The notes under the pieces: generated by a model | Told to the model about the DNA's origin: nothing | Database searches by the model: none | What the model saw: the letters and a program-made list of their open reading frames with translations, nothing else | Translations under genes and position numbers: made by a program | Assembly (NCBI GenBank): GCA_016841485.1 | Contig: JAENZA010000003.1 | Span: 1 to 60,678, forward strand | Direction of reading: 5' to 3' | Length of the DNA: 60,678 nt | DNA from: Methanobacteriota archaeon | Lineage (GTDB): Archaea; Halobacteriota; Methanomicrobia; Methanomicrobiales; Methanomicrobiaceae | Shown here: positions 1 through 60,678 of the stretch, in pieces | Numbering within the stretch: position 1 is the first letter of the stretch | Layout of the letters: every line of letters starts with the position of its first letter

Positions 1-560
1 CCGTCCATCAGGGCGGCGGCAATCCGAGAGAGATTTTTTACACCCATCAGGACGACGAGCGTCCCGGGAGACTGAGCGAGCCAGCGCCAGTTGAGGGCTG
101 ACTCTTCCTTGGTCGGGTCCTCATGCCCCGTGAGGACGGTGACCTGGCTTGCCCATTTCCGGTGGGTCACCGGGATGCCGACGCATTCAGGCACGGCAAT
201 GGCACTGGTGATCCCCGGGACCACCTCGACCGGGATGCCGTGCTCCCGCATCGTCTCCATCTCTTCACCGCCCCTGCCGAACAGGAACGAATCGCCTCCC
301 TTGAGGCGGACTATCCGCTTTCCTTCCTGTGCATATTTCACCATCAGGGCCTCAATTTCGTCCTGTTCCAGAGTATGACTGCCGCCATACTTGCCGACAT
401 CAACCTTCTCCGCCGATTCGGGGAGGGAGGAGAGCACCTCATCTCCCGGAAGCTGGTCATAGAGAATTACCTCCGCGGCCTCAAGCACCTCCTGTGCCCT
501 CCTCGCCATCAGCCCCAGTCCTCCCGGACCGGAACCTACCAGGTATACCTTTCCTGTCAT
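1..560 (-). CDS. cobA: Uroporphyrinogen-III C-methyltransferase (SUMT), 3' end outside window
   Basis: Partial gene running off the left edge; about 186 residues are visible. It opens with the SAM-methyltransferase glycine loop (VGSGPGG). Further on come the SUMT motifs [21 protein letters not shown] and [11 protein letters not shown]. The enzyme methylates uroporphyrinogen III at C2 and C7 to precorrin-2, the branch point to F430, corrinoids and siroheme. The ATG directly follows the hemC stop codon, so it is the last visible gene of the hem operon. A hemD gene could follow beyond the edge, but that cannot be seen. Confidence 0.9.
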
Positions 561-1439
561 TTACACACCCAGTGTTGCCCGTGCTTCTTCAATCAAATCA
601 TAGGCGATAGAATGGAGTTTTTCTCCAATCAATCGTCCCTCGGTGATCGAATCCCCGTTATCTTCAATCCGTTCCCAGCGGGTCCCGTCAAGGGAGAGGA
701 CTTCTGCGATCAAAAATCCGTCACTGCAGTAGACACCCTGCGGGGTAAAGCACCCGCCGCCGATCTCTTCCATGACCGCCCGCTCGACTTCGACATCACG
801 CCGGGTCGCTGCATCATCAAGAATCCCCAGTTGTCCGGTAATCTCCGGGTCGTCTCTTGCCACAACGGCGATCGTCCCCTGGTTCGGGGACGGTACAAAC
901 CACTGCGGAAGAAGACGGGTCCCGGGAAGGTCCATGTCCAGCCGCTGCATCCCTGCCTCGGCGAGAACAATCGCATCATACATCCCTTCATCAAGCTTAC
1001 GAAGGCGGGTATCGACGTTCCCCCTGAGTTCCTTCACCTCAACATCGAGGCCGCTGCGAAGGAGCTGCGCCCTCCTTCGCGTGCTCGATGTCCCGACTAC
1101 CTTCACCTCCTCAAGGGGACAGGTATGGACGAGAAAATCGGCAGGGGAATCCCTCCTGAGGATGGCACAGGTCGAAAGGCCATCCGGGCGCTTTGCCGGG
1201 ATGTCCTTCATGCTATGAACGGCAAAATCTACCTCCCCGTCAAGAATGGCATCATCCAGCGCACGCACGAAGATCCCCTGCCCGCCGACCTTGTGCATCG
1301 GAACGCCGGTCCGGTCATCGCCAACGGTGCCGATGGTCACAACTTCCGTCTCAATACCTCGTGATCGGAGCATATCACAGACTGTGGTGGTCTGTGCCAT
1401 CGCCAGGCGTGACCCGCGGGTGCCGACCCTCAGAGGCAT
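561..1439 (-). CDS. hemC: Porphobilinogen deaminase (hydroxymethylbilane synthase)
   Basis: 292 residues, normal for the family. It polymerises four porphobilinogens into hydroxymethylbilane. The N-terminus [11 protein letters not shown] is the family signature. HSMKDIP carries the catalytic Asp near residue 79, and [12 protein letters not shown] carries the Cys (about residue 230) that should bind the dipyrromethane cofactor. The ATG overlaps the end of hemL by 10 bases and the stop abuts the SUMT start, so translation is probably coupled. No oddities seen. Confidence 0.96.
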
Positions 1440-2671
1440 GCGGTATAGGCTCCGGCTATCGTCTCAACATCACTCTCAGAATGGGCCACGGAAAGGAAAT
1501 TGGTCTCATACTGTGACGGAGGAAGGAACACCCCTGAAGAGAGCATCTTCTTCCAGAAAACACCGAACCGCACCGTATCGCTCTCCTTTGCCTCGACGTA
1601 ATTGTTCGGCGGAGTGTCCCTGAAGTAGAGCTTGAACATCGACCCGATCCGCACGAAGGATTCACGATCTTCAGGCGGAAGGGATTCGCAGAGGGCACGG
1701 GTCTTTCGGTCCATCGCGTCATAGACCGACCTGTGCCCGGACAGGTAGTCCAGCGTCGCAGAACCCGCTGCAAGGGAGAGCGGATTGCCGGAGAACGTTC
1801 CGGCCTGGTAGACCGGCCCTGAGGGTGCTACCATCTCCATGATCTCCCTTCGGCCGCCGAAACACCCGATGGGCAGACCGCCGCCGATGATCTTGCCAAG
1901 CGTGGTGAGATCCGGCCGGATGCCGTACTTCACCTGCGCCCCGCCGATGCCCAGGCGGTAGCCGGTGATCACTTCATCGAAGATGAGGAGGACATCGTGC
2001 TCCTCCGTGATGGCCCTGACATCCTTCAGGTACCCGTCCTCAGGAAGAATGGTTCCGATGTTGCCCAGAACCGGTTCGAGGATGAACGCCGCAACATCGT
2101 CATTTTTATCGAGGAGGCCACTGAGCGCCTCCGGATCATTATACGGGACCTGTGCGGTGTGGGCGACGACATCTTCAATCACCCCGGCGGAATCCGGCAC
2201 CCCCATGGTGGTCGCACCGGAGCCGGCCTTGATCAGCACCCCGTCATGAGCACCGTGAAATCCTCCTTCGATCTTTATGATATCCTTCTTTCCCGTGTAC
2301 CCGCGGGCAAGACGGATGGCTGCCATGGTCGCCTCAGAGCCACTCGAAACGAAACGGACCATGTCAATGGACGGATGATCCCCCACAACCTGCCGGGCAA
2401 GCCTTAGTTCCCGTTCCGAAGGCGTCCCGTACAGCCATCCCGAGTCCAGCTGGTCATCAATTGCCTCCCGTACAGCCGGATGGGCATGCCCCATGATCAT
2501 CGGCCCGTACCCAAGACAGCAGTCTATGAGTTCGTCCCCGTCTTCCGTTACCAGACGTGACCCGGCAGCAGAACGCGTGTAAAAGGGATAGGGACTGATG
2601 GCCCGGACCGGACTTGAGACGCCACCGGGCATAATCCCCTTTGCTTCATTGAATAAATCTTCACTCTTCAT
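1430..2671 (-). CDS. hemL: Glutamate-1-semialdehyde 2,1-aminomutase
   Basis: 413 residues, class III PLP aminotransferase fold. It converts glutamate-1-semialdehyde to 5-aminolevulinate, the second step of the C5 pathway. The PLP lysine is expected at about residue 260 in [23 protein letters not shown], which holds the PLP-contacting Asp, and the [16 protein letters not shown] segment are both present. It overlaps hemB by 11 bases and hemC by 10 bases. Pairing with hemA shows that this organism makes ALA from glutamyl-tRNA. Confidence 0.96.
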
Positions 2672-3644
2672 TCTTCATCCACCGTGCTGCATCTTCTGCA
2701 AAATAGGTGATAATCAGGTCCGCTCCTGCACGTTTGATGCAGAGAAGACTCTCCATCATCACCTCCTTTTCATCAATCCACCCGTTGGCTGCCGCCGCCT
2801 TTATCATGGCATATTCACCGCTCACCTGGTAGGCGGCCACCGGCAGACCAATGGTGGCAACGTTTGCGATGACATCCAGGTACATCCCCGCGGGTTTGAC
2901 CATCAGGATGTCGGCACTTTCCTTTGCATCGGTCTCCGATTCCAGATATGCCTCCCGGGCATTGGCAGGCGACATCTGGTAGGTTGTGCGATCCCCGAAC
3001 GAGTACCCGGAATCAGCCGCATCCCTGAAGGGTCCGTAGAGGGCACTCGCAAACTTCGTCGAGTACGACATAATGGGTATATCCTCATATCCCCCGCAGT
3101 CGAGTTCTTCGCGGATTGCCATTACCATGCCGTCCAGCATGCACGAGGGGGCGACCATATCGGCACCCGCCTGTGCATGGGAGAGCGCGATACGCGCCAT
3201 CAGTTCGAGAGACGGGTCATTCAGAACGTCCGGGCCCCCAGGGCTGTCTCCCACAATACCGCAGTGCCCATGGTCCGTATACTCGCAGGCACAGACATCG
3301 GTGATGACAACCATCTCCGGAAGCTCGTTTTTCAGTGCCCGGACCGTCCGCTGGATGATACCGTCGGGGTTCCATGCTTCGGTTGCCTCTGCGTCCTTTA
3401 CGGCGGGGACCCCGAAGAGCACCACCGCACGTATGCCAAGATCATAGAGGGAGCGGACATAGTCCGCCACATCCCCCGTGGAGTAGCGGAACTGCCCGGG
3501 CATGGAGGGAATCGGGACGGCTTCATCAATGGTTTCATCCACAAATACCGGTGCTATCAAATCGTTTCTGGTGAGCATCGTCTCCCTGAAGAGGGGCTGG
3601 AGTGCTCGCGTTCTCAGGCGTCGTAAGCGTCTTTCGGGAAACAT
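2661..3644 (-). CDS. hemB: Delta-aminolevulinic acid dehydratase (porphobilinogen synthase)
   Basis: 327 residues, typical length. It condenses two 5-aminolevulinates into porphobilinogen. The two Schiff-base lysines are at about 197 (YSTKFAS) and 250 (ILMVKPAG). A cysteine-containing metal site ([14 protein letters not shown], Cys 118/120/128) points to the zinc-dependent type. The start [11 protein letters not shown] is typical of the family, although it overlaps the end of hemA by 31 bases. Confidence 0.96.
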
Positions 3645-4897
3645 ACTTTTTCTCCTTTGGTAATTGCCCGGACAAGGGTCTGCGCATGCTCAAGTTCGCC
3701 GCATTCGGCGCTTGACCTGACCGAATAGGTGGCGTCAAGCAGGAGCTTTTTTGCAAGAACCCTCGATAGGTCGTCAAGGACCTCCGAAGGGTCGGTCTGA
3801 CCACTTTTCAGGCGTGCAACGGCATGGTCACGCTCCCTGACCCGGATGGCCTCTGCCCAGGTGTGCAGTTCTGCAAGAACCGCGTTTGCGGCAGTGCGGT
3901 TGAAGAGTGCGATAAATTGTTCGAGTTCGGCATTCAGATAGGAAAAGGCCTCGTCGGCCTCCATCTTCCTGTTGTTCATGTTCTTTTCGCTCACTACTTT
4001 CAGATCATCGATGGTGAAGAGATGCACCCATTCAATTCCCCCGACTTCCACTTCCACGTCCCGCGGTTGCGCGATATCGACGATGATGAGAGGTTTGGGG
4101 GAGGTGTCAAGCGGCCAGATTCTCTCACTCATTACCGTGCATATGGCATCTTTTTTAATGATCGGATGGGGAGCGGCGGTACAGGAGATGATGACATCTG
4201 CAAGCGGGGCGTACCGGTAGAGATCGTCCATGCGTACCGCCTTGCCCCCTACTTTGCGGGCGAGCGATACGGCCCGCTCGAATGTCCGGTTGGTTACATA
4301 GATGGCAGTGAGATCCCGTGCCGCAAGGGCCTGGGTGACAAGCGTCCCCATCTCACCGCCACCGACGACAAGGATGTGGCGCCCGTTCAGGGTACCCAGG
4401 CATTCCTCGGCAAGCTCGACGGCTGCAGAACCGATGGAGACCGCCCCTTTGTTGATATTCGTACGTTTACGGACCTCGATGCCGACATGTACCGCCTTTG
4501 TCACGCAGAGATCGACGATGGGGCTGCATACTCCCACCTGCTGGGAGAGGGTAAGCGCCCCCTTCATCTGGCCGAGGATCTGGTCTTCGCCGACGACCAT
4601 GGAATCCATGCCGGCCGCAAGCTCCAGCATATGCTTCAGTGCACTGCGCCCCTCAAGCGTCCAGAATCCTGAGCGCCCGCGGTCTTCGAGAAACGCAGCA
4701 AGGGTTGTTGCATCGCCTTCGACCAGCAGTTCAATCCTGTTGCAGGTCTGGAGGATGAGCGCCCCCCTGAACCATTCCCGCGCCTCCTCGAGGAGAAGCA
4801 CTTCATCATCAAACCTGAAGGCTTCGATATCGGCAATGCCCGCAGTGTGATGATTAATTCCCGCGCAGGCAACCTGCGTAAATAATTCTCCCGTCAT
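3614..4897 (-). CDS. hemA: Glutamyl-tRNA reductase
   Basis: 427 residues. It reduces glutamyl-tRNA(Glu) to glutamate-1-semialdehyde with NADPH, the committed step of the C5 tetrapyrrole pathway. The catalytic Cys is at about residue 52 in LQTCNRIEL. The NADPH-binding loop is VVGGGEMG, followed by a C-terminal helical dimerisation region. The start forms an ATGA overlap with the stop of the upstream precorrin-2 dehydrogenase gene. Having hemA second in the operon is consistent with control of overall tetrapyrrole flux. Confidence 0.96.
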   Translation of the reverse strand: MTGELFTQVACAGINHHTAGIADIEAFRFDDEVLLLEEAREWFRGALILQTCNRIELLVEGDATTLAAFLEDRGRSGFWTLEGRSALKHMLELAAGMDSMVVGEDQILGQMKGALTLSQQVGVCSPIVDLCVTKAVHVGIEVRKRTNINKGAVSIGSAAVELAEECLGTLNGRHILVVGGGEMGTLVTQALAARDLTAIYVTNRTFERAVSLARKVGGKAVRMDDLYRYAPLADVIISCTAAPHPIIKKDAICTVMSERIWPLDTSPKPLIIVDIAQPRDVEVEVGGIEWVHLFTIDDLKVVSEKNMNNRKMEADEAFSYLNAELEQFIALFNRTAANAVLAELHTWAEAIRVRERDHAVARLKSGQTDPSEVLDDLSRVLAKKLLLDATYSVRSSAECGELEHAQTLVRAITKGEKVCFPKDAYDA

Positions 4898-5550
4898 GGA
4901 CAGTACTTCCTCAATGCCAGTTCCTGCGCACGGGATACACCCTGCCCGAGTGCATCCATAATGTCACGATCTTCGAGAACCGCTGCAAGAATCCGCGCCC
5001 GTTCGTCCTGATCTGCAACCCGTCCCTTCAGTTCCTGGCGCAGAGTGTGCTGGAGAGAGATCATGGCGTCGATACCGGTAAGATCATCCTCGATTCGTTC
5101 CCTGATATAGCGGGATATCGCGGGACTCTTTCCCATCGTGGTGATGGCGATGCAGTACTCATCCCCGCGTATCATCGCAGGAATGATGACATCCCCGGGC
5201 ACCCCGTGTGCGTTGTTGCAGTGAGTGCCCTCCTCGCGGCATAGCCCCGCAATCCGGTTGTTTACTTCTTCATCGGAGGTCGCTGCAATGACGAGGGCGC
5301 TCCCCCGCACATATGAGAGGAGAACGTCGCCGGAGGTTTCTGACAGGTCAACGGTCACACATTCCACATCCATCCCCGAAAAGGAGGGATGAAACGATCT
5401 GCTGAGAACAACCACATCACATTCTCCTTCAAAATATGCTGCTTTACGTGCACCAACCGCTCCACCGCCTGCAATGACGACACGGCGGCCACGCAGGTCA
5501 TGCACGAGGGGGATCATACAAAGAGGATTGGTTTTTTTAACAATTAACAT
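4894..5550 (-). CDS. Precorrin-2 dehydrogenase / siroheme synthase N-domain protein
   Basis: 218 residues. The N-terminal Rossmann fold has the glycine loop GGGAVGARKAAYFEGE. A C-terminal helical region follows, as in Met8p/SirC proteins. Members oxidise precorrin-2 to sirohydrochlorin with NAD. The bifunctional CysG methylase half is absent here and is supplied by the separate SUMT gene of the same operon. It is the first gene of the hem operon. An internal ATG at 5517 (MIPLVHDLRG) is an equally plausible start, because neither start has a strong Shine-Dalgarno. Confidence 0.87.
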   Translation of the reverse strand: MLIVKKTNPLCMIPLVHDLRGRRVVIAGGGAVGARKAAYFEGECDVVVLSRSFHPSFSGMDVECVTVDLSETSGDVLLSYVRGSALVIAATSDEEVNNRIAGLCREEGTHCNNAHGVPGDVIIPAMIRGDEYCIAITTMGKSPAISRYIRERIEDDLTGIDAMISLQHTLRQELKGRVADQDERARILAAVLEDRDIMDALGQGVSRAQELALRKYCP

Positions 5551-5684
5551 TGCTATCCCATCTTTTGGTTACGGGGAGGCATCTGCGCCTTTGCCCCTGT
5601 TTCGGACCGGATTTCATGCAGGGAACCATCCAAATCGAACACTTTAAAAAGGAGAGATGCGGCCGGGATTCCCAATTCGCAATC

Positions 5685-5693
5685 ATTATATGG
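5685..5693 (+). promoter_or_regulatory. Probable TATA box of tRNA-Gly
   Basis: ATTATATGG lies about 42 bases upstream of the mature tRNA 5' end. That fits an archaeal promoter followed by a short 5' leader. This is a call by eye. Confidence 0.45.
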
Positions 5694-5730
5694 CTGAAGC
5701 GAGAATATTGTAGAGCACTGTTTCAGGCTT

Positions 5731-5802
5731 GCGCCGATAGTGTAGTGGTTATCACTAGGCGTTGCCAACGCCTAAACCCGGGTTCGAGTCCCGGTCGGCG
5801 CA
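5731..5802 (+). tRNA. tRNA-Gly (anticodon GCC)
   Basis: A complete cloverleaf can be drawn. The acceptor GCGCCGA pairs with TCGGCGC and the discriminator is A. The anticodon stem AGGCG/CGCCT encloses the loop TTGCCAA (anticodon GCC at 5764-5766). The T arm is CCGGG-TTCGAGT-CCCGG. No intron is seen and CCA is not encoded. Two T-runs follow at 5806-5821 and could serve as the terminator. Confidence 0.96.
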
Positions 5803-5943
5803 CTCGTTTTTCATATTTTTCGCAGTCTTTATCTCTGGCATTCTGATTCTTTCGGATAGGAGGACGCCGGGCAATTCCTCACCATGGTGAAGGGAAAAAG
5901 ATAGATTTGGGGCGAGGAGGATCCCCCTCCACCGCCATGGAGA

Positions 5944-7248
5944 TTATGGATCCACTTCGATGATAGTGATCTGGTAATCCTGCTTTGTTTGAGCGTCGTT
6001 TAATTCAGGCAGGAGGATCACCGCGACCATGTCACCCGGTCCCGGGCGATAGCCTTCGCCGAATGCCTGAGCATCAGCGATAATCTTAAGGGAGACATCC
6101 TGGTTAGGGGTGATCCCTCCGATGTTGCCAGTTACGGGCGCGTCCTGCGTGAAGTTCCAGATCACCATCTGGATCTCCTTCCAGTTGTCTGCGGTCCACG
6201 TCGAACCCGCCAGCCTGTTCGTGTCATCGGGCACCTTGTTGTTGATGATCCAGTTCACCAGGTCCCAGTCACCGTCCTGGAGATTGATGTAGCCCCCGGT
6301 CTCTGTCGTGTTCAACGATGATTCATCGTTGGTGCAGAGAAGGTCGATTACGTTGAGATTGACATCGCCGACAGGTATGCCGGTTGCAAGGTCAATGCAC
6401 CAGCCGTTGTAGTAGGCCCCCTCCTCGATGTTGTAAGATCCGAGTGGATCGAAGCCGGTAAGGTTGATGTCGAAGTAACTCTTGTCACTTGCATAGGGCG
6501 GTGTGGACGCGCCGGTGGATACAAATTTCACGACATCTATGGTTGCTGCAGCAGGCAGGTCGGGGCACTTGCAGCACTGCACAGTGTAGTTGAAGTACAT
6601 CGCCCATGACTTCTCCTCGTTGAACGGGTCCCCTTCTCCCCATGCGGTCTCAATGTCGCAGAGGCACTCGCAATATCCAAGGATATTTGTGATACACTCC
6701 GTCTCCTTCCTGACAACCGCATGGGCGGCGATCGCGATCTCCTTCGACTCCGGGTCGTCACAGTCTACCATGATGTCGGCAAGCGGTATGGCAAAGACGG
6801 CCCTCTCGCCTCCACAGAGCGCTTTGTAGTACGGGAAGAGCCCGGGATTTGGCGTGCCGTCATCTGAGATTCCCTGCGGCCATAACCAGTCACCTTCCGC
6901 CCATTCGACACAGACGGGGTTCTTCTTTCCTCCCTTGTATGCGATGCATACATCTTCCTCAGACTTGATTGCCACCATCAGGTGAAGCTCCGAGAGGTTC
7001 CAGCCGTCACTCGTCTCGTACTCGACGAAGAGCAGGGTATCGTTGTTCCATACGGTGATGTTGCCCGCATCGACATTCTGTCCGGCGATCAGGTCGACCA
7101 CCTGGCTCTCCCCGCAGATGCAGCAGGCGCTTGTTTCCCCATCGCACGAACCCTCGCATGTTTCGGTGCAATTAACCGCGCTTGCAATGCCTGCCATGCC
7201 GCTGATGACGAGGATCACCACAATTCCAATGATCAAATAAGGTTTCAT
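5944..7248 (-). CDS. Secreted Cys-rich protein with possible thioester-like C-terminal domain
   Basis: 434 residues from the ATG at 7248 (MKPYLIIG). That start gives a clean signal peptide (hydrophobic stretch, then GIASA and a cleavable site); the ORF runs on for 16 more codons. The mature N-terminus is Cys-rich (a CTETCEGSC and CCICGE cluster), and more cysteines follow (CECLC, CCKC). The C-terminal third holds GWCID (Cys about 284) and, 76 residues later, IQMVIW (Gln about 360). It then has GEGYRPGPGDMVAVI, a pattern I recall from other secreted bacterial and archaeal proteins. No C-terminal membrane anchor is seen. Function unknown; probably extracellular. Confidence 0.75.
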   Translation of the reverse strand: MKPYLIIGIVVILVISGMAGIASAVNCTETCEGSCDGETSACCICGESQVVDLIAGQNVDAGNITVWNNDTLLFVEYETSDGWNLSELHLMVAIKSEEDVCIAYKGGKKNPVCVEWAEGDWLWPQGISDDGTPNPGLFPYYKALCGGERAVFAIPLADIMVDCDDPESKEIAIAAHAVVRKETECITNILGYCECLCDIETAWGEGDPFNEEKSWAMYFNYTVQCCKCPDLPAAATIDVVKFVSTGASTPPYASDKSYFDINLTGFDPLGSYNIEEGAYYNGWCIDLATGIPVGDVNLNVIDLLCTNDESSLNTTETGGYINLQDGDWDLVNWIINNKVPDDTNRLAGSTWTADNWKEIQMVIWNFTQDAPVTGNIGGITPNQDVSLKIIADAQAFGEGYRPGPGDMVAVILLPELNDAQTKQDYQITIIEVDP

Positions 7249-7653
7249 TTCTTCCACTTCAATTTGGTATTTGTTCAAAAACCACTCTACAGGCAAACAG
7301 CCTGCATCAGAACCCTGTTCGCAGGTCGCGCGAACGAATTGCTCACTTGCATTTACTGAGATGGATCACATTTCAGAATTCAGCTACCACCCCAGGGTCC
7401 AGAGACACGACCTAATACACACAAGAAATATTTATAGATTCCCCCACAACGAAAATGGCATTTTGAACTTATTTTTTCGTAATAAGCCCAATATGCCCTA
7501 ATAATTTAGTTATAATGACTGATTTATTTAATATAATGAAATAATCCCTATATCAGAAGCAAAGACGATCGATAGTTTGGCAATAAAGATAATTGACATT
7601 GAAAAAAAAGCATTTCTCACTCCCTCTGTTTCCCATACCGGGGAGGGAACAGG
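7249..7653. other. AT-rich intergenic region without a recognisable gene
   Basis: This is the only gap over 300 bases. It lies upstream of the secreted protein and downstream of the TPR gene. A minus-strand TATA-like stretch (reverse complement of AATATTTATAGATT, about 7428-7441) would give a leader of over 150 bases for the secreted-protein gene. A second AT-rich block lies at 7500-7550. I see no RNA gene, repeat or conserved ORF. Confidence 0.5.
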
Positions 7654-8289
7654 TCATCCTCTCCTCAGCCGGATAAGGCCGAGAAGAGCAATTCCTCCAA
7701 ACAGAGGAACAAGAGAGAGCGGTGCAGGCGTGGGTTCCGGTGTTCCTTTCGAGAGCATGAACTCCGCATAGAACTGATTTGCACGGGCGCGGGAATCATC
7801 AGGATATAATGCAAGGGCCTCTTCGCTTACCCTGAGCTCCTGATCATACATGCCGAGGTTGCCGTACGCCGTCCCCAGGATGATGAGTGCTTCCAGATTT
7901 TCCGGGTCCCGTTCGAGCGCCGATTCCACCGCTGTTATCGCCTCTTCATTACGGCCGAGACCCACGAGGGCGTCCGCCCGGGTTACATAGCCGTATACCA
8001 TGTCAGGATTGGATGCGATGGTGGCATCCGCAGCAGCGAGAGCTTCATCATACCGGCCCATTGCCGAGAGGATTCCTGATTTTGTCGCAAGGGCGAGGGT
8101 GAAGTCCGGATCGGCGGCGATGGCCACATCGACGGCGGCAAGCGCCTCTTCATACTCCCCCGCGGATGCGAAGTCCACTGCATTGTTGTAATTTTCAATC
8201 GCTGACCCCGTGGTCTCTGCGCCCATCGCGGGAACGGTGCAGAGAAGGGCGATACAGAGTATGCCTGCGAATGTGTGGATTCTGTTCAT
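7654..8289 (-). CDS. Secreted TPR-repeat protein with C-terminal sorting-type tail
   Basis: 211 residues. A signal peptide (hydrophobic core ending in VPAMGAE) is followed by about four TPR units (residues 30-170), recognisable from repeats such as EEALAAVDVAIAADPDFTLA and DEALAAADATIASNPD. The end has a Pro/Thr-rich spacer (TPEPTPAPL), a hydrophobic helix and RLRRG. This tripartite tail resembles archaeosortase or exosortase substrates, or a simple membrane anchor. No sortase gene is in the window. Probably a surface scaffold; its partner is unknown. Confidence 0.8.
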   Translation of the reverse strand: MNRIHTFAGILCIALLCTVPAMGAETTGSAIENYNNAVDFASAGEYEEALAAVDVAIAADPDFTLALATKSGILSAMGRYDEALAAADATIASNPDMVYGYVTRADALVGLGRNEEAITAVESALERDPENLEALIILGTAYGNLGMYDQELRVSEEALALYPDDSRARANQFYAEFMLSKGTPEPTPAPLSLVPLFGGIALLGLIRLRRG

Positions 8290-8403
8290 CGGATATACCT
8301 CTATTCGTGATCAATAATTGGCAGGACTCCATCAAAAACATCAGGTTCCTGCACCCCTGCCGGCGTGCGACTCCTTAACATTAATCATCGACGATACTCC
8401 TGT

Positions 8404-8865
8404 ATGAACATCCTCTTCGGGGTCGGCAACAGCCTCCGCGGTGATGACGGTGCGGGATGCTATGTCGCAGATCTCATGCAGGCAGATGACTGGACGGTCA
8501 TCAACTGTGCAACCGCACCGGAGAACTTTACCGGGATTGTGAGGAAGAACCGCCCCGAAATCCTGGTGATCATCGATGCAGCCGACATGGGCCTTGTGCC
8601 CGGTTCGTTTCGAAGGATAGCACCGGAAATGATAGAGGATGTGGGACTGGGCACCCATATGCTTCCTCTCTCGCATTTCATCGGGTACCTTTCAGCGGAC
8701 GCAGGGGAGATCATTCTCATTGGCATTCAGCCAGGTCATGTCGACAACTCCGACGGCCTGACGCGGGAAGTCCGTGAGGGGGCGGATGCACTGATATCCC
8801 TTTTGGAATCAGGACGTATGGACGCTATTGAAGAACTGAAACAAAAGGCACAGGGAACCGTATGA
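8404..8865 (+). CDS. Hydrogenase maturation endopeptidase, HycI/FrhD type
   Basis: 153 residues from ATG 8404 (MNILFGVGN). An in-frame extension to 8365 was not used because the family starts here. Motifs are GVGNSLRGDDGAG near the N-terminus and VIIDAAD, which hold the acidic nickel-probing residues of [NiFe]-hydrogenase maturation proteases. These enzymes clip the C-terminus of the large subunit after nickel insertion. The substrate could be a soluble F420- or heterodisulfide-linked hydrogenase, or the Mbh large subunit at 11448-12674. The sequence does not decide which. Confidence 0.88.
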   Translation: MNILFGVGNSLRGDDGAGCYVADLMQADDWTVINCATAPENFTGIVRKNRPEILVIIDAADMGLVPGSFRRIAPEMIEDVGLGTHMLPLSHFIGYLSADAGEIILIGIQPGHVDNSDGLTREVREGADALISLLESGRMDAIEELKQKAQGTV

Positions 8866-9128
8866 TTCGATGTCCCCGCTGTAACAGCAGACACATCTAC
8901 CCCGTCGCCGGGGGTTATGGCGGCTGGACCTACCGCTGCAAGGACTGCGGGTATTCCGGACCGCTTGTTGTCGAGTTTGACGGGGAAAACCAGCTGGAAA
9001 ACGAGAACCTTCAGAGAAAATTCAGGCATGAGACGAATGAATGGAGGCAGCGTCAGCACCCGTACATCTGGGCGGCGATTCTCATCATATGCTTCATCAT
9101 CGCCCTCATCTTCTTTCTTCTGCTCTAA
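8862..9128 (+). CDS. Small zinc-ribbon membrane protein
   Basis: 88 residues. The N-terminal zinc ribbon is CPRC...CKDCGYSG, then comes a charged linker, then one C-terminal transmembrane helix ending at the stop. It overlaps the protease gene by an ATGA junction, so the two are co-translated. The layout implies a cytoplasmic zinc knuckle tethered to the membrane. The function is unknown; a role next to hydrogenase maturation is only suggested by position. Confidence 0.75.
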   Translation: MIRCPRCNSRHIYPVAGGYGGWTYRCKDCGYSGPLVVEFDGENQLENENLQRKFRHETNEWRQRQHPYIWAAILIICFIIALIFFLLL

Positions 9129-9131
9129 GAC

Positions 9132-9944
9132 TCAGAAGAGCCCGAACATCTTCAGCGAGCTTACCCAGAGGAGCAGGACAAAGAGATATTCCAGCTTTCT
9201 CGGTGACGTCAGACGAGAGATATGGACGCCCAGGTAGGAGGCGGGAATACTGGTGAGCGTCAGCACCGCCCATTGCGGCACATCAATATAGCCTAATGAA
9301 GGACCGGGAATGCCGGTCACCCCCCACCCGAATATCGTATAGGCAATGATACCCCCGAGGGCCGCGAAGATCAGAAATCCCGTGGAGGTTGCGACCGCAC
9401 GGTGAATGGCAAATCCGCAGGAGCCGGTGAGAAAAATGACGATGAGATACCCCCCTCCGATGCCAAGAAGTCCGGAAAGAAAACCGAAGATCGCTCCAGC
9501 GGCACAATAGAACAGAGCATGATGGTAAATAGTATCCTTATTGCCCACAGAACTCCGGAAGAACATCCTCACGGCGGCACCGAGAAGGAGAACCCCGAAG
9601 ATGATGCGAAGGCCGTCCCCATGAACATTTGTCGCAACATATGCACCGATAAAGGCCGCCAGAAATCCGGGAACCGCCATAAGGCGGATCTTTTCCCAGT
9701 CCGCCGCTGCATTCCTGTGATGGTAGAACGAACTTGAAATCGCAGTGGGCAGGATGACGGCCAGACTGGTTGCAAACGCCACCCGGGTTGCGATGGCAGG
9801 GTCCAGATGAGCAAAATCCGAGAGCACCCAGAACTGGGCGGGGACCATGATAAATCCGCCACCGACACCCAGCAGGCCGGCACCGATTCCTGCGATCACC
9901 CCGGTGAAGGCCAGAACCAGTACCATCAGGAAAATATCTTCCAT
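9132..9944 (-). CDS. TSUP-family permease (TauE/SafE-like anion exporter)
   Basis: 270 residues with about eight hydrophobic segments in two similar halves. Each half starts with the glycine-rich family motif (LLGVGGGFIMVP and LLGIGGGYLIVI). Such proteins move sulfite, organosulfonates or related anions. The substrate here cannot be read from sequence. It is convergent with the zinc-ribbon gene. Confidence 0.88.
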   Translation of the reverse strand: MEDIFLMVLVLAFTGVIAGIGAGLLGVGGGFIMVPAQFWVLSDFAHLDPAIATRVAFATSLAVILPTAISSSFYHHRNAAADWEKIRLMAVPGFLAAFIGAYVATNVHGDGLRIIFGVLLLGAAVRMFFRSSVGNKDTIYHHALFYCAAGAIFGFLSGLLGIGGGYLIVIFLTGSCGFAIHRAVATSTGFLIFAALGGIIAYTIFGWGVTGIPGPSLGYIDVPQWAVLTLTSIPASYLGVHISRLTSPRKLEYLFVLLLWVSSLKMFGLF

Positions 9945-10042
9945 GAAAAACCCCGAAACCCCCTCTCCGGAAGAGGGTATGATACGAGAATGATGTTCTT
10001 TCTAAATTAATCTTTGGCGATGTAAAAAAGGGATTATGAGTG

Positions 10043-10447
10043 CTATTCCACGATCATCTCTTCGGAATACCGGTTTTCAGTTGCGATCATAAATTCACCA
10101 CTCATATGCAGACATGAAACAGGACATGCATCATTGCACTGGGCACAGAAGATGCACTGGGTCACATAGATCCGCACGGTCTTTGTTTCCGGGAGAAATT
10201 CGATCGCATGGGCGGGACATACCCGGGTGCAGAGTTTGCAGCCGATGCAGGCATCCCGGTCATAGGTAATCTTTCCCCTGAACTTCACGGGCGTCTCCAC
10301 GGGAGGATGAACCGCCACCTCGCCCGCTGCGGCCTTCTGCAGAAATTCGGTGACCGATGGCGGCAGGTATTTTGCCGGGAAAAGGTTCGTTGCGGGTTTC
10401 TTCAGGAACTGCCTGAGGACTTCAGGGATGGCCGGGAGCAGGCTCAC
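10043..10447 (-). CDS. mbhN: Membrane-bound hydrogenase 2x[4Fe-4S] ferredoxin subunit MbhN
   Basis: 134 residues. Two clusters are expected from CIGCKLCTRVCP (Cys 67/70/73/77) and CIFCAQCNDACP (Cys 98/101/104/108). The protein is homologous to NuoI and EchF and would relay electrons between ferredoxin and the proximal cluster of MbhJ. It is the last gene of the mbh operon and starts inside the end of mbhM (ATGA-type overlap). Confidence 0.92.
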   Translation of the reverse strand: MSLLPAIPEVLRQFLKKPATNLFPAKYLPPSVTEFLQKAAAGEVAVHPPVETPVKFRGKITYDRDACIGCKLCTRVCPAHAIEFLPETKTVRIYVTQCIFCAQCNDACPVSCLHMSGEFMIATENRYSEEMIVE

Positions 10448-11454
10448 GCTACCACCCCCATACCCAGCATCGCATCAAGGACGATGAGAACCAGCCCCGC
10501 AAGTCCCACAATCCCGAGATACTTCCAGTACAAAGTGACCAGGTGGTTGATCCTGAGTCGCGCCATCATCACCCTGATGACACTCACCGAGAAGAAGACC
10601 ACCAATACGACTTTTATAATGAAAAAGAGCGCATCTGCAACGATCGCTGTCGTCGGGGCCATCGCAATATACCAGGAGGGATTCCACGGGAGGAAGAGCA
10701 CCACTGCAAGGGTCGCCATTGCGACCGTCTTCACAGCGGCGGAGAGGGAGAAGAGTGCAAGGTTTCTCCCCGAGTACTCTACCAGCAGACCGCCGGCAAG
10801 TTCGGTCTCAGCCTCTGGCGTATCACAGGGGACCCTTGAGAGCTCTGCCGGGGTCACCCATGCCAGCACCAGCAGGAGAAGAAGGAGACCCAGCCATCCA
10901 AACGGTCCGGCGATGCTCCAGACGGATGTCTGCGCTATGGTCGAAATCAGGAAGGGGTCGGCAATACCTGCCACCGACAGCCTCCATGCGATCGCGATGA
11001 TGGCAATAGCCAGCGGGAATTCATATGCAATCATGGTGACCATCTCCCTCTGGGACCCGACCGTTGCGTACGGCGACCCGGAGGCAAACCCGCCGGCGAC
11101 CATCGCAAGTGCGGGAACGGTGAGAAGATACATTATAAGCACGATATCGCCCCATTCCCCGAGCAACGGCATGATGCTGCCCACCGGAAGGTACAGGAGG
11201 ATGGTGACCGATGCGGCAAGAGCAATCAGGGGAGCGGCATTGAAGACCACCCCGAGGGCACCCTCCGGGACTACATTGTCCTTGCAGAGGAGTTTTCCTA
11301 TATCGATGAACGGCTGACGGATGGGAGGACCGACCCGTGCCTGCATACGGGCGGCGAACTTCCGGTCAATTCCCTGCAGGAACAGACCGAATACAATGCC
11401 ATAGACGGCAATGCCGATGCAGCCGACAACCGCTGCCATTACCGCGGTCAGCAT
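10444..11454 (-). CDS. mbhM: Membrane-bound hydrogenase NuoH-like subunit MbhM
   Basis: 336 residues with about eight transmembrane helices. Typical NuoH/EchB loops are seen, for example FLQGIDRKFAARMQARVGPP near the N-terminus and the acidic PAELSRVPCDTPEAETEL loop. It anchors the hydrogenase module to the membrane arm and is thought to couple redox chemistry to ion movement. It overlaps mbhL by 7 bases. Confidence 0.94.
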   Translation of the reverse strand: MLTAVMAAVVGCIGIAVYGIVFGLFLQGIDRKFAARMQARVGPPIRQPFIDIGKLLCKDNVVPEGALGVVFNAAPLIALAASVTILLYLPVGSIMPLLGEWGDIVLIMYLLTVPALAMVAGGFASGSPYATVGSQREMVTMIAYEFPLAIAIIAIAWRLSVAGIADPFLISTIAQTSVWSIAGPFGWLGLLLLLLVLAWVTPAELSRVPCDTPEAETELAGGLLVEYSGRNLALFSLSAAVKTVAMATLAVVLFLPWNPSWYIAMAPTTAIVADALFFIIKVVLVVFFSVSVIRVMMARLRINHLVTLYWKYLGIVGLAGLVLIVLDAMLGMGVVA

Positions 11455-12674
11455 CCCTGAATCCTCCGTGTTTTTTCGACCGAAAGACGGTGCAGGTCCT
11501 GTTTTGTCAGTATGCCAGACGTCCCGTTGCCGATGACGGCGACCCGATCCGTGCAGGACATGCAGGGATCGATGGAGGCGACAATGATGGGGATATCGGC
11601 GATCTGTTCATTCTTCAGCATGGTAAGCCATGACATCTGGTTCGAATACGTCGATGCCTTCACCTTCCATGCCTCGGGGGATTCCGATTTGTTCATCCGG
11701 ACAAAGTGGAAGCATTCGCCGCGCGGGGCCTCGACCCTTCCGAACGCTTCGCCTTCGGCCTTTTTGCAGGTTGCAAGGATCTTTGCGTACTTCTGCTCCC
11801 ACATCACAACGCCTGGAGGCATATTGTCGATGCACTGCCGTATAATCGACATCGACTGTACCACCTCCAGGAGGCGGACAACGATCCTGTCATACACGTC
11901 CCCGCGAATTTCTCCTGCATACTGGTCAGGCAGGACCATCGTGAAATCGAGGTCCCCGTACGCCGCATACGGCGCATCCAGACGGACGTCCATCTCAAGG
12001 CCGGACGCACGGGCCGTCGGCCCCACCGTGCAGAGCTCAAGCGCCTGCTTCCGGGTCATAAGACCGGTATCCCTGCAGCGAACCTTAATGGAGGTATCTT
12101 CAAGGAAGAGTTTCAGCAGTTTTTTTGTAATGTCCTCATATGCGGCAAGGGTCTTTTCAACCTTCGGGAACTGGTCTTCGGTGATATCACGCCGGACACC
12201 GCCGACCTGGACGATGCCATAGTTTACCCGGTTGCCGGTGATGAGCTCCAGGAGATCCATCGCGTCCTCACGGACCCTCCATGCGAGGTGGAAGAGCGTG
12301 TCAAACCCGAGCTCGTGGGCGGCGACACCGGCCCACAGCAGATGCGACTGGATACGTTCAAGTTCCGCGACGATGGTCCGGACATAATGGGCGCGTTCAG
12401 GCACCTCGATCTCTGCAATCTGTTCGACCGCACGGCAGAAGGCAAGGGTGTGCGAAACCCCGCAGATACCGCATATCCGGTCACAGAGATGGGCAATCTG
12501 GACGGGGTTTCTTCGCATGCCCATCCATTCGATGCCACGATGAACCTTGCCGGGTGCAAAGTCCAGGTCCTCGACGACTTCTCCGTTGATCTTAAAGGTG
12601 AAGAGAATCGGTTCCTTGAGTGCGGGATGGATGGGCCCGATTGGAATATTGTATGACGGCTTGGAATCACTCAT
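11448..12674 (-). CDS. mbhL: Membrane-bound [NiFe] hydrogenase large subunit MbhL
   Basis: 408 residues from ATG 12674 (MSDSKPSYN). The ORF extends 37 codons further, but that Arg-rich extension is just the reading of mbhK in another frame. Both nickel-binding pairs are intact: RICGICGVSH (Cys 68/71) and DPCMSCTDR (Cys 371/374). So this is a real group 4 hydrogenase and not a NuoD-like subunit that has lost nickel. About 34 residues follow the last Cys; whether they are cleaved is not known. Confidence 0.95.
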   Translation of the reverse strand: MSDSKPSYNIPIGPIHPALKEPILFTFKINGEVVEDLDFAPGKVHRGIEWMGMRRNPVQIAHLCDRICGICGVSHTLAFCRAVEQIAEIEVPERAHYVRTIVAELERIQSHLLWAGVAAHELGFDTLFHLAWRVREDAMDLLELITGNRVNYGIVQVGGVRRDITEDQFPKVEKTLAAYEDITKKLLKLFLEDTSIKVRCRDTGLMTRKQALELCTVGPTARASGLEMDVRLDAPYAAYGDLDFTMVLPDQYAGEIRGDVYDRIVVRLLEVVQSMSIIRQCIDNMPPGVVMWEQKYAKILATCKKAEGEAFGRVEAPRGECFHFVRMNKSESPEAWKVKASTYSNQMSWLTMLKNEQIADIPIIVASIDPCMSCTDRVAVIGNGTSGILTKQDLHRLSVEKTRRIQGC

Positions 12675-13305
12675 CCTGTGCCACCTCCTTTGTCTCCTCA
12701 GGTTTCTCCTCAGGTTTTTTCTTTGCCGGCTTCTCCTTCGGTTTGACCGGTGGGTTCGGGCGGTCCTCGGGCCGTCCGACCGCAAAGAGGTCCTTTACCA
12801 TGTCCTCACGGATGCCGGTCTCATCTTTTCGCCAGGGATACACCCCTTCCGGGAAATCGGCTGGCAGGAAAAGTCCCCTGGGATCCGGGATATCGATCAC
12901 GGTAATGCCGAGCATCTCCTGTTTCTCACGTTCGGTGTAGACCGCGCCGGGGATAAGGCGGGAGATGGTCGGGACCGTCAGGTCATCCTTCGGCAGGGGT
13001 ACGGTGATGGTGATGCACACCTCCTTTCGTCCAATACCGAAGAATACCGACATATGGTACAACAGTTCCACCGTCTCCCCGCAGTCAACACCCGATACCA
13101 CTGAGAGGTGAGGATAATCAATCGCGATGATCGCCGAGAGAACGCGGGTGAGATCGCTTCGATCCGTCCGAATCCAGAGAGATACCCCAGGTGTTTTTTC
13201 GCGGCCTTCACCCCATGATGCAATCCTTGTCTCCTGAAGCGCATCGCCGCAGGATGCCTGCAGCGCCGCCTCAATCCCTGCTGCATTCATCGTATTTCGC
13301 GTCAT
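12667..13305 (-). CDS. mbhK: Membrane-bound hydrogenase NuoC-like subunit MbhK
   Basis: 212 residues from ATG 13305, which forms an ATGA overlap with the stop of mbhJ; a longer ORF start at 13389 lies inside mbhJ. The core has the NuoC/30-kDa signature (LLYHMS, EREKQEMLGITVIDIPDPR). The last 40 residues or so are a Lys/Glu/Pro-rich tail (EKPAKKKPEEKPEE), low in complexity and probably disordered. The stop overlaps the mbhL start. Confidence 0.9.
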   Translation of the reverse strand: MTRNTMNAAGIEAALQASCGDALQETRIASWGEGREKTPGVSLWIRTDRSDLTRVLSAIIAIDYPHLSVVSGVDCGETVELLYHMSVFFGIGRKEVCITITVPLPKDDLTVPTISRLIPGAVYTEREKQEMLGITVIDIPDPRGLFLPADFPEGVYPWRKDETGIREDMVKDLFAVGRPEDRPNPPVKPKEKPAKKKPEEKPEETKEVAQDE

Positions 13306-13739
13306 TTTTTCCCCTCCGCCTCCAGGCGTTCGAGTTTTGCAACTCCCTTCACCACCGCATCGATGATTGCTTCCGGTCGCGGGGCACACCCGGGGACATA
13401 GACGTCCACCGGGATGACATCCCCAACCGGTCCGTCAAGGTTGTAGGAGTCAAAGAAGACTCCCCCCGACTGACCACATGTTCCCACACAGATGACGACC
13501 TTAGGGTCGGGCATCTGGTCATAGACCCTTCTCAGCCGGGCCGCCATGTCATGGACCACCGGCCCGGTGACGAGGAGCACATCGGCATGCCGGGGTGACC
13601 CGACCAGTTTGATGCCGAAGCGTTCCGGGTCGTACCGGGGGGTGAGCGTACATACGATCTCGATATCACAGCCATTGCAGGAGCCAGAGTTGAAATGGAA
13701 CACCCACAATGACCGGTTAAATGATTTGGACAATCTCAT
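13302..13739 (-). CDS. mbhJ: Membrane-bound hydrogenase small subunit MbhJ
   Basis: 145 residues, NuoB/EchC family. Ligands of the proximal [4Fe-4S] cluster are GSCNGCDIE (Cys 21/24), GTCGQSGG (Cys 88) and PGCAPRPE (Cys 118). It passes electrons between MbhN and the nickel site in MbhL. Confidence 0.95.
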   Translation of the reverse strand: MRLSKSFNRSLWVFHFNSGSCNGCDIEIVCTLTPRYDPERFGIKLVGSPRHADVLLVTGPVVHDMAARLRRVYDQMPDPKVVICVGTCGQSGGVFFDSYNLDGPVGDVIPVDVYVPGCAPRPEAIIDAVVKGVAKLERLEAEGKK

Positions 13740-14084
13740 TTACAGCACCCCCGCCATGATGATGACAAGCGCCAGAACTCCGATAAACCAGAGTACATAG
13801 TCGGTGAGAATCCCACTGTGTATGGGAACCACACGGTCGTAATATCCCTTCAGGGCATCGGTAAAGCCCCAGTAGAGGTTTGACGCCCCGACATGCGTCT
13901 CTTCGGCAGAGGGTGCGTCATTGCCCGAGAGATAGGGTTTTGCCGATTCTGCCCCGGAAGGACGGGCCGATTCGCCGCGGGAGCGTATCAGCCAGGCGAT
14001 CAGCAGAGCGACCACAAGTGCAACAAGCCAGAGGAGTGGGTTCCATGCACCAAATCCCGTATCCAGCGTCTCAATGAGTGCCAT
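13740..14084 (-). CDS. mbhI: Membrane-bound hydrogenase small membrane subunit MbhI
   Basis: 114 residues from ATG 14084 (MALIETLD). One helix lies near the N-terminus and one at the C-terminus, flanking a polar loop; GYYDRVVPIHSGILTDYVLW is the recognisable MbhI-like region. It links the antiporter-like module to the hydrogenase module in the Pyrococcus Mbh structure. It starts one base past the mbhH stop and ends next to the mbhJ start. Confidence 0.82.
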   Translation of the reverse strand: MALIETLDTGFGAWNPLLWLVALVVALLIAWLIRSRGESARPSGAESAKPYLSGNDAPSAEETHVGASNLYWGFTDALKGYYDRVVPIHSGILTDYVLWFIGVLALVIIMAGVL

Positions 14085-14085
14085 G

Positions 14086-15660
14086 TCAGAGACCTCCCAT
14101 GACCGATGCGATATAACTGCCCTGGTCGACAAGCGCACCTGCCGCCGGGCTTATCACAAGATCAACGATCTGCTGGGGGAAGATGCCCATCAGCACGGTG
14201 AGGAGAGCAAGGATGCCCATAGCAGCGAGCATCGGGACGGGCACTTCCTTTACCTCGGCGTACCGCTCCTGCCTCGGGCCCATGAATATTGCATGGAACA
14301 CCTTGACAAATGATGCCAGAGTCAGAATCGAGACCACCATAGCAATGATCGAGAGCAGCGGGTTGAATGCAAATACCGATTCATATATCATCAGTTTCGA
14401 GGCAAATCCGTTAAATGGCGGAATGCCGGCAATAGCAAGCGCCCCGATCACGAAGAAGAGCATGGTCCACTTCATCGAGTGCCCCAGACCTCCGAGTTTG
14501 TTGAGGTTGCGAGTCCCCGTCTGGTAAAATATTGCCCCGGCCGTCAGGAATAAAAGCCCCTTATACATCGCATGGTTGACGATGTGGAAGATGCCACCCT
14601 CCATTGCAGTAAGACCAAAAGACTCCAGCATCACAGGGTCACCGAGGACAGCAAGACCGACACCGACACCGAGCAGCATGTACCCAGTCTGTGATACCGC
14701 ATGATAGGCCATCAGCCGTTTGACATCCTTCTGCGGTATGGCCATCGACACCCCGACAAACATGGAGAGCACACCGAGGATGATGATGAACCACCCGATG
14801 GTGACGTAGTTGAGCGTCAGCCCATAGAGAGTGAATGCTACCCTGAAGACCCCATACAGGCTTGCCTGGCTTGCCACCACAAGAAACGCGGTGATCGCCG
14901 ACGGTGCCATCGAGTAGGTATCCGGCGTCCAGAAATGCATCGGCACCGCACCCGCCTTCATGGCAAGCCCCGTCAGCAGGAGTGCAAGCGCCACCTTGTC
15001 AAGGAAGCCGAACTGCATCCGTTCTGCGATGACGGCAATATTCAGGGAATCATACTGCCCGTACAGGAGAGCCACGGCATAGAGGACCAGGAGCCCTGCA
15101 AGGGTGGAGAGGAAGGCATATTTCAGGGCCGCCTCCACCGCCACACCCTTATCGATGCGGTAGGCGACCAGCGCCGCCCCGGCGAGTGAGTTGATCTCCA
15201 GGAATACGAAGAAGTTGAAGAGATCACCGGTGCAGACCATGCCCAGAATTCCCACCAGGAGAAGGAGCAGAAGGGCAAAGTAGCCGTCCCTGCCCGATTC
15301 CATTTTTCCTGACGGGAAGGAGAAGACGGCGGCGACCATCCCCACAAAGGAGGCGAAGAGGGCCATGAAGGCGCTCATTGCATCCACGTTGAAGATGATG
15401 CGGACGGGAATACCGCCTGAATCCGAGACGAGGGCGGCAGAGGATGCTGCGGCCCCGAAGGTATAGATGACCGGTCCCGTCGTATAGACCTCCACTGCAA
15501 GAACGGCAGAGGTTACAAAGGTCAGAGCCGTTATGAGAAGAATCCACAGGTTGCGTGGTGTCTTTCCCATTCTCCCAATAAGCGGGGTCGCAAAGGCCCC
15601 GAGCATCGGGATTGCAAGCAGCAATGCGGGTGCGTTGGCACTCCAGAATTCCCAGATCAT
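14086..15660 (-). CDS. mbhH: Membrane-bound hydrogenase MrpD/NuoLMN-like antiporter subunit MbhH
   Basis: 524 residues, about 14 transmembrane helices, proton-conducting membrane transporter family. Typical features are FFVFLEINSLAGAALVAY, the AMKAGAVPMHFWTPDTYSMAP helix with its lysine, and VKRLMAYHAVSQTGYM. It forms the ion-translocating unit that pairs with the hydrogenase part. It overlaps mbhG by 4 bases. Confidence 0.94.
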   Translation of the reverse strand: MIWEFWSANAPALLLAIPMLGAFATPLIGRMGKTPRNLWILLITALTFVTSAVLAVEVYTTGPVIYTFGAAASSAALVSDSGGIPVRIIFNVDAMSAFMALFASFVGMVAAVFSFPSGKMESGRDGYFALLLLLLVGILGMVCTGDLFNFFVFLEINSLAGAALVAYRIDKGVAVEAALKYAFLSTLAGLLVLYAVALLYGQYDSLNIAVIAERMQFGFLDKVALALLLTGLAMKAGAVPMHFWTPDTYSMAPSAITAFLVVASQASLYGVFRVAFTLYGLTLNYVTIGWFIIILGVLSMFVGVSMAIPQKDVKRLMAYHAVSQTGYMLLGVGVGLAVLGDPVMLESFGLTAMEGGIFHIVNHAMYKGLLFLTAGAIFYQTGTRNLNKLGGLGHSMKWTMLFFVIGALAIAGIPPFNGFASKLMIYESVFAFNPLLSIIAMVVSILTLASFVKVFHAIFMGPRQERYAEVKEVPVPMLAAMGILALLTVLMGIFPQQIVDLVISPAAGALVDQGSYIASVMGGL

Positions 15661-16001
15661 CCTTTCAGCCTCCGCATATCACGCACGTCGGCCGAACCGT
15701 ATTTCCGGTAGATGATCATCACAAATGAGAGCAAAAGCGCCGTCGTTGCGATGCCGATCACAATATTCGTAAGCGTCATCGCCTGCACGGTCGGCAGGAC
15801 CATATCGGTCGACGGTGCGTTCGTAAAGATGGGCGCGACACCGCCGTCGCGATAGCCGGTCGCGACCAGCATGAGGTTTACGCCCGCTTCCACCACGGCA
15901 AGCCCCATCACCATTTTTATGAGATTGTGCCGGGTTACAATCGTTACAATCCCGATTACAATCAGAATGCCGGCGGCAATAAAGGGAATATCACCGAACA
16001 T
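15657..16001 (-). CDS. mbhG: Membrane-bound hydrogenase MrpC/NuoK-like subunit MbhG
   Basis: 114 residues with three transmembrane helices and the MrpC signature (GLAVVEAGVNLMLVATGY, then DMVLPTVQAMTLTNIVIGIA). Its ATG overlaps the mbhF stop by one base (TGATG). Confidence 0.93.
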   Translation of the reverse strand: MFGDIPFIAAGILIVIGIVTIVTRHNLIKMVMGLAVVEAGVNLMLVATGYRDGGVAPIFTNAPSTDMVLPTVQAMTLTNIVIGIATTALLLSFVMIIYRKYGSADVRDMRRLKG

Positions 16002-16465
16002 CAGGCATCACCCCTGACCACTGAAAGCATCGCAAGGATGATCACGCTCATGGCGCCAAGCACTTCAAGGCCGACTGCTATATTCATGATCGGGATAACA
16101 CCACCCGTATTCAGATCACCGGGGTTGATACCGAACGCAACCGGTGTTCCGAACAGGCTGCCGGTATTAACAAGCCAGTTGCCAAAGAATGCGATTCCGG
16201 CGGCGAGCGCGATGAGCGCCGTTACGATAAAGAGCATAAGACCAAGCGTTTCGGTATTTTTCAGGAACCCAAGGGATATGCGCTCCCTGATGGTCTCACG
16301 GGAGTGGGCGACGATCAGAAGCACAAAGGCGGTCGCGATGACCGCACCTCCCTGAAACCCTCCACCGGGTGTCAGGTGTCCGTGAATGACAATATAAAAC
16401 CCGAACACCAGGACAAACGGCATAAGAAGTCCCGCACCGGTGCGTACCAGGTTACTCATATTCAT
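16001..16465 (-). CDS. mbhF: Membrane-bound hydrogenase MrpB-like subunit MbhF
   Basis: 154 residues from ATG 16465 ([10 protein letters not shown]). This start was chosen because a GGAGG lies 9 bases upstream; the ATG at 16474 sits only 1 base from that site. Four helices with the MrpB motif [18 protein letters not shown]. The start lies inside the mbhE reading frame, overlapping its end by 14 bases. Confidence 0.88.
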
Positions 16466-16739
16466 ATTCTTCATCCTCCTTTGCGAGGGTGCGAAGCACG
16501 AGGCCGATGCCAAGCACTGCGGTGAAAAGAACGGTCGCTTCCCCGAGGGTATCGAATCCACGGTAGTCAAAGACGACATCGGTTACGATATTGTTCCCGC
16601 CGGTCTCTTCCTGCCCGTGTGCGATCATATAGTCGTCCATATCGTGGTAGGCGGGAACACCGAATTCCAGGCCCGCACCACAGAGAAGGAGACTCCCTGC
16701 GATAACCGCGACAACAAGCCACGTCATTACCTGTTTCAT
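16452..16739 (-). CDS. mbhE: Membrane-bound hydrogenase subunit MbhE
   Basis: 95 residues. A helix at the N-terminus, a polar loop ([19 protein letters not shown], the motif shared with MrpA C-terminal and MrpB N-terminal regions), a second helix, and an acidic C-terminus. It overlaps mbhD and mbhF. Confidence 0.86.
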
Positions 16740-16993
16740 TCGGCATCCGCCTCCGGGTCTTTCTCTGTCGCACGTATGGCGAGGATGAAGATCGCCGTCG
16801 TAAGACCGGCACCAATGGCTGCTTCTGCGATAGCAACATCAGGTGCCTGGAGGATCAAAAATTCAAGGGAAAGCAGGAAACTGAACACGCCAAATGAGAT
16901 GGCGGCAGAGAGCAGATCCCTGAAATACCAGATCATCCCCGCAGAGAGAAGAAGGCCGATAAGTATCAGTCCTTGAATGATCAAGTCCATCAT
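16736..16993 (-). CDS. mbhD: Membrane-bound hydrogenase subunit MbhD (MrpA C-terminal-like)
   Basis: 85 residues from ATG 16993, which overlaps the mbhC stop. A much longer ORF in this frame (to 17449) is the shadow of mbhC and mbhB. Three helices and the DUF4040-type motif [20 protein letters not shown]. It corresponds to part of the Mrp antiporter MrpA subunit split off in Mbh. Confidence 0.87.
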
Positions 16994-17346
16994 TTCTGTT
17001 CCACCTCCGAGAGACGGTCGACGACACCTTCCGGTTTGATTCCTGCACGGTATGCGGCCCGTGAGATGGCGTGGGCCCCAATCGCGTTCGTAAATGCCAG
17101 GGCAATCAGTGCCAGGAGCGTGTGTAGACCAAGAACGATATACTGGGCATCCCCTCCTGCAAGATACTGCGACAGCACATACGCGATAATTCCAAGACAG
17201 AGGAAAATCGACCCGAAGGTGGTCAGTTTCGTCTCCGCATGCAACCGGGTGTAGACATCCGGAAACCGCAGGATGCCTGCAACACCGAGGGTGCATGCCA
17301 AAAGTCCGATGGCTATGCAGATGAAAATGATAATTTCGGCATCCAT
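16990..17346 (-). CDS. mbhC: Membrane-bound hydrogenase MrpG-like subunit MbhC
   Basis: 118 residues, three helices, MnhG/PhaG family signature GILRFPDVYTRLHAETK. Part of the sodium/proton antiporter-like module. It abuts mbhB with a one-base overlap. Confidence 0.92.
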   Translation of the reverse strand: MDAEIIIFICIAIGLLACTLGVAGILRFPDVYTRLHAETKLTTFGSIFLCLGIIAYVLSQYLAGGDAQYIVLGLHTLLALIALAFTNAIGAHAISRAAYRAGIKPEGVVDRLSEVEQK

Positions 17347-17603
17347 TAGATATCCCTCCCGACAAGCTTTGCCAGATAGAGTGTTCCGACAAAGGAGAGA
17401 ACGGCATAGACGATGGCAACATCCACATAGACCGTCTCCTGGAAGGCAACCCCGAATATCAGGATTGCGCAGACGGTAAAGGTGTTGATGGCGTCAAGCG
17501 CGACCACCCGGTCGGGGGCTGTGGGACCCTTAAAGAGCCGGATCATCACCAGCAGAATTAGGATGAACAGGACTGAAAGGGCAGTCTGCCAGGGATCGAT
17601 CAT
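17346..17603 (-). CDS. mbhB: Membrane-bound hydrogenase MrpF-like subunit MbhB
   Basis: 85 residues from ATG 17603 (MIDPWQTA), giving an ATGA overlap with mbhA; the ORF starts 7 codons earlier. MrpF motif GPTAPDRVVALDAINT between hydrophobic helices. Confidence 0.91.
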   Translation of the reverse strand: MIDPWQTALSVLFILILLVMIRLFKGPTAPDRVVALDAINTFTVCAILIFGVAFQETVYVDVAIVYAVLSFVGTLYLAKLVGRDI

Positions 17604-18127
17604 TCTGCAATCCTCCGTATCCATGCGGGCATATTGAAAAATGCAAAGATATCCGACGCATCACACATCTCTTTTTCACCGCATATCTCACTGACATTGA
17701 GCATGTGTACGTAGAACACTCCCGTAGTATCGTCCACCTCGACAGTGAGTGTTCCCGGCGTCAGCGTAATCGAGTTTGCCAGAAGAAGTTTTCCGAGATC
17801 GGTACTGAGACCAGGGTTGAATTTCACTATCCCTGGCCTGATGTTGCCCGTGATGACACGGATTGCAACATCGATATTTGCCCTGATTATCTCCACAAAA
17901 AGGGGTCCGATGGAATAGATGGCAAGAAGAACCCACCGGAACGGATGTGCCATCCTCATGTTCCCGCTACTGCAGAACCATGAGGCCGAAAGACCACCGA
18001 CAACCACGCCGATAAGAACCCCGGCAACGATTTCCGGCCATGACCAGAAGAGAACATCACCTGAACCGGCCGTCAGCAGGAGATATGCCAGAAAAGCAAA
18101 TATTGCAGTTACAGCGACAGGTTTCAT
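17600..18127 (-). CDS. mbhA: Membrane-bound hydrogenase MrpE-like subunit MbhA
   Basis: 175 residues. N-terminal helices and the MnhE-family core with VEIIRANIDVAIRVITG and LLANSITLTPGTLTVEV, followed by a cytoplasmic region. First gene of the operon. A TATA box at 18161-18170 and a GGTGG just before the ATG are the likely expression signals. Confidence 0.92.
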   Translation of the reverse strand: MKPVAVTAIFAFLAYLLLTAGSGDVLFWSWPEIVAGVLIGVVVGGLSASWFCSSGNMRMAHPFRWVLLAIYSIGPLFVEIIRANIDVAIRVITGNIRPGIVKFNPGLSTDLGKLLLANSITLTPGTLTVEVDDTTGVFYVHMLNVSEICGEKEMCDASDIFAFFNMPAWIRRIAE

Positions 18128-18130
18128 ACA

Positions 18131-18145
18131 CCACCAGTCCGGTGG
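18131..18145 (-). promoter_or_regulatory. Inverted repeat over the mbhA leader
   Basis: CCACC (18131-18135) and GGTGG (18141-18145) are perfect 5-base arms with a 5-base spacer. In the minus-strand transcript the arm nearest mbhA is the GGTGG that would serve as Shine-Dalgarno, 3 bases before the ATG. It could be an operator at the transcription start or a small hairpin that hides the ribosome site. Confidence 0.4.
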
Positions 18146-18160
18146 CTGCCGTGTAATCCA

Positions 18161-18170
18161 GATTTATACA
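18161..18170 (-). promoter_or_regulatory. Probable TATA box of the mbh operon
   Basis: TGTATAAATC on the minus strand, centred about 39 bases before the mbhA ATG. It predicts a leader of only about a dozen bases. It is the only clear TATA box in the 242-base divergent gap. Confidence 0.5.
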
Positions 18171-18369
18171 ACACCACAAATCAACCTCCGTAAGGATAGT
18201 ATTGACCGGGCCCGTTATGACAGGCGACCGGGTAGAAATGACAGAGATTTTTCCACAGGAAAATATCGGCATATTACGAATTAACCCTTTGCAAAGGAGA
18301 TATTTCGACGCCTGTCCGGTGCAGCAACCCTCCACTATTTATTACGTCCGGTTCAACGTCTGAAGAAGT

Positions 18370-19782
18370 ATGCGGCTCCAATATCTGGGTAAAAATCACC
18401 TCCACTGGTGTGATCGGTGCCATGTTCCGGTTCTGGGCAAAAAATGCGCCTGCAGAGCGTCCGCGCGGGAAGTGTCCATAACTCCCCCCGGCGATGCAAG
18501 GCCGGCATTCCCCTCCGACATTGATCATATCAACAGCGTCTATCGCGATTATTTTGGTGTACCTCTGATCCCCGAAGGGCATCTTGTGGTTCTGAACAAA
18601 GTGCCTGACAAGGACAGAATGGAAGAGATCGTTATGGGTGGTACCGTGGTGGGTGCGATCCGTTATCTTCCGGAGGAAAAGAGATGGGAACCCCTTCCCC
18701 GGCCGTCTGCGGCCCTGTACATGAACCCCGGGAAAAAAGTCGTGGTTGTGGACAGCGGTGCAATTCCCTCTATCCGGGAAAAATCGGCCAGTGTTCTTGC
18801 CCCCGGCCTTGTTGCCATCGAGGATTCCGTACGGGAAGGAGATGAGGTCTTCATCGTTGACAGGGACGGGGCCTGCATCGCGGTGGGAAGAGCAAAGACG
18901 GATGCCGCGACCGCACGGACAATGGATCGCGGCGCGATCGTCAGGACCCGCAAGGTAAAAAATGCCACCTGCATTCCCGGCACTGCCACCTGGGACGACG
19001 CGGTCCGGGCAAATGAAGACATCCTTTCACGAGTCGAGGAGGAGGCCGTCACCTTCATCCGCAATGTGATGGAAAAACACCCCATCCAGACAAATGTCTC
19101 CTATTCCGGGGGCAAAGACAGCCTTGCCACCCTCCTGGTCACCCTCCGTGCGGCCGGACCTCTTCCGCTCCTCTTTGCGGATACCGGTCTAGAATTTGAA
19201 GAGACCTATGCCAATGTAGATGATGTGGCAAATCATTACGGGCTCAAGGTCATCCGGACCGATACCGCAAAGGCATTCTGGGACACCATGGAACGCGAAG
19301 GCCCTCCTGCGGTGGACGCACGATGGTGCTGCAAGGTCTGCAAACTCCTTCCGATCAAAGAGCTGATCGAAACCGAATGGGGGGAATGCCTCTCCTTTAT
19401 CGGGCAGAGAAAATATGAATCATTCAAACGCATGAAGAGCCCACGGGTCTGGCGAAACGGATATGTGGAGTGCCAGGTTTCGGCAGCCCCCATCCAGCAC
19501 TGGACAGCCATGCATGTGTGGCTCTATATCTTCAGGGAACAGGCCCCGTTCAATATTCTCTATGGCAGGCGAATCGATCGTATCGGATGCTTCATGTGCC
19601 CGTCGAGTGACTGGGCCACCTTCGAGTACATCATGGAGGAGTATCCCGACCTCTGGAAGACCTGGGACGATGCACTGAATGCATACAAAGAAAAACATGA
19701 CCTTCCAGATATCTGGATTGAAAAGGCACTCTGGAGAAAACGGGGAGACAGGGACGAGGATGACACAGGTAGCTATACTTGA
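18370..19782 (+). CDS. PUA-domain PP-loop protein of the PAPS-reductase family
   Basis: 470 residues. N-terminal zinc-binding Cys set (CDRC and CAC, residues 14-28), a PUA-like domain at about 122-180, then the PP-loop domain with SGGKDS at 246-251. Behind it are WCCKVCK (Cys 320/321/324) and GCFMCP (Cys 407/410), which could hold an Fe-S cluster. It is usually annotated as phosphoadenosine phosphosulfate reductase. The RNA-binding PUA domain and the absence of sulfate-assimilation genes nearby suggest sulfur transfer to RNA instead (inference). A TATA-like CTATTTATTA at about 18336 implies a near-leaderless start. Confidence 0.85.
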   Translation: MRLQYLGKNHLHWCDRCHVPVLGKKCACRASAREVSITPPGDARPAFPSDIDHINSVYRDYFGVPLIPEGHLVVLNKVPDKDRMEEIVMGGTVVGAIRYLPEEKRWEPLPRPSAALYMNPGKKVVVVDSGAIPSIREKSASVLAPGLVAIEDSVREGDEVFIVDRDGACIAVGRAKTDAATARTMDRGAIVRTRKVKNATCIPGTATWDDAVRANEDILSRVEEEAVTFIRNVMEKHPIQTNVSYSGGKDSLATLLVTLRAAGPLPLLFADTGLEFEETYANVDDVANHYGLKVIRTDTAKAFWDTMEREGPPAVDARWCCKVCKLLPIKELIETEWGECLSFIGQRKYESFKRMKSPRVWRNGYVECQVSAAPIQHWTAMHVWLYIFREQAPFNILYGRRIDRIGCFMCPSSDWATFEYIMEEYPDLWKTWDDALNAYKEKHDLPDIWIEKALWRKRGDRDEDDTGSYT

Positions 19783-20362
19783 TTACGGGCTGGGAAATCT
19801 TCGCAGTGTGATGCGCGGCCTTGAACATGCCGGTGCGACGACGAGGATAACCAAGGACATCGATGAAATGATGGAGGCGGACGGAGTGGTTCTCCCCGGC
19901 GTCGGCGCTTTTTCTGAAGGGATGGAAAAACTCGGCGAACTGAAAAGCGCCCTCTACACCTATGTCCAGGATCGTCCTGTCCTCGGCATCTGCCTGGGAA
20001 TGCAGATGCTTCTCGAGACCAGCTGCGAGTTTGGGAATCATAAAGGTCTGGGACTGGTCCCGGGCTCGGTTCAGGAATTTCCCCTGACACCCGGCATGAA
20101 AGTACCACACATGGGCTGGAATACCATTCATATCGAGCAGGATTCACCCCTGTTTGAAGGGGTCCCCCAGGACAGTTATGTCTATTTTGTCCATTCCTTT
20201 TACGCGGACACGACACCGGAGCACACCCTCACCTCAACGGATTACATCTGCAAATTTGCTTCGTCGATTATGAGCGGCAATGCCTACGGGGTGCAGTTTC
20301 ACCCGGAAAAGAGCGGAGAGACCGGCCTGAGAATCCTCCATAATTTTATCGGGATGCTCTGA
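19760..20362 (+). CDS. hisH: Imidazole glycerol phosphate synthase glutaminase subunit HisH
   Basis: 200 residues from ATG 19760 (MTQVAILDYG). The reading frame is open for 27 codons further upstream, but that part lies inside the preceding gene. Class I glutamine amidotransferase with GVGAF, the nucleophile in GICLGMQMLLE, and VQFHPEKSG. It supplies ammonia to HisF for the histidine and purine-salvage branch. hisF is not in the window, so this is an isolated his gene. It overlaps the PP-loop gene by 23 bases. Confidence 0.95.
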   Translation: MTQVAILDYGLGNLRSVMRGLEHAGATTRITKDIDEMMEADGVVLPGVGAFSEGMEKLGELKSALYTYVQDRPVLGICLGMQMLLETSCEFGNHKGLGLVPGSVQEFPLTPGMKVPHMGWNTIHIEQDSPLFEGVPQDSYVYFVHSFYADTTPEHTLTSTDYICKFASSIMSGNAYGVQFHPEKSGETGLRILHNFIGML

Positions 20363-20419
20363 GGCGGGAGCCATACGGAAATAGAGCCGCTTCTTACCAG
20401 AATCTCTGCCCGGTCACTC

Positions 20420-20427
20420 TTTTTTTT
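20420..20427 (+). terminator. T-tract after hisH
   Basis: Eight consecutive T residues 58 bases past the hisH stop, the simple poly-T form of archaeal terminator. No strong stem precedes it. Confidence 0.4.
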
Positions 20428-20500
20428 CAGATCATCCGGTACGGTTTCTCCTTGCTCGGACCTGCACAATGGACGGGTGCAATGACAGGAATATCGGATT

Positions 20501-20514
20501 AAAATATAAAAAAA
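20501..20514 (-). terminator. T-rich tract after the membrane winged-helix gene
   Basis: The minus-strand sequence TTTTTTTATATTTT starts two bases after the stop of the gene at 20517-21212 and would end the alaS transcript. Confidence 0.4.
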
Positions 20515-20516
20515 GT

Positions 20517-21212
20517 TCAATATTGTTTTGCCCGGATAGTCATCAGAACCTCATAGAGGAGCATGGTGAGAATCGCGACAAACCCTCCGAGGAAAAAGGC
20601 CAGTGCCGCAAGATTCATGAAGTCCGCCACGGCCTGTGGCCCACCGACACCGCTCCGTTCCTCGGCGGCGATGGTCTTCGCCGCTCCTGCCCCTCCGTCC
20701 TCGGCGTTGAAGTCCATTACCGCTACCGTCTCCCCCCCCGTAGCCGTAGAGGCAGGGGCAGGGACCGGAGAACTCAACGTCGCATCCTGTGATGTCTGCA
20801 TATCACCGAGACCCATACCGGAAAACAGCGGCGCAATACCAGCAAGTACCAGCGATGCAATCGCAATCAGGGCAAAGAGTGACGCATATTTCATCAGAAG
20901 CGATTTGACATCCGCCCGTCCCGGCGAGACAATCACAACCTGATCACGAACTCCATAGACCTTGACAACCCGGCCTTTTTCACTGTACCTGGTCCGAACA
21001 ATATCGATCATCCCCGCATCAAGAAGATTCTCCACATTGTATTTGACAGTGGTAATTGGCTGACCGAGTGATTCGGAGAGCTCTGAAAGTGTTTTTTCTC
21101 CTTCACCCAGAAGATGAAGAATATCCGAGGATGAGGCATTGGATAGTGCCTTTCCAATCTTCTTTGCCCGGTCGTCTCCAGGTTCAAGCACCAATACCTC
21201 TTCGCCGGTCAT
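20517..21212 (-). CDS. Membrane-anchored winged-helix (ArsR-like) regulator
   Basis: 231 residues. An N-terminal HTH (about residues 15-90; TLSELSESLGQPITTVKYNV) is followed by a wing, one transmembrane helix (about 110-132), a roughly 70-residue extracytoplasmic Ala/Gly/Ser-rich loop, and a second helix near the C-terminus. Both ends should be cytoplasmic. The ATG overlaps the alaS stop. Proteins of this build may sense membrane or envelope state while bound to DNA; the target is unknown. Confidence 0.82.
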   Translation of the reverse strand: MTGEEVLVLEPGDDRAKKIGKALSNASSSDILHLLGEGEKTLSELSESLGQPITTVKYNVENLLDAGMIDIVRTRYSEKGRVVKVYGVRDQVVIVSPGRADVKSLLMKYASLFALIAIASLVLAGIAPLFSGMGLGDMQTSQDATLSSPVPAPASTATGGETVAVMDFNAEDGGAGAAKTIAAEERSGVGGPQAVADFMNLAALAFFLGGFVAILTMLLYEVLMTIRAKQY

Positions 21213-23953
21213 GGCAGTAGTTTCTCAGAGATCAGTTCCTTTCCACGGGCAAGAGCAGCATCAAGAGACTCACCCGATACTCCGCTGCCCTGTGCCAGGC
21301 CGGGCTTTCCGCCGCCCTTCCCGCCAAGAAGCGAACATACTTCCCGTACGATCTCGGAGGCATTGACCGCCGGAGTACCGGACGCCGCAACGACATGAAC
21401 ACGATCCGTTCCGCCGGCTATGAGGGCAACGCCGCCCTCATTGACAAGGCCGGTCGCAATGGTGACCAGTTCCTTTGGCGAGGCATCAAGAATCTGTACG
21501 GTGACAGGGACGCCGCCGATGTCCTCCGAGGAGATCATCTTCGTCTCCAGTTCAGCAATCTTTTTCCGGAGCCGCTCGATTTCCTTTCTCTGATCCTTCC
21601 ATTCATTGAAGAACCGCTCGACGGATGCAGGCAGATTCTCCCTCTGGACAGAAAGCATGCAGGCAGAATCATCAACCAGCACCTCCATCGCCTGGTTGTA
21701 TGCCACGGCCGCCATTCCTGCGGCAAATTCCAGGCGTTCAATGCCGTCCTGGACGTGGTCAACACGTATGATGCGGATGGAGCCAATCTGCCCGGTGGAG
21801 GGACAATGGGTACCCGCACATGCCTGGACATCCCCGCTTACCTGAACGACGCGTATCCGTGAACCGGGGGGAACCCCGCCCTGGTAAAGGTCGAACCCGT
21901 ATTTCTGCTCCGCGTCGGTACGGTCTTCCCATCCGATATGGACAGGCAGGTCCGCAAGGACCATGCGGTTGGCAGCGTTTTCAATCTCCGTGAGCTGTCC
22001 TGGGGTGATATGCTTATAGTGACGGATATCTATACGGGAGGATGCCTCCCCTTTCTGTGCTCCGGCCTGGTGGATGTGGGCACCCAGGACAACGCGTGCC
22101 GCATGCAGAAGGACATGGGTTGCGGTATGATGGCGCATGAGGTTTTTCCTGCGTTCTTCGTTGATGACTCCTTTTACAATTTCACCACGTTTCAGCATCT
22201 CTCCGCTTACCCGGTGGACGATAACGTCACCAAGTTTCATGACATGCTCGACATGGGTTATCCCTTCTTCACTTACGATCCTGCCAATATCCGAAGGCTG
22301 ACCTCCTCCCTCAGGGTAAAAGAGCGTCCGGTCAAGGATCAGATATTCATCAAACTGATCGAGAACTATGGCATCAAAGTCTGTTGAATCGGGTAGATCG
22401 TAGTATAGTCTTGTGGTAGGAGCCATGCCCTCAACCCGAGCACGGATGCCTGCAAGTTCGTCTTTTTCCTCCAAAGCGTCCTCGGACTCAGAGTGAACAT
22501 CAGCTATCAGGGAATAAAAATTATCAGGAAGATCAACGGTGGCACCGTCCTCTGCTGCCGCATCTCGTACCATTTCGGGAGGGATGCCATGCGAGTCATA
22601 GAGCGTAATGAGTTCCTTTAACGGAACCGGCTCTCCCTTGCTCTTGTATTCGCGTGCAAGCTTCTGGACAATGCGCCTGCCGCGAAGCATCGTCTGCTCA
22701 TACTTCACCACCTCGTTTTCAATGATTTCCCGGACAATGGGGATGCGCTGATCAAAGGAGGCAGTCCCGATTGTCTCCATCTGCATCTGGATGAGATCTG
22801 CAAGTGATTCGTCCATCTCGAGTTCATTCATCATCCTGAGGGTGCGCCTCAACACCAGCCGGGCAAGGTACCCTTCCTGTGCGTTTGAAGGAACGATGCA
22901 GTCCCCGAGCATATAGGCAAGACAGCGGGTGTGGTCGGCAATGGCATAGACCCGCTCTATCGGTGCAATCATATCCTGGAGTTTCCTGAACGGGACGCCG
23001 ATGCTTTCGGCCACCTTCCGGCGCATTTCGAAGAGATTTGAGCCGGTAATATCCATAAGGCCGGCGTACTTTGCATTCATGGCAAGAATGCGAGTGCATT
23101 CATTCTCATCAAGAAGACACTCCAGATTGGCAGACGACATCAGCCGGCTTACCATTTCGGGGAAGACGGCATCGTATATTGTTGGTGACCCCTGGGATGC
23201 CCATACGAAGCGCTCCAGACCATATCCCGTATCGACAATCCGCATGTCCATCGGATAGTACGAAACACCGTCAAGATCAACCGGCTCTCTGCCGTTTGGC
23301 TTTTTGGTCATGCTCATGAAGACGAGCGTTGCGACCTCAAGACCACCGATCATCACTTCAACACTCGGCCCGGCATTGCCGCCACCGATCCATGGGTGTT
23401 CCTTGTAGGTGACCGCGTTCAGGTCGGCACCGATGGAACTGAGAAATTCATCACAGAGTGCAACGGTCTGGTCCTTCCAGTAGATCTCCTCGCGGGGAGA
23501 ATTGAACGCATGGTGGGCCATCATCTCGAAGGTCGTGAGATGGCGTCCCGACCGTCCCACAGAGTCCAGATCGTTGAGGCGGATGCAGGGCTGGGAGATC
23601 GTCAGGGGGTTTGCAGGGGGCGGAACCTCGCCGCTGGTAACAAATGGCTGAAAATCTGCAATAGACGCGATTGTCAGATATATATCGTCCCGCCACCGGG
23701 CCGCTACTGGATATCTTTCGAGACGTGTATGGTTATGCTGCTCGAAAAAACTCAGGTAGGCTTCCCGCATCTCATCGATGGAATGGGGATTGAAAACCGG
23801 GTTGCCGATGAAACTGTACGGTTCGCAAGGTGCATCACCACACAGCTCACGGTCGGGATCACGCGTCCAGAATGCTGAACCGCATGATTTACATACCTTT
23901 CGCGTAAGTCCGTTATTGATAAAATAATCAAGAGTATACTCATCCTCGAGCAT
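21209..23953 (-). CDS. alaS: Alanyl-tRNA synthetase, archaeal type
   Basis: 914 residues. It attaches alanine to tRNA-Ala. The N-terminal extension with a Cys set (CKSCGSAFWTRD...CGDAPC) is typical of archaeal AlaS, followed by the class II catalytic core. The editing domain has HHTATHVLLHAA and CAGTHC, which bind the catalytic zinc. The C-terminal DHHA1 region has GGKGGGKPGLAQGSG. It is co-transcribed with the membrane winged-helix gene downstream. Confidence 0.97.
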   Translation of the reverse strand: MLEDEYTLDYFINNGLTRKVCKSCGSAFWTRDPDRELCGDAPCEPYSFIGNPVFNPHSIDEMREAYLSFFEQHNHTRLERYPVAARWRDDIYLTIASIADFQPFVTSGEVPPPANPLTISQPCIRLNDLDSVGRSGRHLTTFEMMAHHAFNSPREEIYWKDQTVALCDEFLSSIGADLNAVTYKEHPWIGGGNAGPSVEVMIGGLEVATLVFMSMTKKPNGREPVDLDGVSYYPMDMRIVDTGYGLERFVWASQGSPTIYDAVFPEMVSRLMSSANLECLLDENECTRILAMNAKYAGLMDITGSNLFEMRRKVAESIGVPFRKLQDMIAPIERVYAIADHTRCLAYMLGDCIVPSNAQEGYLARLVLRRTLRMMNELEMDESLADLIQMQMETIGTASFDQRIPIVREIIENEVVKYEQTMLRGRRIVQKLAREYKSKGEPVPLKELITLYDSHGIPPEMVRDAAAEDGATVDLPDNFYSLIADVHSESEDALEEKDELAGIRARVEGMAPTTRLYYDLPDSTDFDAIVLDQFDEYLILDRTLFYPEGGGQPSDIGRIVSEEGITHVEHVMKLGDVIVHRVSGEMLKRGEIVKGVINEERRKNLMRHHTATHVLLHAARVVLGAHIHQAGAQKGEASSRIDIRHYKHITPGQLTEIENAANRMVLADLPVHIGWEDRTDAEQKYGFDLYQGGVPPGSRIRVVQVSGDVQACAGTHCPSTGQIGSIRIIRVDHVQDGIERLEFAAGMAAVAYNQAMEVLVDDSACMLSVQRENLPASVERFFNEWKDQRKEIERLRKKIAELETKMISSEDIGGVPVTVQILDASPKELVTIATGLVNEGGVALIAGGTDRVHVVAASGTPAVNASEIVREVCSLLGGKGGGKPGLAQGSGVSGESLDAALARGKELISEKLLP

Positions 23954-23997
23954 GGAAAATCACGTCGACCTAATCTATTAACATTCGTACTCTGTGC

Positions 23998-24372
23998 TCA
24001 TATAGTGTTTGTTTCAGGTGGTTTTTCCATTTTTTCCTGATACCATTCATCCCTTGTAACACACAATCCCGAGGAACGGGCATACCTGACCGCAAGAATA
24101 TGCCAGCATTCGTTGCCACGAAAGAGGAAATTACGGCATGTGCAGAAATCATCTTCCACCACATAGGTCCCGGTCATACCATGCACCACATAGAAATCAA
24201 GGTATTTTTCGACTTTCCCGTCACGGCAGGCCTGAATCGCTTTCGTGCCCCTTTCTCCGTAGTGCCTGATCAGAGATTCTTCAGAATACTCGTCCAGTTC
24301 CGGCGAACCTGGGTTGCGGCCTTCCTCCCCGGAATGCCTTCGCTCACCTGACAACGACTCCCCCCGGCGCAT
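23998..24372 (-). CDS. SWIM zinc-finger protein
   Basis: 124 residues from ATG 24372. TTG 24354, preceded by a GGGGGAG, is an alternative start that reduces the overlap with the Nif3 gene. The SWIM pattern CxCx9CxH is seen as CTCRNFLFRGNECWH. The finger is thought to bind nucleic acid or protein partners. The stretch before about residue 30 is Gly/Glu-rich and may not be real protein. Function unknown. Confidence 0.75.
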   Translation of the reverse strand: MRRGESLSGERRHSGEEGRNPGSPELDEYSEESLIRHYGERGTKAIQACRDGKVEKYLDFYVVHGMTGTYVVEDDFCTCRNFLFRGNECWHILAVRYARSSGLCVTRDEWYQEKMEKPPETNTI

Positions 24373-25051
24373 CTTCAATATACATCCAGCCCATACGTTC
24401 GGAAAGAGCCTTCATACCCGGTGATTCGAGTGCGTAATGGGTGGATTCAATGAGCGGAACCGGCGATTCCCGGAGAACCGAATGCTTCAGTTCGGATGAC
24501 AGGAAGGCATCCGCACCGAGTTTGACCGCTTCGTGGATGAGATCGATATCAAAGCCGGAACCCCCCACAACCCCGATTCTCGGATTTTCCGGCACCTCAC
24601 CATACACACGCAGACCTCCGCCGAGAACACCGGCAATTGCTTCAGGATCCATACCAGTGGTTCCTACAATCCCCAGACTCATTTCCATACGGTCATCAAG
24701 GCGCAGGAGGTCGGCCAGGGTATCGTTGATACCCCCGGGCGCCCGGTCAAAATTGGTATGCATGACATAGATATTCAGTTCATGCGAAAGGACGTCCCGA
24801 AGAAGATCCGCGTACCTCCCCGTAACGCGGGTGAACGGATGCCACAGCGGAGTATGGTGCACAACAAGCAGACTTGCCCCCTTGGATACAGCATCATGCA
24901 CCACCGGAAGCGTTGCATCCAGGGCACAGGCGACAGTCTTTATTATATCCGTCCCTTCAACGACCAGACCGATTCTTCCTTCATCAAATTCTTCAGCAAG
25001 GTCGGGAGGGGCAATTCTCTCGAGGAGATCAATGGCACCGGTCAGCTCCAT
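24344..25051 (-). CDS. Nif3-like dinuclear metal center hexameric protein
   Basis: 235 residues from ATG 25051 (MELTGAID). The ORF extends 38 codons upstream, but the family starts here. Metal-binding motifs are VVHHTPLWHP near residue 65 and ESTHYALESPG near the C-terminus. The family (YbgI/Nif3, also called GTP cyclohydrolase I type 2) has no settled role in archaea. It overlaps the SWIM gene. Confidence 0.88.
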   Translation of the reverse strand: MELTGAIDLLERIAPPDLAEEFDEGRIGLVVEGTDIIKTVACALDATLPVVHDAVSKGASLLVVHHTPLWHPFTRVTGRYADLLRDVLSHELNIYVMHTNFDRAPGGINDTLADLLRLDDRMEMSLGIVGTTGMDPEAIAGVLGGGLRVYGEVPENPRIGVVGGSGFDIDLIHEAVKLGADAFLSSELKHSVLRESPVPLIESTHYALESPGMKALSERMGWMYIEDAPGGVVVR

Positions 25052-25198
25052 ACCACAGAGATGGACGGCGAAGGGAAAAAAACTCTCGATTCCCAGGACA
25101 GATGACCATATCGGGTCCACCATGAAAGGAGGAGAGCATCTGCCTGCACGGGCAAACATTTTCATGAATTGTAATTACCTGTAGTAATAAACAATATC

Positions 25199-25209
25199 GT
25201 TAAATATGC
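25199..25209 (+). promoter_or_regulatory. Probable TATA box of the homocysteine operon
   Basis: GTTAAATATGC is centred about 24 bases before the ATG at 25228, implying a leaderless or almost leaderless transcript. Confidence 0.4.
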
Positions 25210-25227
25210 AGCTTTCCTATAAGGTAT

Positions 25228-26736
25228 ATGGAAAAATCCCTGGACTTGATCAATACCCGCATCCGTGACGGAAATGCCCTGGTAGTTACGGCAGACCGGA
25301 TGCCGGATATTGTTGAGGAGCTTGGAATAAAAGGTGCCCTTGAGGAAGTCGACGTTGTAACGACAGGGACGTTCGGCGCGATGTGTTCTTCCGGGGCCTT
25401 TATGAATTTTGGACATTCTGATCCCCCTATCAGGATGGAGAGGGTCTGGATCAACGATGTCGAGGCATATGCAGGGATTGCGGCGGTCGACGCCTACATA
25501 GGCGCAACCCAAGAATCAGAGACCCAGGGGATCAAATACGGCGGGGCCCATGTCATGGAGGACCTCGTCTCCGGCAATTCCGTACATCTGAGAGCTCAGT
25601 CCAAGGGAACAGACTGCTATCCCCGTAAGACCATTGAAATTGACCTCCTTGCAGAAGACCTGAACCAGGCCGTAATGGTCAACCCACGAAATGCCTACCA
25701 GCGGTATATGGCCGCCATCAACACTACCGAACGTCCACTCTATACCTATATGGGAACACTCCTTCCCAACAGTGGGAATGTCAGCTATTCCGGGGCAGGC
25801 ATGCTCTCCCCCATCCCAAACGACCCTGAATTCAGGACCATTGGGAGTGGCGTTCCGATCTTTCTCTGCGGTGCTGAAGGCATGATCGTCGGCGAGGGAA
25901 CGCAGGCATCCCCGGGCAGTGGTTTCGGCACCCTGATGACCACCGGGAATCTCAAGGATATGTCAAAGGATTTCCTGAGAGCGGCGACATTTACCGGATA
26001 TGGTTCGACTCTCTATGTCGGGCTCGGAGTTCCCATCCCTGTTCTTGATGAAGATATCGTACGCCGGACGGCCGTCAGGGATGAAGACATCATGACAGGC
26101 ATTGCCGATTATGGTGTGCAGGGTCGTGACCGTCCGGTGATCCGGGAGGTCAGTTATGCCGAACTCAAGAGCGGCATGATCGATATCGGCGGAGAGGAGG
26201 TGAAAACATCCTCCCTTTCTTCCTTCAGGAAGGCAAAAGAGGTTGCCGGTGAACTGAAATTGAGCATCGAGAATGGACAGATGGAACTCGCGCTCCCCAC
26301 CAGGCGCATTAATCCCACCGTCATTGCCCGCCCGATGAGGGATTCCGTGCATACCCCCCGGGTCCGTGAGATCATGAATGCAAATGTCGTCACCATCTAT
26401 GAAGACGAAGAGATCGGTACGGCAGCCAAACGGCTTCTGCGAGGCGAGACAAACCACCTCCCGGTTCTGAGCAGGGAGGGGAAACTGGTCGGCATTGTCA
26501 CGACCTTTGATGTCTCAAAGGCAGTTGCGACGACGGATAAGGCAAAGATAGTCCTCGATATCATGACAAAAAAGGTGGTCTCCACCTCACCCGGCGAAGC
26601 GGTGGATATCGCGGCACGCAAACTCGAACAGCACAATATCAGTGCCCTGCCGGTGGTTGACGCCCAAGGCAAACTGGCTGGAATGCTCTCCGCAATAGAT
26701 CTGGGGAAACTGTTTGAAAAGAGGTGGAAAGCATGA
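25228..26736 (+). CDS. L-aspartate semialdehyde sulfurtransferase (COG1900/DUF39 with CBS pair)
   Basis: 502 residues. DUF39 catalytic domain (about 1-360) with GTFGAMCSSGAF and YSGAGMLSP, then two CBS domains (about 375-495; VREIMNANVVTIYEDEEIGTA and IMTKKVVSTSPGEAV). The family, studied as MA1821 in Methanosarcina, builds homocysteine from aspartate semialdehyde and sulfide. The CBS pair may bind an adenosyl ligand as feedback control. First gene of a three-gene overlapping operon. Confidence 0.92.
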   Translation: MEKSLDLINTRIRDGNALVVTADRMPDIVEELGIKGALEEVDVVTTGTFGAMCSSGAFMNFGHSDPPIRMERVWINDVEAYAGIAAVDAYIGATQESETQGIKYGGAHVMEDLVSGNSVHLRAQSKGTDCYPRKTIEIDLLAEDLNQAVMVNPRNAYQRYMAAINTTERPLYTYMGTLLPNSGNVSYSGAGMLSPIPNDPEFRTIGSGVPIFLCGAEGMIVGEGTQASPGSGFGTLMTTGNLKDMSKDFLRAATFTGYGSTLYVGLGVPIPVLDEDIVRRTAVRDEDIMTGIADYGVQGRDRPVIREVSYAELKSGMIDIGGEEVKTSSLSSFRKAKEVAGELKLSIENGQMELALPTRRINPTVIARPMRDSVHTPRVREIMNANVVTIYEDEEIGTAAKRLLRGETNHLPVLSREGKLVGIVTTFDVSKAVATTDKAKIVLDIMTKKVVSTSPGEAVDIAARKLEQHNISALPVVDAQGKLAGMLSAIDLGKLFEKRWKA

Positions 26737-27119
26737 AACTGCTCGTCACATTTTCGCGCAAGGGGTGCAAGCTGCCCCTCATCGCCCATACGGTCATGAA
26801 GACAGGGGTCCTGATCAATGTCGAACGCGCCTATATCGAATCCATGGAGGGCGAGGTCCTCATCGACGTCCCGGATAAGGATGCGGCACTCGTCTCCGAC
26901 ACGATGAAGGAGGCCGGAGCACGGGTGAAGATCATGGAAGACTCCGTCATCAGGGACGAGTCAGAATGTGTCGACTGCGGGGCATGCATCAGCGTCTGTC
27001 CCCAGGATGTGCTCTCGTTCGACGATGACTGGAGACTGAACATTGACGGAAAGAAATGCATTCTCTGCGGAAAATGCGTCATTGCCTGTCCACATAATGC
27101 CCTTTCACTCCTCCAATGA
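26733..27119 (+). CDS. NIL-domain ferredoxin of homocysteine synthesis (MA1822-like)
   Basis: 128 residues from ATG 26733 (MKLLVTFS), preceded by GAGGTGG. An N-terminal NIL domain (about 1-75) is followed by two [4Fe-4S] motifs, CVDCGACISVCP and CILCGKCVIACP. In the family it works with the DUF39 protein, probably donating electrons during sulfur transfer. ATGA-type overlaps on both sides show tight coupling. Confidence 0.92.
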   Translation: MKLLVTFSRKGCKLPLIAHTVMKTGVLINVERAYIESMEGEVLIDVPDKDAALVSDTMKEAGARVKIMEDSVIRDESECVDCGACISVCPQDVLSFDDDWRLNIDGKKCILCGKCVIACPHNALSLLQ

Positions 27120-27823
27120 TTCGCGAGCATTTCCAGTACCGGACAACGATTGCTACCATCCTTGCCGAGAGAAAGGAACATATCGAAGTGGCAAAGGATG
27201 CGATGATTGCCGCACGGACCGAACTTGAAGCAGTCATCGCAACCGATCCTTTTTTTGCAGTGACCTATGAACCCTATCCAGCACCTTCCGGTTCATTGGT
27301 CGCCCGGCGCATGGCGCGTGCGGCAGAGAGCGCGGGCGTCGGTCCGATGGCCGCCGTTGCCGGGACCATTGCATGGGCAGGAGTAGAGGCGAGGGTGGAG
27401 GCGGGCGCACAATTTGGCATTGTGGATAACGGAGGGGATATCGCAGTCATCGCCGATCGGCCGGTCAGAATCGGGCTGTATGCAGGAACATCCCCCCTTT
27501 CCGGAAAACTTGTATTCCTTATTCCCCCCCAGGAGAAGATCCTTGGAATCTGTACTTCATCAGCGACCGTCGGACCGTCGGTTTCCTTTGGAACAGCAGA
27601 TGCCGTCACGGTCTTTGCACGTGATGTATCGCTTGCGGATGCCTGGGCAACGTCACTCTGCAATATCTCCGGCACCAGCACCGACCATATCTTCTCAGGC
27701 CTCAACCCGGACGTGGTCCAGGGAGTGTTCATTGTTCATGGGGAACAGGTCTGTCGCTGGGGAGTCCTGCCGGAAATTGCTGCGGCAGACGTCGATCTAT
27801 CACTTATCACGGCCGGGCGCTAG
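27116..27823 (+). CDS. UPF0280/COG2122 sulfide-assimilation protein (MA1715-like)
   Basis: 235 residues, ApbE-like fold. The segments MAAVAGTIAWAGVEA, DNGGDIAV and GTSATVGPS-like (CTSSATVGPSVSFG) identify COG2122. The Methanosarcina homologue MA1715 is needed for efficient sulfide use. Here it shares an ATGA overlap with the ferredoxin, so all three parts sit in one operon. The reaction is not known. Confidence 0.9.
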   Translation: MIREHFQYRTTIATILAERKEHIEVAKDAMIAARTELEAVIATDPFFAVTYEPYPAPSGSLVARRMARAAESAGVGPMAAVAGTIAWAGVEARVEAGAQFGIVDNGGDIAVIADRPVRIGLYAGTSPLSGKLVFLIPPQEKILGICTSSATVGPSVSFGTADAVTVFARDVSLADAWATSLCNISGTSTDHIFSGLNPDVVQGVFIVHGEQVCRWGVLPEIAAADVDLSLITAGR

Positions 27824-27832
27824 GAGAACCGG

Positions 27833-28225
27833 TTACGCCTGCTCATCCGCCCACTGTACTGCGTCATGATAGGCACGGGGACCAGCAAACCTTTTCAGAA
27901 TCTCCTGACCATCGGTGACCAGCATTTCCGGCACCTCGTCCTCCACAATAAAGACAAGCTCCAGAAGGTCACGCTCCTCTGCAAGAACCCCCTTTCGTAC
28001 CGCACTTGCGGGAAAGAGACTGAGCCGTTCATCGATGAGAATATCCGGTTCTTCCCTGAAATAATAGTAAAAAATCTGATAGGCGTTCAAAAAATCAGAG
28101 AATATCAGTTCTCCCCTCACCTCTGGGTCGAGCTCGTCCAGAATATCTGCCAGTGCAGGTAGTTCATCATCGGCAATCTCGAGAATTTTGTCGGCCAGTT
28201 GTGCCAGTTCATAATAATCCATCAT
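27833..28225 (-). CDS. Acidic hypothetical protein
   Basis: 130 residues from ATG 28225, chosen because a GGAGG lies 10 bases upstream; a GTG at 28234 sits almost on that site. It is strongly acidic and helical, with a DDELPALADILDELDPEVRGE segment and no cysteine clusters or membrane helix. I do not recognise a family. It is convergent with the COG2122 gene and divergent from the small HTH gene. Confidence 0.65.
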   Translation of the reverse strand: MMDYYELAQLADKILEIADDELPALADILDELDPEVRGELIFSDFLNAYQIFYYYFREEPDILIDERLSLFPASAVRKGVLAEERDLLELVFIVEDEVPEMLVTDGQEILKRFAGPRAYHDAVQWADEQA

Positions 28226-28323
28226 ACGAGGCACTCCTCCGGGTGTACTGATGTACCAAGACGCTTCACTCCTTTTGTGTAGTACGGCGCAGGTAAAAAA
28301 CTATATCCTGCTTTCAGCGCAAA

Positions 28324-28626
28324 ATGATCAGCGTGCGAGAAGAGGAAACAGACTGGGCTCTCTACCATATTATACAGGCAACGCCTGGGATAACCAGCGA
28401 GCAGCTGGTCACGGTTTCGGGACTGCCCGATGAGATCGTTGCGGCCTCGTTGGAACGGATGGAAAAAGGTCACCTCCTTCGGAGAACTCCGGAGTGCATA
28501 TCCCTGTTATCGCTGCAGCAGATGCTCTTCTCCTGCAGAATGGCCAATACAATGAAAAATACTTCTTTTTTCATGGAAGACGGCGTAATCAAAGTAAAAA
28601 ATAACGGAGATACATCCGATGCCTGA
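28324..28626 (+). CDS. Small winged-helix protein ahead of aTrm56
   Basis: 100 residues. The N-terminal 60 residues look like a winged helix ([20 protein letters not shown], then [12 protein letters not shown]); the rest is polar. A TATA-like ACTATATCC about 22 bases upstream suggests a leaderless start. The stop overlaps the aTrm56 ATG by 8 bases, so it leads a five-gene operon. Target unknown. Confidence 0.72.
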
Positions 28627-29143
28627 AGAGGTCGCCGTACTTCGCCTGGGCCACCGGCCCGAGCGGGACCAGAGAGTGACCACCCATGTGGGCCTTACTG
28701 CACGGGCCCTCGGGTGCAAAGGGATGTTTCTTGCGGCAAATGATCCCGGGGTTAAAAAATCCATAGAGGATGTGACAGAAAGGTGGGGCGGCGGCTTCTT
28801 TGTCGAGAACAACGTCTCATGGCGCAAGTGCATCCATGACTGGAAAGATGATGGCGGCATAGTTGTCCACCTGACCATGTATGGCCTGCGCATGACGGAT
28901 GTAGAGGCTGAAATCAGGGCCGCCGGCAAGGTTCTCATCGTCGTCGGTGCAGAAAAAGTTCCTTCGGATATCTACGCGCTGTCGGATTACAATATCTCGG
29001 TCACCACCCAGCCCCATTCGGAGATATCAAGCCTTGCCCTTATTCTTGACCACATCTTCGAAGGCGCAGAACTCAATCGCGAATATCCTGATGCGCAGAT
29101 GAAGATCATACCCACCGCATGCGGCAAGAGGTTCGAGGATTGA
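28619..29143 (+). CDS. tRNA (cytidine(56)-2'-O)-methyltransferase aTrm56
   Basis: 174 residues, SPOUT family. It methylates the ribose of C56 in the T-loop of archaeal tRNAs. Seen: [22 protein letters not shown] at the N-terminus (conserved in the family), [13 protein letters not shown], and the knot region [21 protein letters not shown]. The stop overlaps a TTG start of the next gene. Confidence 0.93.
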
Positions 29144-30222
29144 AAGGGACAGCCCTCATCGCCGGATTTGCAACCCGTCATGTTGTCCAGTCGGCATGGC
29201 GAGCAGGATATGAGGTCTATGCCATCGACCATTTCTGCGACCAGGACCTGACATGGTATGCAAAGGAATGGTCATTATTTGAAGAACTGGACGAAATTCC
29301 CGCTCTTATAGAGGACTATTGCAAAAAATTCACCATCGATGTGATCATCACCACCTCGGGAGCGGAGACCATTGCAGAAGACCCAAAGTTCTGTGGAACG
29401 CCCCCTAATATCGCAGCACGATTTCTCGATAAATCACAGATACAGCATTTTTTCTTCGAATCGGGCATCCCGGTACCGGAAATACTGGCGGCAGGGACAT
29501 ACCCTGCGTTCATTAAGCCGGTGAGTGGTGCAGGAGGCTGGAGAAACAGTCTGGTGCAAAACGAGGCCGATGAACGGGCCTGGCGGGAACTCTGGCCGGA
29601 TGACCCATATATCAGACAGGAACCCCTGGAAGGAACGCCATGCAGCGTATCCTGCGTATCCAATGGAACAGTCGCACGCGCGGTTGCGGTGAACGAACAG
29701 TTCATGCGTGGAGGGACCGGGGAGCGTGCCTTCGGGTTTGCAGGTGCGCTCACCCCCTTCGAAACGGAGGAGAGGGCCCGCCTCGCAGAACTCGCAGAAC
29801 AGGTTGTCGCAGCCAGCGGATGCATCGGGTCCGTGGGGGTGGATTTTATCGCCTCTGATGAAATCCGTGCCATCGAAATAAACCCGAGATTCCAGGCCAC
29901 CCTCGACATCGTTGAAGAGTCCCTCGACAGAAGCATCTTCGACCTGCACCTCGAGGCGTGCAGGGGGAGAGTTCCTTCGCTGCGCCCGTCCCCGGTTCGC
30001 TGCGTTGCACGAAAAATTCTCTTTGCCGACCACGACCTGACCGTCAAGGACGATCTGAAACGGCTGGCACCTGCGGTAGCCGATATCCCATGGAAAGGTA
30101 CGGAGATCGAAGAAGGAAGTGCAGTAATCAGCGTCTATGGCAGGGGCCCCTCTCGGGACGAGGCGCTTAGCCTGTTGGATAAGTCTATTACAGAAGTACG
30201 TGAATATATGAGCAGATGGTAA
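29140..30222 (+). CDS. ATP-grasp ligase-like protein (COG2232 type)
   Basis: 360 residues if the TTG at 29140 is used. It overlaps the aTrm56 stop in a TTGA junction with GAGG just upstream. The Rossmann-like N-terminus ([19 protein letters not shown]) is followed by an ATP-grasp core with [12 protein letters not shown] and the metal site [13 protein letters not shown]. The substrate is unknown. The family is widespread in methanogens and may act in cofactor or modification chemistry. Confidence 0.83.
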
Positions 30223-30734
30223 CGGCGGAAGAGGCAATACTAAACGAGGCGGTTCGTGCATATCTCATGCGCATGATAGGCGAAGCGGGCCTTAAGCTGG
30301 TCGAGGACTTCGGATTCGGCATTGAAAAGACGGATGAGGAACTTGCCGAGGAGACAGGGATCAACCTCAACACGGTGCGAAATACCCTCTATACGCTGTA
30401 TGGGAAACGTCTTGCTGAATATCGGAGGGAGAAAAACCAGGAAACCGGCTGGCTCACCTACAAGTGGAAACTCAGGCTGGATCGCATTGATGATGCAATC
30501 ACCGAAGATATGGAAGATGTGCTGGAAAAACTGCAGACCCGCGAGCGATATGAAGATGAGAACGACTTTTATATCTGCAAGAACTGCGGGATAGTCTACA
30601 CCTTCGATGAGGCAATTCTGCGGGAGTTTACCTGTTCCTGCGAAACCCCCATGGACCACTTTGATAACGAACTTATCCTGCTGGCACTGAAACGGCGCGT
30701 TGAACAGATGAAGGCCTCGCTGGGAAAGGCGTGA
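30216..30734 (+). CDS. tfe: Transcription initiation factor E alpha subunit
   Basis: 172 residues. The N-terminal winged helix (about 1-100; DEELAEETGINLNTVRNTLY) is followed by a C-terminal zinc ribbon (CKNC...CSC). It helps open promoters with TBP and TFB. It overlaps the ATP-grasp gene by 7 bases and the HD gene through a GTGA junction. Confidence 0.95.
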   Translation: MVTAEEAILNEAVRAYLMRMIGEAGLKLVEDFGFGIEKTDEELAEETGINLNTVRNTLYTLYGKRLAEYRREKNQETGWLTYKWKLRLDRIDDAITEDMEDVLEKLQTRERYEDENDFYICKNCGIVYTFDEAILREFTCSCETPMDHFDNELILLALKRRVEQMKASLGKA

Positions 30735-31234
30735 ATATCCCGGAATCCTCATCCACCCCGATCTCTTTTCTCCGCATCGCCGGATGCAGCGACGATGTTA
30801 TACGTCACTGCATGGCAGTACGTAATCTCGCACTTCGCTTCTGCCCAATCTCAGGGGCAGACAGAGAACTGGTAGAATGGGGCGCAATGTTGCACGATAT
30901 CGGGCGCGCGCGCACCCACGGCCTCGACCATGGACAGATAGGTGCGAAGATGTGCAGGGAGATGGGCATCCCCGAGGATATCGCACGTATTGTCGAATGC
31001 CATATCGGAGCAGGACTCACGGCAGAAGAATGCGGCGAAGAAGGATTACCTAAGATCGACTGTGTCCCCTCCACCCTGGAAGAGAAGATTGTGGCGCATG
31101 CCGACAATCTCATTCGCGGAACGTACGAAATCTCCCTTGAGGAACGGCTCCGCTACTCCAAAGACCTTCCTGAAGTGATTAAAAAAAGAATGATTGTCCT
31201 CGCAGAGGATATTGAGCGCTACAGGCCCCGATAA
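30731..31234 (+). CDS. HDIG-type HD-domain hydrolase
   Basis: 167 residues from a GTG at 30731 that overlaps the tfe stop. The metal site is H...HDIG (VIRHCMAVR, MLHDIGRARTHGLDHGQIG) with a later VAHADNL Asp. Such proteins are phosphohydrolases acting on nucleotides or RNA; the substrate here is unknown. Last gene of the operon. Confidence 0.88.
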   Translation: MNIPESSSTPISFLRIAGCSDDVIRHCMAVRNLALRFCPISGADRELVEWGAMLHDIGRARTHGLDHGQIGAKMCREMGIPEDIARIVECHIGAGLTAEECGEEGLPKIDCVPSTLEEKIVAHADNLIRGTYEISLEERLRYSKDLPEVIKKRMIVLAEDIERYRPR

Positions 31235-31735
31235 TCAGAAAATCAGTTTTCGCACCTGATCGAGATCACGCAGTTCCTTATAGACCGCAGAGGGCAGTGA
31301 ATCTTCCACAATAATCACCAGTTTCGGGTCTTCCGAGAGATGAGGATCGGTTACAAATATCTGCCGTATGGAAATATCATGACTGGTGAGCACCGCCACT
31401 GCGGCACCGACAATTCCCTTTTGCCCGGCATCTTTCGGCAGGATTGTAATGACTGTGAGACCAAGTGATTCCGCAACTTTTGACAGATCCGGCGTCGCCT
31501 GCATATTCAGGAATATATCCCTGAATCTCGCCATGGAAAGGATACGCTTGACCGTTGCGTCAACAACCCTCCGATCTGTTCCGATTGCCTTGGACAGATG
31601 GGTTGCGGGAATCTCAATGCCGTTTACAGTGACCCTGCCCCGTTCATTGACACCCAATCCGTTTTCAAGGAGATAACGGACCACCTGCGACTGTGAAGGA
31701 GAATCGCTGAACTGCTCGAGAATTGTTGCCCACAT
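31235..31735 (-). CDS. ACT-domain regulator with N-terminal HTH (COG1707-like)
   Basis: 166 residues from ATG 31735 (MWATILEQF). The N-terminal half carries an HTH-like region (SQSQVVRYLLENGLG and IPATHLSKAIGTDRRVVD). The C-terminal half is an ACT domain (GIVGAAVAVLTSHDISIRQI) for a small-molecule, probably amino acid, ligand. Likely a ligand-responsive regulator. Its stop abuts the HD gene on the other strand. Confidence 0.8.
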   Translation of the reverse strand: MWATILEQFSDSPSQSQVVRYLLENGLGVNERGRVTVNGIEIPATHLSKAIGTDRRVVDATVKRILSMARFRDIFLNMQATPDLSKVAESLGLTVITILPKDAGQKGIVGAAVAVLTSHDISIRQIFVTDPHLSEDPKLVIIVEDSLPSAVYKELRDLDQVRKLIF

Positions 31736-31948
31736 CGAAGAAAGGTATACGCTCAAGACCATAAAAATACATCAGATACAGTCGCTGGCGACGGTCACAC
31801 GTCAGATATATGAGCGTTTTGGGTTGAGGCCACACCCAAATCAAAACATATTTCTCTGCCAAGCGCATTGTATATAGGGTAACAGGACGGCACAAACGAT
31901 TTGACCGGATGTCCGTTCACCGACGCAGAATGATCAGCATTTTTGTGT

Positions 31949-32033
31949 GCGGGGGTTGCCGAGCCAGGTCAAAGGCGCTAGGTTGAGGGCCTAGTCTCGT
32001 AGGAGTTCGAGCGTTCGAATCGCTCCCCCCGCA
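31949..32033 (+). tRNA. tRNA-Leu (anticodon GAG)
   Basis: The acceptor GCGGGGG pairs with CCCCCGC and the discriminator is A. The anticodon stem CTAGG/CCTAG encloses TTGAGGG (anticodon GAG at 31985-31987). A long variable arm and the T arm GAGCG-TTCGAAT-CGCTC mark a class II leucine tRNA. No intron is seen and CCA is not encoded. A T-run at 32044-32051 probably terminates it. A TATATAG at about 31871 could be its promoter. Confidence 0.95.
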
Positions 32034-32153
32034 TTTTCACCACTTTTTTTTACGATAGCCACAGGTCCAGTGTGTGGCACCTGCGCCCCCATAAAGGCAA
32101 AATCGTTGGGTAAGCATATTCCCGGACTTCACGCTTAGGGTCCCGGCGCTGCT

Positions 32154-34229
32154 TCAGGACAGCGACGACTGGTGCTGGGCAAGCCCTTCGTCTTCCCCGT
32201 AGACCTGCAGGGTAAATCGTATCGCAAGACCTTCTTCCGGCTTTCCGTTGATACGGTCCTCAGGGCGGATTTTACCGCCATAACGGCGGACAAGGAGGCG
32301 GGTAATATGCAGGCCGAGTCCACGCCCACCCGATTCGTGCAGGTTTTCCTGGAAATACGAAAATATCCGCGACTTCTTTTCATCGGGAATCCCCGGCCCG
32401 TCATCCTCAACGGAGATGGTAATTTCATGATCCGACTCCTCCCCGGAGATCCAGATCCTCACACCAGGACCGCCGTATTTAATGCTGTTTCTGATGAGAT
32501 TTGCAAACACATCAGAGAGGAGACTGTCAGCCCAGACATAGCAACCGGTCTTTCTGAAACTGATATATGCATCCGGATACTGCGAAATTTCCGCCCCGAT
32601 AAGCGCATCAAGATGAATGGGGGTCATCTCGCCCGGCACTTCGGTTATGCGGCGGATGGTGGTCACATTATTGAGGATATCGGTAATGTGGTGCGTGTGC
32701 CAGAGGACTTTGTCAGCATACTGCAGCCCTTCCGGGTGATAGATCTCCCTGAGATAGCGGGAATACCCCAGTATCGCGGCGTTGGCATTTTTGATGTCGT
32801 GAAGCATGAGGTCAAGATAGAGACTTGCATCATTATAGGCATCCTCCAACCGTTCCTGAAGCATTGCCCTGAGAACGGAACCCCCTATTTCACGCCCGAT
32901 AAGCTCAAGAGTCTCTTTTTCAGAGGGGGGGAATGACCACCGATCCCTCCGGCCGACATAGAGGCCGCCGACGACCACCGAATCGGCTATGAGTGGGATA
33001 CCGGCATAGCAAAGAGCATCAATGTCTTCCAGGATTTTGGTATCAATCGGCCCGGGAGAACGTCCGCGGAGATTTTCGACATAATGCGGCTGCGTCGCAA
33101 AAAATACGAGATTGTAGGGAAAATCCCGGGTGTTCTGCCGTCCATGCCGGTCGATGAAGGGCTGGGGCACTCCCAGCGGCGCTATGAGCCGGGCATATTT
33201 TGCTTCGGGGTTTCGCAGATATACCCACCCAAAATCAAACTGCATACTGCTGACCACACGCTCAATCATCTCCTCAAGCATGCCTTCAAGGGTATCCATG
33301 GAATTTGCTGCCCTGACCAATTCATTAATGGTCTGAAGCTGTTTATTGCGGGCAGAGAGATCTTCCTGGGCGCGCTTCTGCCGACTGATATCCCGAATAA
33401 TCAGCTCTGTGCCCCTTTTCCCCCCGAATGTAACAGGAACAAACAGGATTTCCACATTTTTTTCTTTGCCGTCAGAGGTGGTGAGAATGTCCTCAAAGCT
33501 TTTTGGCGATGCCGAACGTTTGGAACCTGTCTTTGTGCAATCTTCAATAAGAGAGTTGAAATCATGATCCTGCAGATCAAGTAAAAGTGAAGTACCCACC
33601 CCTTGCTTCGGGTCCGAACTCATCATCAGACCGGCTGCAGAATTCATATAGGTGATATCATCGTCCTGGATGACGATCACGGCGTCGGGAAGGCTGTCAA
33701 GATATCGTTGGTAGCCTTCCACTTCGCCAGCGGGGGAATGAATGTTCGCTCCTTTTATGCCGGATACTTTCATCGCAGCGATGAGCGTCTCCTCGCGCTC
33801 AGGCAAGTAGGTTACCTCCAGGAGGTATTCGGGATAGTTGCCATCCGAATCCACCATCCGTGCAACATACCGGTCGGGAACAACCGAATTTTTTTCCCTG
33901 CGCCGTGTATGATACTGGAGCACCCGGATCAGGTCATCCTCATGCAGGATTTCGGAGATATGTGCATACGAATCAGAGGTATCACCTTTCAGTCCGAACG
34001 AATCCATGCTTGCACGGTTGGCATACTGAATAAGGCCTTCATTGTCGATGATAAACAGAGGAGTCCCTGTCAATGACGCGATGGCGTCCGGAACCATGCC
34101 TCCGGCAGGAATGGAGAAGAACGATTTTTCGCCCTCTTCTCTTTTTTCCTTTTCTTCACCCATTTCAGATTCAACGCCTGCTATGGACTCAGGAAAGGGC
34201 CCATAGTGAAGAATTGTGAACGGAAGCAT
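32154..34229 (-). CDS. PAS-PAS-GAF sensor histidine kinase, cytoplasmic
   Basis: 691 residues. Two PAS domains (about 50-160 and 165-285), a GAF domain (about 300-460), an atypical H-box (LMLHDIKNANAAILGYSRYL), then the ATPase domain with NSIKYGG, DDGPGIP and GGRGLGLHITR. No transmembrane helix, so it senses internal signals. No receiver protein is adjacent. ATG 34229 has an AAAGGAT 8 bases upstream. It lies 47 bases downstream of tspO and may be co-transcribed. Confidence 0.9.
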   Translation of the reverse strand: MLPFTILHYGPFPESIAGVESEMGEEKEKREEGEKSFFSIPAGGMVPDAIASLTGTPLFIIDNEGLIQYANRASMDSFGLKGDTSDSYAHISEILHEDDLIRVLQYHTRRREKNSVVPDRYVARMVDSDGNYPEYLLEVTYLPEREETLIAAMKVSGIKGANIHSPAGEVEGYQRYLDSLPDAVIVIQDDDITYMNSAAGLMMSSDPKQGVGTSLLLDLQDHDFNSLIEDCTKTGSKRSASPKSFEDILTTSDGKEKNVEILFVPVTFGGKRGTELIIRDISRQKRAQEDLSARNKQLQTINELVRAANSMDTLEGMLEEMIERVVSSMQFDFGWVYLRNPEAKYARLIAPLGVPQPFIDRHGRQNTRDFPYNLVFFATQPHYVENLRGRSPGPIDTKILEDIDALCYAGIPLIADSVVVGGLYVGRRDRWSFPPSEKETLELIGREIGGSVLRAMLQERLEDAYNDASLYLDLMLHDIKNANAAILGYSRYLREIYHPEGLQYADKVLWHTHHITDILNNVTTIRRITEVPGEMTPIHLDALIGAEISQYPDAYISFRKTGCYVWADSLLSDVFANLIRNSIKYGGPGVRIWISGEESDHEITISVEDDGPGIPDEKKSRIFSYFQENLHESGGRGLGLHITRLLVRRYGGKIRPEDRINGKPEEGLAIRFTLQVYGEDEGLAQHQSSLS

Positions 34230-34276
34230 TTGAAGCTATCCTTTCATGAATCTTCACCCGTTTCACCATGACCGGA

Positions 34277-34771
34277 CTAATTGATGGTAAGTATTGTCGC
34301 GTTTATCAGAGTAGCAAATGAAACCCATGCAATGTAGGGCACCAAGAGGTAGGCGGCAGTCTTCTCGACTGCGTAAAAAAACCATATTGAAGCAGCTATT
34401 GCGCACCACAGGGCAAGAATCACCACAAGTCCGGCAAGAGGACTCTGCAGACCAAAAAAGGCAACGGACCATGCAATGTTCAGTACCAGCTGAACACCGA
34501 ATACCGCTGCGGCCATCCGGACACCCTTTTCATCGAGCCCCTTCCTGAGAATTAGGTACAGGGCAATTCCCATCAGGATGAAAAGTGTGGTCCAGACAAT
34601 GGGAAATGCAATGGGCGGAGGTACGAACCACGGCTTTACCAGCTCTTCTGCATACCATGACCCCGGACCCGTCTCGGTAACAAGAGAACCCAAAAACCCT
34701 GCGGCGTTGGTACAAAGAATGCATCCTGCAAGGAGAAGCAAAGAACGGGGTGATTCAACAAATCTTGTCAT
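34277..34771 (-). CDS. tspO: TspO/MBR family membrane protein
   Basis: 164 residues from ATG 34771 (MTRFVESP). Five hydrophobic helices with the family pattern SWYAEELVKPWFVPPPIAFP, VWTTLFILMG and VPYIAWVSFATLINATI. TspO proteins bind porphyrins and respond to light, oxygen or stress. The link to the adjacent PAS/GAF kinase is suggested only by position. Confidence 0.92.
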   Translation of the reverse strand: MTRFVESPRSLLLLAGCILCTNAAGFLGSLVTETGPGSWYAEELVKPWFVPPPIAFPIVWTTLFILMGIALYLILRKGLDEKGVRMAAAVFGVQLVLNIAWSVAFFGLQSPLAGLVVILALWCAIAASIWFFYAVEKTAAYLLVPYIAWVSFATLINATILTIN

Positions 34772-34877
34772 AGACTGACAGATGCAACGCACAGAGATAA
34801 TCTTTCTCCCGTTTGTCTCCACGCATGCCATTATGCGTTCGTACGCTCATAGAGTACGCGAGACAGAGGCCATCGAT

Positions 34878-35567
34878 ATGAGCAGCAGGAACGAAACACC
34901 AGAGCCACTCCCCCCGTGCATGCTCTTTGATATGGACAATACGCTGTACGACTTTTTCCATGCCAAAAATGAGGCATGTACAAGAGTCACCGAGCTTGCA
35001 GGTGTCGGTGAAGGTGCGGAACTGTTCAGGTATTTTCTGAACGGAACCCACGGGTTTGAACATCACCATAATATCCAGGATTACCTGCGTGACCGCGATG
35101 TCTTAACCGAGAAACTCTACCTTGAGGCGTGCACCGTCTACGACGAGGAGAAGGTCGCATCCCTGCGGCTGTACCCGGGAGTGGAAGAGACCATCCGGAC
35201 GCTCCACTCAAAGGGAGTAAAGCTTGCCATCGTGACCGATGCAGAGAGTCCCCAGGCTGAGACACGGATGCGGGCAATAGGACTTCGGCAGTACTTCGAT
35301 ACCGTGGTCACACCCGACATATCGGGAAAGAGAAAACCAAATCCTGACACCTTCCTCATAGCACTCGAACATCTCGGCGAGACGCCGGACATCAGCTGGG
35401 TCGTGGGGGACAGCCCAAAACGAGAGATTGAACCGGGCAACGCCCTTGGAATGAAAACCATCTATGCGAAGTACGGGGACTGGATTGGCATCCCTTATCC
35501 GCAGATCATCCCCCATTATACCATAAGCTCATTTTCCGAGATCAAAACAATATTCGGTCTGGAGTAA
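34878..35567 (+). CDS. HAD-family hydrolase, pyrimidine 5'-nucleotidase-like
   Basis: 229 residues from ATG 34878 (MSSRNETP), with GAGG 8 bases upstream. HAD motifs are DMDNTLYD (nucleophile), AIVTDAESP (Thr motif), GKRKPNPD (Lys) and VVGDSPKREI. The DNTLYD form and helical cap match SDT1/YjjG-like nucleotidases. The substrate is inferred only. Its stop abuts that of the convergent gene. Confidence 0.87.
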   Translation: MSSRNETPEPLPPCMLFDMDNTLYDFFHAKNEACTRVTELAGVGEGAELFRYFLNGTHGFEHHHNIQDYLRDRDVLTEKLYLEACTVYDEEKVASLRLYPGVEETIRTLHSKGVKLAIVTDAESPQAETRMRAIGLRQYFDTVVTPDISGKRKPNPDTFLIALEHLGETPDISWVVGDSPKREIEPGNALGMKTIYAKYGDWIGIPYPQIIPHYTISSFSEIKTIFGLE

Positions 35568-36446
35568 TTAGAGAAGGGGAGATGGGCCCTTTCCCCCGTC
35601 AAACGGAAGAGAGGCCCCCTTGATCAGCACCTGCTGCCCTGAAGACCGTATTTTTTCAAGGATGACTGCACACCCCTTCGACGTCATTGCATACACAGGA
35701 ACCGCCGTCCCCCCCTGTATCTGCGCCCGTGGCCCTGCAATCTCCCTGATGCTTCCCGATGCACAGGGGAAAATAAGATCGCAGGTATCTGCAAGTACCT
35801 GTGCCTCCTCATCCCCCATGCCGGTGGTATGGACTGCCGTTATCAGGACTTCAGGAAAGGCACTTCGCAGTGCATGTGCCTCAGCTGCGCTTGCCGTCGT
35901 CACGGCAATATGACGATATCCCTTAGCATACGCCGCCCGGACACCAGCACCCATATCAATTGCTCCGGTCTCCGGGGTGACCACATAGCCCCCGTGCACT
36001 TCAATACGGGAAATGACCTCAGGCAGAGGAGTTGTTGCCACAAGCCCTGACATCTTCCCGCCAATTCCCTGGGTCATCCGTGGAATGGGTGTGATTACCG
36101 TTCCCGCCCCGTCACAGGCAAGGACGGCGCAGTCAATAATTCCGCCCCTTAGCGCAGCACTGAGAAGTTCCGATGCGCCAAAGAGCACAAAATTATCGTC
36201 GCACAGCACCTCACGCTCTCGTGTGCACATTCCGAATGCCTCGATGCGCCCTTCGATATTGGCCCTGATTTCATCTTCAGAAAAGGATGTCACTGGCGTT
36301 GCAAAGCGTGCCGCCAGGGGACAGAAGGTAAGGACACCGCGCTCAACCGATACGACCTTGCCATCCCGTATGACCACACGGGCCTTCCCTGCCGCTTCAA
36401 TGATATGCTGACCATTTGATCCCATCGTTATATTCAATATCGTCAT
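35568..36446 (-). CDS. Methanogenesis marker protein 8 (DUF2099)
   Basis: 292 residues from ATG 36446 (MTILNITMGSNG); the ORF extends upstream across the divergent gene start. Conserved stretches are IEAAGKARVVIRDGKVV, GRIEAFGMCTRER, VLACDGAGTVIT and QGIGGKMSGLVAT. The family is found in methanogens and relatives; its role is unproven. It is good evidence for a methanogen host. Confidence 0.9.
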   Translation of the reverse strand: MTILNITMGSNGQHIIEAAGKARVVIRDGKVVSVERGVLTFCPLAARFATPVTSFSEDEIRANIEGRIEAFGMCTREREVLCDDNFVLFGASELLSAALRGGIIDCAVLACDGAGTVITPIPRMTQGIGGKMSGLVATTPLPEVISRIEVHGGYVVTPETGAIDMGAGVRAAYAKGYRHIAVTTASAAEAHALRSAFPEVLITAVHTTGMGDEEAQVLADTCDLIFPCASGSIREIAGPRAQIQGGTAVPVYAMTSKGCAVILEKIRSSGQQVLIKGASLPFDGGKGPSPLL

Positions 36447-36494
36447 TTCCCATAATAATAAAAGACAATCGGGCACTTTTCCCGGGAATGACAC

Positions 36495-37262
36495 ATGAGT
36501 TATTTTTTCCATAGCGCACAGGGCAGATACCCAGAGATCGATGCTGCACGGGGCATCGCCATCCTTATGATGGTCATCTTCCACGTGCTCTATGACCTGA
36601 ACTATTTCGGAATAATGGACATTGAAGTATCCTCGGGATTCTGGCGCACCTTTGCCATCTCATGTGCATCACTCTTCGTATTTCTGGTGGGTCTTTCGCT
36701 TTCAATCTCAAAAGACCGAGCGATGGCACACGGCATCACCGGACGGGACCTATGGAAAAAATACCTGATGCGGGGAGGAGTTCTCCTTCTGATAGGGTTG
36801 GGCATTTCCGTTATTACCTACATCACCATCGGAGACGGTTTCATCCTCTTCGGCATTCTCCATCTCATCGGGACATCGATTCTTATTGCCCCCCTCTTTT
36901 TCCGTTTTGGGAAGGGCAATATCTACCTGGGATGCTCGCTATTCATCTTCTCGATCTTGCTCGCGGGGATCAGCGGACCCATCTGGCTTGCCTGGCTCGG
37001 TTTTCACCCGGCATCGTTTTATTCCATTGACTATGAACCGCTTATTCCGTGGTTCGGTCTCGTCCTCCTAGGACTTGGTGCGGGTGCATTCCTCTATCCA
37101 GGAGGAAAGCCCCTCCTTTCCATGGACATCCACACCAGCCCCCTCACCGGTTTTCTGGCACTTGCCGGCAGGTATTCCCTGCTGATATACCTGATGCATC
37201 AACCAGTGATCATCGGCCTACTCATGGCAACCGGTATGATAGACCCATTCGTGATACTCTAG
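36495..37262 (+). CDS. DUF1624 heparan-alpha-glucosaminide acetyltransferase-like membrane protein
   Basis: 255 residues with about seven helices. The start RYPEIDAARGIAILMMVIFH and the C-terminal GRYSLLIYLMHQPVII are family hallmarks. It probably transfers an acyl group to an outer surface sugar or lipid (inference). Its stop shares the CTAG at 37259-37262 with the stop of the convergent adenine deaminase gene. Confidence 0.86.
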   Translation: MSYFFHSAQGRYPEIDAARGIAILMMVIFHVLYDLNYFGIMDIEVSSGFWRTFAISCASLFVFLVGLSLSISKDRAMAHGITGRDLWKKYLMRGGVLLLIGLGISVITYITIGDGFILFGILHLIGTSILIAPLFFRFGKGNIYLGCSLFIFSILLAGISGPIWLAWLGFHPASFYSIDYEPLIPWFGLVLLGLGAGAFLYPGGKPLLSMDIHTSPLTGFLALAGRYSLLIYLMHQPVIIGLLMATGMIDPFVIL

Positions 37263-38944
37263 GAATCCACTCCTTCCCGCTCCCGCGTCTGAATGAACAG
37301 GGGTACATCACAAAATGTGTTTCCGTCAAAGAGACCCCGATCCGTAATCCTCAGTTCGGGAATTACCGTAAGTGATAAAAATGACAGGTACATGAAGGGG
37401 TGTTCGATTGACCCCATGGATCGGGTGCGGGCTTCAAGGACAGATAACCTGGACGCCACCTCATCATAGGGAAGGGTGGACATCAGCCCTCCACTCTCCA
37501 GGGGCAGAATTGCCACATCGTCTCCCTCGACGGCTGCCATTCCGCCGTTCGCCCCTGCCACTGCCTCAATGGCTGCCAGAATTGAACCGTCGTCGGCGCC
37601 TGCAGCAACAATGTTGTGCGAATCATGGGCAACACTCGATGCAATCGCACCCCTCTTCAGACCCAGTCCGCGGACAATACCGATACCGCAGCCGGCCCCG
37701 CGATACCGGTCACAGACGACGACTTTCAGGAGGTCCCCGGCACTATCGGGAATGAGGCGCCCTTCAACATCCCCAATGCCTGCACGGGTGAGAATCTGCC
37801 CTTCGATAATGTCGATGATTCGTGCAGGACCCGAACCGGAAATGGCTATATCCGCGCTGTCCGGCAGGGAATACCGGAATAATTTTTCGAGAGGAGGACG
37901 GCGGCAATATCCGGGATCTTCCCAGCAGACCCCTCGTTTGAAGGTGGAAATGACCCGAAACCCACCAGCATCTTCGATGATACAGAAATCCGCAAGCCTT
38001 CCTGGAGCAAGAGCGCCCCGGTCGTCAAGCCGGAATCGTTCGGCTGCGGAGAGGGTTGCCATCCGGTATACAAGTTCGGGTTCGGCCCCGGCTTCAATCG
38101 CTTTACGTATGCAGTCATCGATGTGACCTTCAGAAACCAGCATATCCACATGCCGGTCATCCGTTGCAAACATCACTCTGGAGACGCTACAGGCGCGCAC
38201 CAGAGGCAACAGGGATTTCAGGTTTCGCTCCGTTGAGCCTTCACGAATCATCAGGTACATTCCGCGACGGATTTTTTCCAGGGCTTCATCTGCTGTGGTA
38301 CATTCGTGATCGCTCTGAATCCCGGAGAGGACATAGGCACAAAGACCGGGACCGGAGAGGTGCGGACAATGCCCGTCCACCAGCGAGCAAAGGCCCAGTT
38401 TTTCCCACACACTGTCATCACCGGAGAGAACGCCGGGCACGTTCATCATCTCTGCAAGGCCTAAAATACCCTCCTCTCCGACAAAGGGGGCAAGGTCGGC
38501 GGCACACAGTTCTGCTCCCGCAGTCTCAAGGGGGGTTGCAGGCACGCAGGAAGGAAGCATATACAGGATATCGAGAGGTGTATGCAGGCGTTCCTGCAGC
38601 ATGTACCTGAGGCCGTCTGTCCCGGCAACATTGGCAATCTCATGCGGGTCGGCGATCACCGTCGTCGTCCCCCGCGCAAGGACCGCTCTCCCGTATTCCA
38701 CCGGAGTTAAAAGGGAACTTTCGATATGAACATGCCCGTCAATGAGCCCCGGCATAATTTTCTTTCCCCTGAGACTGACTGTCGAGGCTGCAGAATATTC
38801 ACCAAATCCTGCGACATATCCGTTCTTGACAACAAAGGAGACGCCCTCCTCCCATTCGCAGGAAAAGGGATTAAAAAGAGTCGCATCGGTAAAAAAGATG
38901 TCACCCGCCTCTTTTCCAAGAGCGGTCTGGAGGAGTGATCGCAT
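37259..38944 (-). CDS. ade: Adenine deaminase
   Basis: 561 residues, amidohydrolase superfamily, normal length. It converts adenine to hypoxanthine. Metal site motif MPGLIDGHVHIESSLLTP, VIADPHEIANV, then FATDDRH. The C-terminal half has SVAHDSHNIVAAG. A role in purine salvage or recycling is expected. Confidence 0.95.
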   Translation of the reverse strand: MRSLLQTALGKEAGDIFFTDATLFNPFSCEWEEGVSFVVKNGYVAGFGEYSAASTVSLRGKKIMPGLIDGHVHIESSLLTPVEYGRAVLARGTTTVIADPHEIANVAGTDGLRYMLQERLHTPLDILYMLPSCVPATPLETAGAELCAADLAPFVGEEGILGLAEMMNVPGVLSGDDSVWEKLGLCSLVDGHCPHLSGPGLCAYVLSGIQSDHECTTADEALEKIRRGMYLMIREGSTERNLKSLLPLVRACSVSRVMFATDDRHVDMLVSEGHIDDCIRKAIEAGAEPELVYRMATLSAAERFRLDDRGALAPGRLADFCIIEDAGGFRVISTFKRGVCWEDPGYCRRPPLEKLFRYSLPDSADIAISGSGPARIIDIIEGQILTRAGIGDVEGRLIPDSAGDLLKVVVCDRYRGAGCGIGIVRGLGLKRGAIASSVAHDSHNIVAAGADDGSILAAIEAVAGANGGMAAVEGDDVAILPLESGGLMSTLPYDEVASRLSVLEARTRSMGSIEHPFMYLSFLSLTVIPELRITDRGLFDGNTFCDVPLFIQTREREGVDS

Positions 38945-38946
38945 TA

Positions 38947-39300
38947 TCAGACCTCAATATCCCTGATGACACTTGAAATTCGTTCACCATCTTTTGTAAT
39001 ATAGATATGCAGACGGTAGTTGCCCGGTTCGAGCTCCACGGGGAATATGACGGTATTATCACCCGGCTCAAGTGTTACCGGCTGGACGATTTTATCCATC
39101 TCCACCTGCCGGTAGCCGGAAAGGTTATAGATCGTTACCTGCATGGCCTTATCCGTCGTCTCTCCGTTGTATGATACCTGAACCGTTATTCCATCCCCGT
39201 CATATGTCGCATCATGAATCGAATACGTCAGGCACCCCGCGCAGAGAGCGATGGCGAGGATTGCAATGAAGATTCCGTATACCGCGAAAGTACGGGACAT
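38947..39300 (-). CDS. Small predicted lipoprotein with Ig-like fold
   Basis: 117 residues. The N-terminal hydrophobic stretch ends in a lipobox (ALCAGC). The rest is beta-rich with a PVTLEPGDNTVIFPVELEPG segment, suggesting an extracytoplasmic beta-sandwich. No family recognised. It starts 61 bases downstream of the GTPase gene and might share its transcript. Confidence 0.72.
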   Translation of the reverse strand: MSRTFAVYGIFIAILAIALCAGCLTYSIHDATYDGDGITVQVSYNGETTDKAMQVTIYNLSGYRQVEMDKIVQPVTLEPGDNTVIFPVELEPGNYRLHIYITKDGERISSVIRDIEV

Positions 39301-39361
39301 GAAAAGTATGTAAAACGAGGATAATGTTATAGTATTTGTTTTGCATCAGCGAGAGGTCATG

Positions 39362-39841
39362 CTAAAAGTATTCCTCAACAAATCCCTGAAGCGATTCAAA
39401 GGTGTTTTCGCCCGTCAGGGCCGATATCGTGGATGAATACGTCACCGAGGAGATCTCCAGGAATGTGTGGGGGGACGATGATGCCGCATCACATTTGTTG
39501 AGAAATACCGCATACGGAAGATTCTGGCTGGCGAGTGCCGCACAGAGAGAACGGGTCATATCATCAAGGTCACGGGTGGTGTCCACAATAACAATTGCTC
39601 CGTGCATGCCCCGGGATAGAATCTGCCGGACAAATTCAAACCGTTCCTGTCCAGGGGTGCCGAAGAGGTAGACCTTTTTTTCCCCGACCTTTGCTCTTCC
39701 AAAGTCGAGGGCAACGGTGGTGGGAACGTCAGGAGTCCGGGTTTCCACATTGCGTGCCCGAGGATCAATCGATCGGATGAATGATGATTTTCCGGCATTA
39801 TACGCCCCGAATATGACAATTTTGATCTTCTCGGACCCCAT
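39362..39841 (-). CDS. Small Ras-like GTPase (COG2229 type)
   Basis: 159 residues from ATG 39841 (MGSEKIKIV); the ORF goes further, but this ATG lies 25-30 bases from a TATA box and begins the fold. P-loop GAYNAGKSS (12-20), switch I PTTVALDFG, G3 region LFGTPGQERF where the usual Asp of DxxG is Gly (residue 61), and NKCD (115-118). The G3 change is typical of the MglA-related archaeal and bacterial group. Divergent from the ParA gene; probably a polarity switch (inference). Confidence 0.87.
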   Translation of the reverse strand: MGSEKIKIVIFGAYNAGKSSFIRSIDPRARNVETRTPDVPTTVALDFGRAKVGEKKVYLFGTPGQERFEFVRQILSRGMHGAIVIVDTTRDLDDMTRSLCAALASQNLPYAVFLNKCDAASSSPHTFLEISSVTYSSTISALTGENTFESLQGFVEEYF

Positions 39842-39865
39842 CTGTACGAGGATTTGTCGGGTGAA

Positions 39866-39875
39866 GATATAAAAT
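39866..39875 (-). promoter_or_regulatory. TATA box of the GTPase gene
   Basis: ATTTTATATC on the minus strand, 25-34 bases before ATG 39841. No Shine-Dalgarno lies between them, so the transcript is probably leaderless. Confidence 0.5.
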
Positions 39876-39947
39876 TTCCAATCTTTTTTTAAAAAAACCG
39901 CAATCCGGCTCAATCCAAAGGATTTTAGTTCAGAGGAATGCTTAAAA

Positions 39948-39956
39948 TTTATATAA
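39948..39956 (+). promoter_or_regulatory. TATA box of the parA-chemoreceptor operon
   Basis: TTTATATAA centred 31 bases before ATG 39983, with no Shine-Dalgarno between them. It faces away from the GTPase TATA box in the same 141-base gap. Confidence 0.55.
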
Positions 39957-39982
39957 GCAACTCAGGAGACACAGGGTCTATC

Positions 39983-40828
39983 ATGCCGGTCATCACGTTC
40001 GCGCATCACAAAGGGGGGACAGGGAAAACCACCGCCTGTCTGAATATTGGCGGATTTCTGAAGAAAGCCGGAAAAAGGGTGTTAATTGTCGACTGTGACC
40101 CACAGGCGAATGCCACATCCGGACTTGGCGTCAAACCCGGAACCTCCGCTTATGACATCTACGATGTATTCATGTCAGGGACCGAAGGATTCGAAACCGT
40201 CTCCCTGAGAAGTGCCATTCTCAAAACGGACGCAGGACCGGATCTCTGTCCCGCTTCCCTGGACCTTGCAGGGGCAGAACCCTACCTCTACGAACGTGAA
40301 GATCATGTATCGGTCCTGAATAATGCATTGAAAACGGTATCCCGAAGATATGACAGTATCCTCGTCGATACACCGCCGAGTATGGGGCAATTTCTGATCA
40401 ACGGCCTCGTCGCAGCCGACCGTACGGTGGTCACCATGGATACGGGACCCTTTGCGCTCCAGGGCATTGAGAGTCTGAAAACCATTTTTTCCGATATCGG
40501 CGAAAACACCGGCAAAGAGGTTACTCCCGGAATGGCAATTGTGACCAGAGGTAAAGTTCTTCTGGAGGAGATGACGCCTGCAGGAGAGGTCATGGACGGC
40601 CTGAAACGACTGCTGGGCATCTCCGGGAAGAAAAATCTTGAACGAATGAGATTTCTGGAGATCATGGAAGCAATGAACCAGGAGTTTGCACAGGTCTATG
40701 CAATACCCTATGACCCGATGATTCCCGAAGCACAGAAGAGAGGCATACCCATTTCAGAATGCACAGCAGAAAGCCCCGCTGCAACAGAATATGCACAGAT
40801 AGCCAAGGTAATCGGAGGATGGAAATGA
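39983..40828 (+). CDS. ParA/Soj-family ATPase
   Basis: 281 residues from ATG 39983 ([10 protein letters not shown]). Deviant Walker A KGGTGKTT (residues 10-17), [16 protein letters not shown] and [10 protein letters not shown]. It lacks the N-terminal HTH of plasmid ParA. No parB, parS-like repeat or origin is nearby; the next genes are a soluble chemoreceptor and CheR. In bacteria such ParAs (PpfA, ParC) position chemoreceptor clusters, the most likely job here (inference). Confidence 0.9.
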
Positions 40829-40859
40829 CGGGAGCCACAATAAATTCACAGGAGCATGC

Positions 40860-43664
40860 ATGACGGAGGAAACGGTGAGGCCCGGAAGAAAGGCACTTTT
40901 CACCGGAGTGGAGAAGCACAGGCAAACGAATGAAATTTCCGCCGGGGACGACAGGGATTACGACATTGACCGCTTGATTTTTGCCCTTGAAAGCGTTGGT
41001 GCAGGGATTTCGGGTCGTGAAATCTCATCAGGAGTCCGGGACGAAAAACTTCAAGGACTTGAAGCAGCCCTGAATCAAGTCATCGCCCGCCTCTGCACAC
41101 AGTATGAATCGGAAAATTCCGCAACGCTTCGGATACGTGAGGATCATGAACGAGAGATCCAGTCACTTAAGGGTGAGGTGGATCTTTTACATGCTGCACT
41201 CGAAGCAGAAACAATTCGTTCCGGGGATTCTTTGTCCGGCAGCGATACGGAACCGGAGGTGGGTCCGGAAGAGGAAACCGATGCCGCAGTGATGGAAGCG
41301 CTCGAAGCAGCCGTTCAATTGCTGCGGGCAGAACTCGCACGCTCTGAAGAGCAGAATGATGAGCTAAAAAAACAGGCGCTCAGTATCCGTGAAGACCTGA
41401 ATAAAGAAATTATCACCCTTAAAACCAATATTCGGCTCCTCCAAACCGAACTTGGGGCAGAAAAATATCGTGTCGAAGAATTTCCGGCTCACCGGGAAAG
41501 GGCGACCACATCCGCACAGTATGAAAAGAGCGATAATGAGGTGATGGAAGCGCTTGAGGCAGCCGTTCAGTTGCTGCAGGCAGAGCTTGCACGATCCGTA
41601 GATCGTACAGCAGAGCTGGAAAATACGGCGGTACAGGCAGATGCTGATTTCAGGGCACTCCTTGCAGAGAAAAAGACTGCCATTGCCGAAACACAGCGGA
41701 TGCATACAACAGAAAAAGAGCAGCTGGCTGCCCGCATCACCCAAGCTGAAGAAGAGAATGCAATGCTTGAAACCAGAATCAATAGCATTCAGGAAGATAT
41801 GCATCGCGTGAATACCCTCATGAACCAGCACCCGATGCCGATGGTCGTTGTCGACCGATCGTTTCACATTCGTGATGCAAATCCTGCATATGCAGGACTT
41901 ACGGGGGTTCCCCGGGAGCAGCTGCTTCGTAAAAACCTGAGAGACTTCAGGGTTGTCGAACATACGGGACAGGACGTCTCCATAGTTCTCAAAGATAAGA
42001 CCAGGTGCTTTGGAGAGGTTTCCGTCACCCTCCCGTCCGGGACATATACCCTCGAACAATATGCGATTCCCCTGATGGATAACCGACGTCAGGTTGACCG
42101 GATTGCCATCGTATACAACGATATTACCCGGGCGCGAGACGAGAAAAAGGAACTGGAACGAAAGGTGAAGGAAAACGAAATCCTTCGCGTGCGTGCCGAA
42201 ACGATAGTACGGGAAAACCCCCTTCCCATCCTGTATGCTGACACCAATTTCAGAATTACCTACACCAACCCCGCCTACTGTGCGATGAGCGGATACAGCG
42301 AACAGAAACTTCTGAAAATGAATGCACGGGATTTTAAGGTTCTTTCCCAGAAAGGAGAAGGCCTCTCAGAGGTCGTGCGCCGGAAAACACGCTCACACGG
42401 CGAGATAACCGTCAGGCTTCCCGGCGGAATTCGCACCCTTGAACAATACGGCATCCCGATTACCGATATCAACGGGAAACTGGAATATATCCTGATAGTC
42501 TACAACGATATCACTGAAATACGTGAAACAGAAGCTGAAGTGGGCCGCCTGGTGAGGCAGGTGCAGGAAGAGACAGAGAACCTGCGAAAGAGTGCAACGG
42601 ACCTTTCCGATGGCCTGAAAGAACTTGCCTCCGGCAACCTCACCGTCCAGGTCATGGTGGGAGAAGATGACCCCCTCGGTGAACTGAAGGGCTACTTCAA
42701 CACCTCGGTCCGTGAGATGGCAGACCTTCTCCAGCAGGTAGGAGAAAGTGTGCTGCGTGTTGAGGCAACATCAAAGGGACTTGCAGGACGTGCGAATGAA
42801 ATCAGGGGCGCGATGATGAAAATCGCCGTAGGCACCCAGGATTCGAGTGAAACAACCCTGCAACTCGAAAAGGAGATTGAAGCTGTCAGTAATGAAATCT
42901 CTGATCTCTCTGCGTCCATCGAGGAGATTGCAAGCACTTCTCAGGAAGTGAGGAACCAGTCCGAACGCACCGCTGGAGAAGGAAGAACAGGTGCGGAAAT
43001 CGGCGGCGATGCCTCGAACAGGATGGAAAAAGTCGGGACAATTTCAAAGAAGAGCGTTGAGGATATTACGCATCTCAATGAACAGATGCGTCAGATAGAC
43101 CGCATTATCAAGATCATCACCGGCATAGCGGACCAGACAAATCTTCTCGCAATCAATGCGGCGATCGAAGCTGCACGAGCAGGGGAACATGGACGGGGAT
43201 TTGCTGTTGTTGCAGGAGAAATCAGGAACCTCGCCTCTGAATCAAAAGAGGCGGCGGCGACCATCGGTGACCTCCTCGGAACCATACGAAGGGAGAGTTC
43301 AGATACGGCATCCTCTATGCAGGAGGCAGACAATGAAATCACCGAGGGTATCGCAAGGGTTCATGATGTGATATTTGCAATGAACAGTATTGTCGGCTCT
43401 GTTGAAACGGCAGTACATGGCATCACGGAAATTACTCATGCAACCGAGGACCAGGCGACGGCGACAAACCGGCTCATGGAAAACATCGAGCGGTCGGCCC
43501 GGCTGGCAACGAACAATATGGAGCGTATCCAGGACATGGCGACGCGTTCGGAAGAAGTCAGCGCCGCAATAGAAGAAGTAGGCAGCGTTGCACAGGAGCT
43601 TGACGTAATGTCGCAGGACCTCAGGGACCAGATCCGACAGTTCAGGCTCCAAACCACCAGGTGA
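40860..43664 (+). CDS. Soluble methyl-accepting chemotaxis protein with coiled coil and two PAS domains
   Basis: 934 residues and no transmembrane helix. Coiled coil about 60-315 with an internal duplication, PAS about 320-425, PAS about 440-555 (both with the EQY and VYNDIT ends), a HAMP-like region about 570-640, then a signalling helical hairpin whose tip ([20 protein letters not shown], near residue 755) is canonical for CheA/CheW binding. It senses an internal ligand or redox state. No CheW or CheA is in the window. An ATG at 40856 is out of frame. Confidence 0.92.
41289..41597 (+). repeat. Duplicated 57-base segment in the chemoreceptor coiled coil
   Basis: 41289-41345 and 41541-41597 are 57-base copies, 252 bases (84 codons) apart. 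About 8 bases differ, mostly in third positions. They encode [19 protein letters not shown] and [19 protein letters not shown]. This points to an in-frame duplication that lengthened the coiled coil. Confidence 0.8.
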
Positions 43665-44473
43665 TGAAAATGGAACAGGAGGGAGATTTCAGGCCTGTGC
43701 TCAGAATGATTGAATCGGATCTCGGGATTCAGTCTTCAAATTACAAGGAGGATTACCTGAAACGGAGGGTTCAGTCGCGTATGAGGATGACCGGTATGCA
43801 GACCTACCACGATTACCTGCTGATGCTCAGGAGCAATCCTCCTGAGCATGACGCACTCAAAAAGGGCCTTACCATCAATGTGACCAAGTTCTGGCGCGAC
43901 GTTCCTGTTTTTGATGCCATCAGGCGTGACATCATTCCTGAACTCCGGAGACGGAAAAAGACCATCAGGATCTGGAGTGCAGGCTGCGCCACCGGTGAAG
44001 AACCCTACACTCTTGCAATCATAGCACACGAGGCCTCCGTCATGAATAAAGACCTCAAATTCACGATATTTGCTTCCGATATCGATGAGGAAGCCCTCAT
44101 GAAGGCTAAAGAGGGGATCTATCACAGAAAGGCACTGGAAAACCTGAGTGACGCACAGGTCAGAAGACACTTCACCGAACGGACGGACGGCAAATTCGAA
44201 GTAAGACCCCATCTAAGAGCATATGTCAGGTTCTCACGCCATGATCTCATGAGTGGAGACCCGGTAGCATCCCACCTCGACATGGTCCTGTGCAGAAATG
44301 TAACCATCTATTTTACCGAACACCAAAAGGATGAACTTGCGCGGATGTTTGCACCGGCCCTGACACCATGCGGCTATTATGTGATCGGAAAAACCGAATA
44401 CCTAAGCAGGGATTTCGAACGACTCTATGAACCGGTCAATCAGATACAGAAAATATACCGGAAAAAAGCCTGA
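43664..44473 (+). CDS. cheR: Chemotaxis protein methyltransferase CheR
   Basis: 269 residues from ATG 43664, which overlaps the chemoreceptor stop (TGATG). Helical N-domain, then the SAM-binding motif WSAGCATGEEPYTLAI, and the catalytic-domain motif LVLCRNVTIYF-like (MVLCRNVTIYFTEHQKD). It would methylate glutamates of the adjacent receptor; such direct coupling supports a dedicated pair. No cheB in the window. Confidence 0.94.
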   Translation: MKMEQEGDFRPVLRMIESDLGIQSSNYKEDYLKRRVQSRMRMTGMQTYHDYLLMLRSNPPEHDALKKGLTINVTKFWRDVPVFDAIRRDIIPELRRRKKTIRIWSAGCATGEEPYTLAIIAHEASVMNKDLKFTIFASDIDEEALMKAKEGIYHRKALENLSDAQVRRHFTERTDGKFEVRPHLRAYVRFSRHDLMSGDPVASHLDMVLCRNVTIYFTEHQKDELARMFAPALTPCGYYVIGKTEYLSRDFERLYEPVNQIQKIYRKKA

Positions 44474-44482
44474 CCAAACCGG

Positions 44483-44761
44483 TCATAACCGGGACCGGAT
44501 ATTCGCATCCGTTCCTGCATCGGGAGACTCTGGATCAATTTTTGATATTCTGTCCATAACCTCCCGTTTTTTTGCCGCCCCCTTCATCTCATGAGTAATG
44601 ATTGCCAGATTCACCCCGATAACGATAATCACCATCATGAGCCCAATGCCAAGGAGTACTCCTTCAGATGTCAGAAAGAGGGCAAAGAGAAGAAGTACGA
44701 AGGATATGAGGTAAAATATGATCCATGTCCTTGACTGGTGAACATCCATGTATTGATTCAA
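44483..44761 (-). CDS. Small two-helix membrane protein
   Basis: 92 residues: two hydrophobic helices (about 12-33 and 36-56) and a charged, probably cytoplasmic tail (MKGAAKKREVMDRISK). No family recognised. Convergent with cheR. Confidence 0.65.
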   Translation of the reverse strand: MNQYMDVHQSRTWIIFYLISFVLLLFALFLTSEGVLLGIGLMMVIIVIGVNLAIITHEMKGAAKKREVMDRISKIDPESPDAGTDANIRSRL

Positions 44762-44846
44762 CGTTGTGGTTCATTGCCATTAATCGTTCCTTATCGGAAG
44801 GCCCCCCCATACCGCACCGTTCTTGATAAAGCATAAGTTTTCCACG

Positions 44847-45536
44847 ATGAAAGGTACCAGTGTGAAACGGGCGGACATCCTCTCTCTCCTGGCGGCAGTG
44901 GTTATTCTTCTGCTCATTGCCTTTGCGGCACCGGAAATCAGGACATTTCTCGATATCACTGATGACCAGGAATCAGCAGCGTTTACCCCTCCGATATTCC
45001 CGGCGGCGGGGCCGTTACCCCCAAAAACCTTCTCCATCTGGCAGATTCACCTGAATGACGACCTCTCCTCAATCTATGCCAGCGGAACACAAGGTTACCC
45101 TGTACTCGACTTCCCCGGGGACATGAATATTTTCGGCGCCTCTGATGCGCAAAGTCCGCCCATCTGGCCACCGGGTCAAGAACGGCAGTTTGCAGAATTT
45201 ACAGGGATAAGAAGCGGTTTTTCTGAAATTGTGCAGATTCCCTATTCGATATGGAGGGTCCATGCCGACATCAAGGCCCACAACCAGCCGCAGAACTCAC
45301 GGATTGACTGGATCATCGTCGATGCCGGGTCAGGAGAGATTATTACCGGTAATTCAATCGCATACGGGGGGAGCGTGACAAAGAACATACAGGGCTCAGG
45401 AAGTTTTTATTTCCTGGTCAGCAACCAGAACGCTGAATCCTACAGGTTTACCCTCGAGACCACCAGAGCCGAGTTCGGTGACGCTCTCATCGAACCGGAC
45501 ATCAGGCATCTCAAAGATTATCTGAATGCCCTGTAG
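44847..45536 (+). CDS. Membrane-anchored extracytoplasmic protein, unknown
   Basis: 229 residues from ATG 44847; an in-frame TTG at 44823 is less likely. One N-terminal helix (about 15-32), then a soluble outer domain rich in beta segments (SRIDWIIVDAGSGEIITGN, GSGSFYFLVSNQNAESYRF). The end pattern resembles a carbohydrate-binding-like sandwich, but I cannot name it. The neighbour on the other strand is a lipoprotein. Confidence 0.68.
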   Translation: MKGTSVKRADILSLLAAVVILLLIAFAAPEIRTFLDITDDQESAAFTPPIFPAAGPLPPKTFSIWQIHLNDDLSSIYASGTQGYPVLDFPGDMNIFGASDAQSPPIWPPGQERQFAEFTGIRSGFSEIVQIPYSIWRVHADIKAHNQPQNSRIDWIIVDAGSGEIITGNSIAYGGSVTKNIQGSGSFYFLVSNQNAESYRFTLETTRAEFGDALIEPDIRHLKDYLNAL

Positions 45537-45547
45537 GTTGATGATAG

Positions 45548-46168
45548 TTATACGAGCGCCCCCTCGATTGCCGCTTCGAGCCTGCCTGCCCGTTCATCAA
45601 GATTGGCACAGGTAACCTTTGCATCTGCAATATCACCCTGCATAGCGACCGGAACACGTGCCATCGTAATGGCATTCAGGGAGAGAAACGCACCATCCAG
45701 ATACCCGTGGGCCGACCTGAGATCCTCTCGTGCATATGCGAGATCCCTGTTCCAGAGATCGTACTGGTACAATCTTGCATTGTCCTGCGCATCCATGATA
45801 TGGTCGAGTGCTGACTGAATTTCAAGAGCTGCGGAAATAAAAGCGATGCGGCTCTTGATAAGTTCCCGCAGCGCATATGCTTCATCCGGCTCCTCCTCTT
45901 TAGCAGGCGGTATATCGTCAACAGACGCATAGGCATTCTGGAAGTCGACATTTGCTGCAACAAGTTTTGCCTCGATAATGCCGGGAGGATCGATGTTCCA
46001 GTCCACCGAACCGAGACGCAGGTCCCCCTTTTCCATCAGGGAATGGGCCTCGCCGATCTCCTGCCCGGTTGAGGTACATCCAGCTGTTAGTACAACGAGA
46101 GCGACGATGCCTGCCATTATAAGGGTACATATCAGCCGGTTTTCAGTGGACAAAAAGGGGTTTTTCAT
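45548..46168 (-). CDS. Predicted helical lipoprotein
   Basis: 206 residues. Signal peptide with lipobox (VVLTAGC) and then a mostly helical body with no cysteine clusters or enzymatic motif. Probably outer face, membrane bound. No family recognised. Tail to tail with the preceding membrane-anchored protein. Confidence 0.7.
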   Translation of the reverse strand: MKNPFLSTENRLICTLIMAGIVALVVLTAGCTSTGQEIGEAHSLMEKGDLRLGSVDWNIDPPGIIEAKLVAANVDFQNAYASVDDIPPAKEEEPDEAYALRELIKSRIAFISAALEIQSALDHIMDAQDNARLYQYDLWNRDLAYAREDLRSAHGYLDGAFLSLNAITMARVPVAMQGDIADAKVTCANLDERAGRLEAAIEGALV

Positions 46169-46241
46169 TATGCCTGCCTACTCCATATGACGAAAATTAC
46201 CAAAGAAAACTCCTGCTGTAAATTTGAATTAATGGATCGGA

Positions 46242-46457
46242 TTACTCGACTTTTTCGACAATAATTCGAATCCTGTCACCATTCTTCAGGCCATGCCCTT
46301 TGGGGATGTCAATATTAAACCACAGGCCTGACGGATTTTCACGGGTTACTGCCGCAGCATCCGAACTTGTGCCCTGGTTCATCAGGCAGTCCTTCTTTTC
46401 ATCGATATTTGCCACAAATTCAATTTCGGAGATAAACTCCAAAACCATTTCACTCAT
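46242..46457 (-). CDS. Small hypothetical protein downstream of the DUF7123 gene
   Basis: 71 residues from ATG 46457 (MSEMVLEFI). The frame is open back to 46649, but earlier Met/Leu starts would overlap the DUF7123 gene. Neither a Shine-Dalgarno nor a TATA box marks this start, so it is uncertain. The C-terminal half SGLWFNIDIPKGHGLKNGDRIRIIVEKVE looks like a small beta-barrel (AbrB-like or translation-factor-like) segment. Function unknown. Confidence 0.5.
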   Translation of the reverse strand: MSEMVLEFISEIEFVANIDEKKDCLMNQGTSSDAAAVTRENPSGLWFNIDIPKGHGLKNGDRIRIIVEKVE

Positions 46458-46573
46458 ATGAGAGCGTAAAACCTTACACACATTAATGGTTTTGGAATCG
46501 GAGACAGGAAGACAGAAATCGGTTACGAAGTACGGATTAAAAGCCAAAATGAGAATTCTATTCGGAGGTACGC

Positions 46574-46825
46574 TTATATGCCTCTTGGAAGTACTCTCCA
46601 GGTTGTACTGTTTGAATAACTCCACCGGCTGATATCGAGTTCTTCGCATATCTCGGACAGGATTGCCAGATTAGTACCGACTTCTTTGGGAGACAATCCA
46701 AGATCCTTTGCAATGTACTTTGACTTGAAATAATGCTTACCCATTTGGATACCCTGTTTCAGGTAATAGAGAATTTTCCCCTGAGTAGGTGAGTATTCTT
46801 TGTTAAAGGAGGACGAATGGGACAT
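46574..46825 (-). CDS. DUF7123-type small winged-helix protein
   Basis: 83 residues. The pattern KHYFKSKYIAKDLGLSPKEVGTNL followed by SYSNSTTWRV is that of the archaeal DUF7123 family, a compact helical, probably DNA-binding domain. A TATA box and an inverted repeat lie upstream. Its last base (46574) lies 116 bases before the next gene call. Confidence 0.72.
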   Translation of the reverse strand: MSHSSSFNKEYSPTQGKILYYLKQGIQMGKHYFKSKYIAKDLGLSPKEVGTNLAILSEICEELDISRWSYSNSTTWRVLPRGI

Positions 46826-46841
46826 TTTCTACACTCCGGAA

Positions 46842-46864
46842 GTAATTTTCCATTTAGAAATTAC
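46842..46864. promoter_or_regulatory. Inverted repeat at the DUF7123 promoter
   Basis: GTAATTT (46842-46848) and AAATTAC (46858-46864) are perfect arms with a 9-base spacer. They sit between the TATA element and the ATG, on the predicted transcription start, and could be an operator for the small protein itself. Confidence 0.4.
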
Positions 46865-46865
46865 T

Positions 46866-46875
46866 ATAATATAAA
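46866..46875 (-). promoter_or_regulatory. Probable TATA box of the DUF7123 gene
   Basis: TTTATATTAT on the minus strand, about 45 bases before ATG 46825. Confidence 0.45.
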
Positions 46876-47032
46876 TGTTTCCTAGCAATTCGGGTTTTTT
46901 TTCAGAAAAGGGGTTCAAATGCAGGTCCATTAGAGATCCAACAGATATTCCTCCACTATATTCTGTACCGAATAGCCATATTGGTGCTATCACAAAACGA
47001 AAAGGAATTTAAAAAAATCCAGGAGGTAATAT

Positions 47033-48895
47033 TTATTCAGCCGGAAATTCTCCAATCTTAGTAATCAGCTCTTTGATCACTTTTTCGCGCATTCCTTCAA
47101 CGAATTTTATACTTCCAACGACGAGATGACCGCCACCGTTCACTCCGCCTCCGATAACCTCTTCTCTGAGTTCGCGGACCATACGGGGAATATTCATCAT
47201 AACCCCCCGTGACCTGATGACCACAAAGTCGGGACCGAGACCCAGGGTGACGACAGGGGAGCCCTGGTGCCGTTTACAGAGAATGTCATGCACTTCACCG
47301 GACGTCTTCCCGGGGGGTGGGAACGTGAACCGGTGGGCATACATCTCCACATCAATCGTGAAGAGCTTGGAGCCGTTGGGAAGATCCTGCTCCGTGACAT
47401 GGGGCATAGATGCACTCAGCTGGTTCTCAATCGCAAGATTCGCTTCAGAGACCAGTAATTTGACGAGACTTCGGTGTCGCTCTTTGTCCGGGCCTATCCC
47501 CAGAATGTCCTTTACAATTTCCCTGCCGTCATTGAACCTCAGCCAGAACTGTTCGTAGTCAAGGGCAAGAGCAATTTCCTTGCATTCATCCTCGGAATAC
47601 GTATCCGCCACCAAGTCCAGGTATAACGCCCTTTCAGGTGCCTCGCTTCTGTCTCCGACAGCCGCAACCGCTGGGAAATGCCGGATATCATTTTCGACCG
47701 GCGGGAAGATCATCCGTGCAAGTTCAGCCCCCAGCATTCCTGCCGTCACCCCGAAGTCCCCGCCGACATGGTAAGGATTGACATGAGCTTCAAGGAAGGC
47801 GTCCGTGCTCTCGTCGGGATGGTGATGGTCCACAACAACAATGGAGATACCATAGATCTTGGCCATGCGGTACGAGGGTTCATCCTCCTCCGTCGAACCG
47901 TTGTCCATCATGAGGATGAGCGGAAGTTTCTGCCCGTAGCGGACGAAATCCTTCAGCGCAAAATCCAGGTCACGGGTAACATCCTCAATTTCATAAAACG
48001 GTGCCTTTGAGGGTGCCCGCTTAAAGAGGTGACTTTCGGTATCGGGATCTCCGCCGGATTCCCGTATCAGCATCGTGACCGCACGTTCCACCGCGACTGC
48101 CGCAGTAATACCATCCGCATCCGCATGATGCCTGAGGACGATCGGCTGGGCGGTGAAGATCGCTTTCCTGATGATCTTTGCGACCTTCTGCATCTCGGGT
48201 TTCAGGAGCTCGAGCACCTCACTTTCCACCATGAACGGAAGATCATCCGGCTGGGCACGCACCTCAAGGGCCTGTTCGATCCTCTTTTCTACGGCCTCGC
48301 GCTCATCTCCGGTAAGAACCGATATGTTTCCTACTTCAATCTGAAGACGCCCGTTTCTCATCATCACTTCCCCGGATACGGAGACCATATCCCCAAGCTC
48401 AACCTCGGGGTATGCCCTGACACCTGCCTCAATGAAGGCCGCGGCATCCTCTGTTCCGGTTTCGTCGACCACGGTAAAGATGGTCGGACCAGAGGTCTGC
48501 TTGATCTGGGCCACTTCCACGTCAACGGACACCTGACGCCCGACCCTGTCTTTAAGTTCGGAAAGCCGAACATTTGACGGTTTTTTGGTCACCGTTTCAA
48601 GATTATATCTGGTCGGCACGACTTCCAGGAGATCAATGTTTCCGTTGCTGCGGATGGAGAGAACCTTGACAAAGATCATCTCTCCTTCAGTATGCCGTGT
48701 TTTTATGTTCGATTTATGGACCAGCCCTTTGACCCGGGAATTCAGGAAGACAAAGGTTCCGAAATTCGCAAATCCCTGAACTTTTGCCTCGTAAATGTTC
48801 CCCTCCTCAATATCACTGAGTCCGCACGGTGCACCTAGTCGGTACACAATCATTTCACCATTATCGGTCATGTCTTCACGCTCTTTTATATTCAT
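47033..48895 (-). CDS. DHH-family phosphoesterase, RecJ-like, with S1 and OB domains
   Basis: 620 residues from ATG 48895; ATG 48871 (MTDNGEMIV) is an equally likely start. N-terminal S1 domain (about 30-95), a tRNA_anti-type OB domain (about 115-205), then DHH motifs (HHADADG, MMDNGS, VVDHHHPDE) and a DHHA1 end (GGGVNGGGHLVVG). Probably a single-stranded nuclease acting in replication or RNA turnover; related archaeal proteins bind the replisome. It lies 12 bases past the PhoU/RCK gene. Confidence 0.9.
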   Translation of the reverse strand: MNIKEREDMTDNGEMIVYRLGAPCGLSDIEEGNIYEAKVQGFANFGTFVFLNSRVKGLVHKSNIKTRHTEGEMIFVKVLSIRSNGNIDLLEVVPTRYNLETVTKKPSNVRLSELKDRVGRQVSVDVEVAQIKQTSGPTIFTVVDETGTEDAAAFIEAGVRAYPEVELGDMVSVSGEVMMRNGRLQIEVGNISVLTGDEREAVEKRIEQALEVRAQPDDLPFMVESEVLELLKPEMQKVAKIIRKAIFTAQPIVLRHHADADGITAAVAVERAVTMLIRESGGDPDTESHLFKRAPSKAPFYEIEDVTRDLDFALKDFVRYGQKLPLILMMDNGSTEEDEPSYRMAKIYGISIVVVDHHHPDESTDAFLEAHVNPYHVGGDFGVTAGMLGAELARMIFPPVENDIRHFPAVAAVGDRSEAPERALYLDLVADTYSEDECKEIALALDYEQFWLRFNDGREIVKDILGIGPDKERHRSLVKLLVSEANLAIENQLSASMPHVTEQDLPNGSKLFTIDVEMYAHRFTFPPPGKTSGEVHDILCKRHQGSPVVTLGLGPDFVVIRSRGVMMNIPRMVRELREEVIGGGVNGGGHLVVGSIKFVEGMREKVIKELITKIGEFPAE

Positions 48896-48907
48896 CCGGC
48901 AGATCGA

Positions 48908-50086
48908 TTACCGTGATAGTTCGTACAGACGGCATTCGCCGTCACGTCTTCCTTTGGCGATAATTATATCGCCGGCCTGAAGGCGTTCATCCTTCTTGGG
49001 CCGGTATCTCCACTTCGATTTGTGCTTGATTGCAAGTACCACCATCCCGGTTACTGTGCCGAGCGATGCTTCCTTCAGGCTTTTTCCTGCAAGCGAAGAT
49101 TTCTCGTGCACCTGTATCTTCGTGATGATTTCATCCGATTCGCGGACGATCTTTCTGAATACCGGGGGAATTTCTATGTCACGGAGAATGACATCAACGA
49201 TGAGACCCGCTGCATTCGTGATATTGTCTGCAAATGATGACATGTAAAGAAGGCCGCGAAGGTACTCCACATTGGAGATTCTCCGCGATGCCTCCAGGAT
49301 CCAGAGATCCAGCTGGTACCGCATATCATCCATCTTCGCACCCAGGGAGACCACTTCATCGGCGACCTCCTTGTTGTTAAAGAGAAGGGAGGTGTATGCA
49401 AGTCCGACCGCAAATTCAGAAATATCCTTCATCTTCACGATCAGTTTGACCGCACGATCGAGGTCGGTAACGACCCCCCCTTCCGGCTGCTCTTCGGGTG
49501 CCGGGATCTCTGCACCACAGAGGTCGTGGAGGGGAACGACACCGCTCTCGATACCTTTTGCAATAAGGATATCCCCGTCGAGGATTCGGGTGTCACGGTC
49601 AGGATTGTAGATCCACGACACGCCGCGCCGCAGCGCAATGACCATCATACCGACGGTACTCTGGAGTTTCTGTTCCCCCAGTGTCCTCCCGTCAATTCCC
49701 GAGTTCTCCGCAACCACTACCCGTACGGTTACTTCTTCCGCTTCGGGAAGTGCCTGCCTCAGTTTTGCAGGAAACCTGATATTTTTCAGGATGATGGTGG
49801 CTATCTCTGATGCGGAATTTGCGATCTTTTCCGCCGCTTCGGATACCTGCAGGAGACCGCTCATGGCCTCCGCCTCTTCCACTCTCCGGGCACCGAGAAT
49901 ACTCTGAATTCTGGCCTGGTAGACCAGCTTGTTCATGCTCTCTTCGAGGTTAATTACTTCCTGTGCAATTTCCCTGCTCTCAAACAATATGGCAGAATAG
50001 GAAAGGTCAACCATGAGTTCCGAGATATCCTTCATCTCAATGAGGACATCTTTAAAACTGACCGGCTGATACTCTAGTTCAGTCAT
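48908..50086 (-). CDS. Duplicated PhoU-like / RCK_C (TrkA-C) regulatory protein
   Basis: 392 residues in two similar halves (about 1-205 and 215-392). Each half has a PhoU-like helical region (MKDISELMVDLSYSAILF and MKDISEFAVGLAYTSLLF) and then an RCK_C domain (DGDILIAKG and AGDIIIAKG). It has no membrane helix, so it would gate or regulate a partner. The nearest candidate partner is the MgtE-like transporter 54 bases upstream. RCK_C domains can bind ions or cyclic dinucleotides. Confidence 0.88.
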   Translation of the reverse strand: MTELEYQPVSFKDVLIEMKDISELMVDLSYSAILFESREIAQEVINLEESMNKLVYQARIQSILGARRVEEAEAMSGLLQVSEAAEKIANSASEIATIILKNIRFPAKLRQALPEAEEVTVRVVVAENSGIDGRTLGEQKLQSTVGMMVIALRRGVSWIYNPDRDTRILDGDILIAKGIESGVVPLHDLCGAEIPAPEEQPEGGVVTDLDRAVKLIVKMKDISEFAVGLAYTSLLFNNKEVADEVVSLGAKMDDMRYQLDLWILEASRRISNVEYLRGLLYMSSFADNITNAAGLIVDVILRDIEIPPVFRKIVRESDEIITKIQVHEKSSLAGKSLKEASLGTVTGMVVLAIKHKSKWRYRPKKDERLQAGDIIIAKGRRDGECRLYELSR

Positions 50087-50140
50087 AGATGGTTAATCCT
50101 GATATTATTGAATTGGTGGTATGTATCATTATGCTTCTGC

Positions 50141-51346
50141 TTATACCAGCATATGCAGCACAGTGACCAGAACTGCCGCCCCAATGAGATCAATGGTTGC
50201 CGATATTACCGGAATGCCGAAATTGTCCGGATCAAGTCCGTAGCGAAAAGATAGCCCGGCGGTCGCATAGGCAATACCACTGACAAGCGTCATGACCACC
50301 AATGCTGAGATCAACACCGCCACAAAGAGTGATCGTACGTCCGGTGAACCTAGGCCGAGGAAGTGTGCTGAAACAAAGGCGATCAGGGTTATAAGCGGCA
50401 TGATGATGAGGACATACGCATAGGACATACCAAACTGCCGAAATACCGTACGTTCGGGAACCAGCGCAGGTTCAATGGCGCCGGTATGCATACCCGTTGC
50501 AAGGCGGGAACAGAGAATTCCTCCAATCGAACCGCACATCCCCGCAAAAGGAGTGATAATAATCAGGAATACCCCGTATTCGACGAGCTGCTCCAGATCA
50601 AGCGTGTAGGTAAGACCTGCAAGGGTCCCGACGAAGGAGAGCGCGATGAGAAGGGGAATTATCTCTCTGCCTATCTCCCGGACTTTTGTATTGCCGACAG
50701 CGACATAGATGAACGAGAGTGCCGCGAGGACAATGATGAACAGGAAAAGCCCGCCACGGACAGCCGGGCTTATCTGAAGAACTGCAAGCGTCGTCAGAAC
50801 GAGCAGCGGAAGCGTGACGATATCACCGCTTGTCGTCACCGTCGGTGATGCTATCATGTCAAGGTCCAGCCCGTAACGGTAACTGATATAGGCAACCAGC
50901 AGGGTAATTCCCATCACAATGACCCCTGAAAGGATACCTGAAATCACCGAAATAACGACAAAATCGATGAAATTCAGTCCCTCAATGCCGAATATAAGGG
51001 CTACCCCCCATGCTATGAGACCAAGGGCAAATGCAATGATGACCGTGACGATAAAGGAGGCCCTGAGATTTGCCCCAAGCACGCCTTCATTGGAGAAATC
51101 CATATCAAATTCCCCAAGGTGCATGGTTGAGGAGAGACGGGATGCAAGAACTCCTGAGATGCTCCCACGCATATTGATGGAAGGCGGGACCATGATCATA
51201 ATTCCGGGTAGCAGCACAATCAGTTCAGAAACAGATCCAAGATAAATCCCGGCCGCGCTTGCTGCAAACGCACTGAGAAAAAGAGCTGCCAATCCTGTAA
51301 CAAATGCACGGGATACGCCCCCTATCCGGACCTGCACATTCCTCAC
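50141..51346 (-). CDS. MgtE-like divalent cation transporter (SLC41-type, two units)
   Basis: 401 residues with about ten helices in two related halves, each with the MgtE membrane motif (PPSINMRGSISGVLASRL; MCGSIGGILCSRLATGMHTG). It lacks the CBS and N domains of bacterial MgtE. Magnesium or a related cation is the expected substrate. Probably co-transcribed with the PhoU/RCK gene downstream. Confidence 0.87.
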   Translation of the reverse strand: MRNVQVRIGGVSRAFVTGLAALFLSAFAASAAGIYLGSVSELIVLLPGIMIMVPPSINMRGSISGVLASRLSSTMHLGEFDMDFSNEGVLGANLRASFIVTVIIAFALGLIAWGVALIFGIEGLNFIDFVVISVISGILSGVIVMGITLLVAYISYRYGLDLDMIASPTVTTSGDIVTLPLLVLTTLAVLQISPAVRGGLFLFIIVLAALSFIYVAVGNTKVREIGREIIPLLIALSFVGTLAGLTYTLDLEQLVEYGVFLIIITPFAGMCGSIGGILCSRLATGMHTGAIEPALVPERTVFRQFGMSYAYVLIIMPLITLIAFVSAHFLGLGSPDVRSLFVAVLISALVVMTLVSGIAYATAGLSFRYGLDPDNFGIPVISATIDLIGAAVLVTVLHMLV

Positions 51347-51365
51347 CTTCCCCAGGCATACTCAT

Positions 51366-52313
51366 TTAACTCCTATAGGTTATTTCGATCATCTCCAGAT
51401 CATCCGGAGCGATCACTTCTCCCTCATACTGTTCTTTTGCATCATGTATATGGGTTTTCGTCCCGGTGTACCGCGAACTGATATGAACGAGTGCAAGACG
51501 GTGCGCTTTTATCTCACGCGCAACGGCCGCCGCCTCACCCGCGGTGGAATGATAGACATCTCGTGCACGCTCTGCCTCTGAATCATCATAGGTCGCGTCA
51601 TGGATAAGCAGGTCGGCCTCCATCGCATACTGCGCCCACCCACGGCAATCCGGACGGGTATCACCGGTATACACCAACTTTCTTCCCGGACGTGCAGGGC
51701 CCAGAATCTGGTCAGCGGTTACTTCCCTTCTACCGCCTTCAAATTCTACGGTGACGGATTCACCCCTCTGCAGGCAACCGAAGAGCGGTCCAGGGGGGAC
51801 ACCGAGGCTGATTGCCTTCTCGCGGTCGAATCTCCCCGGACGCTCATCCTCCGTCAGGATATATCCAAGCCCCAGGGTATTGTGCCGGTTTGCAAAGGCG
51901 CGTATGTGATACCCGTCGAAGGAGACCGTCATCCCGTCGGAGAGTTCGCGGGGCTGGAGGGCAAACCCGAGCGGGGTCCTTGAAATTCCTTCGACATACT
52001 CCACAAATTCATGCACCCACCGTGGCCCGTATATTTTCAGGGGCTCGGTCCGCCCCATGAACGACATCGTCTGCAACAGCCCCGGCACCCCCAGGTAATG
52101 GTCAGCATGCCAGTGGGTGATGAAGATGGCATCGACGGTAAATCCGGTTCTGGCCCGCATCATCTGCTGTTGTGCACCCTCACCGCAGTCAAAAAGAAGC
52201 GTATCCGAACCCCGGCGAATCATCACACAGGACGGATTTCTGTTGATCGTGGGAAGTGCCCCCGCAGTACCGAGAAAGTAGACATACAGGGTTTCTCCGG
52301 CTATCTGAACCAC
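51366..52313 (-). CDS. rnz: Ribonuclease Z
   Basis: 315 residues from a GTG at 52313. Metallo-beta-lactamase fold with FLGTAGALPT at the start, THWHADHYLGVPG (metal ligands), VYTGDTRPD and a later LVHISSRY. It trims tRNA 3' ends, here essential because both tRNAs in the window lack encoded CCA. The start overlaps the preceding gene by 13 bases. A GGAGG sits almost on the GTG, so the exact start is uncertain. Confidence 0.92.
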   Translation of the reverse strand: MVQIAGETLYVYFLGTAGALPTINRNPSCVMIRRGSDTLLFDCGEGAQQQMMRARTGFTVDAIFITHWHADHYLGVPGLLQTMSFMGRTEPLKIYGPRWVHEFVEYVEGISRTPLGFALQPRELSDGMTVSFDGYHIRAFANRHNTLGLGYILTEDERPGRFDREKAISLGVPPGPLFGCLQRGESVTVEFEGGRREVTADQILGPARPGRKLVYTGDTRPDCRGWAQYAMEADLLIHDATYDDSEAERARDVYHSTAGEAAAVAREIKAHRLALVHISSRYTGTKTHIHDAKEQYEGEVIAPDDLEMIEITYRS

Positions 52314-53074
52314 CTCCTGAACGTATCTAGGCTCTCTGCCGCCTCCGTAAGATTGCGCCCTTCAACGACGCATATCCCGTCGTACTGCTTTTTTACACAG
52401 GCTCCGACCATTTCCCAGTCGATGGTACCGGCACCGAGTGCCAGGTGTTCATCTGCAGACCCGTGATTATCGTGAATATGCATATGTCCTGCGCTGCCCA
52501 GGTAACTCAGAAACGCATCCACCTTTCCGACGGTGTTTGCATGCCCGACATCTATGGTTGCAGAGACCCCTTCCACGCCATCAATCATGCCGAAGAGCTC
52601 TTCAGGCATCCTGCAGAGAAAATCCGGAATATCAGGCATATTTTCAAGACAGACCAGCACCCCGTTTTCAATACCGCATCGCCCGATTTCCCTGAGCGCA
52701 TCCTTGTGCAGGTCCCATACATTCCCGGGAACGAGGCGGCCGTGGGGGGAGACGTATCCCGGGTGGATGGTGACCCGGTCGGTAATTTCACCGGCCTTCT
52801 CCACACAGGCGCACAACTGCCGTACCGATTCCTGATAAATGGGATAGTTCAACGATCCGATATTGAGATCGGTAAACGGCGCATGAACCGAAATCCCAAG
52901 AGAGGTCGTCTCAATGACCTCACATATGCGCCGAAACGCCAGTGGTTCTTCGATGCGATAATTGCCGTCGGCTGATATTTCCCAGCCGTCATAGCCGCAT
53001 TCCTCTATCCCATAGACCCAGTCAATGGATGACCAGACCTTCGAAGACGAGGCAAAATATACGCTCGCCGTCAT
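52301..53074 (-). CDS. TIM-barrel sugar phosphate isomerase / AP endonuclease family 2 protein
   Basis: 257 residues. AP2Ec-type TIM barrel with the metal-binding HPG (TIHPGYVSP), ENMPD, DVGHAN, HIHDNHG and EG (VVEGRN) motifs. Members include endonuclease IV and sugar isomerases, and the sequence does not decide between them. It overlaps the UPF0200 gene upstream (ATGA junction). Confidence 0.85.
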   Translation of the reverse strand: MTASVYFASSSKVWSSIDWVYGIEECGYDGWEISADGNYRIEEPLAFRRICEVIETTSLGISVHAPFTDLNIGSLNYPIYQESVRQLCACVEKAGEITDRVTIHPGYVSPHGRLVPGNVWDLHKDALREIGRCGIENGVLVCLENMPDIPDFLCRMPEELFGMIDGVEGVSATIDVGHANTVGKVDAFLSYLGSAGHMHIHDNHGSADEHLALGAGTIDWEMVGACVKKQYDGICVVEGRNLTEAAESLDTFRRWFR

Positions 53075-53619
53075 ACATCTCCCATTAATTTCCGGAGAAT
53101 GGACCGGGTTTTTATTTCATATTCGCTCATCCCGCCGTCATTTGTAACAGAATAATCCGCCATAAGGATGGCCTCACCGAGACCCCACCCAAGTTCCCGC
53201 CCGTCGCGGGCCGTGAGTTCCTCAGCGCTTATGATATCATCCTCCCGTCCTCGGTCCCGGATGCGCGCCAGTCTCAGGTCATATGGAGATTCGACAGCGA
53301 CGAGATAAAACTCTTCAAAGTGTTCCCTGAATCTGACAACCTCGGCGTCACTCCGGATGCCATCGACGAGAACAACATCGGCGCCCGCCTTCTCAATGGC
53401 AGCAATGCTCAGCGTCGCAAGGGCATCCCTCCCGTATTCCTGGCGAAGCTCTCCCGAAATCCGCCCCATCGTTTCATCAGTCGGGGAGAGACCCTGCCGC
53501 CGGACTTCCCTGCGGACAACATCACCCATCACTACCACCGGTATACCAAGTTCACCGGCAATCCTTGAAAACTCGCCCTTTCCAGTTGCCGGCAGACCAA
53601 CCACTCCAATAACTTTCAT
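53071..53619 (-). CDS. UPF0200 P-loop nucleotide kinase-like protein
   Basis: 182 residues. P-loop GLPATGKGEF, a DVVRREVRRQG helix and a DGIRSDAEV region like adenylate and dephospho-CoA kinases. Archaeal UPF0200 family; activity unproven. It shares an ATGA junction with the TIM-barrel gene. Confidence 0.84.
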   Translation of the reverse strand: MKVIGVVGLPATGKGEFSRIAGELGIPVVVMGDVVRREVRRQGLSPTDETMGRISGELRQEYGRDALATLSIAAIEKAGADVVLVDGIRSDAEVVRFREHFEEFYLVAVESPYDLRLARIRDRGREDDIISAEELTARDGRELGWGLGEAILMADYSVTNDGGMSEYEIKTRSILRKLMGDV

Positions 53620-53653
53620 CTATTTTCGTCCCTGCACCCCGGGTGCGTATATC

Positions 53654-54469
53654 CTAATACGTTCTCCGTGCCTGGAGAATATCTGTGAGTACTATCGAAT
53701 CTGCGATGATAATCCGGTTGTCGACATAGGCAACCTCCCCGTCCTCACGGGTCCGGATCCTCACCGGCCGACGGAGTTTATCTGCAATTTTTTTCAGGTC
53801 GTCAAATCCCAACGGTGGAATGTTCCCTTCTACCCCCTGATTGAGCACGAGATCGTGGTCACCGATCTCCTTTGCGATATGATATACATCATCTTCCCTG
53901 CCCGGAAAGAGCGTGACAACGACCTGAAATTCGTCCATTCGTCCTTCTTCACGTGCTTTCATGCACAGTCCCAAGGATTCCCGGACATGATCCGTCACCT
54001 CCGGACCCACACGGAATAGGTGCGGATAGTGCTCCCACCGGGTTTTGATATCCATGTGCACCAAGTCGAGAAGGCCGCGTTCAATCAGTGCACGGAGGGT
54101 CTCCGGAAATACCCCGTTGGTCTGTACACCGATCTTGAGACCCATCTCCCGGCACCCTTCGGCAAGTTCAATGAGGGCATCTTTCTGCAGGGTGGGTTCG
54201 CCCCCCGAAAAGATGACTCCCGAAATGATCATCCTTGATGAACGGATCATATCGAGCACTTCCTCTGTGTCCCTAACATCCTGCCCAGACTGCAGTGCCA
54301 GGTTGTGACAGTAGTGACACCGTACCGGGCAGCCTCTAAGAAATACCGTACAGACGGATCGCCCCCGCCAGTCCACGGTACTTACCGGAACAAATCCACC
54401 GAAATTTACTCTCAAAAAACCACCGATCTTCTCTGATAACTTGGAGGTGGAATCACTTGAAAGTTTCAA
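53654..54469 (-). CDS. Radical SAM activating protein, NrdG-like (NrdG2 type)
   Basis: 271 residues from TTG 54469. A second TTG at 54415 (before RVNFGGFVP) is preceded by GGTGG and fits family starts such as MRVNFGG, so the true protein may be 253 residues. The [4Fe-4S] motif is CHYCHN (CPVRCHYCHN), with GGEPTLQ and QTNGVFPE of radical SAM enzymes. It would make the glycyl radical in an anaerobic ribonucleotide reductase or related enzyme. No nrdD is in the window. Confidence 0.83.
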   Translation of the reverse strand: MKLSSDSTSKLSEKIGGFLRVNFGGFVPVSTVDWRGRSVCTVFLRGCPVRCHYCHNLALQSGQDVRDTEEVLDMIRSSRMIISGVIFSGGEPTLQKDALIELAEGCREMGLKIGVQTNGVFPETLRALIERGLLDLVHMDIKTRWEHYPHLFRVGPEVTDHVRESLGLCMKAREEGRMDEFQVVVTLFPGREDDVYHIAKEIGDHDLVLNQGVEGNIPPLGFDDLKKIADKLRRPVRIRTREDGEVAYVDNRIIIADSIVLTDILQARRTY

Positions 54470-54503
54470 TTGAACCTATGATCTTCTCTTCACCTTCACC
54501 ATC

Positions 54504-54513
54504 ATTTATTGGA
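54504..54513. promoter_or_regulatory. Shared TATA-like element between the radical SAM gene and aroD
   Basis: CATTTATTGG reads as CCAATAAATG on the other strand. It lies about 39 bases before GTG 54548 and about 40 bases before TTG 54469, so one element may serve both divergent genes. Confidence 0.35.
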
Positions 54514-54547
54514 GGAGAAGGAAAAATGTTAGGAGAAGGAATTGTAT

Positions 54548-55174
54548 GTGAAAACGGTTGTCGCACTTACTTCAAAGGAGGATCTTTTCAAGGCTGCCTC
54601 AAGCGGCGCGGATCTGATTGAGCTGCGCATCGACCTCTTCGATATCTCGCCCGAAGATATTACTGCTGAAGGCATTCCGTTGCCTCCATTGATCGTCACC
54701 CTGAGGAGCAGAGAGGAAGGAGGAAGCTTTGACGGCACGCCGGAGGAATGGCTGGAAACGGTGATAACGTGGTGCCGGACAGCAGCCTGGATTGATGTCG
54801 AAAGAAAATTCAGCAGATACTCACGCAATCTGACAACTGCAGGAACCTGCCGAATAATCGCCTCCGCGCATCTCCCGGATACCCCCGGTCAGGAGGATCT
54901 TGCCCGTCTGGAAACACAACTCAGGGACTACGGGAACATTCCGAAGATCATCGTGACCCCCCGCAGCCATCGTGATGTCCTGTCTCTCCTGACCTTCACA
55001 CTTGATGCGCCAAAGCCCCTCTGCACCGGCGCGATGGGGGACGGGTACAGATATGCACGGGCACTGGTGGCGCTCTTCGGTTCCGAGCTTATCTACTGCC
55101 ATTTTGGCACCCCCACAGCACCGGGCCAATACCATATTGATGCGATGAAGCAAATCCTGGAGGATCTTTCCTGA
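54548..55174 (+). CDS. aroD: 3-Dehydroquinate dehydratase, type I
   Basis: 208 residues from GTG 54548 (a TTG at 54542 would add two residues). It dehydrates 3-dehydroquinate in the shikimate pathway. The Schiff-base Lys is in IPKIIVTP and the catalytic His in ASAHLPDTPG; the N-terminus has the acid-rich GADLIELRIDLF. No other aro gene is adjacent. Confidence 0.92.
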   Translation: MKTVVALTSKEDLFKAASSGADLIELRIDLFDISPEDITAEGIPLPPLIVTLRSREEGGSFDGTPEEWLETVITWCRTAAWIDVERKFSRYSRNLTTAGTCRIIASAHLPDTPGQEDLARLETQLRDYGNIPKIIVTPRSHRDVLSLLTFTLDAPKPLCTGAMGDGYRYARALVALFGSELIYCHFGTPTAPGQYHIDAMKQILEDLS

Positions 55175-55295
55175 TGGGAGAGGCCATACAACAGGTTCGT
55201 CCCTGCAGCCATACGACCGAATCCGGACGTCCTGACAGACCGGACGGACAGGTGATATCCCCTGGGACAACGAAGCTTTTTCAGACCCCTGATCG

Positions 55296-55886
55296 ATGGG
55301 GGTATTGCCGTTGACAAACAGGGAAATAAAAGAGCAGATGCGGCGTGAATGCAGGGCACGAAGGGATGCCCTCCAGGTGAATGAACGCCCCATCATGAGC
55401 ATGGCTATCACTGAGCGGGTGCTGACCCTTGTCGACCCATATACAACGGTCATGGCCTATGCCTCAAAAGAGCCCGAAGTCCAAACGATGCCCCTTCTCC
55501 GCTCCCTCCTTGCCCAGGGAAAAAAGCTTGTTCTCCCCATTATACAAAAAGAAGACCGCACCCTTCGACTTTCCTATGTCGCTTCTCCATCCGACCTCAC
55601 TCCCTCAACTTTTGGGGTACCGGAACCCGTCCACTGCGAAGAACCGGCGAAGGCATCCACCATCGAAGTTGCCATCGTACCTCTCATCGGATTCGACCGG
55701 CAGGGAAACAGAATCGGATATGGGGCAGGCTACTATGACCGTTTCTTCTCCGACCATCCGGGCATTCCCTCCATCGGCCTCGCGTTCTCAGTCCAGGAAT
55801 GTCCACAGATTCCGACAGAACGCTTTGACCACCGGCTAGACTACATCGTTACCGAACGGGAAATCATCCATATACAGGAAGATTAA
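55296..55886 (+). CDS. 5-Formyltetrahydrofolate cyclo-ligase family protein
   Basis: 196 residues from ATG 55296; TTG 55314 (MTNREIKEQ) is an alternative start. C-terminal signature GYGAGYYDRFF and N-terminal basic helix EQMRRECRARRDAL. In bacteria the enzyme makes 5,10-methenyl-THF with ATP. Methanogens carry methanopterin, so the substrate here may differ. Gap to aroD 121 bases, empty. Confidence 0.88.
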   Translation: MGVLPLTNREIKEQMRRECRARRDALQVNERPIMSMAITERVLTLVDPYTTVMAYASKEPEVQTMPLLRSLLAQGKKLVLPIIQKEDRTLRLSYVASPSDLTPSTFGVPEPVHCEEPAKASTIEVAIVPLIGFDRQGNRIGYGAGYYDRFFSDHPGIPSIGLAFSVQECPQIPTERFDHRLDYIVTEREIIHIQED

Positions 55887-55991
55887 AACGTAAAGCCCAT
55901 TGTAACGGTTTTATCAACTCGGCTGGTTCCATCCAATTTTTTATCATCCTTCATGCGCCAGGGCGTATCCAAACAGCTGCAACGGAGGGAA

Positions 55992-56003
55992 ATATTATAT
56001 ATT
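55992..56003 (+). promoter_or_regulatory. Probable TATA box of cdc48
   Basis: ATATTATATATT about 54 bases before ATG 56051. A second AT-rich block lies at 56012-56030. GGAGGT at 56037-56042 is the Shine-Dalgarno, 8 bases before the ATG. Confidence 0.45.
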
Positions 56004-56050
56004 GATGGATGTTTACTATAGGTAAATATAACTCTTGGAGGTCACTATCA

Positions 56051-58522
56051 ATGTCATCACCCACATCAACTGAAGTAACTGTTAAGGAAGCTGCCCATGA
56101 AGATGCCGGAAGGGGGATTGCCCGCCTCTCAACGGATGTTATGGGGGCTCTCGGCCTGAGAAGCGGCGACGTTATCGAGATTGACGGCCGGGAAAAGGCG
56201 GCAGCGATCGTATGGCCGGGATTTGGAGAAGACCGCGGCAGGGATATTCTCCGGATTGACGGCAACATCAGGAGCAACGCCCGCGTCGGCATTGATGAAA
56301 AGGTCACCATCCGGCGTGCCGATGTCAAAGAAGCAACCAGGCTCGTCATCCAGCCGACCCACCCCGTACGTCTCAGTGGTTTCGAGCAGAGCTTTGCCCG
56401 CCTTGTTGCCGGCCGGCCGGTCGTCGAAGGACAGCAGTTCCGGGTGGCACTCCTCGGGACGACACTCACCTTTGTGATTACTAAACTTTCCCCGAAAGGG
56501 GTTGCCGTCGTCACCCCCAACACCGAGATCGAGCTCAGAGAAGAGGTGTATAAGCCGGAAGAGGCCAAGAAAAAAGGCACAGAATTTGCGGATGTCCACT
56601 ATGAGGATATCGGCGGCCTGGGTCGTGAACTCGACCAGGTCCGGGAGATGATCGAACTCCCTCTCAGGCACCCGGAAATCTTCGAACGCCTGGGTATTGA
56701 GCCGCCAAAGGGGGTGCTGCTGTACGGTCCTCCTGGAACAGGAAAGACCCTCATTGCCAAAGCTGTGGCAAATGAAGTCGACGCCCACTTCATTACCCTC
56801 TCAGGCCCAGAGATCATGAGCAAATACTATGGGGAATCGGAGGGGAAACTCAGGGAGGTATTCGAGGAAGCTCAGGAAAACGCGCCGACAATCATCTTCA
56901 TCGATGAGATCGACTCCATCGCACCGAAACGGGCAGAGACCAAAGGGGAAGTGGAACAGCGCATAGTCGCCCAGCTTCTTGCGCTCATGGACGGCCTGAA
57001 GGGACGGGGAGAAGTCATCGTCATCGCAGCCACGAATATGCCGGACAGTATTGACCCGGCACTGCGGCGGGGAGGACGGTTCGACCGCGAGATCGAGATC
57101 GGCATTCCGGATAAGAAAGGCAGGCTGGAGATATTCCAAGTCCATACCCGGGGCGTCCCCCTTGACCTCGAGAAAGTCACGCTTACCGAGGAAGACCGAG
57201 AAGGGTGTGAAGAAAGTGAACGCGCCGGTGAGGAACTAAAGAGAAAGAAATTCCTCGAACCCTACGCGGGAAGTACGCATGGCTTTGTCGGTGCCGACAT
57301 TGCCCTCCTTGTCAAGGAAGCAGCGATGCATGCTCTCAGGAAAAGCATTCAGGGCCTGAACCTCGATGAGGAGATTCCCCTTGATGTCATAGAGGACCTC
57401 AGGGTGACAAAGGCGAATTTTGACGCTGCACTTGCAAGTGTCGAACCATCAGCCATGCGGGAGGTTCTGGTCGAGATCCCGGATGTAACATGGGAGGATG
57501 TAGGAGGACTCGAAGAGGTCAAGGCGGAACTTACCGAAGCCGTCGAATGGCCTCTGAAGTACCCGGAGGTCTTTGAACGGCTCGACACCAGACCGCCCAC
57601 CGGCATCCTTCTCTTCGGCCCGCCCGGCACAGGTAAGACCCTCCTTGCAAAAGCGGTGGCAAACCAGAGCGAATGTAATTTTATTTCGGTGAAAGGCCCC
57701 GAACTCCTCTCAAAATGGGTGGGGGAATCCGAAAAGGGGGTGCGGGATATCTTCAGAAAGGCTCGCCAGGCAGCACCGTCCATCATATTCTTCGACGAGA
57801 TCGACTCCCTTCTCCCGAAGAGAGGAAGCTTCGAAGGCTCATCTCATGTTACGGAAAGCGTAGTCTCCCAGATACTTACCGAGCTTGACGGCCTTGAGGA
57901 ACTCTCGAATGTGACTATCCTCGGAGCAACCAACCGGCCGGACATGCTCGATGAAGCCATGATGCGGCCTGGCCGGTTTGACCGCGTCATCTACGTACCC
58001 CCTCCCGATGCCGACGCACGCAGGAAGATCTTCGCCGTCTACCTCGGTGATGCGGGAGACATCCTCACCGGGGACATCAATGTCGATGACCTGGTCGCCA
58101 GGACGGAAGGATACGTCGGGGCGGACATCGAGGCACTCGTCCGGGAGGCAAAACTCGGAGCAATGCGCGAGTTCATTGCAACGATGGCGGGCAAAAACCC
58201 CCACGAATGGAATGAGGCCCTTACCAATGTAAGGGTTACCAGGGCCCATTTCGAGAAAGCCCTGAAGAAGGTGACCGCCACCCTTGACCGCGAGGCAGTC
58301 GAGCGAAGCGAACGCAGAGCATGGCCGTTTCTTTACAACGAGGAGGAACGCGGCATTCTTGAGAAGGCGGCATCCGTCCTTACCAGAACTGAGTATGGCC
58401 ACGAAGATGATGAAAAGGTACAGACAGAGGAAAAAGAGCTCCGAAAGGCAACCTTTGCAGCAGAGAAAGACTTCGATGAGATCAGGAAGAAAACAGGAAG
58501 TCTTGAGGCCCTTCTGACCTGA
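56051..58522 (+). CDS. CDC48/VAT-family AAA+ ATPase
   Basis: 823 residues from ATG 56051 ([10 protein letters not shown]), which has GGAGGT 8 bases upstream. An N-domain (about 1-185) with the double-psi barrel, then two AAA modules. D1 has GPPGTGKT near 225 with pore loop KYYGES; D2 has GPPGTGKT near 520 with pore loop KWVGES. Both have Walker B FIDEIDS or FFDEIDS. It unfolds proteins for the proteasome. Between the D1 core and its lid lies an extra charged stretch ([20 protein letters not shown]) not usual in the family. Confidence 0.95.
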
Positions 58523-58557
58523 GCTTTTCAGTTATAGACCCAACCACACCCAGAGAC

Positions 58558-59007
58558 ATGACAGCAGACACACAGGACGACAATTTCACAGAACTGGCCG
58601 AGGCAATCAGAAAGCTTATCGAGGAGGCGGTCAGGAACGGCGCGTTCCCGGCGACGGGCTTTTCCATCACCCTCGCAGGTCCCGGCGTCTCAGACTCCCC
58701 GGGAGAAGGAAACGAATCTCCCACTTCCCACCGGGTGACGGAACCCGAAATGGAGGTTCTGGACTCCCCCGAAACCCGTTACATTACCACAGAACTTCCC
58801 GGCGTCGACCCAGGGGACATCCACTTTGCCGTCAGCGGGTCTGAACTTCACCTCATGGCCGGAGCGCAGGAGAGGATATTCAAAAAGACCATCCCCCTTG
58901 AGAGTGTCGACCAGGACACCCTCCGGTACACGTTCAGAAACGGCATTCTTGAATTTTCCCTCCGGAAGACCACCGGAACAGCTGCAAATATCGCAGGAAA
59001 CCCCTGA
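58558..59007 (+). CDS. Small heat-shock (Hsp20/alpha-crystallin)-like protein
   Basis: 149 residues. Polar N-terminal half (about 1-60), then a small alpha-crystallin-like beta domain with ITTELPGVDPGDIHFAVSGS and YTFRNGILEFSLRK. It lacks a clear C-terminal IxI motif. It starts 36 bases after cdc48 and is probably co-transcribed; a chaperone with an unfoldase would make sense. Confidence 0.78.
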   Translation: MTADTQDDNFTELAEAIRKLIEEAVRNGAFPATGFSITLAGPGVSDSPGEGNESPTSHRVTEPEMEVLDSPETRYITTELPGVDPGDIHFAVSGSELHLMAGAQERIFKKTIPLESVDQDTLRYTFRNGILEFSLRKTTGTAANIAGNP

Positions 59008-59080
59008 TTTTTCTCTCATTTTTCTTTCCGGCAACACCAGAAAGGATAGTTTGATTATCTATCGGGATTACCGGATTACC

Positions 59081-59980
59081 ATGACGACCCTGCGGCAGTA
59101 TCTGGACAGCACCGCGTGTGAAGAACCACTCAGGGACCTCATCGAACTGATTGCCTACCAGGCAATTCCAATTCGTGAAGCGTTCATTGAAAATCAGTCC
59201 TATGCCGGTACAGAGAATGTATACGGAGAAGAACAGGCTGCGATGGATACCTGGGCGGACCGCCATCTCATCCATGTCCTGGGTGAATCGGGTTTTGTGA
59301 AGGCAATTGCATCGGAGGAACAGGAAGATGTCATTCTCTTCCCGGATGCGATGGGCGATTATTCCGTGGTCATGGACCCCCTTGACGGTTCCTCACTCAT
59401 CCAGGTGAACCTTGCCGTTGGCACCATCATCGGCATTTACCCTGGGGGCAATGCCCTGAGTAAAGGTGAGGAACTGGCAGCAGCGCTCTATCTGCTCTAC
59501 GGTCCGATGACCGTGCTCACCCTGACTGTGGGGGAGGGCGTATGCACATTTGCCCTGAACAAGGAGGGGATGTACGTCCTTATGGAAAAGGACATCCGCA
59601 TGCCCGAAGGAAAGCTCTATGGCACCGGCGGGTTGAAAAATGAGTGGCCGCAGGATCATTTGGAATTCATCTCCCTGTGTGAACAACTGGGAGGAAAGAT
59701 CCGGTATTCCGGGTCGTTTGTTGCAGACTTCCACCAAATTCTCAAATATGGGGGCATCTACTGCTACCCCGCGCTCAACGGCAAGCCGTCCGGCAAGCTC
59801 AGGCTGGTGTATGAAGCAAATCCCATAGGGTTTATCGCAGCGCAGGCTGGCGGAGCGATCACCGATGGGAGGCGAAATCTCTTGGAGGTTCAGCCGGAAA
59901 AACCAGACCACAGGACACCCATTTATGTCGGTAGTAAGCGGATGATCGATCTGGTGCATTCATGTATGAAATCCCTCTGA
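59081..59980 (+). CDS. fbp: Fructose-1,6-bisphosphatase, class I
   Basis: 299 residues from ATG 59081 (MTTLRQYLD); the ORF is open further upstream in the frame of the previous gene. Motifs are YSVVMDPLDGSSLIQVNLAVGTI (metal and phosphate site; split in text as DPLDGSS and NLAVGTI), RYSGSFVADFHQI and GGIYCYP. Last step of gluconeogenesis. Many archaea rely on the bifunctional FBP aldolase/phosphatase instead, so a class I enzyme suggests lineage-specific gain. Confidence 0.93.
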   Translation: MTTLRQYLDSTACEEPLRDLIELIAYQAIPIREAFIENQSYAGTENVYGEEQAAMDTWADRHLIHVLGESGFVKAIASEEQEDVILFPDAMGDYSVVMDPLDGSSLIQVNLAVGTIIGIYPGGNALSKGEELAAALYLLYGPMTVLTLTVGEGVCTFALNKEGMYVLMEKDIRMPEGKLYGTGGLKNEWPQDHLEFISLCEQLGGKIRYSGSFVADFHQILKYGGIYCYPALNGKPSGKLRLVYEANPIGFIAAQAGGAITDGRRNLLEVQPEKPDHRTPIYVGSKRMIDLVHSCMKSL

Positions 59981-60015
59981 CGGAGCAGGGGCAGGGGAAG
60001 TGTGAGAGAAAAAAC

Positions 60016-60025
60016 CTTAATTATC
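60016..60025 (+). promoter_or_regulatory. Probable TATA box of the LSm gene
   Basis: CTTAATTATC centred about 27 bases before ATG 60048. This suggests a leaderless transcript separate from fbp. Confidence 0.35.
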
Positions 60026-60047
60026 TTTTAACACCACATAAAAGAAG

Positions 60048-60284
60048 ATGGTAAACAGCATTGTTCTCCCGATCAAAAAAGTCTTCGCTCTGGTTGATTC
60101 TCATATTATTGTTGAAATAAAGGACGATGCGCGTATAATGAAGGGACGCCTGGTCGCGGTGGACGAACACCTGAATGTACAGATGGACCAGACCACGGAG
60201 TATGTTGACGGTCAGAGGGGGCGCACCCTTGGAACCGTTGTTATCCGTGGCAGCAATATCCTGACTATTGCACCGGAACTCTGA
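60048..60284 (+). CDS. LSm (Sm-like) RNA-binding protein
   Basis: 78 residues. Sm1 motif with ALVDSHIIVEIKDDARIMKGRLVAVDEHLNV and Sm2 with GTVVIRGSNILTIAPE (the ending fits a ring-forming LSm). Archaeal LSm proteins form heptamers that bind U-rich RNA. The next gene starts 7 bases downstream. Confidence 0.93.
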   Translation: MVNSIVLPIKKVFALVDSHIIVEIKDDARIMKGRLVAVDEHLNVQMDQTTEYVDGQRGRTLGTVVIRGSNILTIAPEL

Positions 60285-60291
60285 ATGTCAT

Positions 60292-60633
60292 ATGCCTGAA
60301 CTTGCAGAAGAAGCCCTCAAGGTTATACAGTCACACCCTGACGGAGTGCTCCAGAGTGAACTATGGAAACTCCTTGATATTGACAGCCGCAAATGCTCAC
60401 GGGTGGTAAAAAAACTCGTTGACGATGAACTTGTGGAACGCATCGAATATCGAAAAGAAGGGATAAAAACCTACGTCATCAAGGCGAAAAAGCCCGCAGT
60501 CGACCCCTCGCTCCTGCTCGCAGGCGGTGTACTTCTCCCCTGTATCTGCTGTGAGGAAGAATGTGAGGTGCATACCTGCCCTTATCTCCTCGACTGGATT
60601 TACCAACTGGCAATCGAAGAGTTTGAAGAATAA
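60292..60633 (+). CDS. Winged-helix protein with C-terminal Cys cluster
   Basis: 113 residues from ATG 60292 (MPELAEEAL). N-terminal winged helix (about 5-70; GVLQSELWKLLDIDSRKCSRV) and a C-terminal part with CICCEEECEVHTCP that could bind zinc or an Fe-S cluster. It may be a redox- or metal-responsive regulator. The stop lies inside the first copy of a tandem repeat. It is 7 bases from the LSm gene. Confidence 0.8.
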   Translation: MPELAEEALKVIQSHPDGVLQSELWKLLDIDSRKCSRVVKKLVDDELVERIEYRKEGIKTYVIKAKKPAVDPSLLLAGGVLLPCICCEEECEVHTCPYLLDWIYQLAIEEFEE

Positions 60634-60678
60634 ATTCCATTTTATCCTTCAAAGAGTCTGAAGAATAAATTCCATTTT
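60615..60678 (+). repeat. 35-base tandem duplication at the window end
   Basis: TGAAGAATAAATTCCATTTT occurs exactly at 60624-60643 and at 60659-60678, with period 35. Including flanks, 29 bases match with two differences. The first copy covers the stop codon of the preceding gene; the second copy is cut by the window edge. Confidence 0.85.

Follow-up and report, generated by a model that had tools for sequence, protein, structure and literature searches.

A conserved archaeal module of an orphan ParA ATPase, a tagged soluble chemoreceptor and CheR suggests ParA-based positioning of a chemosensory array

Results

The window, a 60,678-nucleotide stretch of a Methanomicrobiales genome, carries a small GTPase gene that faces an orphan ParA gene, which is followed by genes for a soluble chemoreceptor and a CheR methyltransferase (Table 1). 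Our gene calls agreed with the preliminary description on the presence and arrangement of these four genes, including the divergent gap, the 31 bases between ParA and the receptor, and the overlap of the CheR start with the receptor stop at GTGATGA. For two of the genes, the call is shorter than the longest open reading frame. The GTPase frame opens with a TTG at 39913 and relatives favor the ATG used here, while the ParA frame begins at 39938 and homology begins at M16 (39983). In a search of its own genome, the CheR was the sole stand-alone one found, with two other CheR lying inside long open reading frames.

Table 1 Features of the GTPase/ParA/receptor/CheR locus (window coordinates)
Feature	Position	Strand or length	Basis or remark
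Small GTPase, COG2229-like	39362-39841	(-)	Small-GTP-binding family; ATG start backed by relatives
Divergent intergenic region, GTPase/ParA	39842-39982	141 bases	Sequence
Orphan ParA ATPase with a Soj-type fold (no parB hit in the genome)	39983-40828	(+)	Pfam AAA_31 3e-43
PAS-PAS-MCP chemoreceptor of 934 aa, soluble, with a ParB-like tag at its N-terminus; predicted cargo adaptor of ParA and array component	40860-43664	(+)	Pfam PAS, MCPsignal
Receptor N-terminal tag (residues 7-16), [10 protein letters not shown]; predicted to dock on ParA and activate its ATPase	40878-40907	(+)	Near-invariance, ParA co-presence
MCP signaling domain (array-forming, CheA/CheW-binding tip)	42999-43502	(+)	PF00015 match
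CheR receptor methyltransferase, stand-alone	43664-44473 (start 43661/43664)	(+)	PF01739 3e-55 and CheR_N

The ParA has a deviant Walker motif, [10 protein letters not shown], and both KGGTGKT and DPQANAT are invariant across 28 ParA orthologs. The best matches to the predicted structure of one ortholog were Soj/ParA structures, above MinD, and the archaeal MinD profile TIGR01969 (MinD_arch) scored 66 bits on the window ParA, below its cut-off of 201.75. A Soj-type fold and Walker A motif would be consistent with ParA being the chromosome-partition Soj of this archaeon, its chemotaxis neighbors being incidental. However, the ParB domain PF02195 had no match in the window or in the whole genome (91% complete), confirming the earlier statement that no parB is seen; across the order, PF02195 matches were found in 12 of 150 genomes, 6 of them over the cut-off. 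In our tree, 22 ParB-linked Soj formed one clade with 100/100 support that excluded the window ParA, and the receptor-linked ParA side was supported at 89/88. The ParA therefore does not group with a Soj whose parB lies elsewhere in the genome. The absent ParB and the position outside the ParB-linked clade led us to reject a chromosomal Soj; together with the absence of ParA from all genomes lacking CheR and the tie between ParA and the receptor tag described below, they leave that reading scarcely credible. One position of the ParB pocket, which our own alignment equates with Leu152 of M. xanthus ParA, is an invariant Gln in the ParA of the order. Two canonical DNA-binding arginines of Soj are both replaced in this ParA, so the nucleoid is unsupported as the surface it uses; other residues could serve.

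The receptor is composed of two PAS domains and one MCP signaling domain. Its best 19-residue hydropathy window reached 1.33, far under the 2.5-3.1 observed in transmembrane MCP controls, which indicates that it has no transmembrane helix, as initially described. The same genome also encodes CheA, CheB, CheY, CheC, CheD and CheF, as well as CheW and a second MCP without transmembrane helices.

Among 150 sampled genomes of the order, we found ParA orthologs in 78, distributed over 19 of 35 genera. All 78 also have CheR, and the 39 genomes without CheR all lack ParA (Fisher 2e-16). ParA, receptor and CheR were kept in nearly all of the ∼40 neighborhoods that we read across the order, which implies that the arrangement is more than chance. 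The commonest gene order is ParA, receptor, CheW and CheR; the preliminary account made no mention of this CheW gene, which most relatives have between the receptor and CheR genes. That account had combined all four window genes into one system with the GTPase as a polarity switch. Its grouping of ParA, the soluble PAS-MCP and CheR was supported, these three making up an archaeal module of PpfA/TlpT type that is conserved, but the GTPase did not prove to be a component. Although it was present in 85 of 150 genomes and its occurrence correlated with that of CheR (p 1e-6) and of ParA (p 1e-4), with kinship ignored in both statistics, 29 of these genomes have no ParA. Divergent GTPase-ParA adjacency, which also speaks for a four-gene polarity system, was observed in four genera (g1, g5, g6 and g8), yet the two genes adjoin in just 11 of the 56 genomes having both and are apart in 45. 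Moreover, the GTPase remains at the locus in genomes without ParA (G103, G008) and at loci from which both ParA and receptor are gone (G055, G083, G131), and an adenine deaminase gene and a small lipoprotein-like gene are steadier neighbors of ParA. On this distribution and synteny we reject the GTPase as a component and find a four-gene system very improbable; we judge the GTPase to be a syntenic neighbor outside the module.

At the N-terminus of the receptor, we identified a near-invariant tag, (K/R)PGRKALF (residues 7-14 of the window protein), followed by a variable linker. Its G, R, L and F are found in 84/84, 83/84, 84/84 and 82/84 cases, respectively. Since PAS-MCP, PAS-CheW and polyHAMP-MCP proteins all carry it, the tag is what is conserved and not the sensor. 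Tagged PAS-CheW proteins occur in other genera only, the ParA partner in the window being an MCP, and in genera g18 and g26 the first downstream MCP is untagged and a later array protein in the same run is tagged. The tag can be likened to the ParB start LGRGLxALI, a known ParA-activating peptide (PMC12462528), and is two residues shorter; in ∼60 bacterial Soj loci, ParB begins with LGRGLxALI at the same position. Short positively charged N-termini are common to ParA/MinD activators, with TlpT among them as a predicted one (PMC7993993), and judging from its sequence the receptor appears to carry such a positively charged extension of the ParB type. The tag, which the preliminary description did not mention, would do the work of the parB that was not found. 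In an AlphaFold model of a read-through chain, built for modeling only by reading an ortholog ParA past its stop codon and on into the N-terminus of the receptor, the tag was disordered (mean pLDDT ∼30); this chain is a monomer, in which a site at the dimer edge cannot form.

Presence of the tag coincides with presence of ParA. When loci were read individually, the tag was found in 77/77 determinable ParA-positive genomes and in 0/13 ParA-negative genomes whose orthologous receptor start is readable. As a DNA pattern, PGRKALF was matched in 56/78 ParA-positive versus 0/72 ParA-negative genomes (2e-23), and in the wider phylum KPGRKALF matches occurred in 24 genomes, all of them ParA-positive. 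A reversed-pattern control had no match in any of the 150 genomes of the order, nor in any of the 394 genomes of the wider search, ruling out chance occurrence of the motif. A general trait of the receptor lineage was likewise ruled out, since orthologous receptors in ParA-negative genomes are without the tag and CheW- and polyHAMP-type proteins have it. Where ParA is absent in one genus, the motif is also absent at the same syntenic locus. Four independent pairs on a CheR tree show the tag tracking ParA, and with only four independent gains or losses of ParA the sign test has a floor of 0.125. Because the coupling is correlational and involves about four independent events, the tag might bind a partner other than ParA, such as another Che protein or an archaellum protein, and be lost with ParA in the joint loss of a larger function. 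We find this improbable, given that receptor, CheW and CheR are still in place in G103 and G008, where ParA and the tag alone are missing, and that CheW-type proteins are tagged as well. The tag is present in Methanomicrobiales, ANME-1 archaea and one further family of the phylum, and a related form is found in Omnitrophota among the matches listed outside the phylum.

Discussion

We consider it probable that the ParA and the soluble chemoreceptor together make up a system in which ParA positions cargo, each supplying one half, with the receptor as cargo adaptor. In that case, what ParA places or divides between daughter cells would be the sensor array itself. In such a system, ParA-ATP dimers would bind an intracellular surface, by analogy the nucleoid, while receptor, CheW and CheA would assemble into a cytoplasmic array showing many copies of the tag. 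The tag, [10 protein letters not shown], would dock on ParA and tether the array, and the docked tag would trigger ATP hydrolysis and release, as the ParB N-terminus does on ParA. Cycles of binding and release would then move the array and split it between daughter cells, and CheR, whose gene overlaps that of the receptor, would methylate the receptor. Alternatively, ParA may bind the tag and serve mainly the assembly, stability or number of arrays, with positioning secondary. The replacement of the canonical DNA-binding arginines of Soj counts toward an assembly role. There is also precedent for it in the reduced array formation of Halothiobacillus ParC and Haloferax MinD4 deletions: without parC, H. 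neapolitanus loses most of its CheY foci (PMC10241942), and loss of MinD2/MinD4 leads to diffuse CheW in Haloferax (PMC11588486). However, genetic coupling to a ParB-like activator peptide is easier to reconcile with an ATP-driven cycle of docking and release than with a static scaffold, and we regard this alternative as unlikely.

More tentatively, the tag, of seven to ten residues, may be an interchangeable address label that evolution moved between receptors and CheW-type coupling proteins in Methanomicrobiales, ANME-1, the further family and, in a related form, Omnitrophota, its carrier in each case turning a cytoplasmic chemosensory array into cargo for a ParA dedicated to it. If so, this would represent a distinct, archaeal-centered ParA partition lineage that uses a peptide code of its own and may differ from Soj in its matrix. 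In the literature we searched, no ParA-type (as opposed to MinD-type) chemoreceptor-array system was described in archaea, and nothing was found on array placement or inheritance in methanogens. The tag provides a testable handle, consisting of one short peptide and one ATPase, and since it appears to have moved between receptor and CheW proteins yet stayed coupled to ParA, it would offer a natural case of ParA gaining new protein cargo.

Several known systems resemble the one proposed here. Like ParABS (Soj/Spo0J), it has a Soj-type ATPase, and the ParB motif resembles the receptor tag. Unlike ParABS, it has no ParB or known parS, its proposed cargo is a protein array, its ParA lies outside the ParB-linked clade and one pocket residue is changed. 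As in ParC/ParP of Vibrio and other polar flagellates, and as with the ParC of H. neapolitanus, a ParA-family ATPase would place chemotaxis arrays, which here is a prediction. The partner in the window is, in contrast, a full receptor and not a CheW-like linker, the arrays are predicted to be cytoplasmic, and, unlike for ParC/ParP, we know of no polar landmark. In some tagged proteins of Methanomicrobiales, a CheW domain replaces the MCP domain; ParP enters arrays via its C-terminus (PMC5706961). MinD2 and MinD4 of Haloferax volcanii are likewise archaeal ParA/MinD-family ATPases that affect placement of the chemosensory array and the archaellum (PMC11588486), but they are MinD-type whereas the ATPase here is Soj/ParA-type, and the literature we consulted reports no N-terminally tagged receptor partner for them.

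Our preferred reading is of a PpfA/TlpT-like partition system. PpfA/TlpT of Rhodobacter (Cereibacter) sphaeroides is likewise an orphan ParA encoded beside a soluble chemoreceptor of a cytoplasmic array, in which the TlpT N-terminus, to which we liken the receptor tag, is thought to stimulate PpfA in the manner of ParB (PMC3964821, PMC7993993). The window has the same combination of an orphan ParA with a deviant Walker A beside a soluble receptor, a likeness in gene arrangement and protein type. The canonical DNA-binding arginines of Soj are absent here. Unlike PpfA/TlpT, the window system is archaeal and has its own conserved tag, (K/R)PGRKALF, which is also carried by CheW-type proteins.

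ParA, a soluble receptor and CheR form a conserved module

The gene arrangement in the window agreed with the preliminary description. The GTPase and ParA genes are divergent with 141 bases between them, the receptor gene starts 31 bases downstream of ParA, and the CheR gene overlaps the 3′ end of the receptor gene. The receptor consists of two PAS domains and one MCP signaling domain and, as claimed, is soluble, with no transmembrane window. Small genes 3′ of CheR encode 92-aa (membrane-like), 237-aa, 135-aa, and 83-aa proteins, the last bearing a strongly conserved stretch, KSKYIAKDLGLSPKEVGTNLAILSEICEEL; their synteny is kept across much of the order.

Features of the module and its surroundings in the window
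Feature	Position	Strand	Remark
Small gene	38947-39300		upstream of ParA
GTPase	39362-39841	minus	start alignment-supported; longest ORF begins further upstream
ParA	39983-40828	plus	start alignment-supported; longest ORF begins further upstream
PAS-PAS-MCP receptor	40860-43664	plus	
CheR	43664-44473	plus	
Small genes 3′ of CheR	44483-46825		four proteins

At a threshold of E < 1e-20, ParA orthologs, almost always single copy, were found in 78 of 150 sampled genomes of the order and in 19 of 35 genera; among the matches listed, the named relatives sharing the module are Methanoculleus, Methanolinea, Methanoregula, and Methanospirillum, which makes the order Methanomicrobiales. The ParA-receptor-CheR neighborhood held in relatives: across the ∼40 neighborhoods that we read, ParA is followed by one or more array proteins (MCP receptors or CheW-type proteins), CheW in most genera, CheR, and two small genes. 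The neighborhoods read from the window's genus and from genus g6 showed no CheW separating receptor from CheR, and the CheW of the window's own genome lies on contig C1, adjoining the other MCP. CheR was present in 78/78 ParA-containing genomes and ParA was absent from 39/39 genomes lacking CheR (150 genomes, kinship between genomes uncorrected). Some g6 genomes (e.g., G079 and G131) have, at a different locus (L062:5638-10621 and L060:6942-19900), ParA paired with a receptor that starts with the peptide variant TGRKALFQ or IGRKALFE; G079 has both loci. In three genomes without ParA (G059, G097, and G142; L271, L274, and L277), the receptor is missing too and CheW-CheR alone remain at the locus.

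The GTPase, proposed earlier as the polarity switch of a four-gene system, did not behave as a component. A close homolog occurs in 85/150 genomes, yet it adjoins ParA in only 11 of the 56 having both, all 11 from one family. It is found without ParA in 29 genomes and without CheR in nine, keeps its position where ParA is absent (G103 and G008), and still adjoins CheR in G055, G083, and G131, with neither ParA nor receptor there. Far more genomes have adenine deaminase and the small gene listed in the table upstream of ParA, and the GTPase is a comparable syntenic neighbor. Since it is statistically associated with CheR, a minor role in motility is possible. The module is real and conserved for three of the four genes: ParA, receptor, and CheR.

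The genome also encodes a standard archaeal chemotaxis cluster (CheA, CheB, CheY, CheC, CheD, and CheF with an archaellum-type T2SSF protein), CheW, and one further MCP, also without transmembrane helices. Because both receptors detected in this incomplete genome are soluble, the array may be wholly cytoplasmic in this cell. The genes scanned in the main che cluster (L265:6993-12878) include CheD, CheC, CheA, CheB, and CheY but lack CheR, and the genome's stand-alone CheR is that of the window.

An N-terminal peptide accompanies ParA

Translation of the post-ParA gene from all relatives revealed a near-invariant peptide, (K/R)PGRKALF, ∼5 to 20 residues after the initiator methionine and followed by a freely variable linker. 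Its codons differ synonymously between genomes; therefore, the peptide is conserved and not the DNA. A DNA pattern for PGRKALF matched 56/150 genomes, all with ParA and none without, and the reversed pattern gave zero matches in the 150 (kinship between genomes again uncorrected). The remaining ParA-containing genomes, read one by one, carry the variants KLGRKALF, PGRQALF, PGRMALF, TGRKALF, GRRGLF, GRKVLL, and GRKTLF, so that the tag is present in 77/77 determinable genomes (the contig of G109 ends too early). A stricter pattern matched 24 of 394 genomes of the phylum, all with ParA. In genera g18 and g26, the first MCP after ParA is without the tag, which sits instead on an array protein further along the run.

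The tag is found on different proteins, which have in common the tag and a domain that enters chemosensory arrays. Most genera, like the window, have it on PAS-MCP receptors; in G023, G053, G069, G148, and L122 its bearers are PAS-CheW proteins, which lack an MCP domain, and in family f10 they are polyHAMP-MCP proteins. A named Methanophagales (ANME-1) genome shares with f10 both its ParA and its tag. Related forms start a ten-HAMP MCP adjoining ParA in an Omnitrophota genome (AAKKALFG) and an MCP of family f32 (RRAGRKVLF). PAS-CheW fusions directly after ParA, an unusual type of sensor-coupling protein, were seen in several Methanomicrobiales (L053:10197-12584, L052:7588-9453, L057:10325-11992, and L122:10867-13224). 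A Trichodesmium MAG (L125:7711-10850) has a 35% identical ParA followed by a protein with an MCP domain that starts MTIPKKRNSGLQVFFED, possibly a distant cyanobacterial form of the tag.

Thirteen genomes without ParA retain an orthologous receptor (in one, a PAS-CheW protein) adjoining CheR with a readable start, and the tag was found in 0/13. The clearest pair comes from one genus: G107 has ParA and tag, whereas G103 has no ParA and starts MAAAKKKSTVTG, the flanking genes being the same. On the CheR protein tree, there are four or more changes in ParA presence, each of them matched by the tag; at L049, the tag is visible and was missed in tree scoring only through a long start-codon choice. 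As four pairs are too few for significance in a sign test (p 0.125), this is consistent rather than conclusive.

The module's ParA is distinct from ParB-linked Soj

The best PDB matches to the ParA fold were Soj and Myxococcus xanthus ParA, with MinD ranking below, so that by fold the protein is of Soj type. When its grouping with ParB-linked Soj was checked by tree, ParA fell outside their fully supported clade, with receptor-linked ParA proteins on one side of a branch of moderate support (89/88). The reported lack of parB was borne out, as no ParB-domain protein was found in the genome (∼2.4 Mb, 91% complete, fragmented). ParB_N-domain proteins scored above the cut-off in six genomes of this order (L104-L109). 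In the alignment, the arginines of the Soj MxDxRT and IPR motifs, which we take to be its DNA-binding arginines, are replaced in the module's ParA. The mapped ParB pocket on M. xanthus ParA includes Leu152 (PMC12462528). In our own alignment, ANME-1, Omnitrophota, and most Soj have leucine at the equivalent position, which in this order is invariably glutamine.

Discussion

The literature searched offered no account of a ParA-receptor module from methanogens, and work beyond it could exist; the motility section of the Methanospirillum hungatei genome paper lists 15 soluble MCPs and leaves ParA unmentioned. The tag peptide gives the module a specific and testable feature. In the simplest reading, the tagged array protein would be the activator of ParA and the chemosensory array its cargo. 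The genes, the tag, its coupling with ParA, and its occurrence on different array proteins were observed, whereas ParA binding, ATPase activation, and array movement are inferred.

In the literature searched, archaeal array placement was described only via MinD2 and MinD4 of Haloferax (PMC11588486, PMC6509185). Activators of ParA/MinD ATPases are modular, joining a short positive N-terminus to a cargo-binding domain, and TlpT of Rhodobacter sphaeroides is a predicted member (PMC7993993). The N-terminal peptide of ParB alone, with DNA, suffices as a ParA activator (PMC12462528), and in the ∼60 Soj loci that we recovered, ParB starts with LGRGLxALI at a position equal to that of the receptor tag. 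PpfA is reported to work via the N-terminus of TlpT in a ParB-like manner (PMC3964821).
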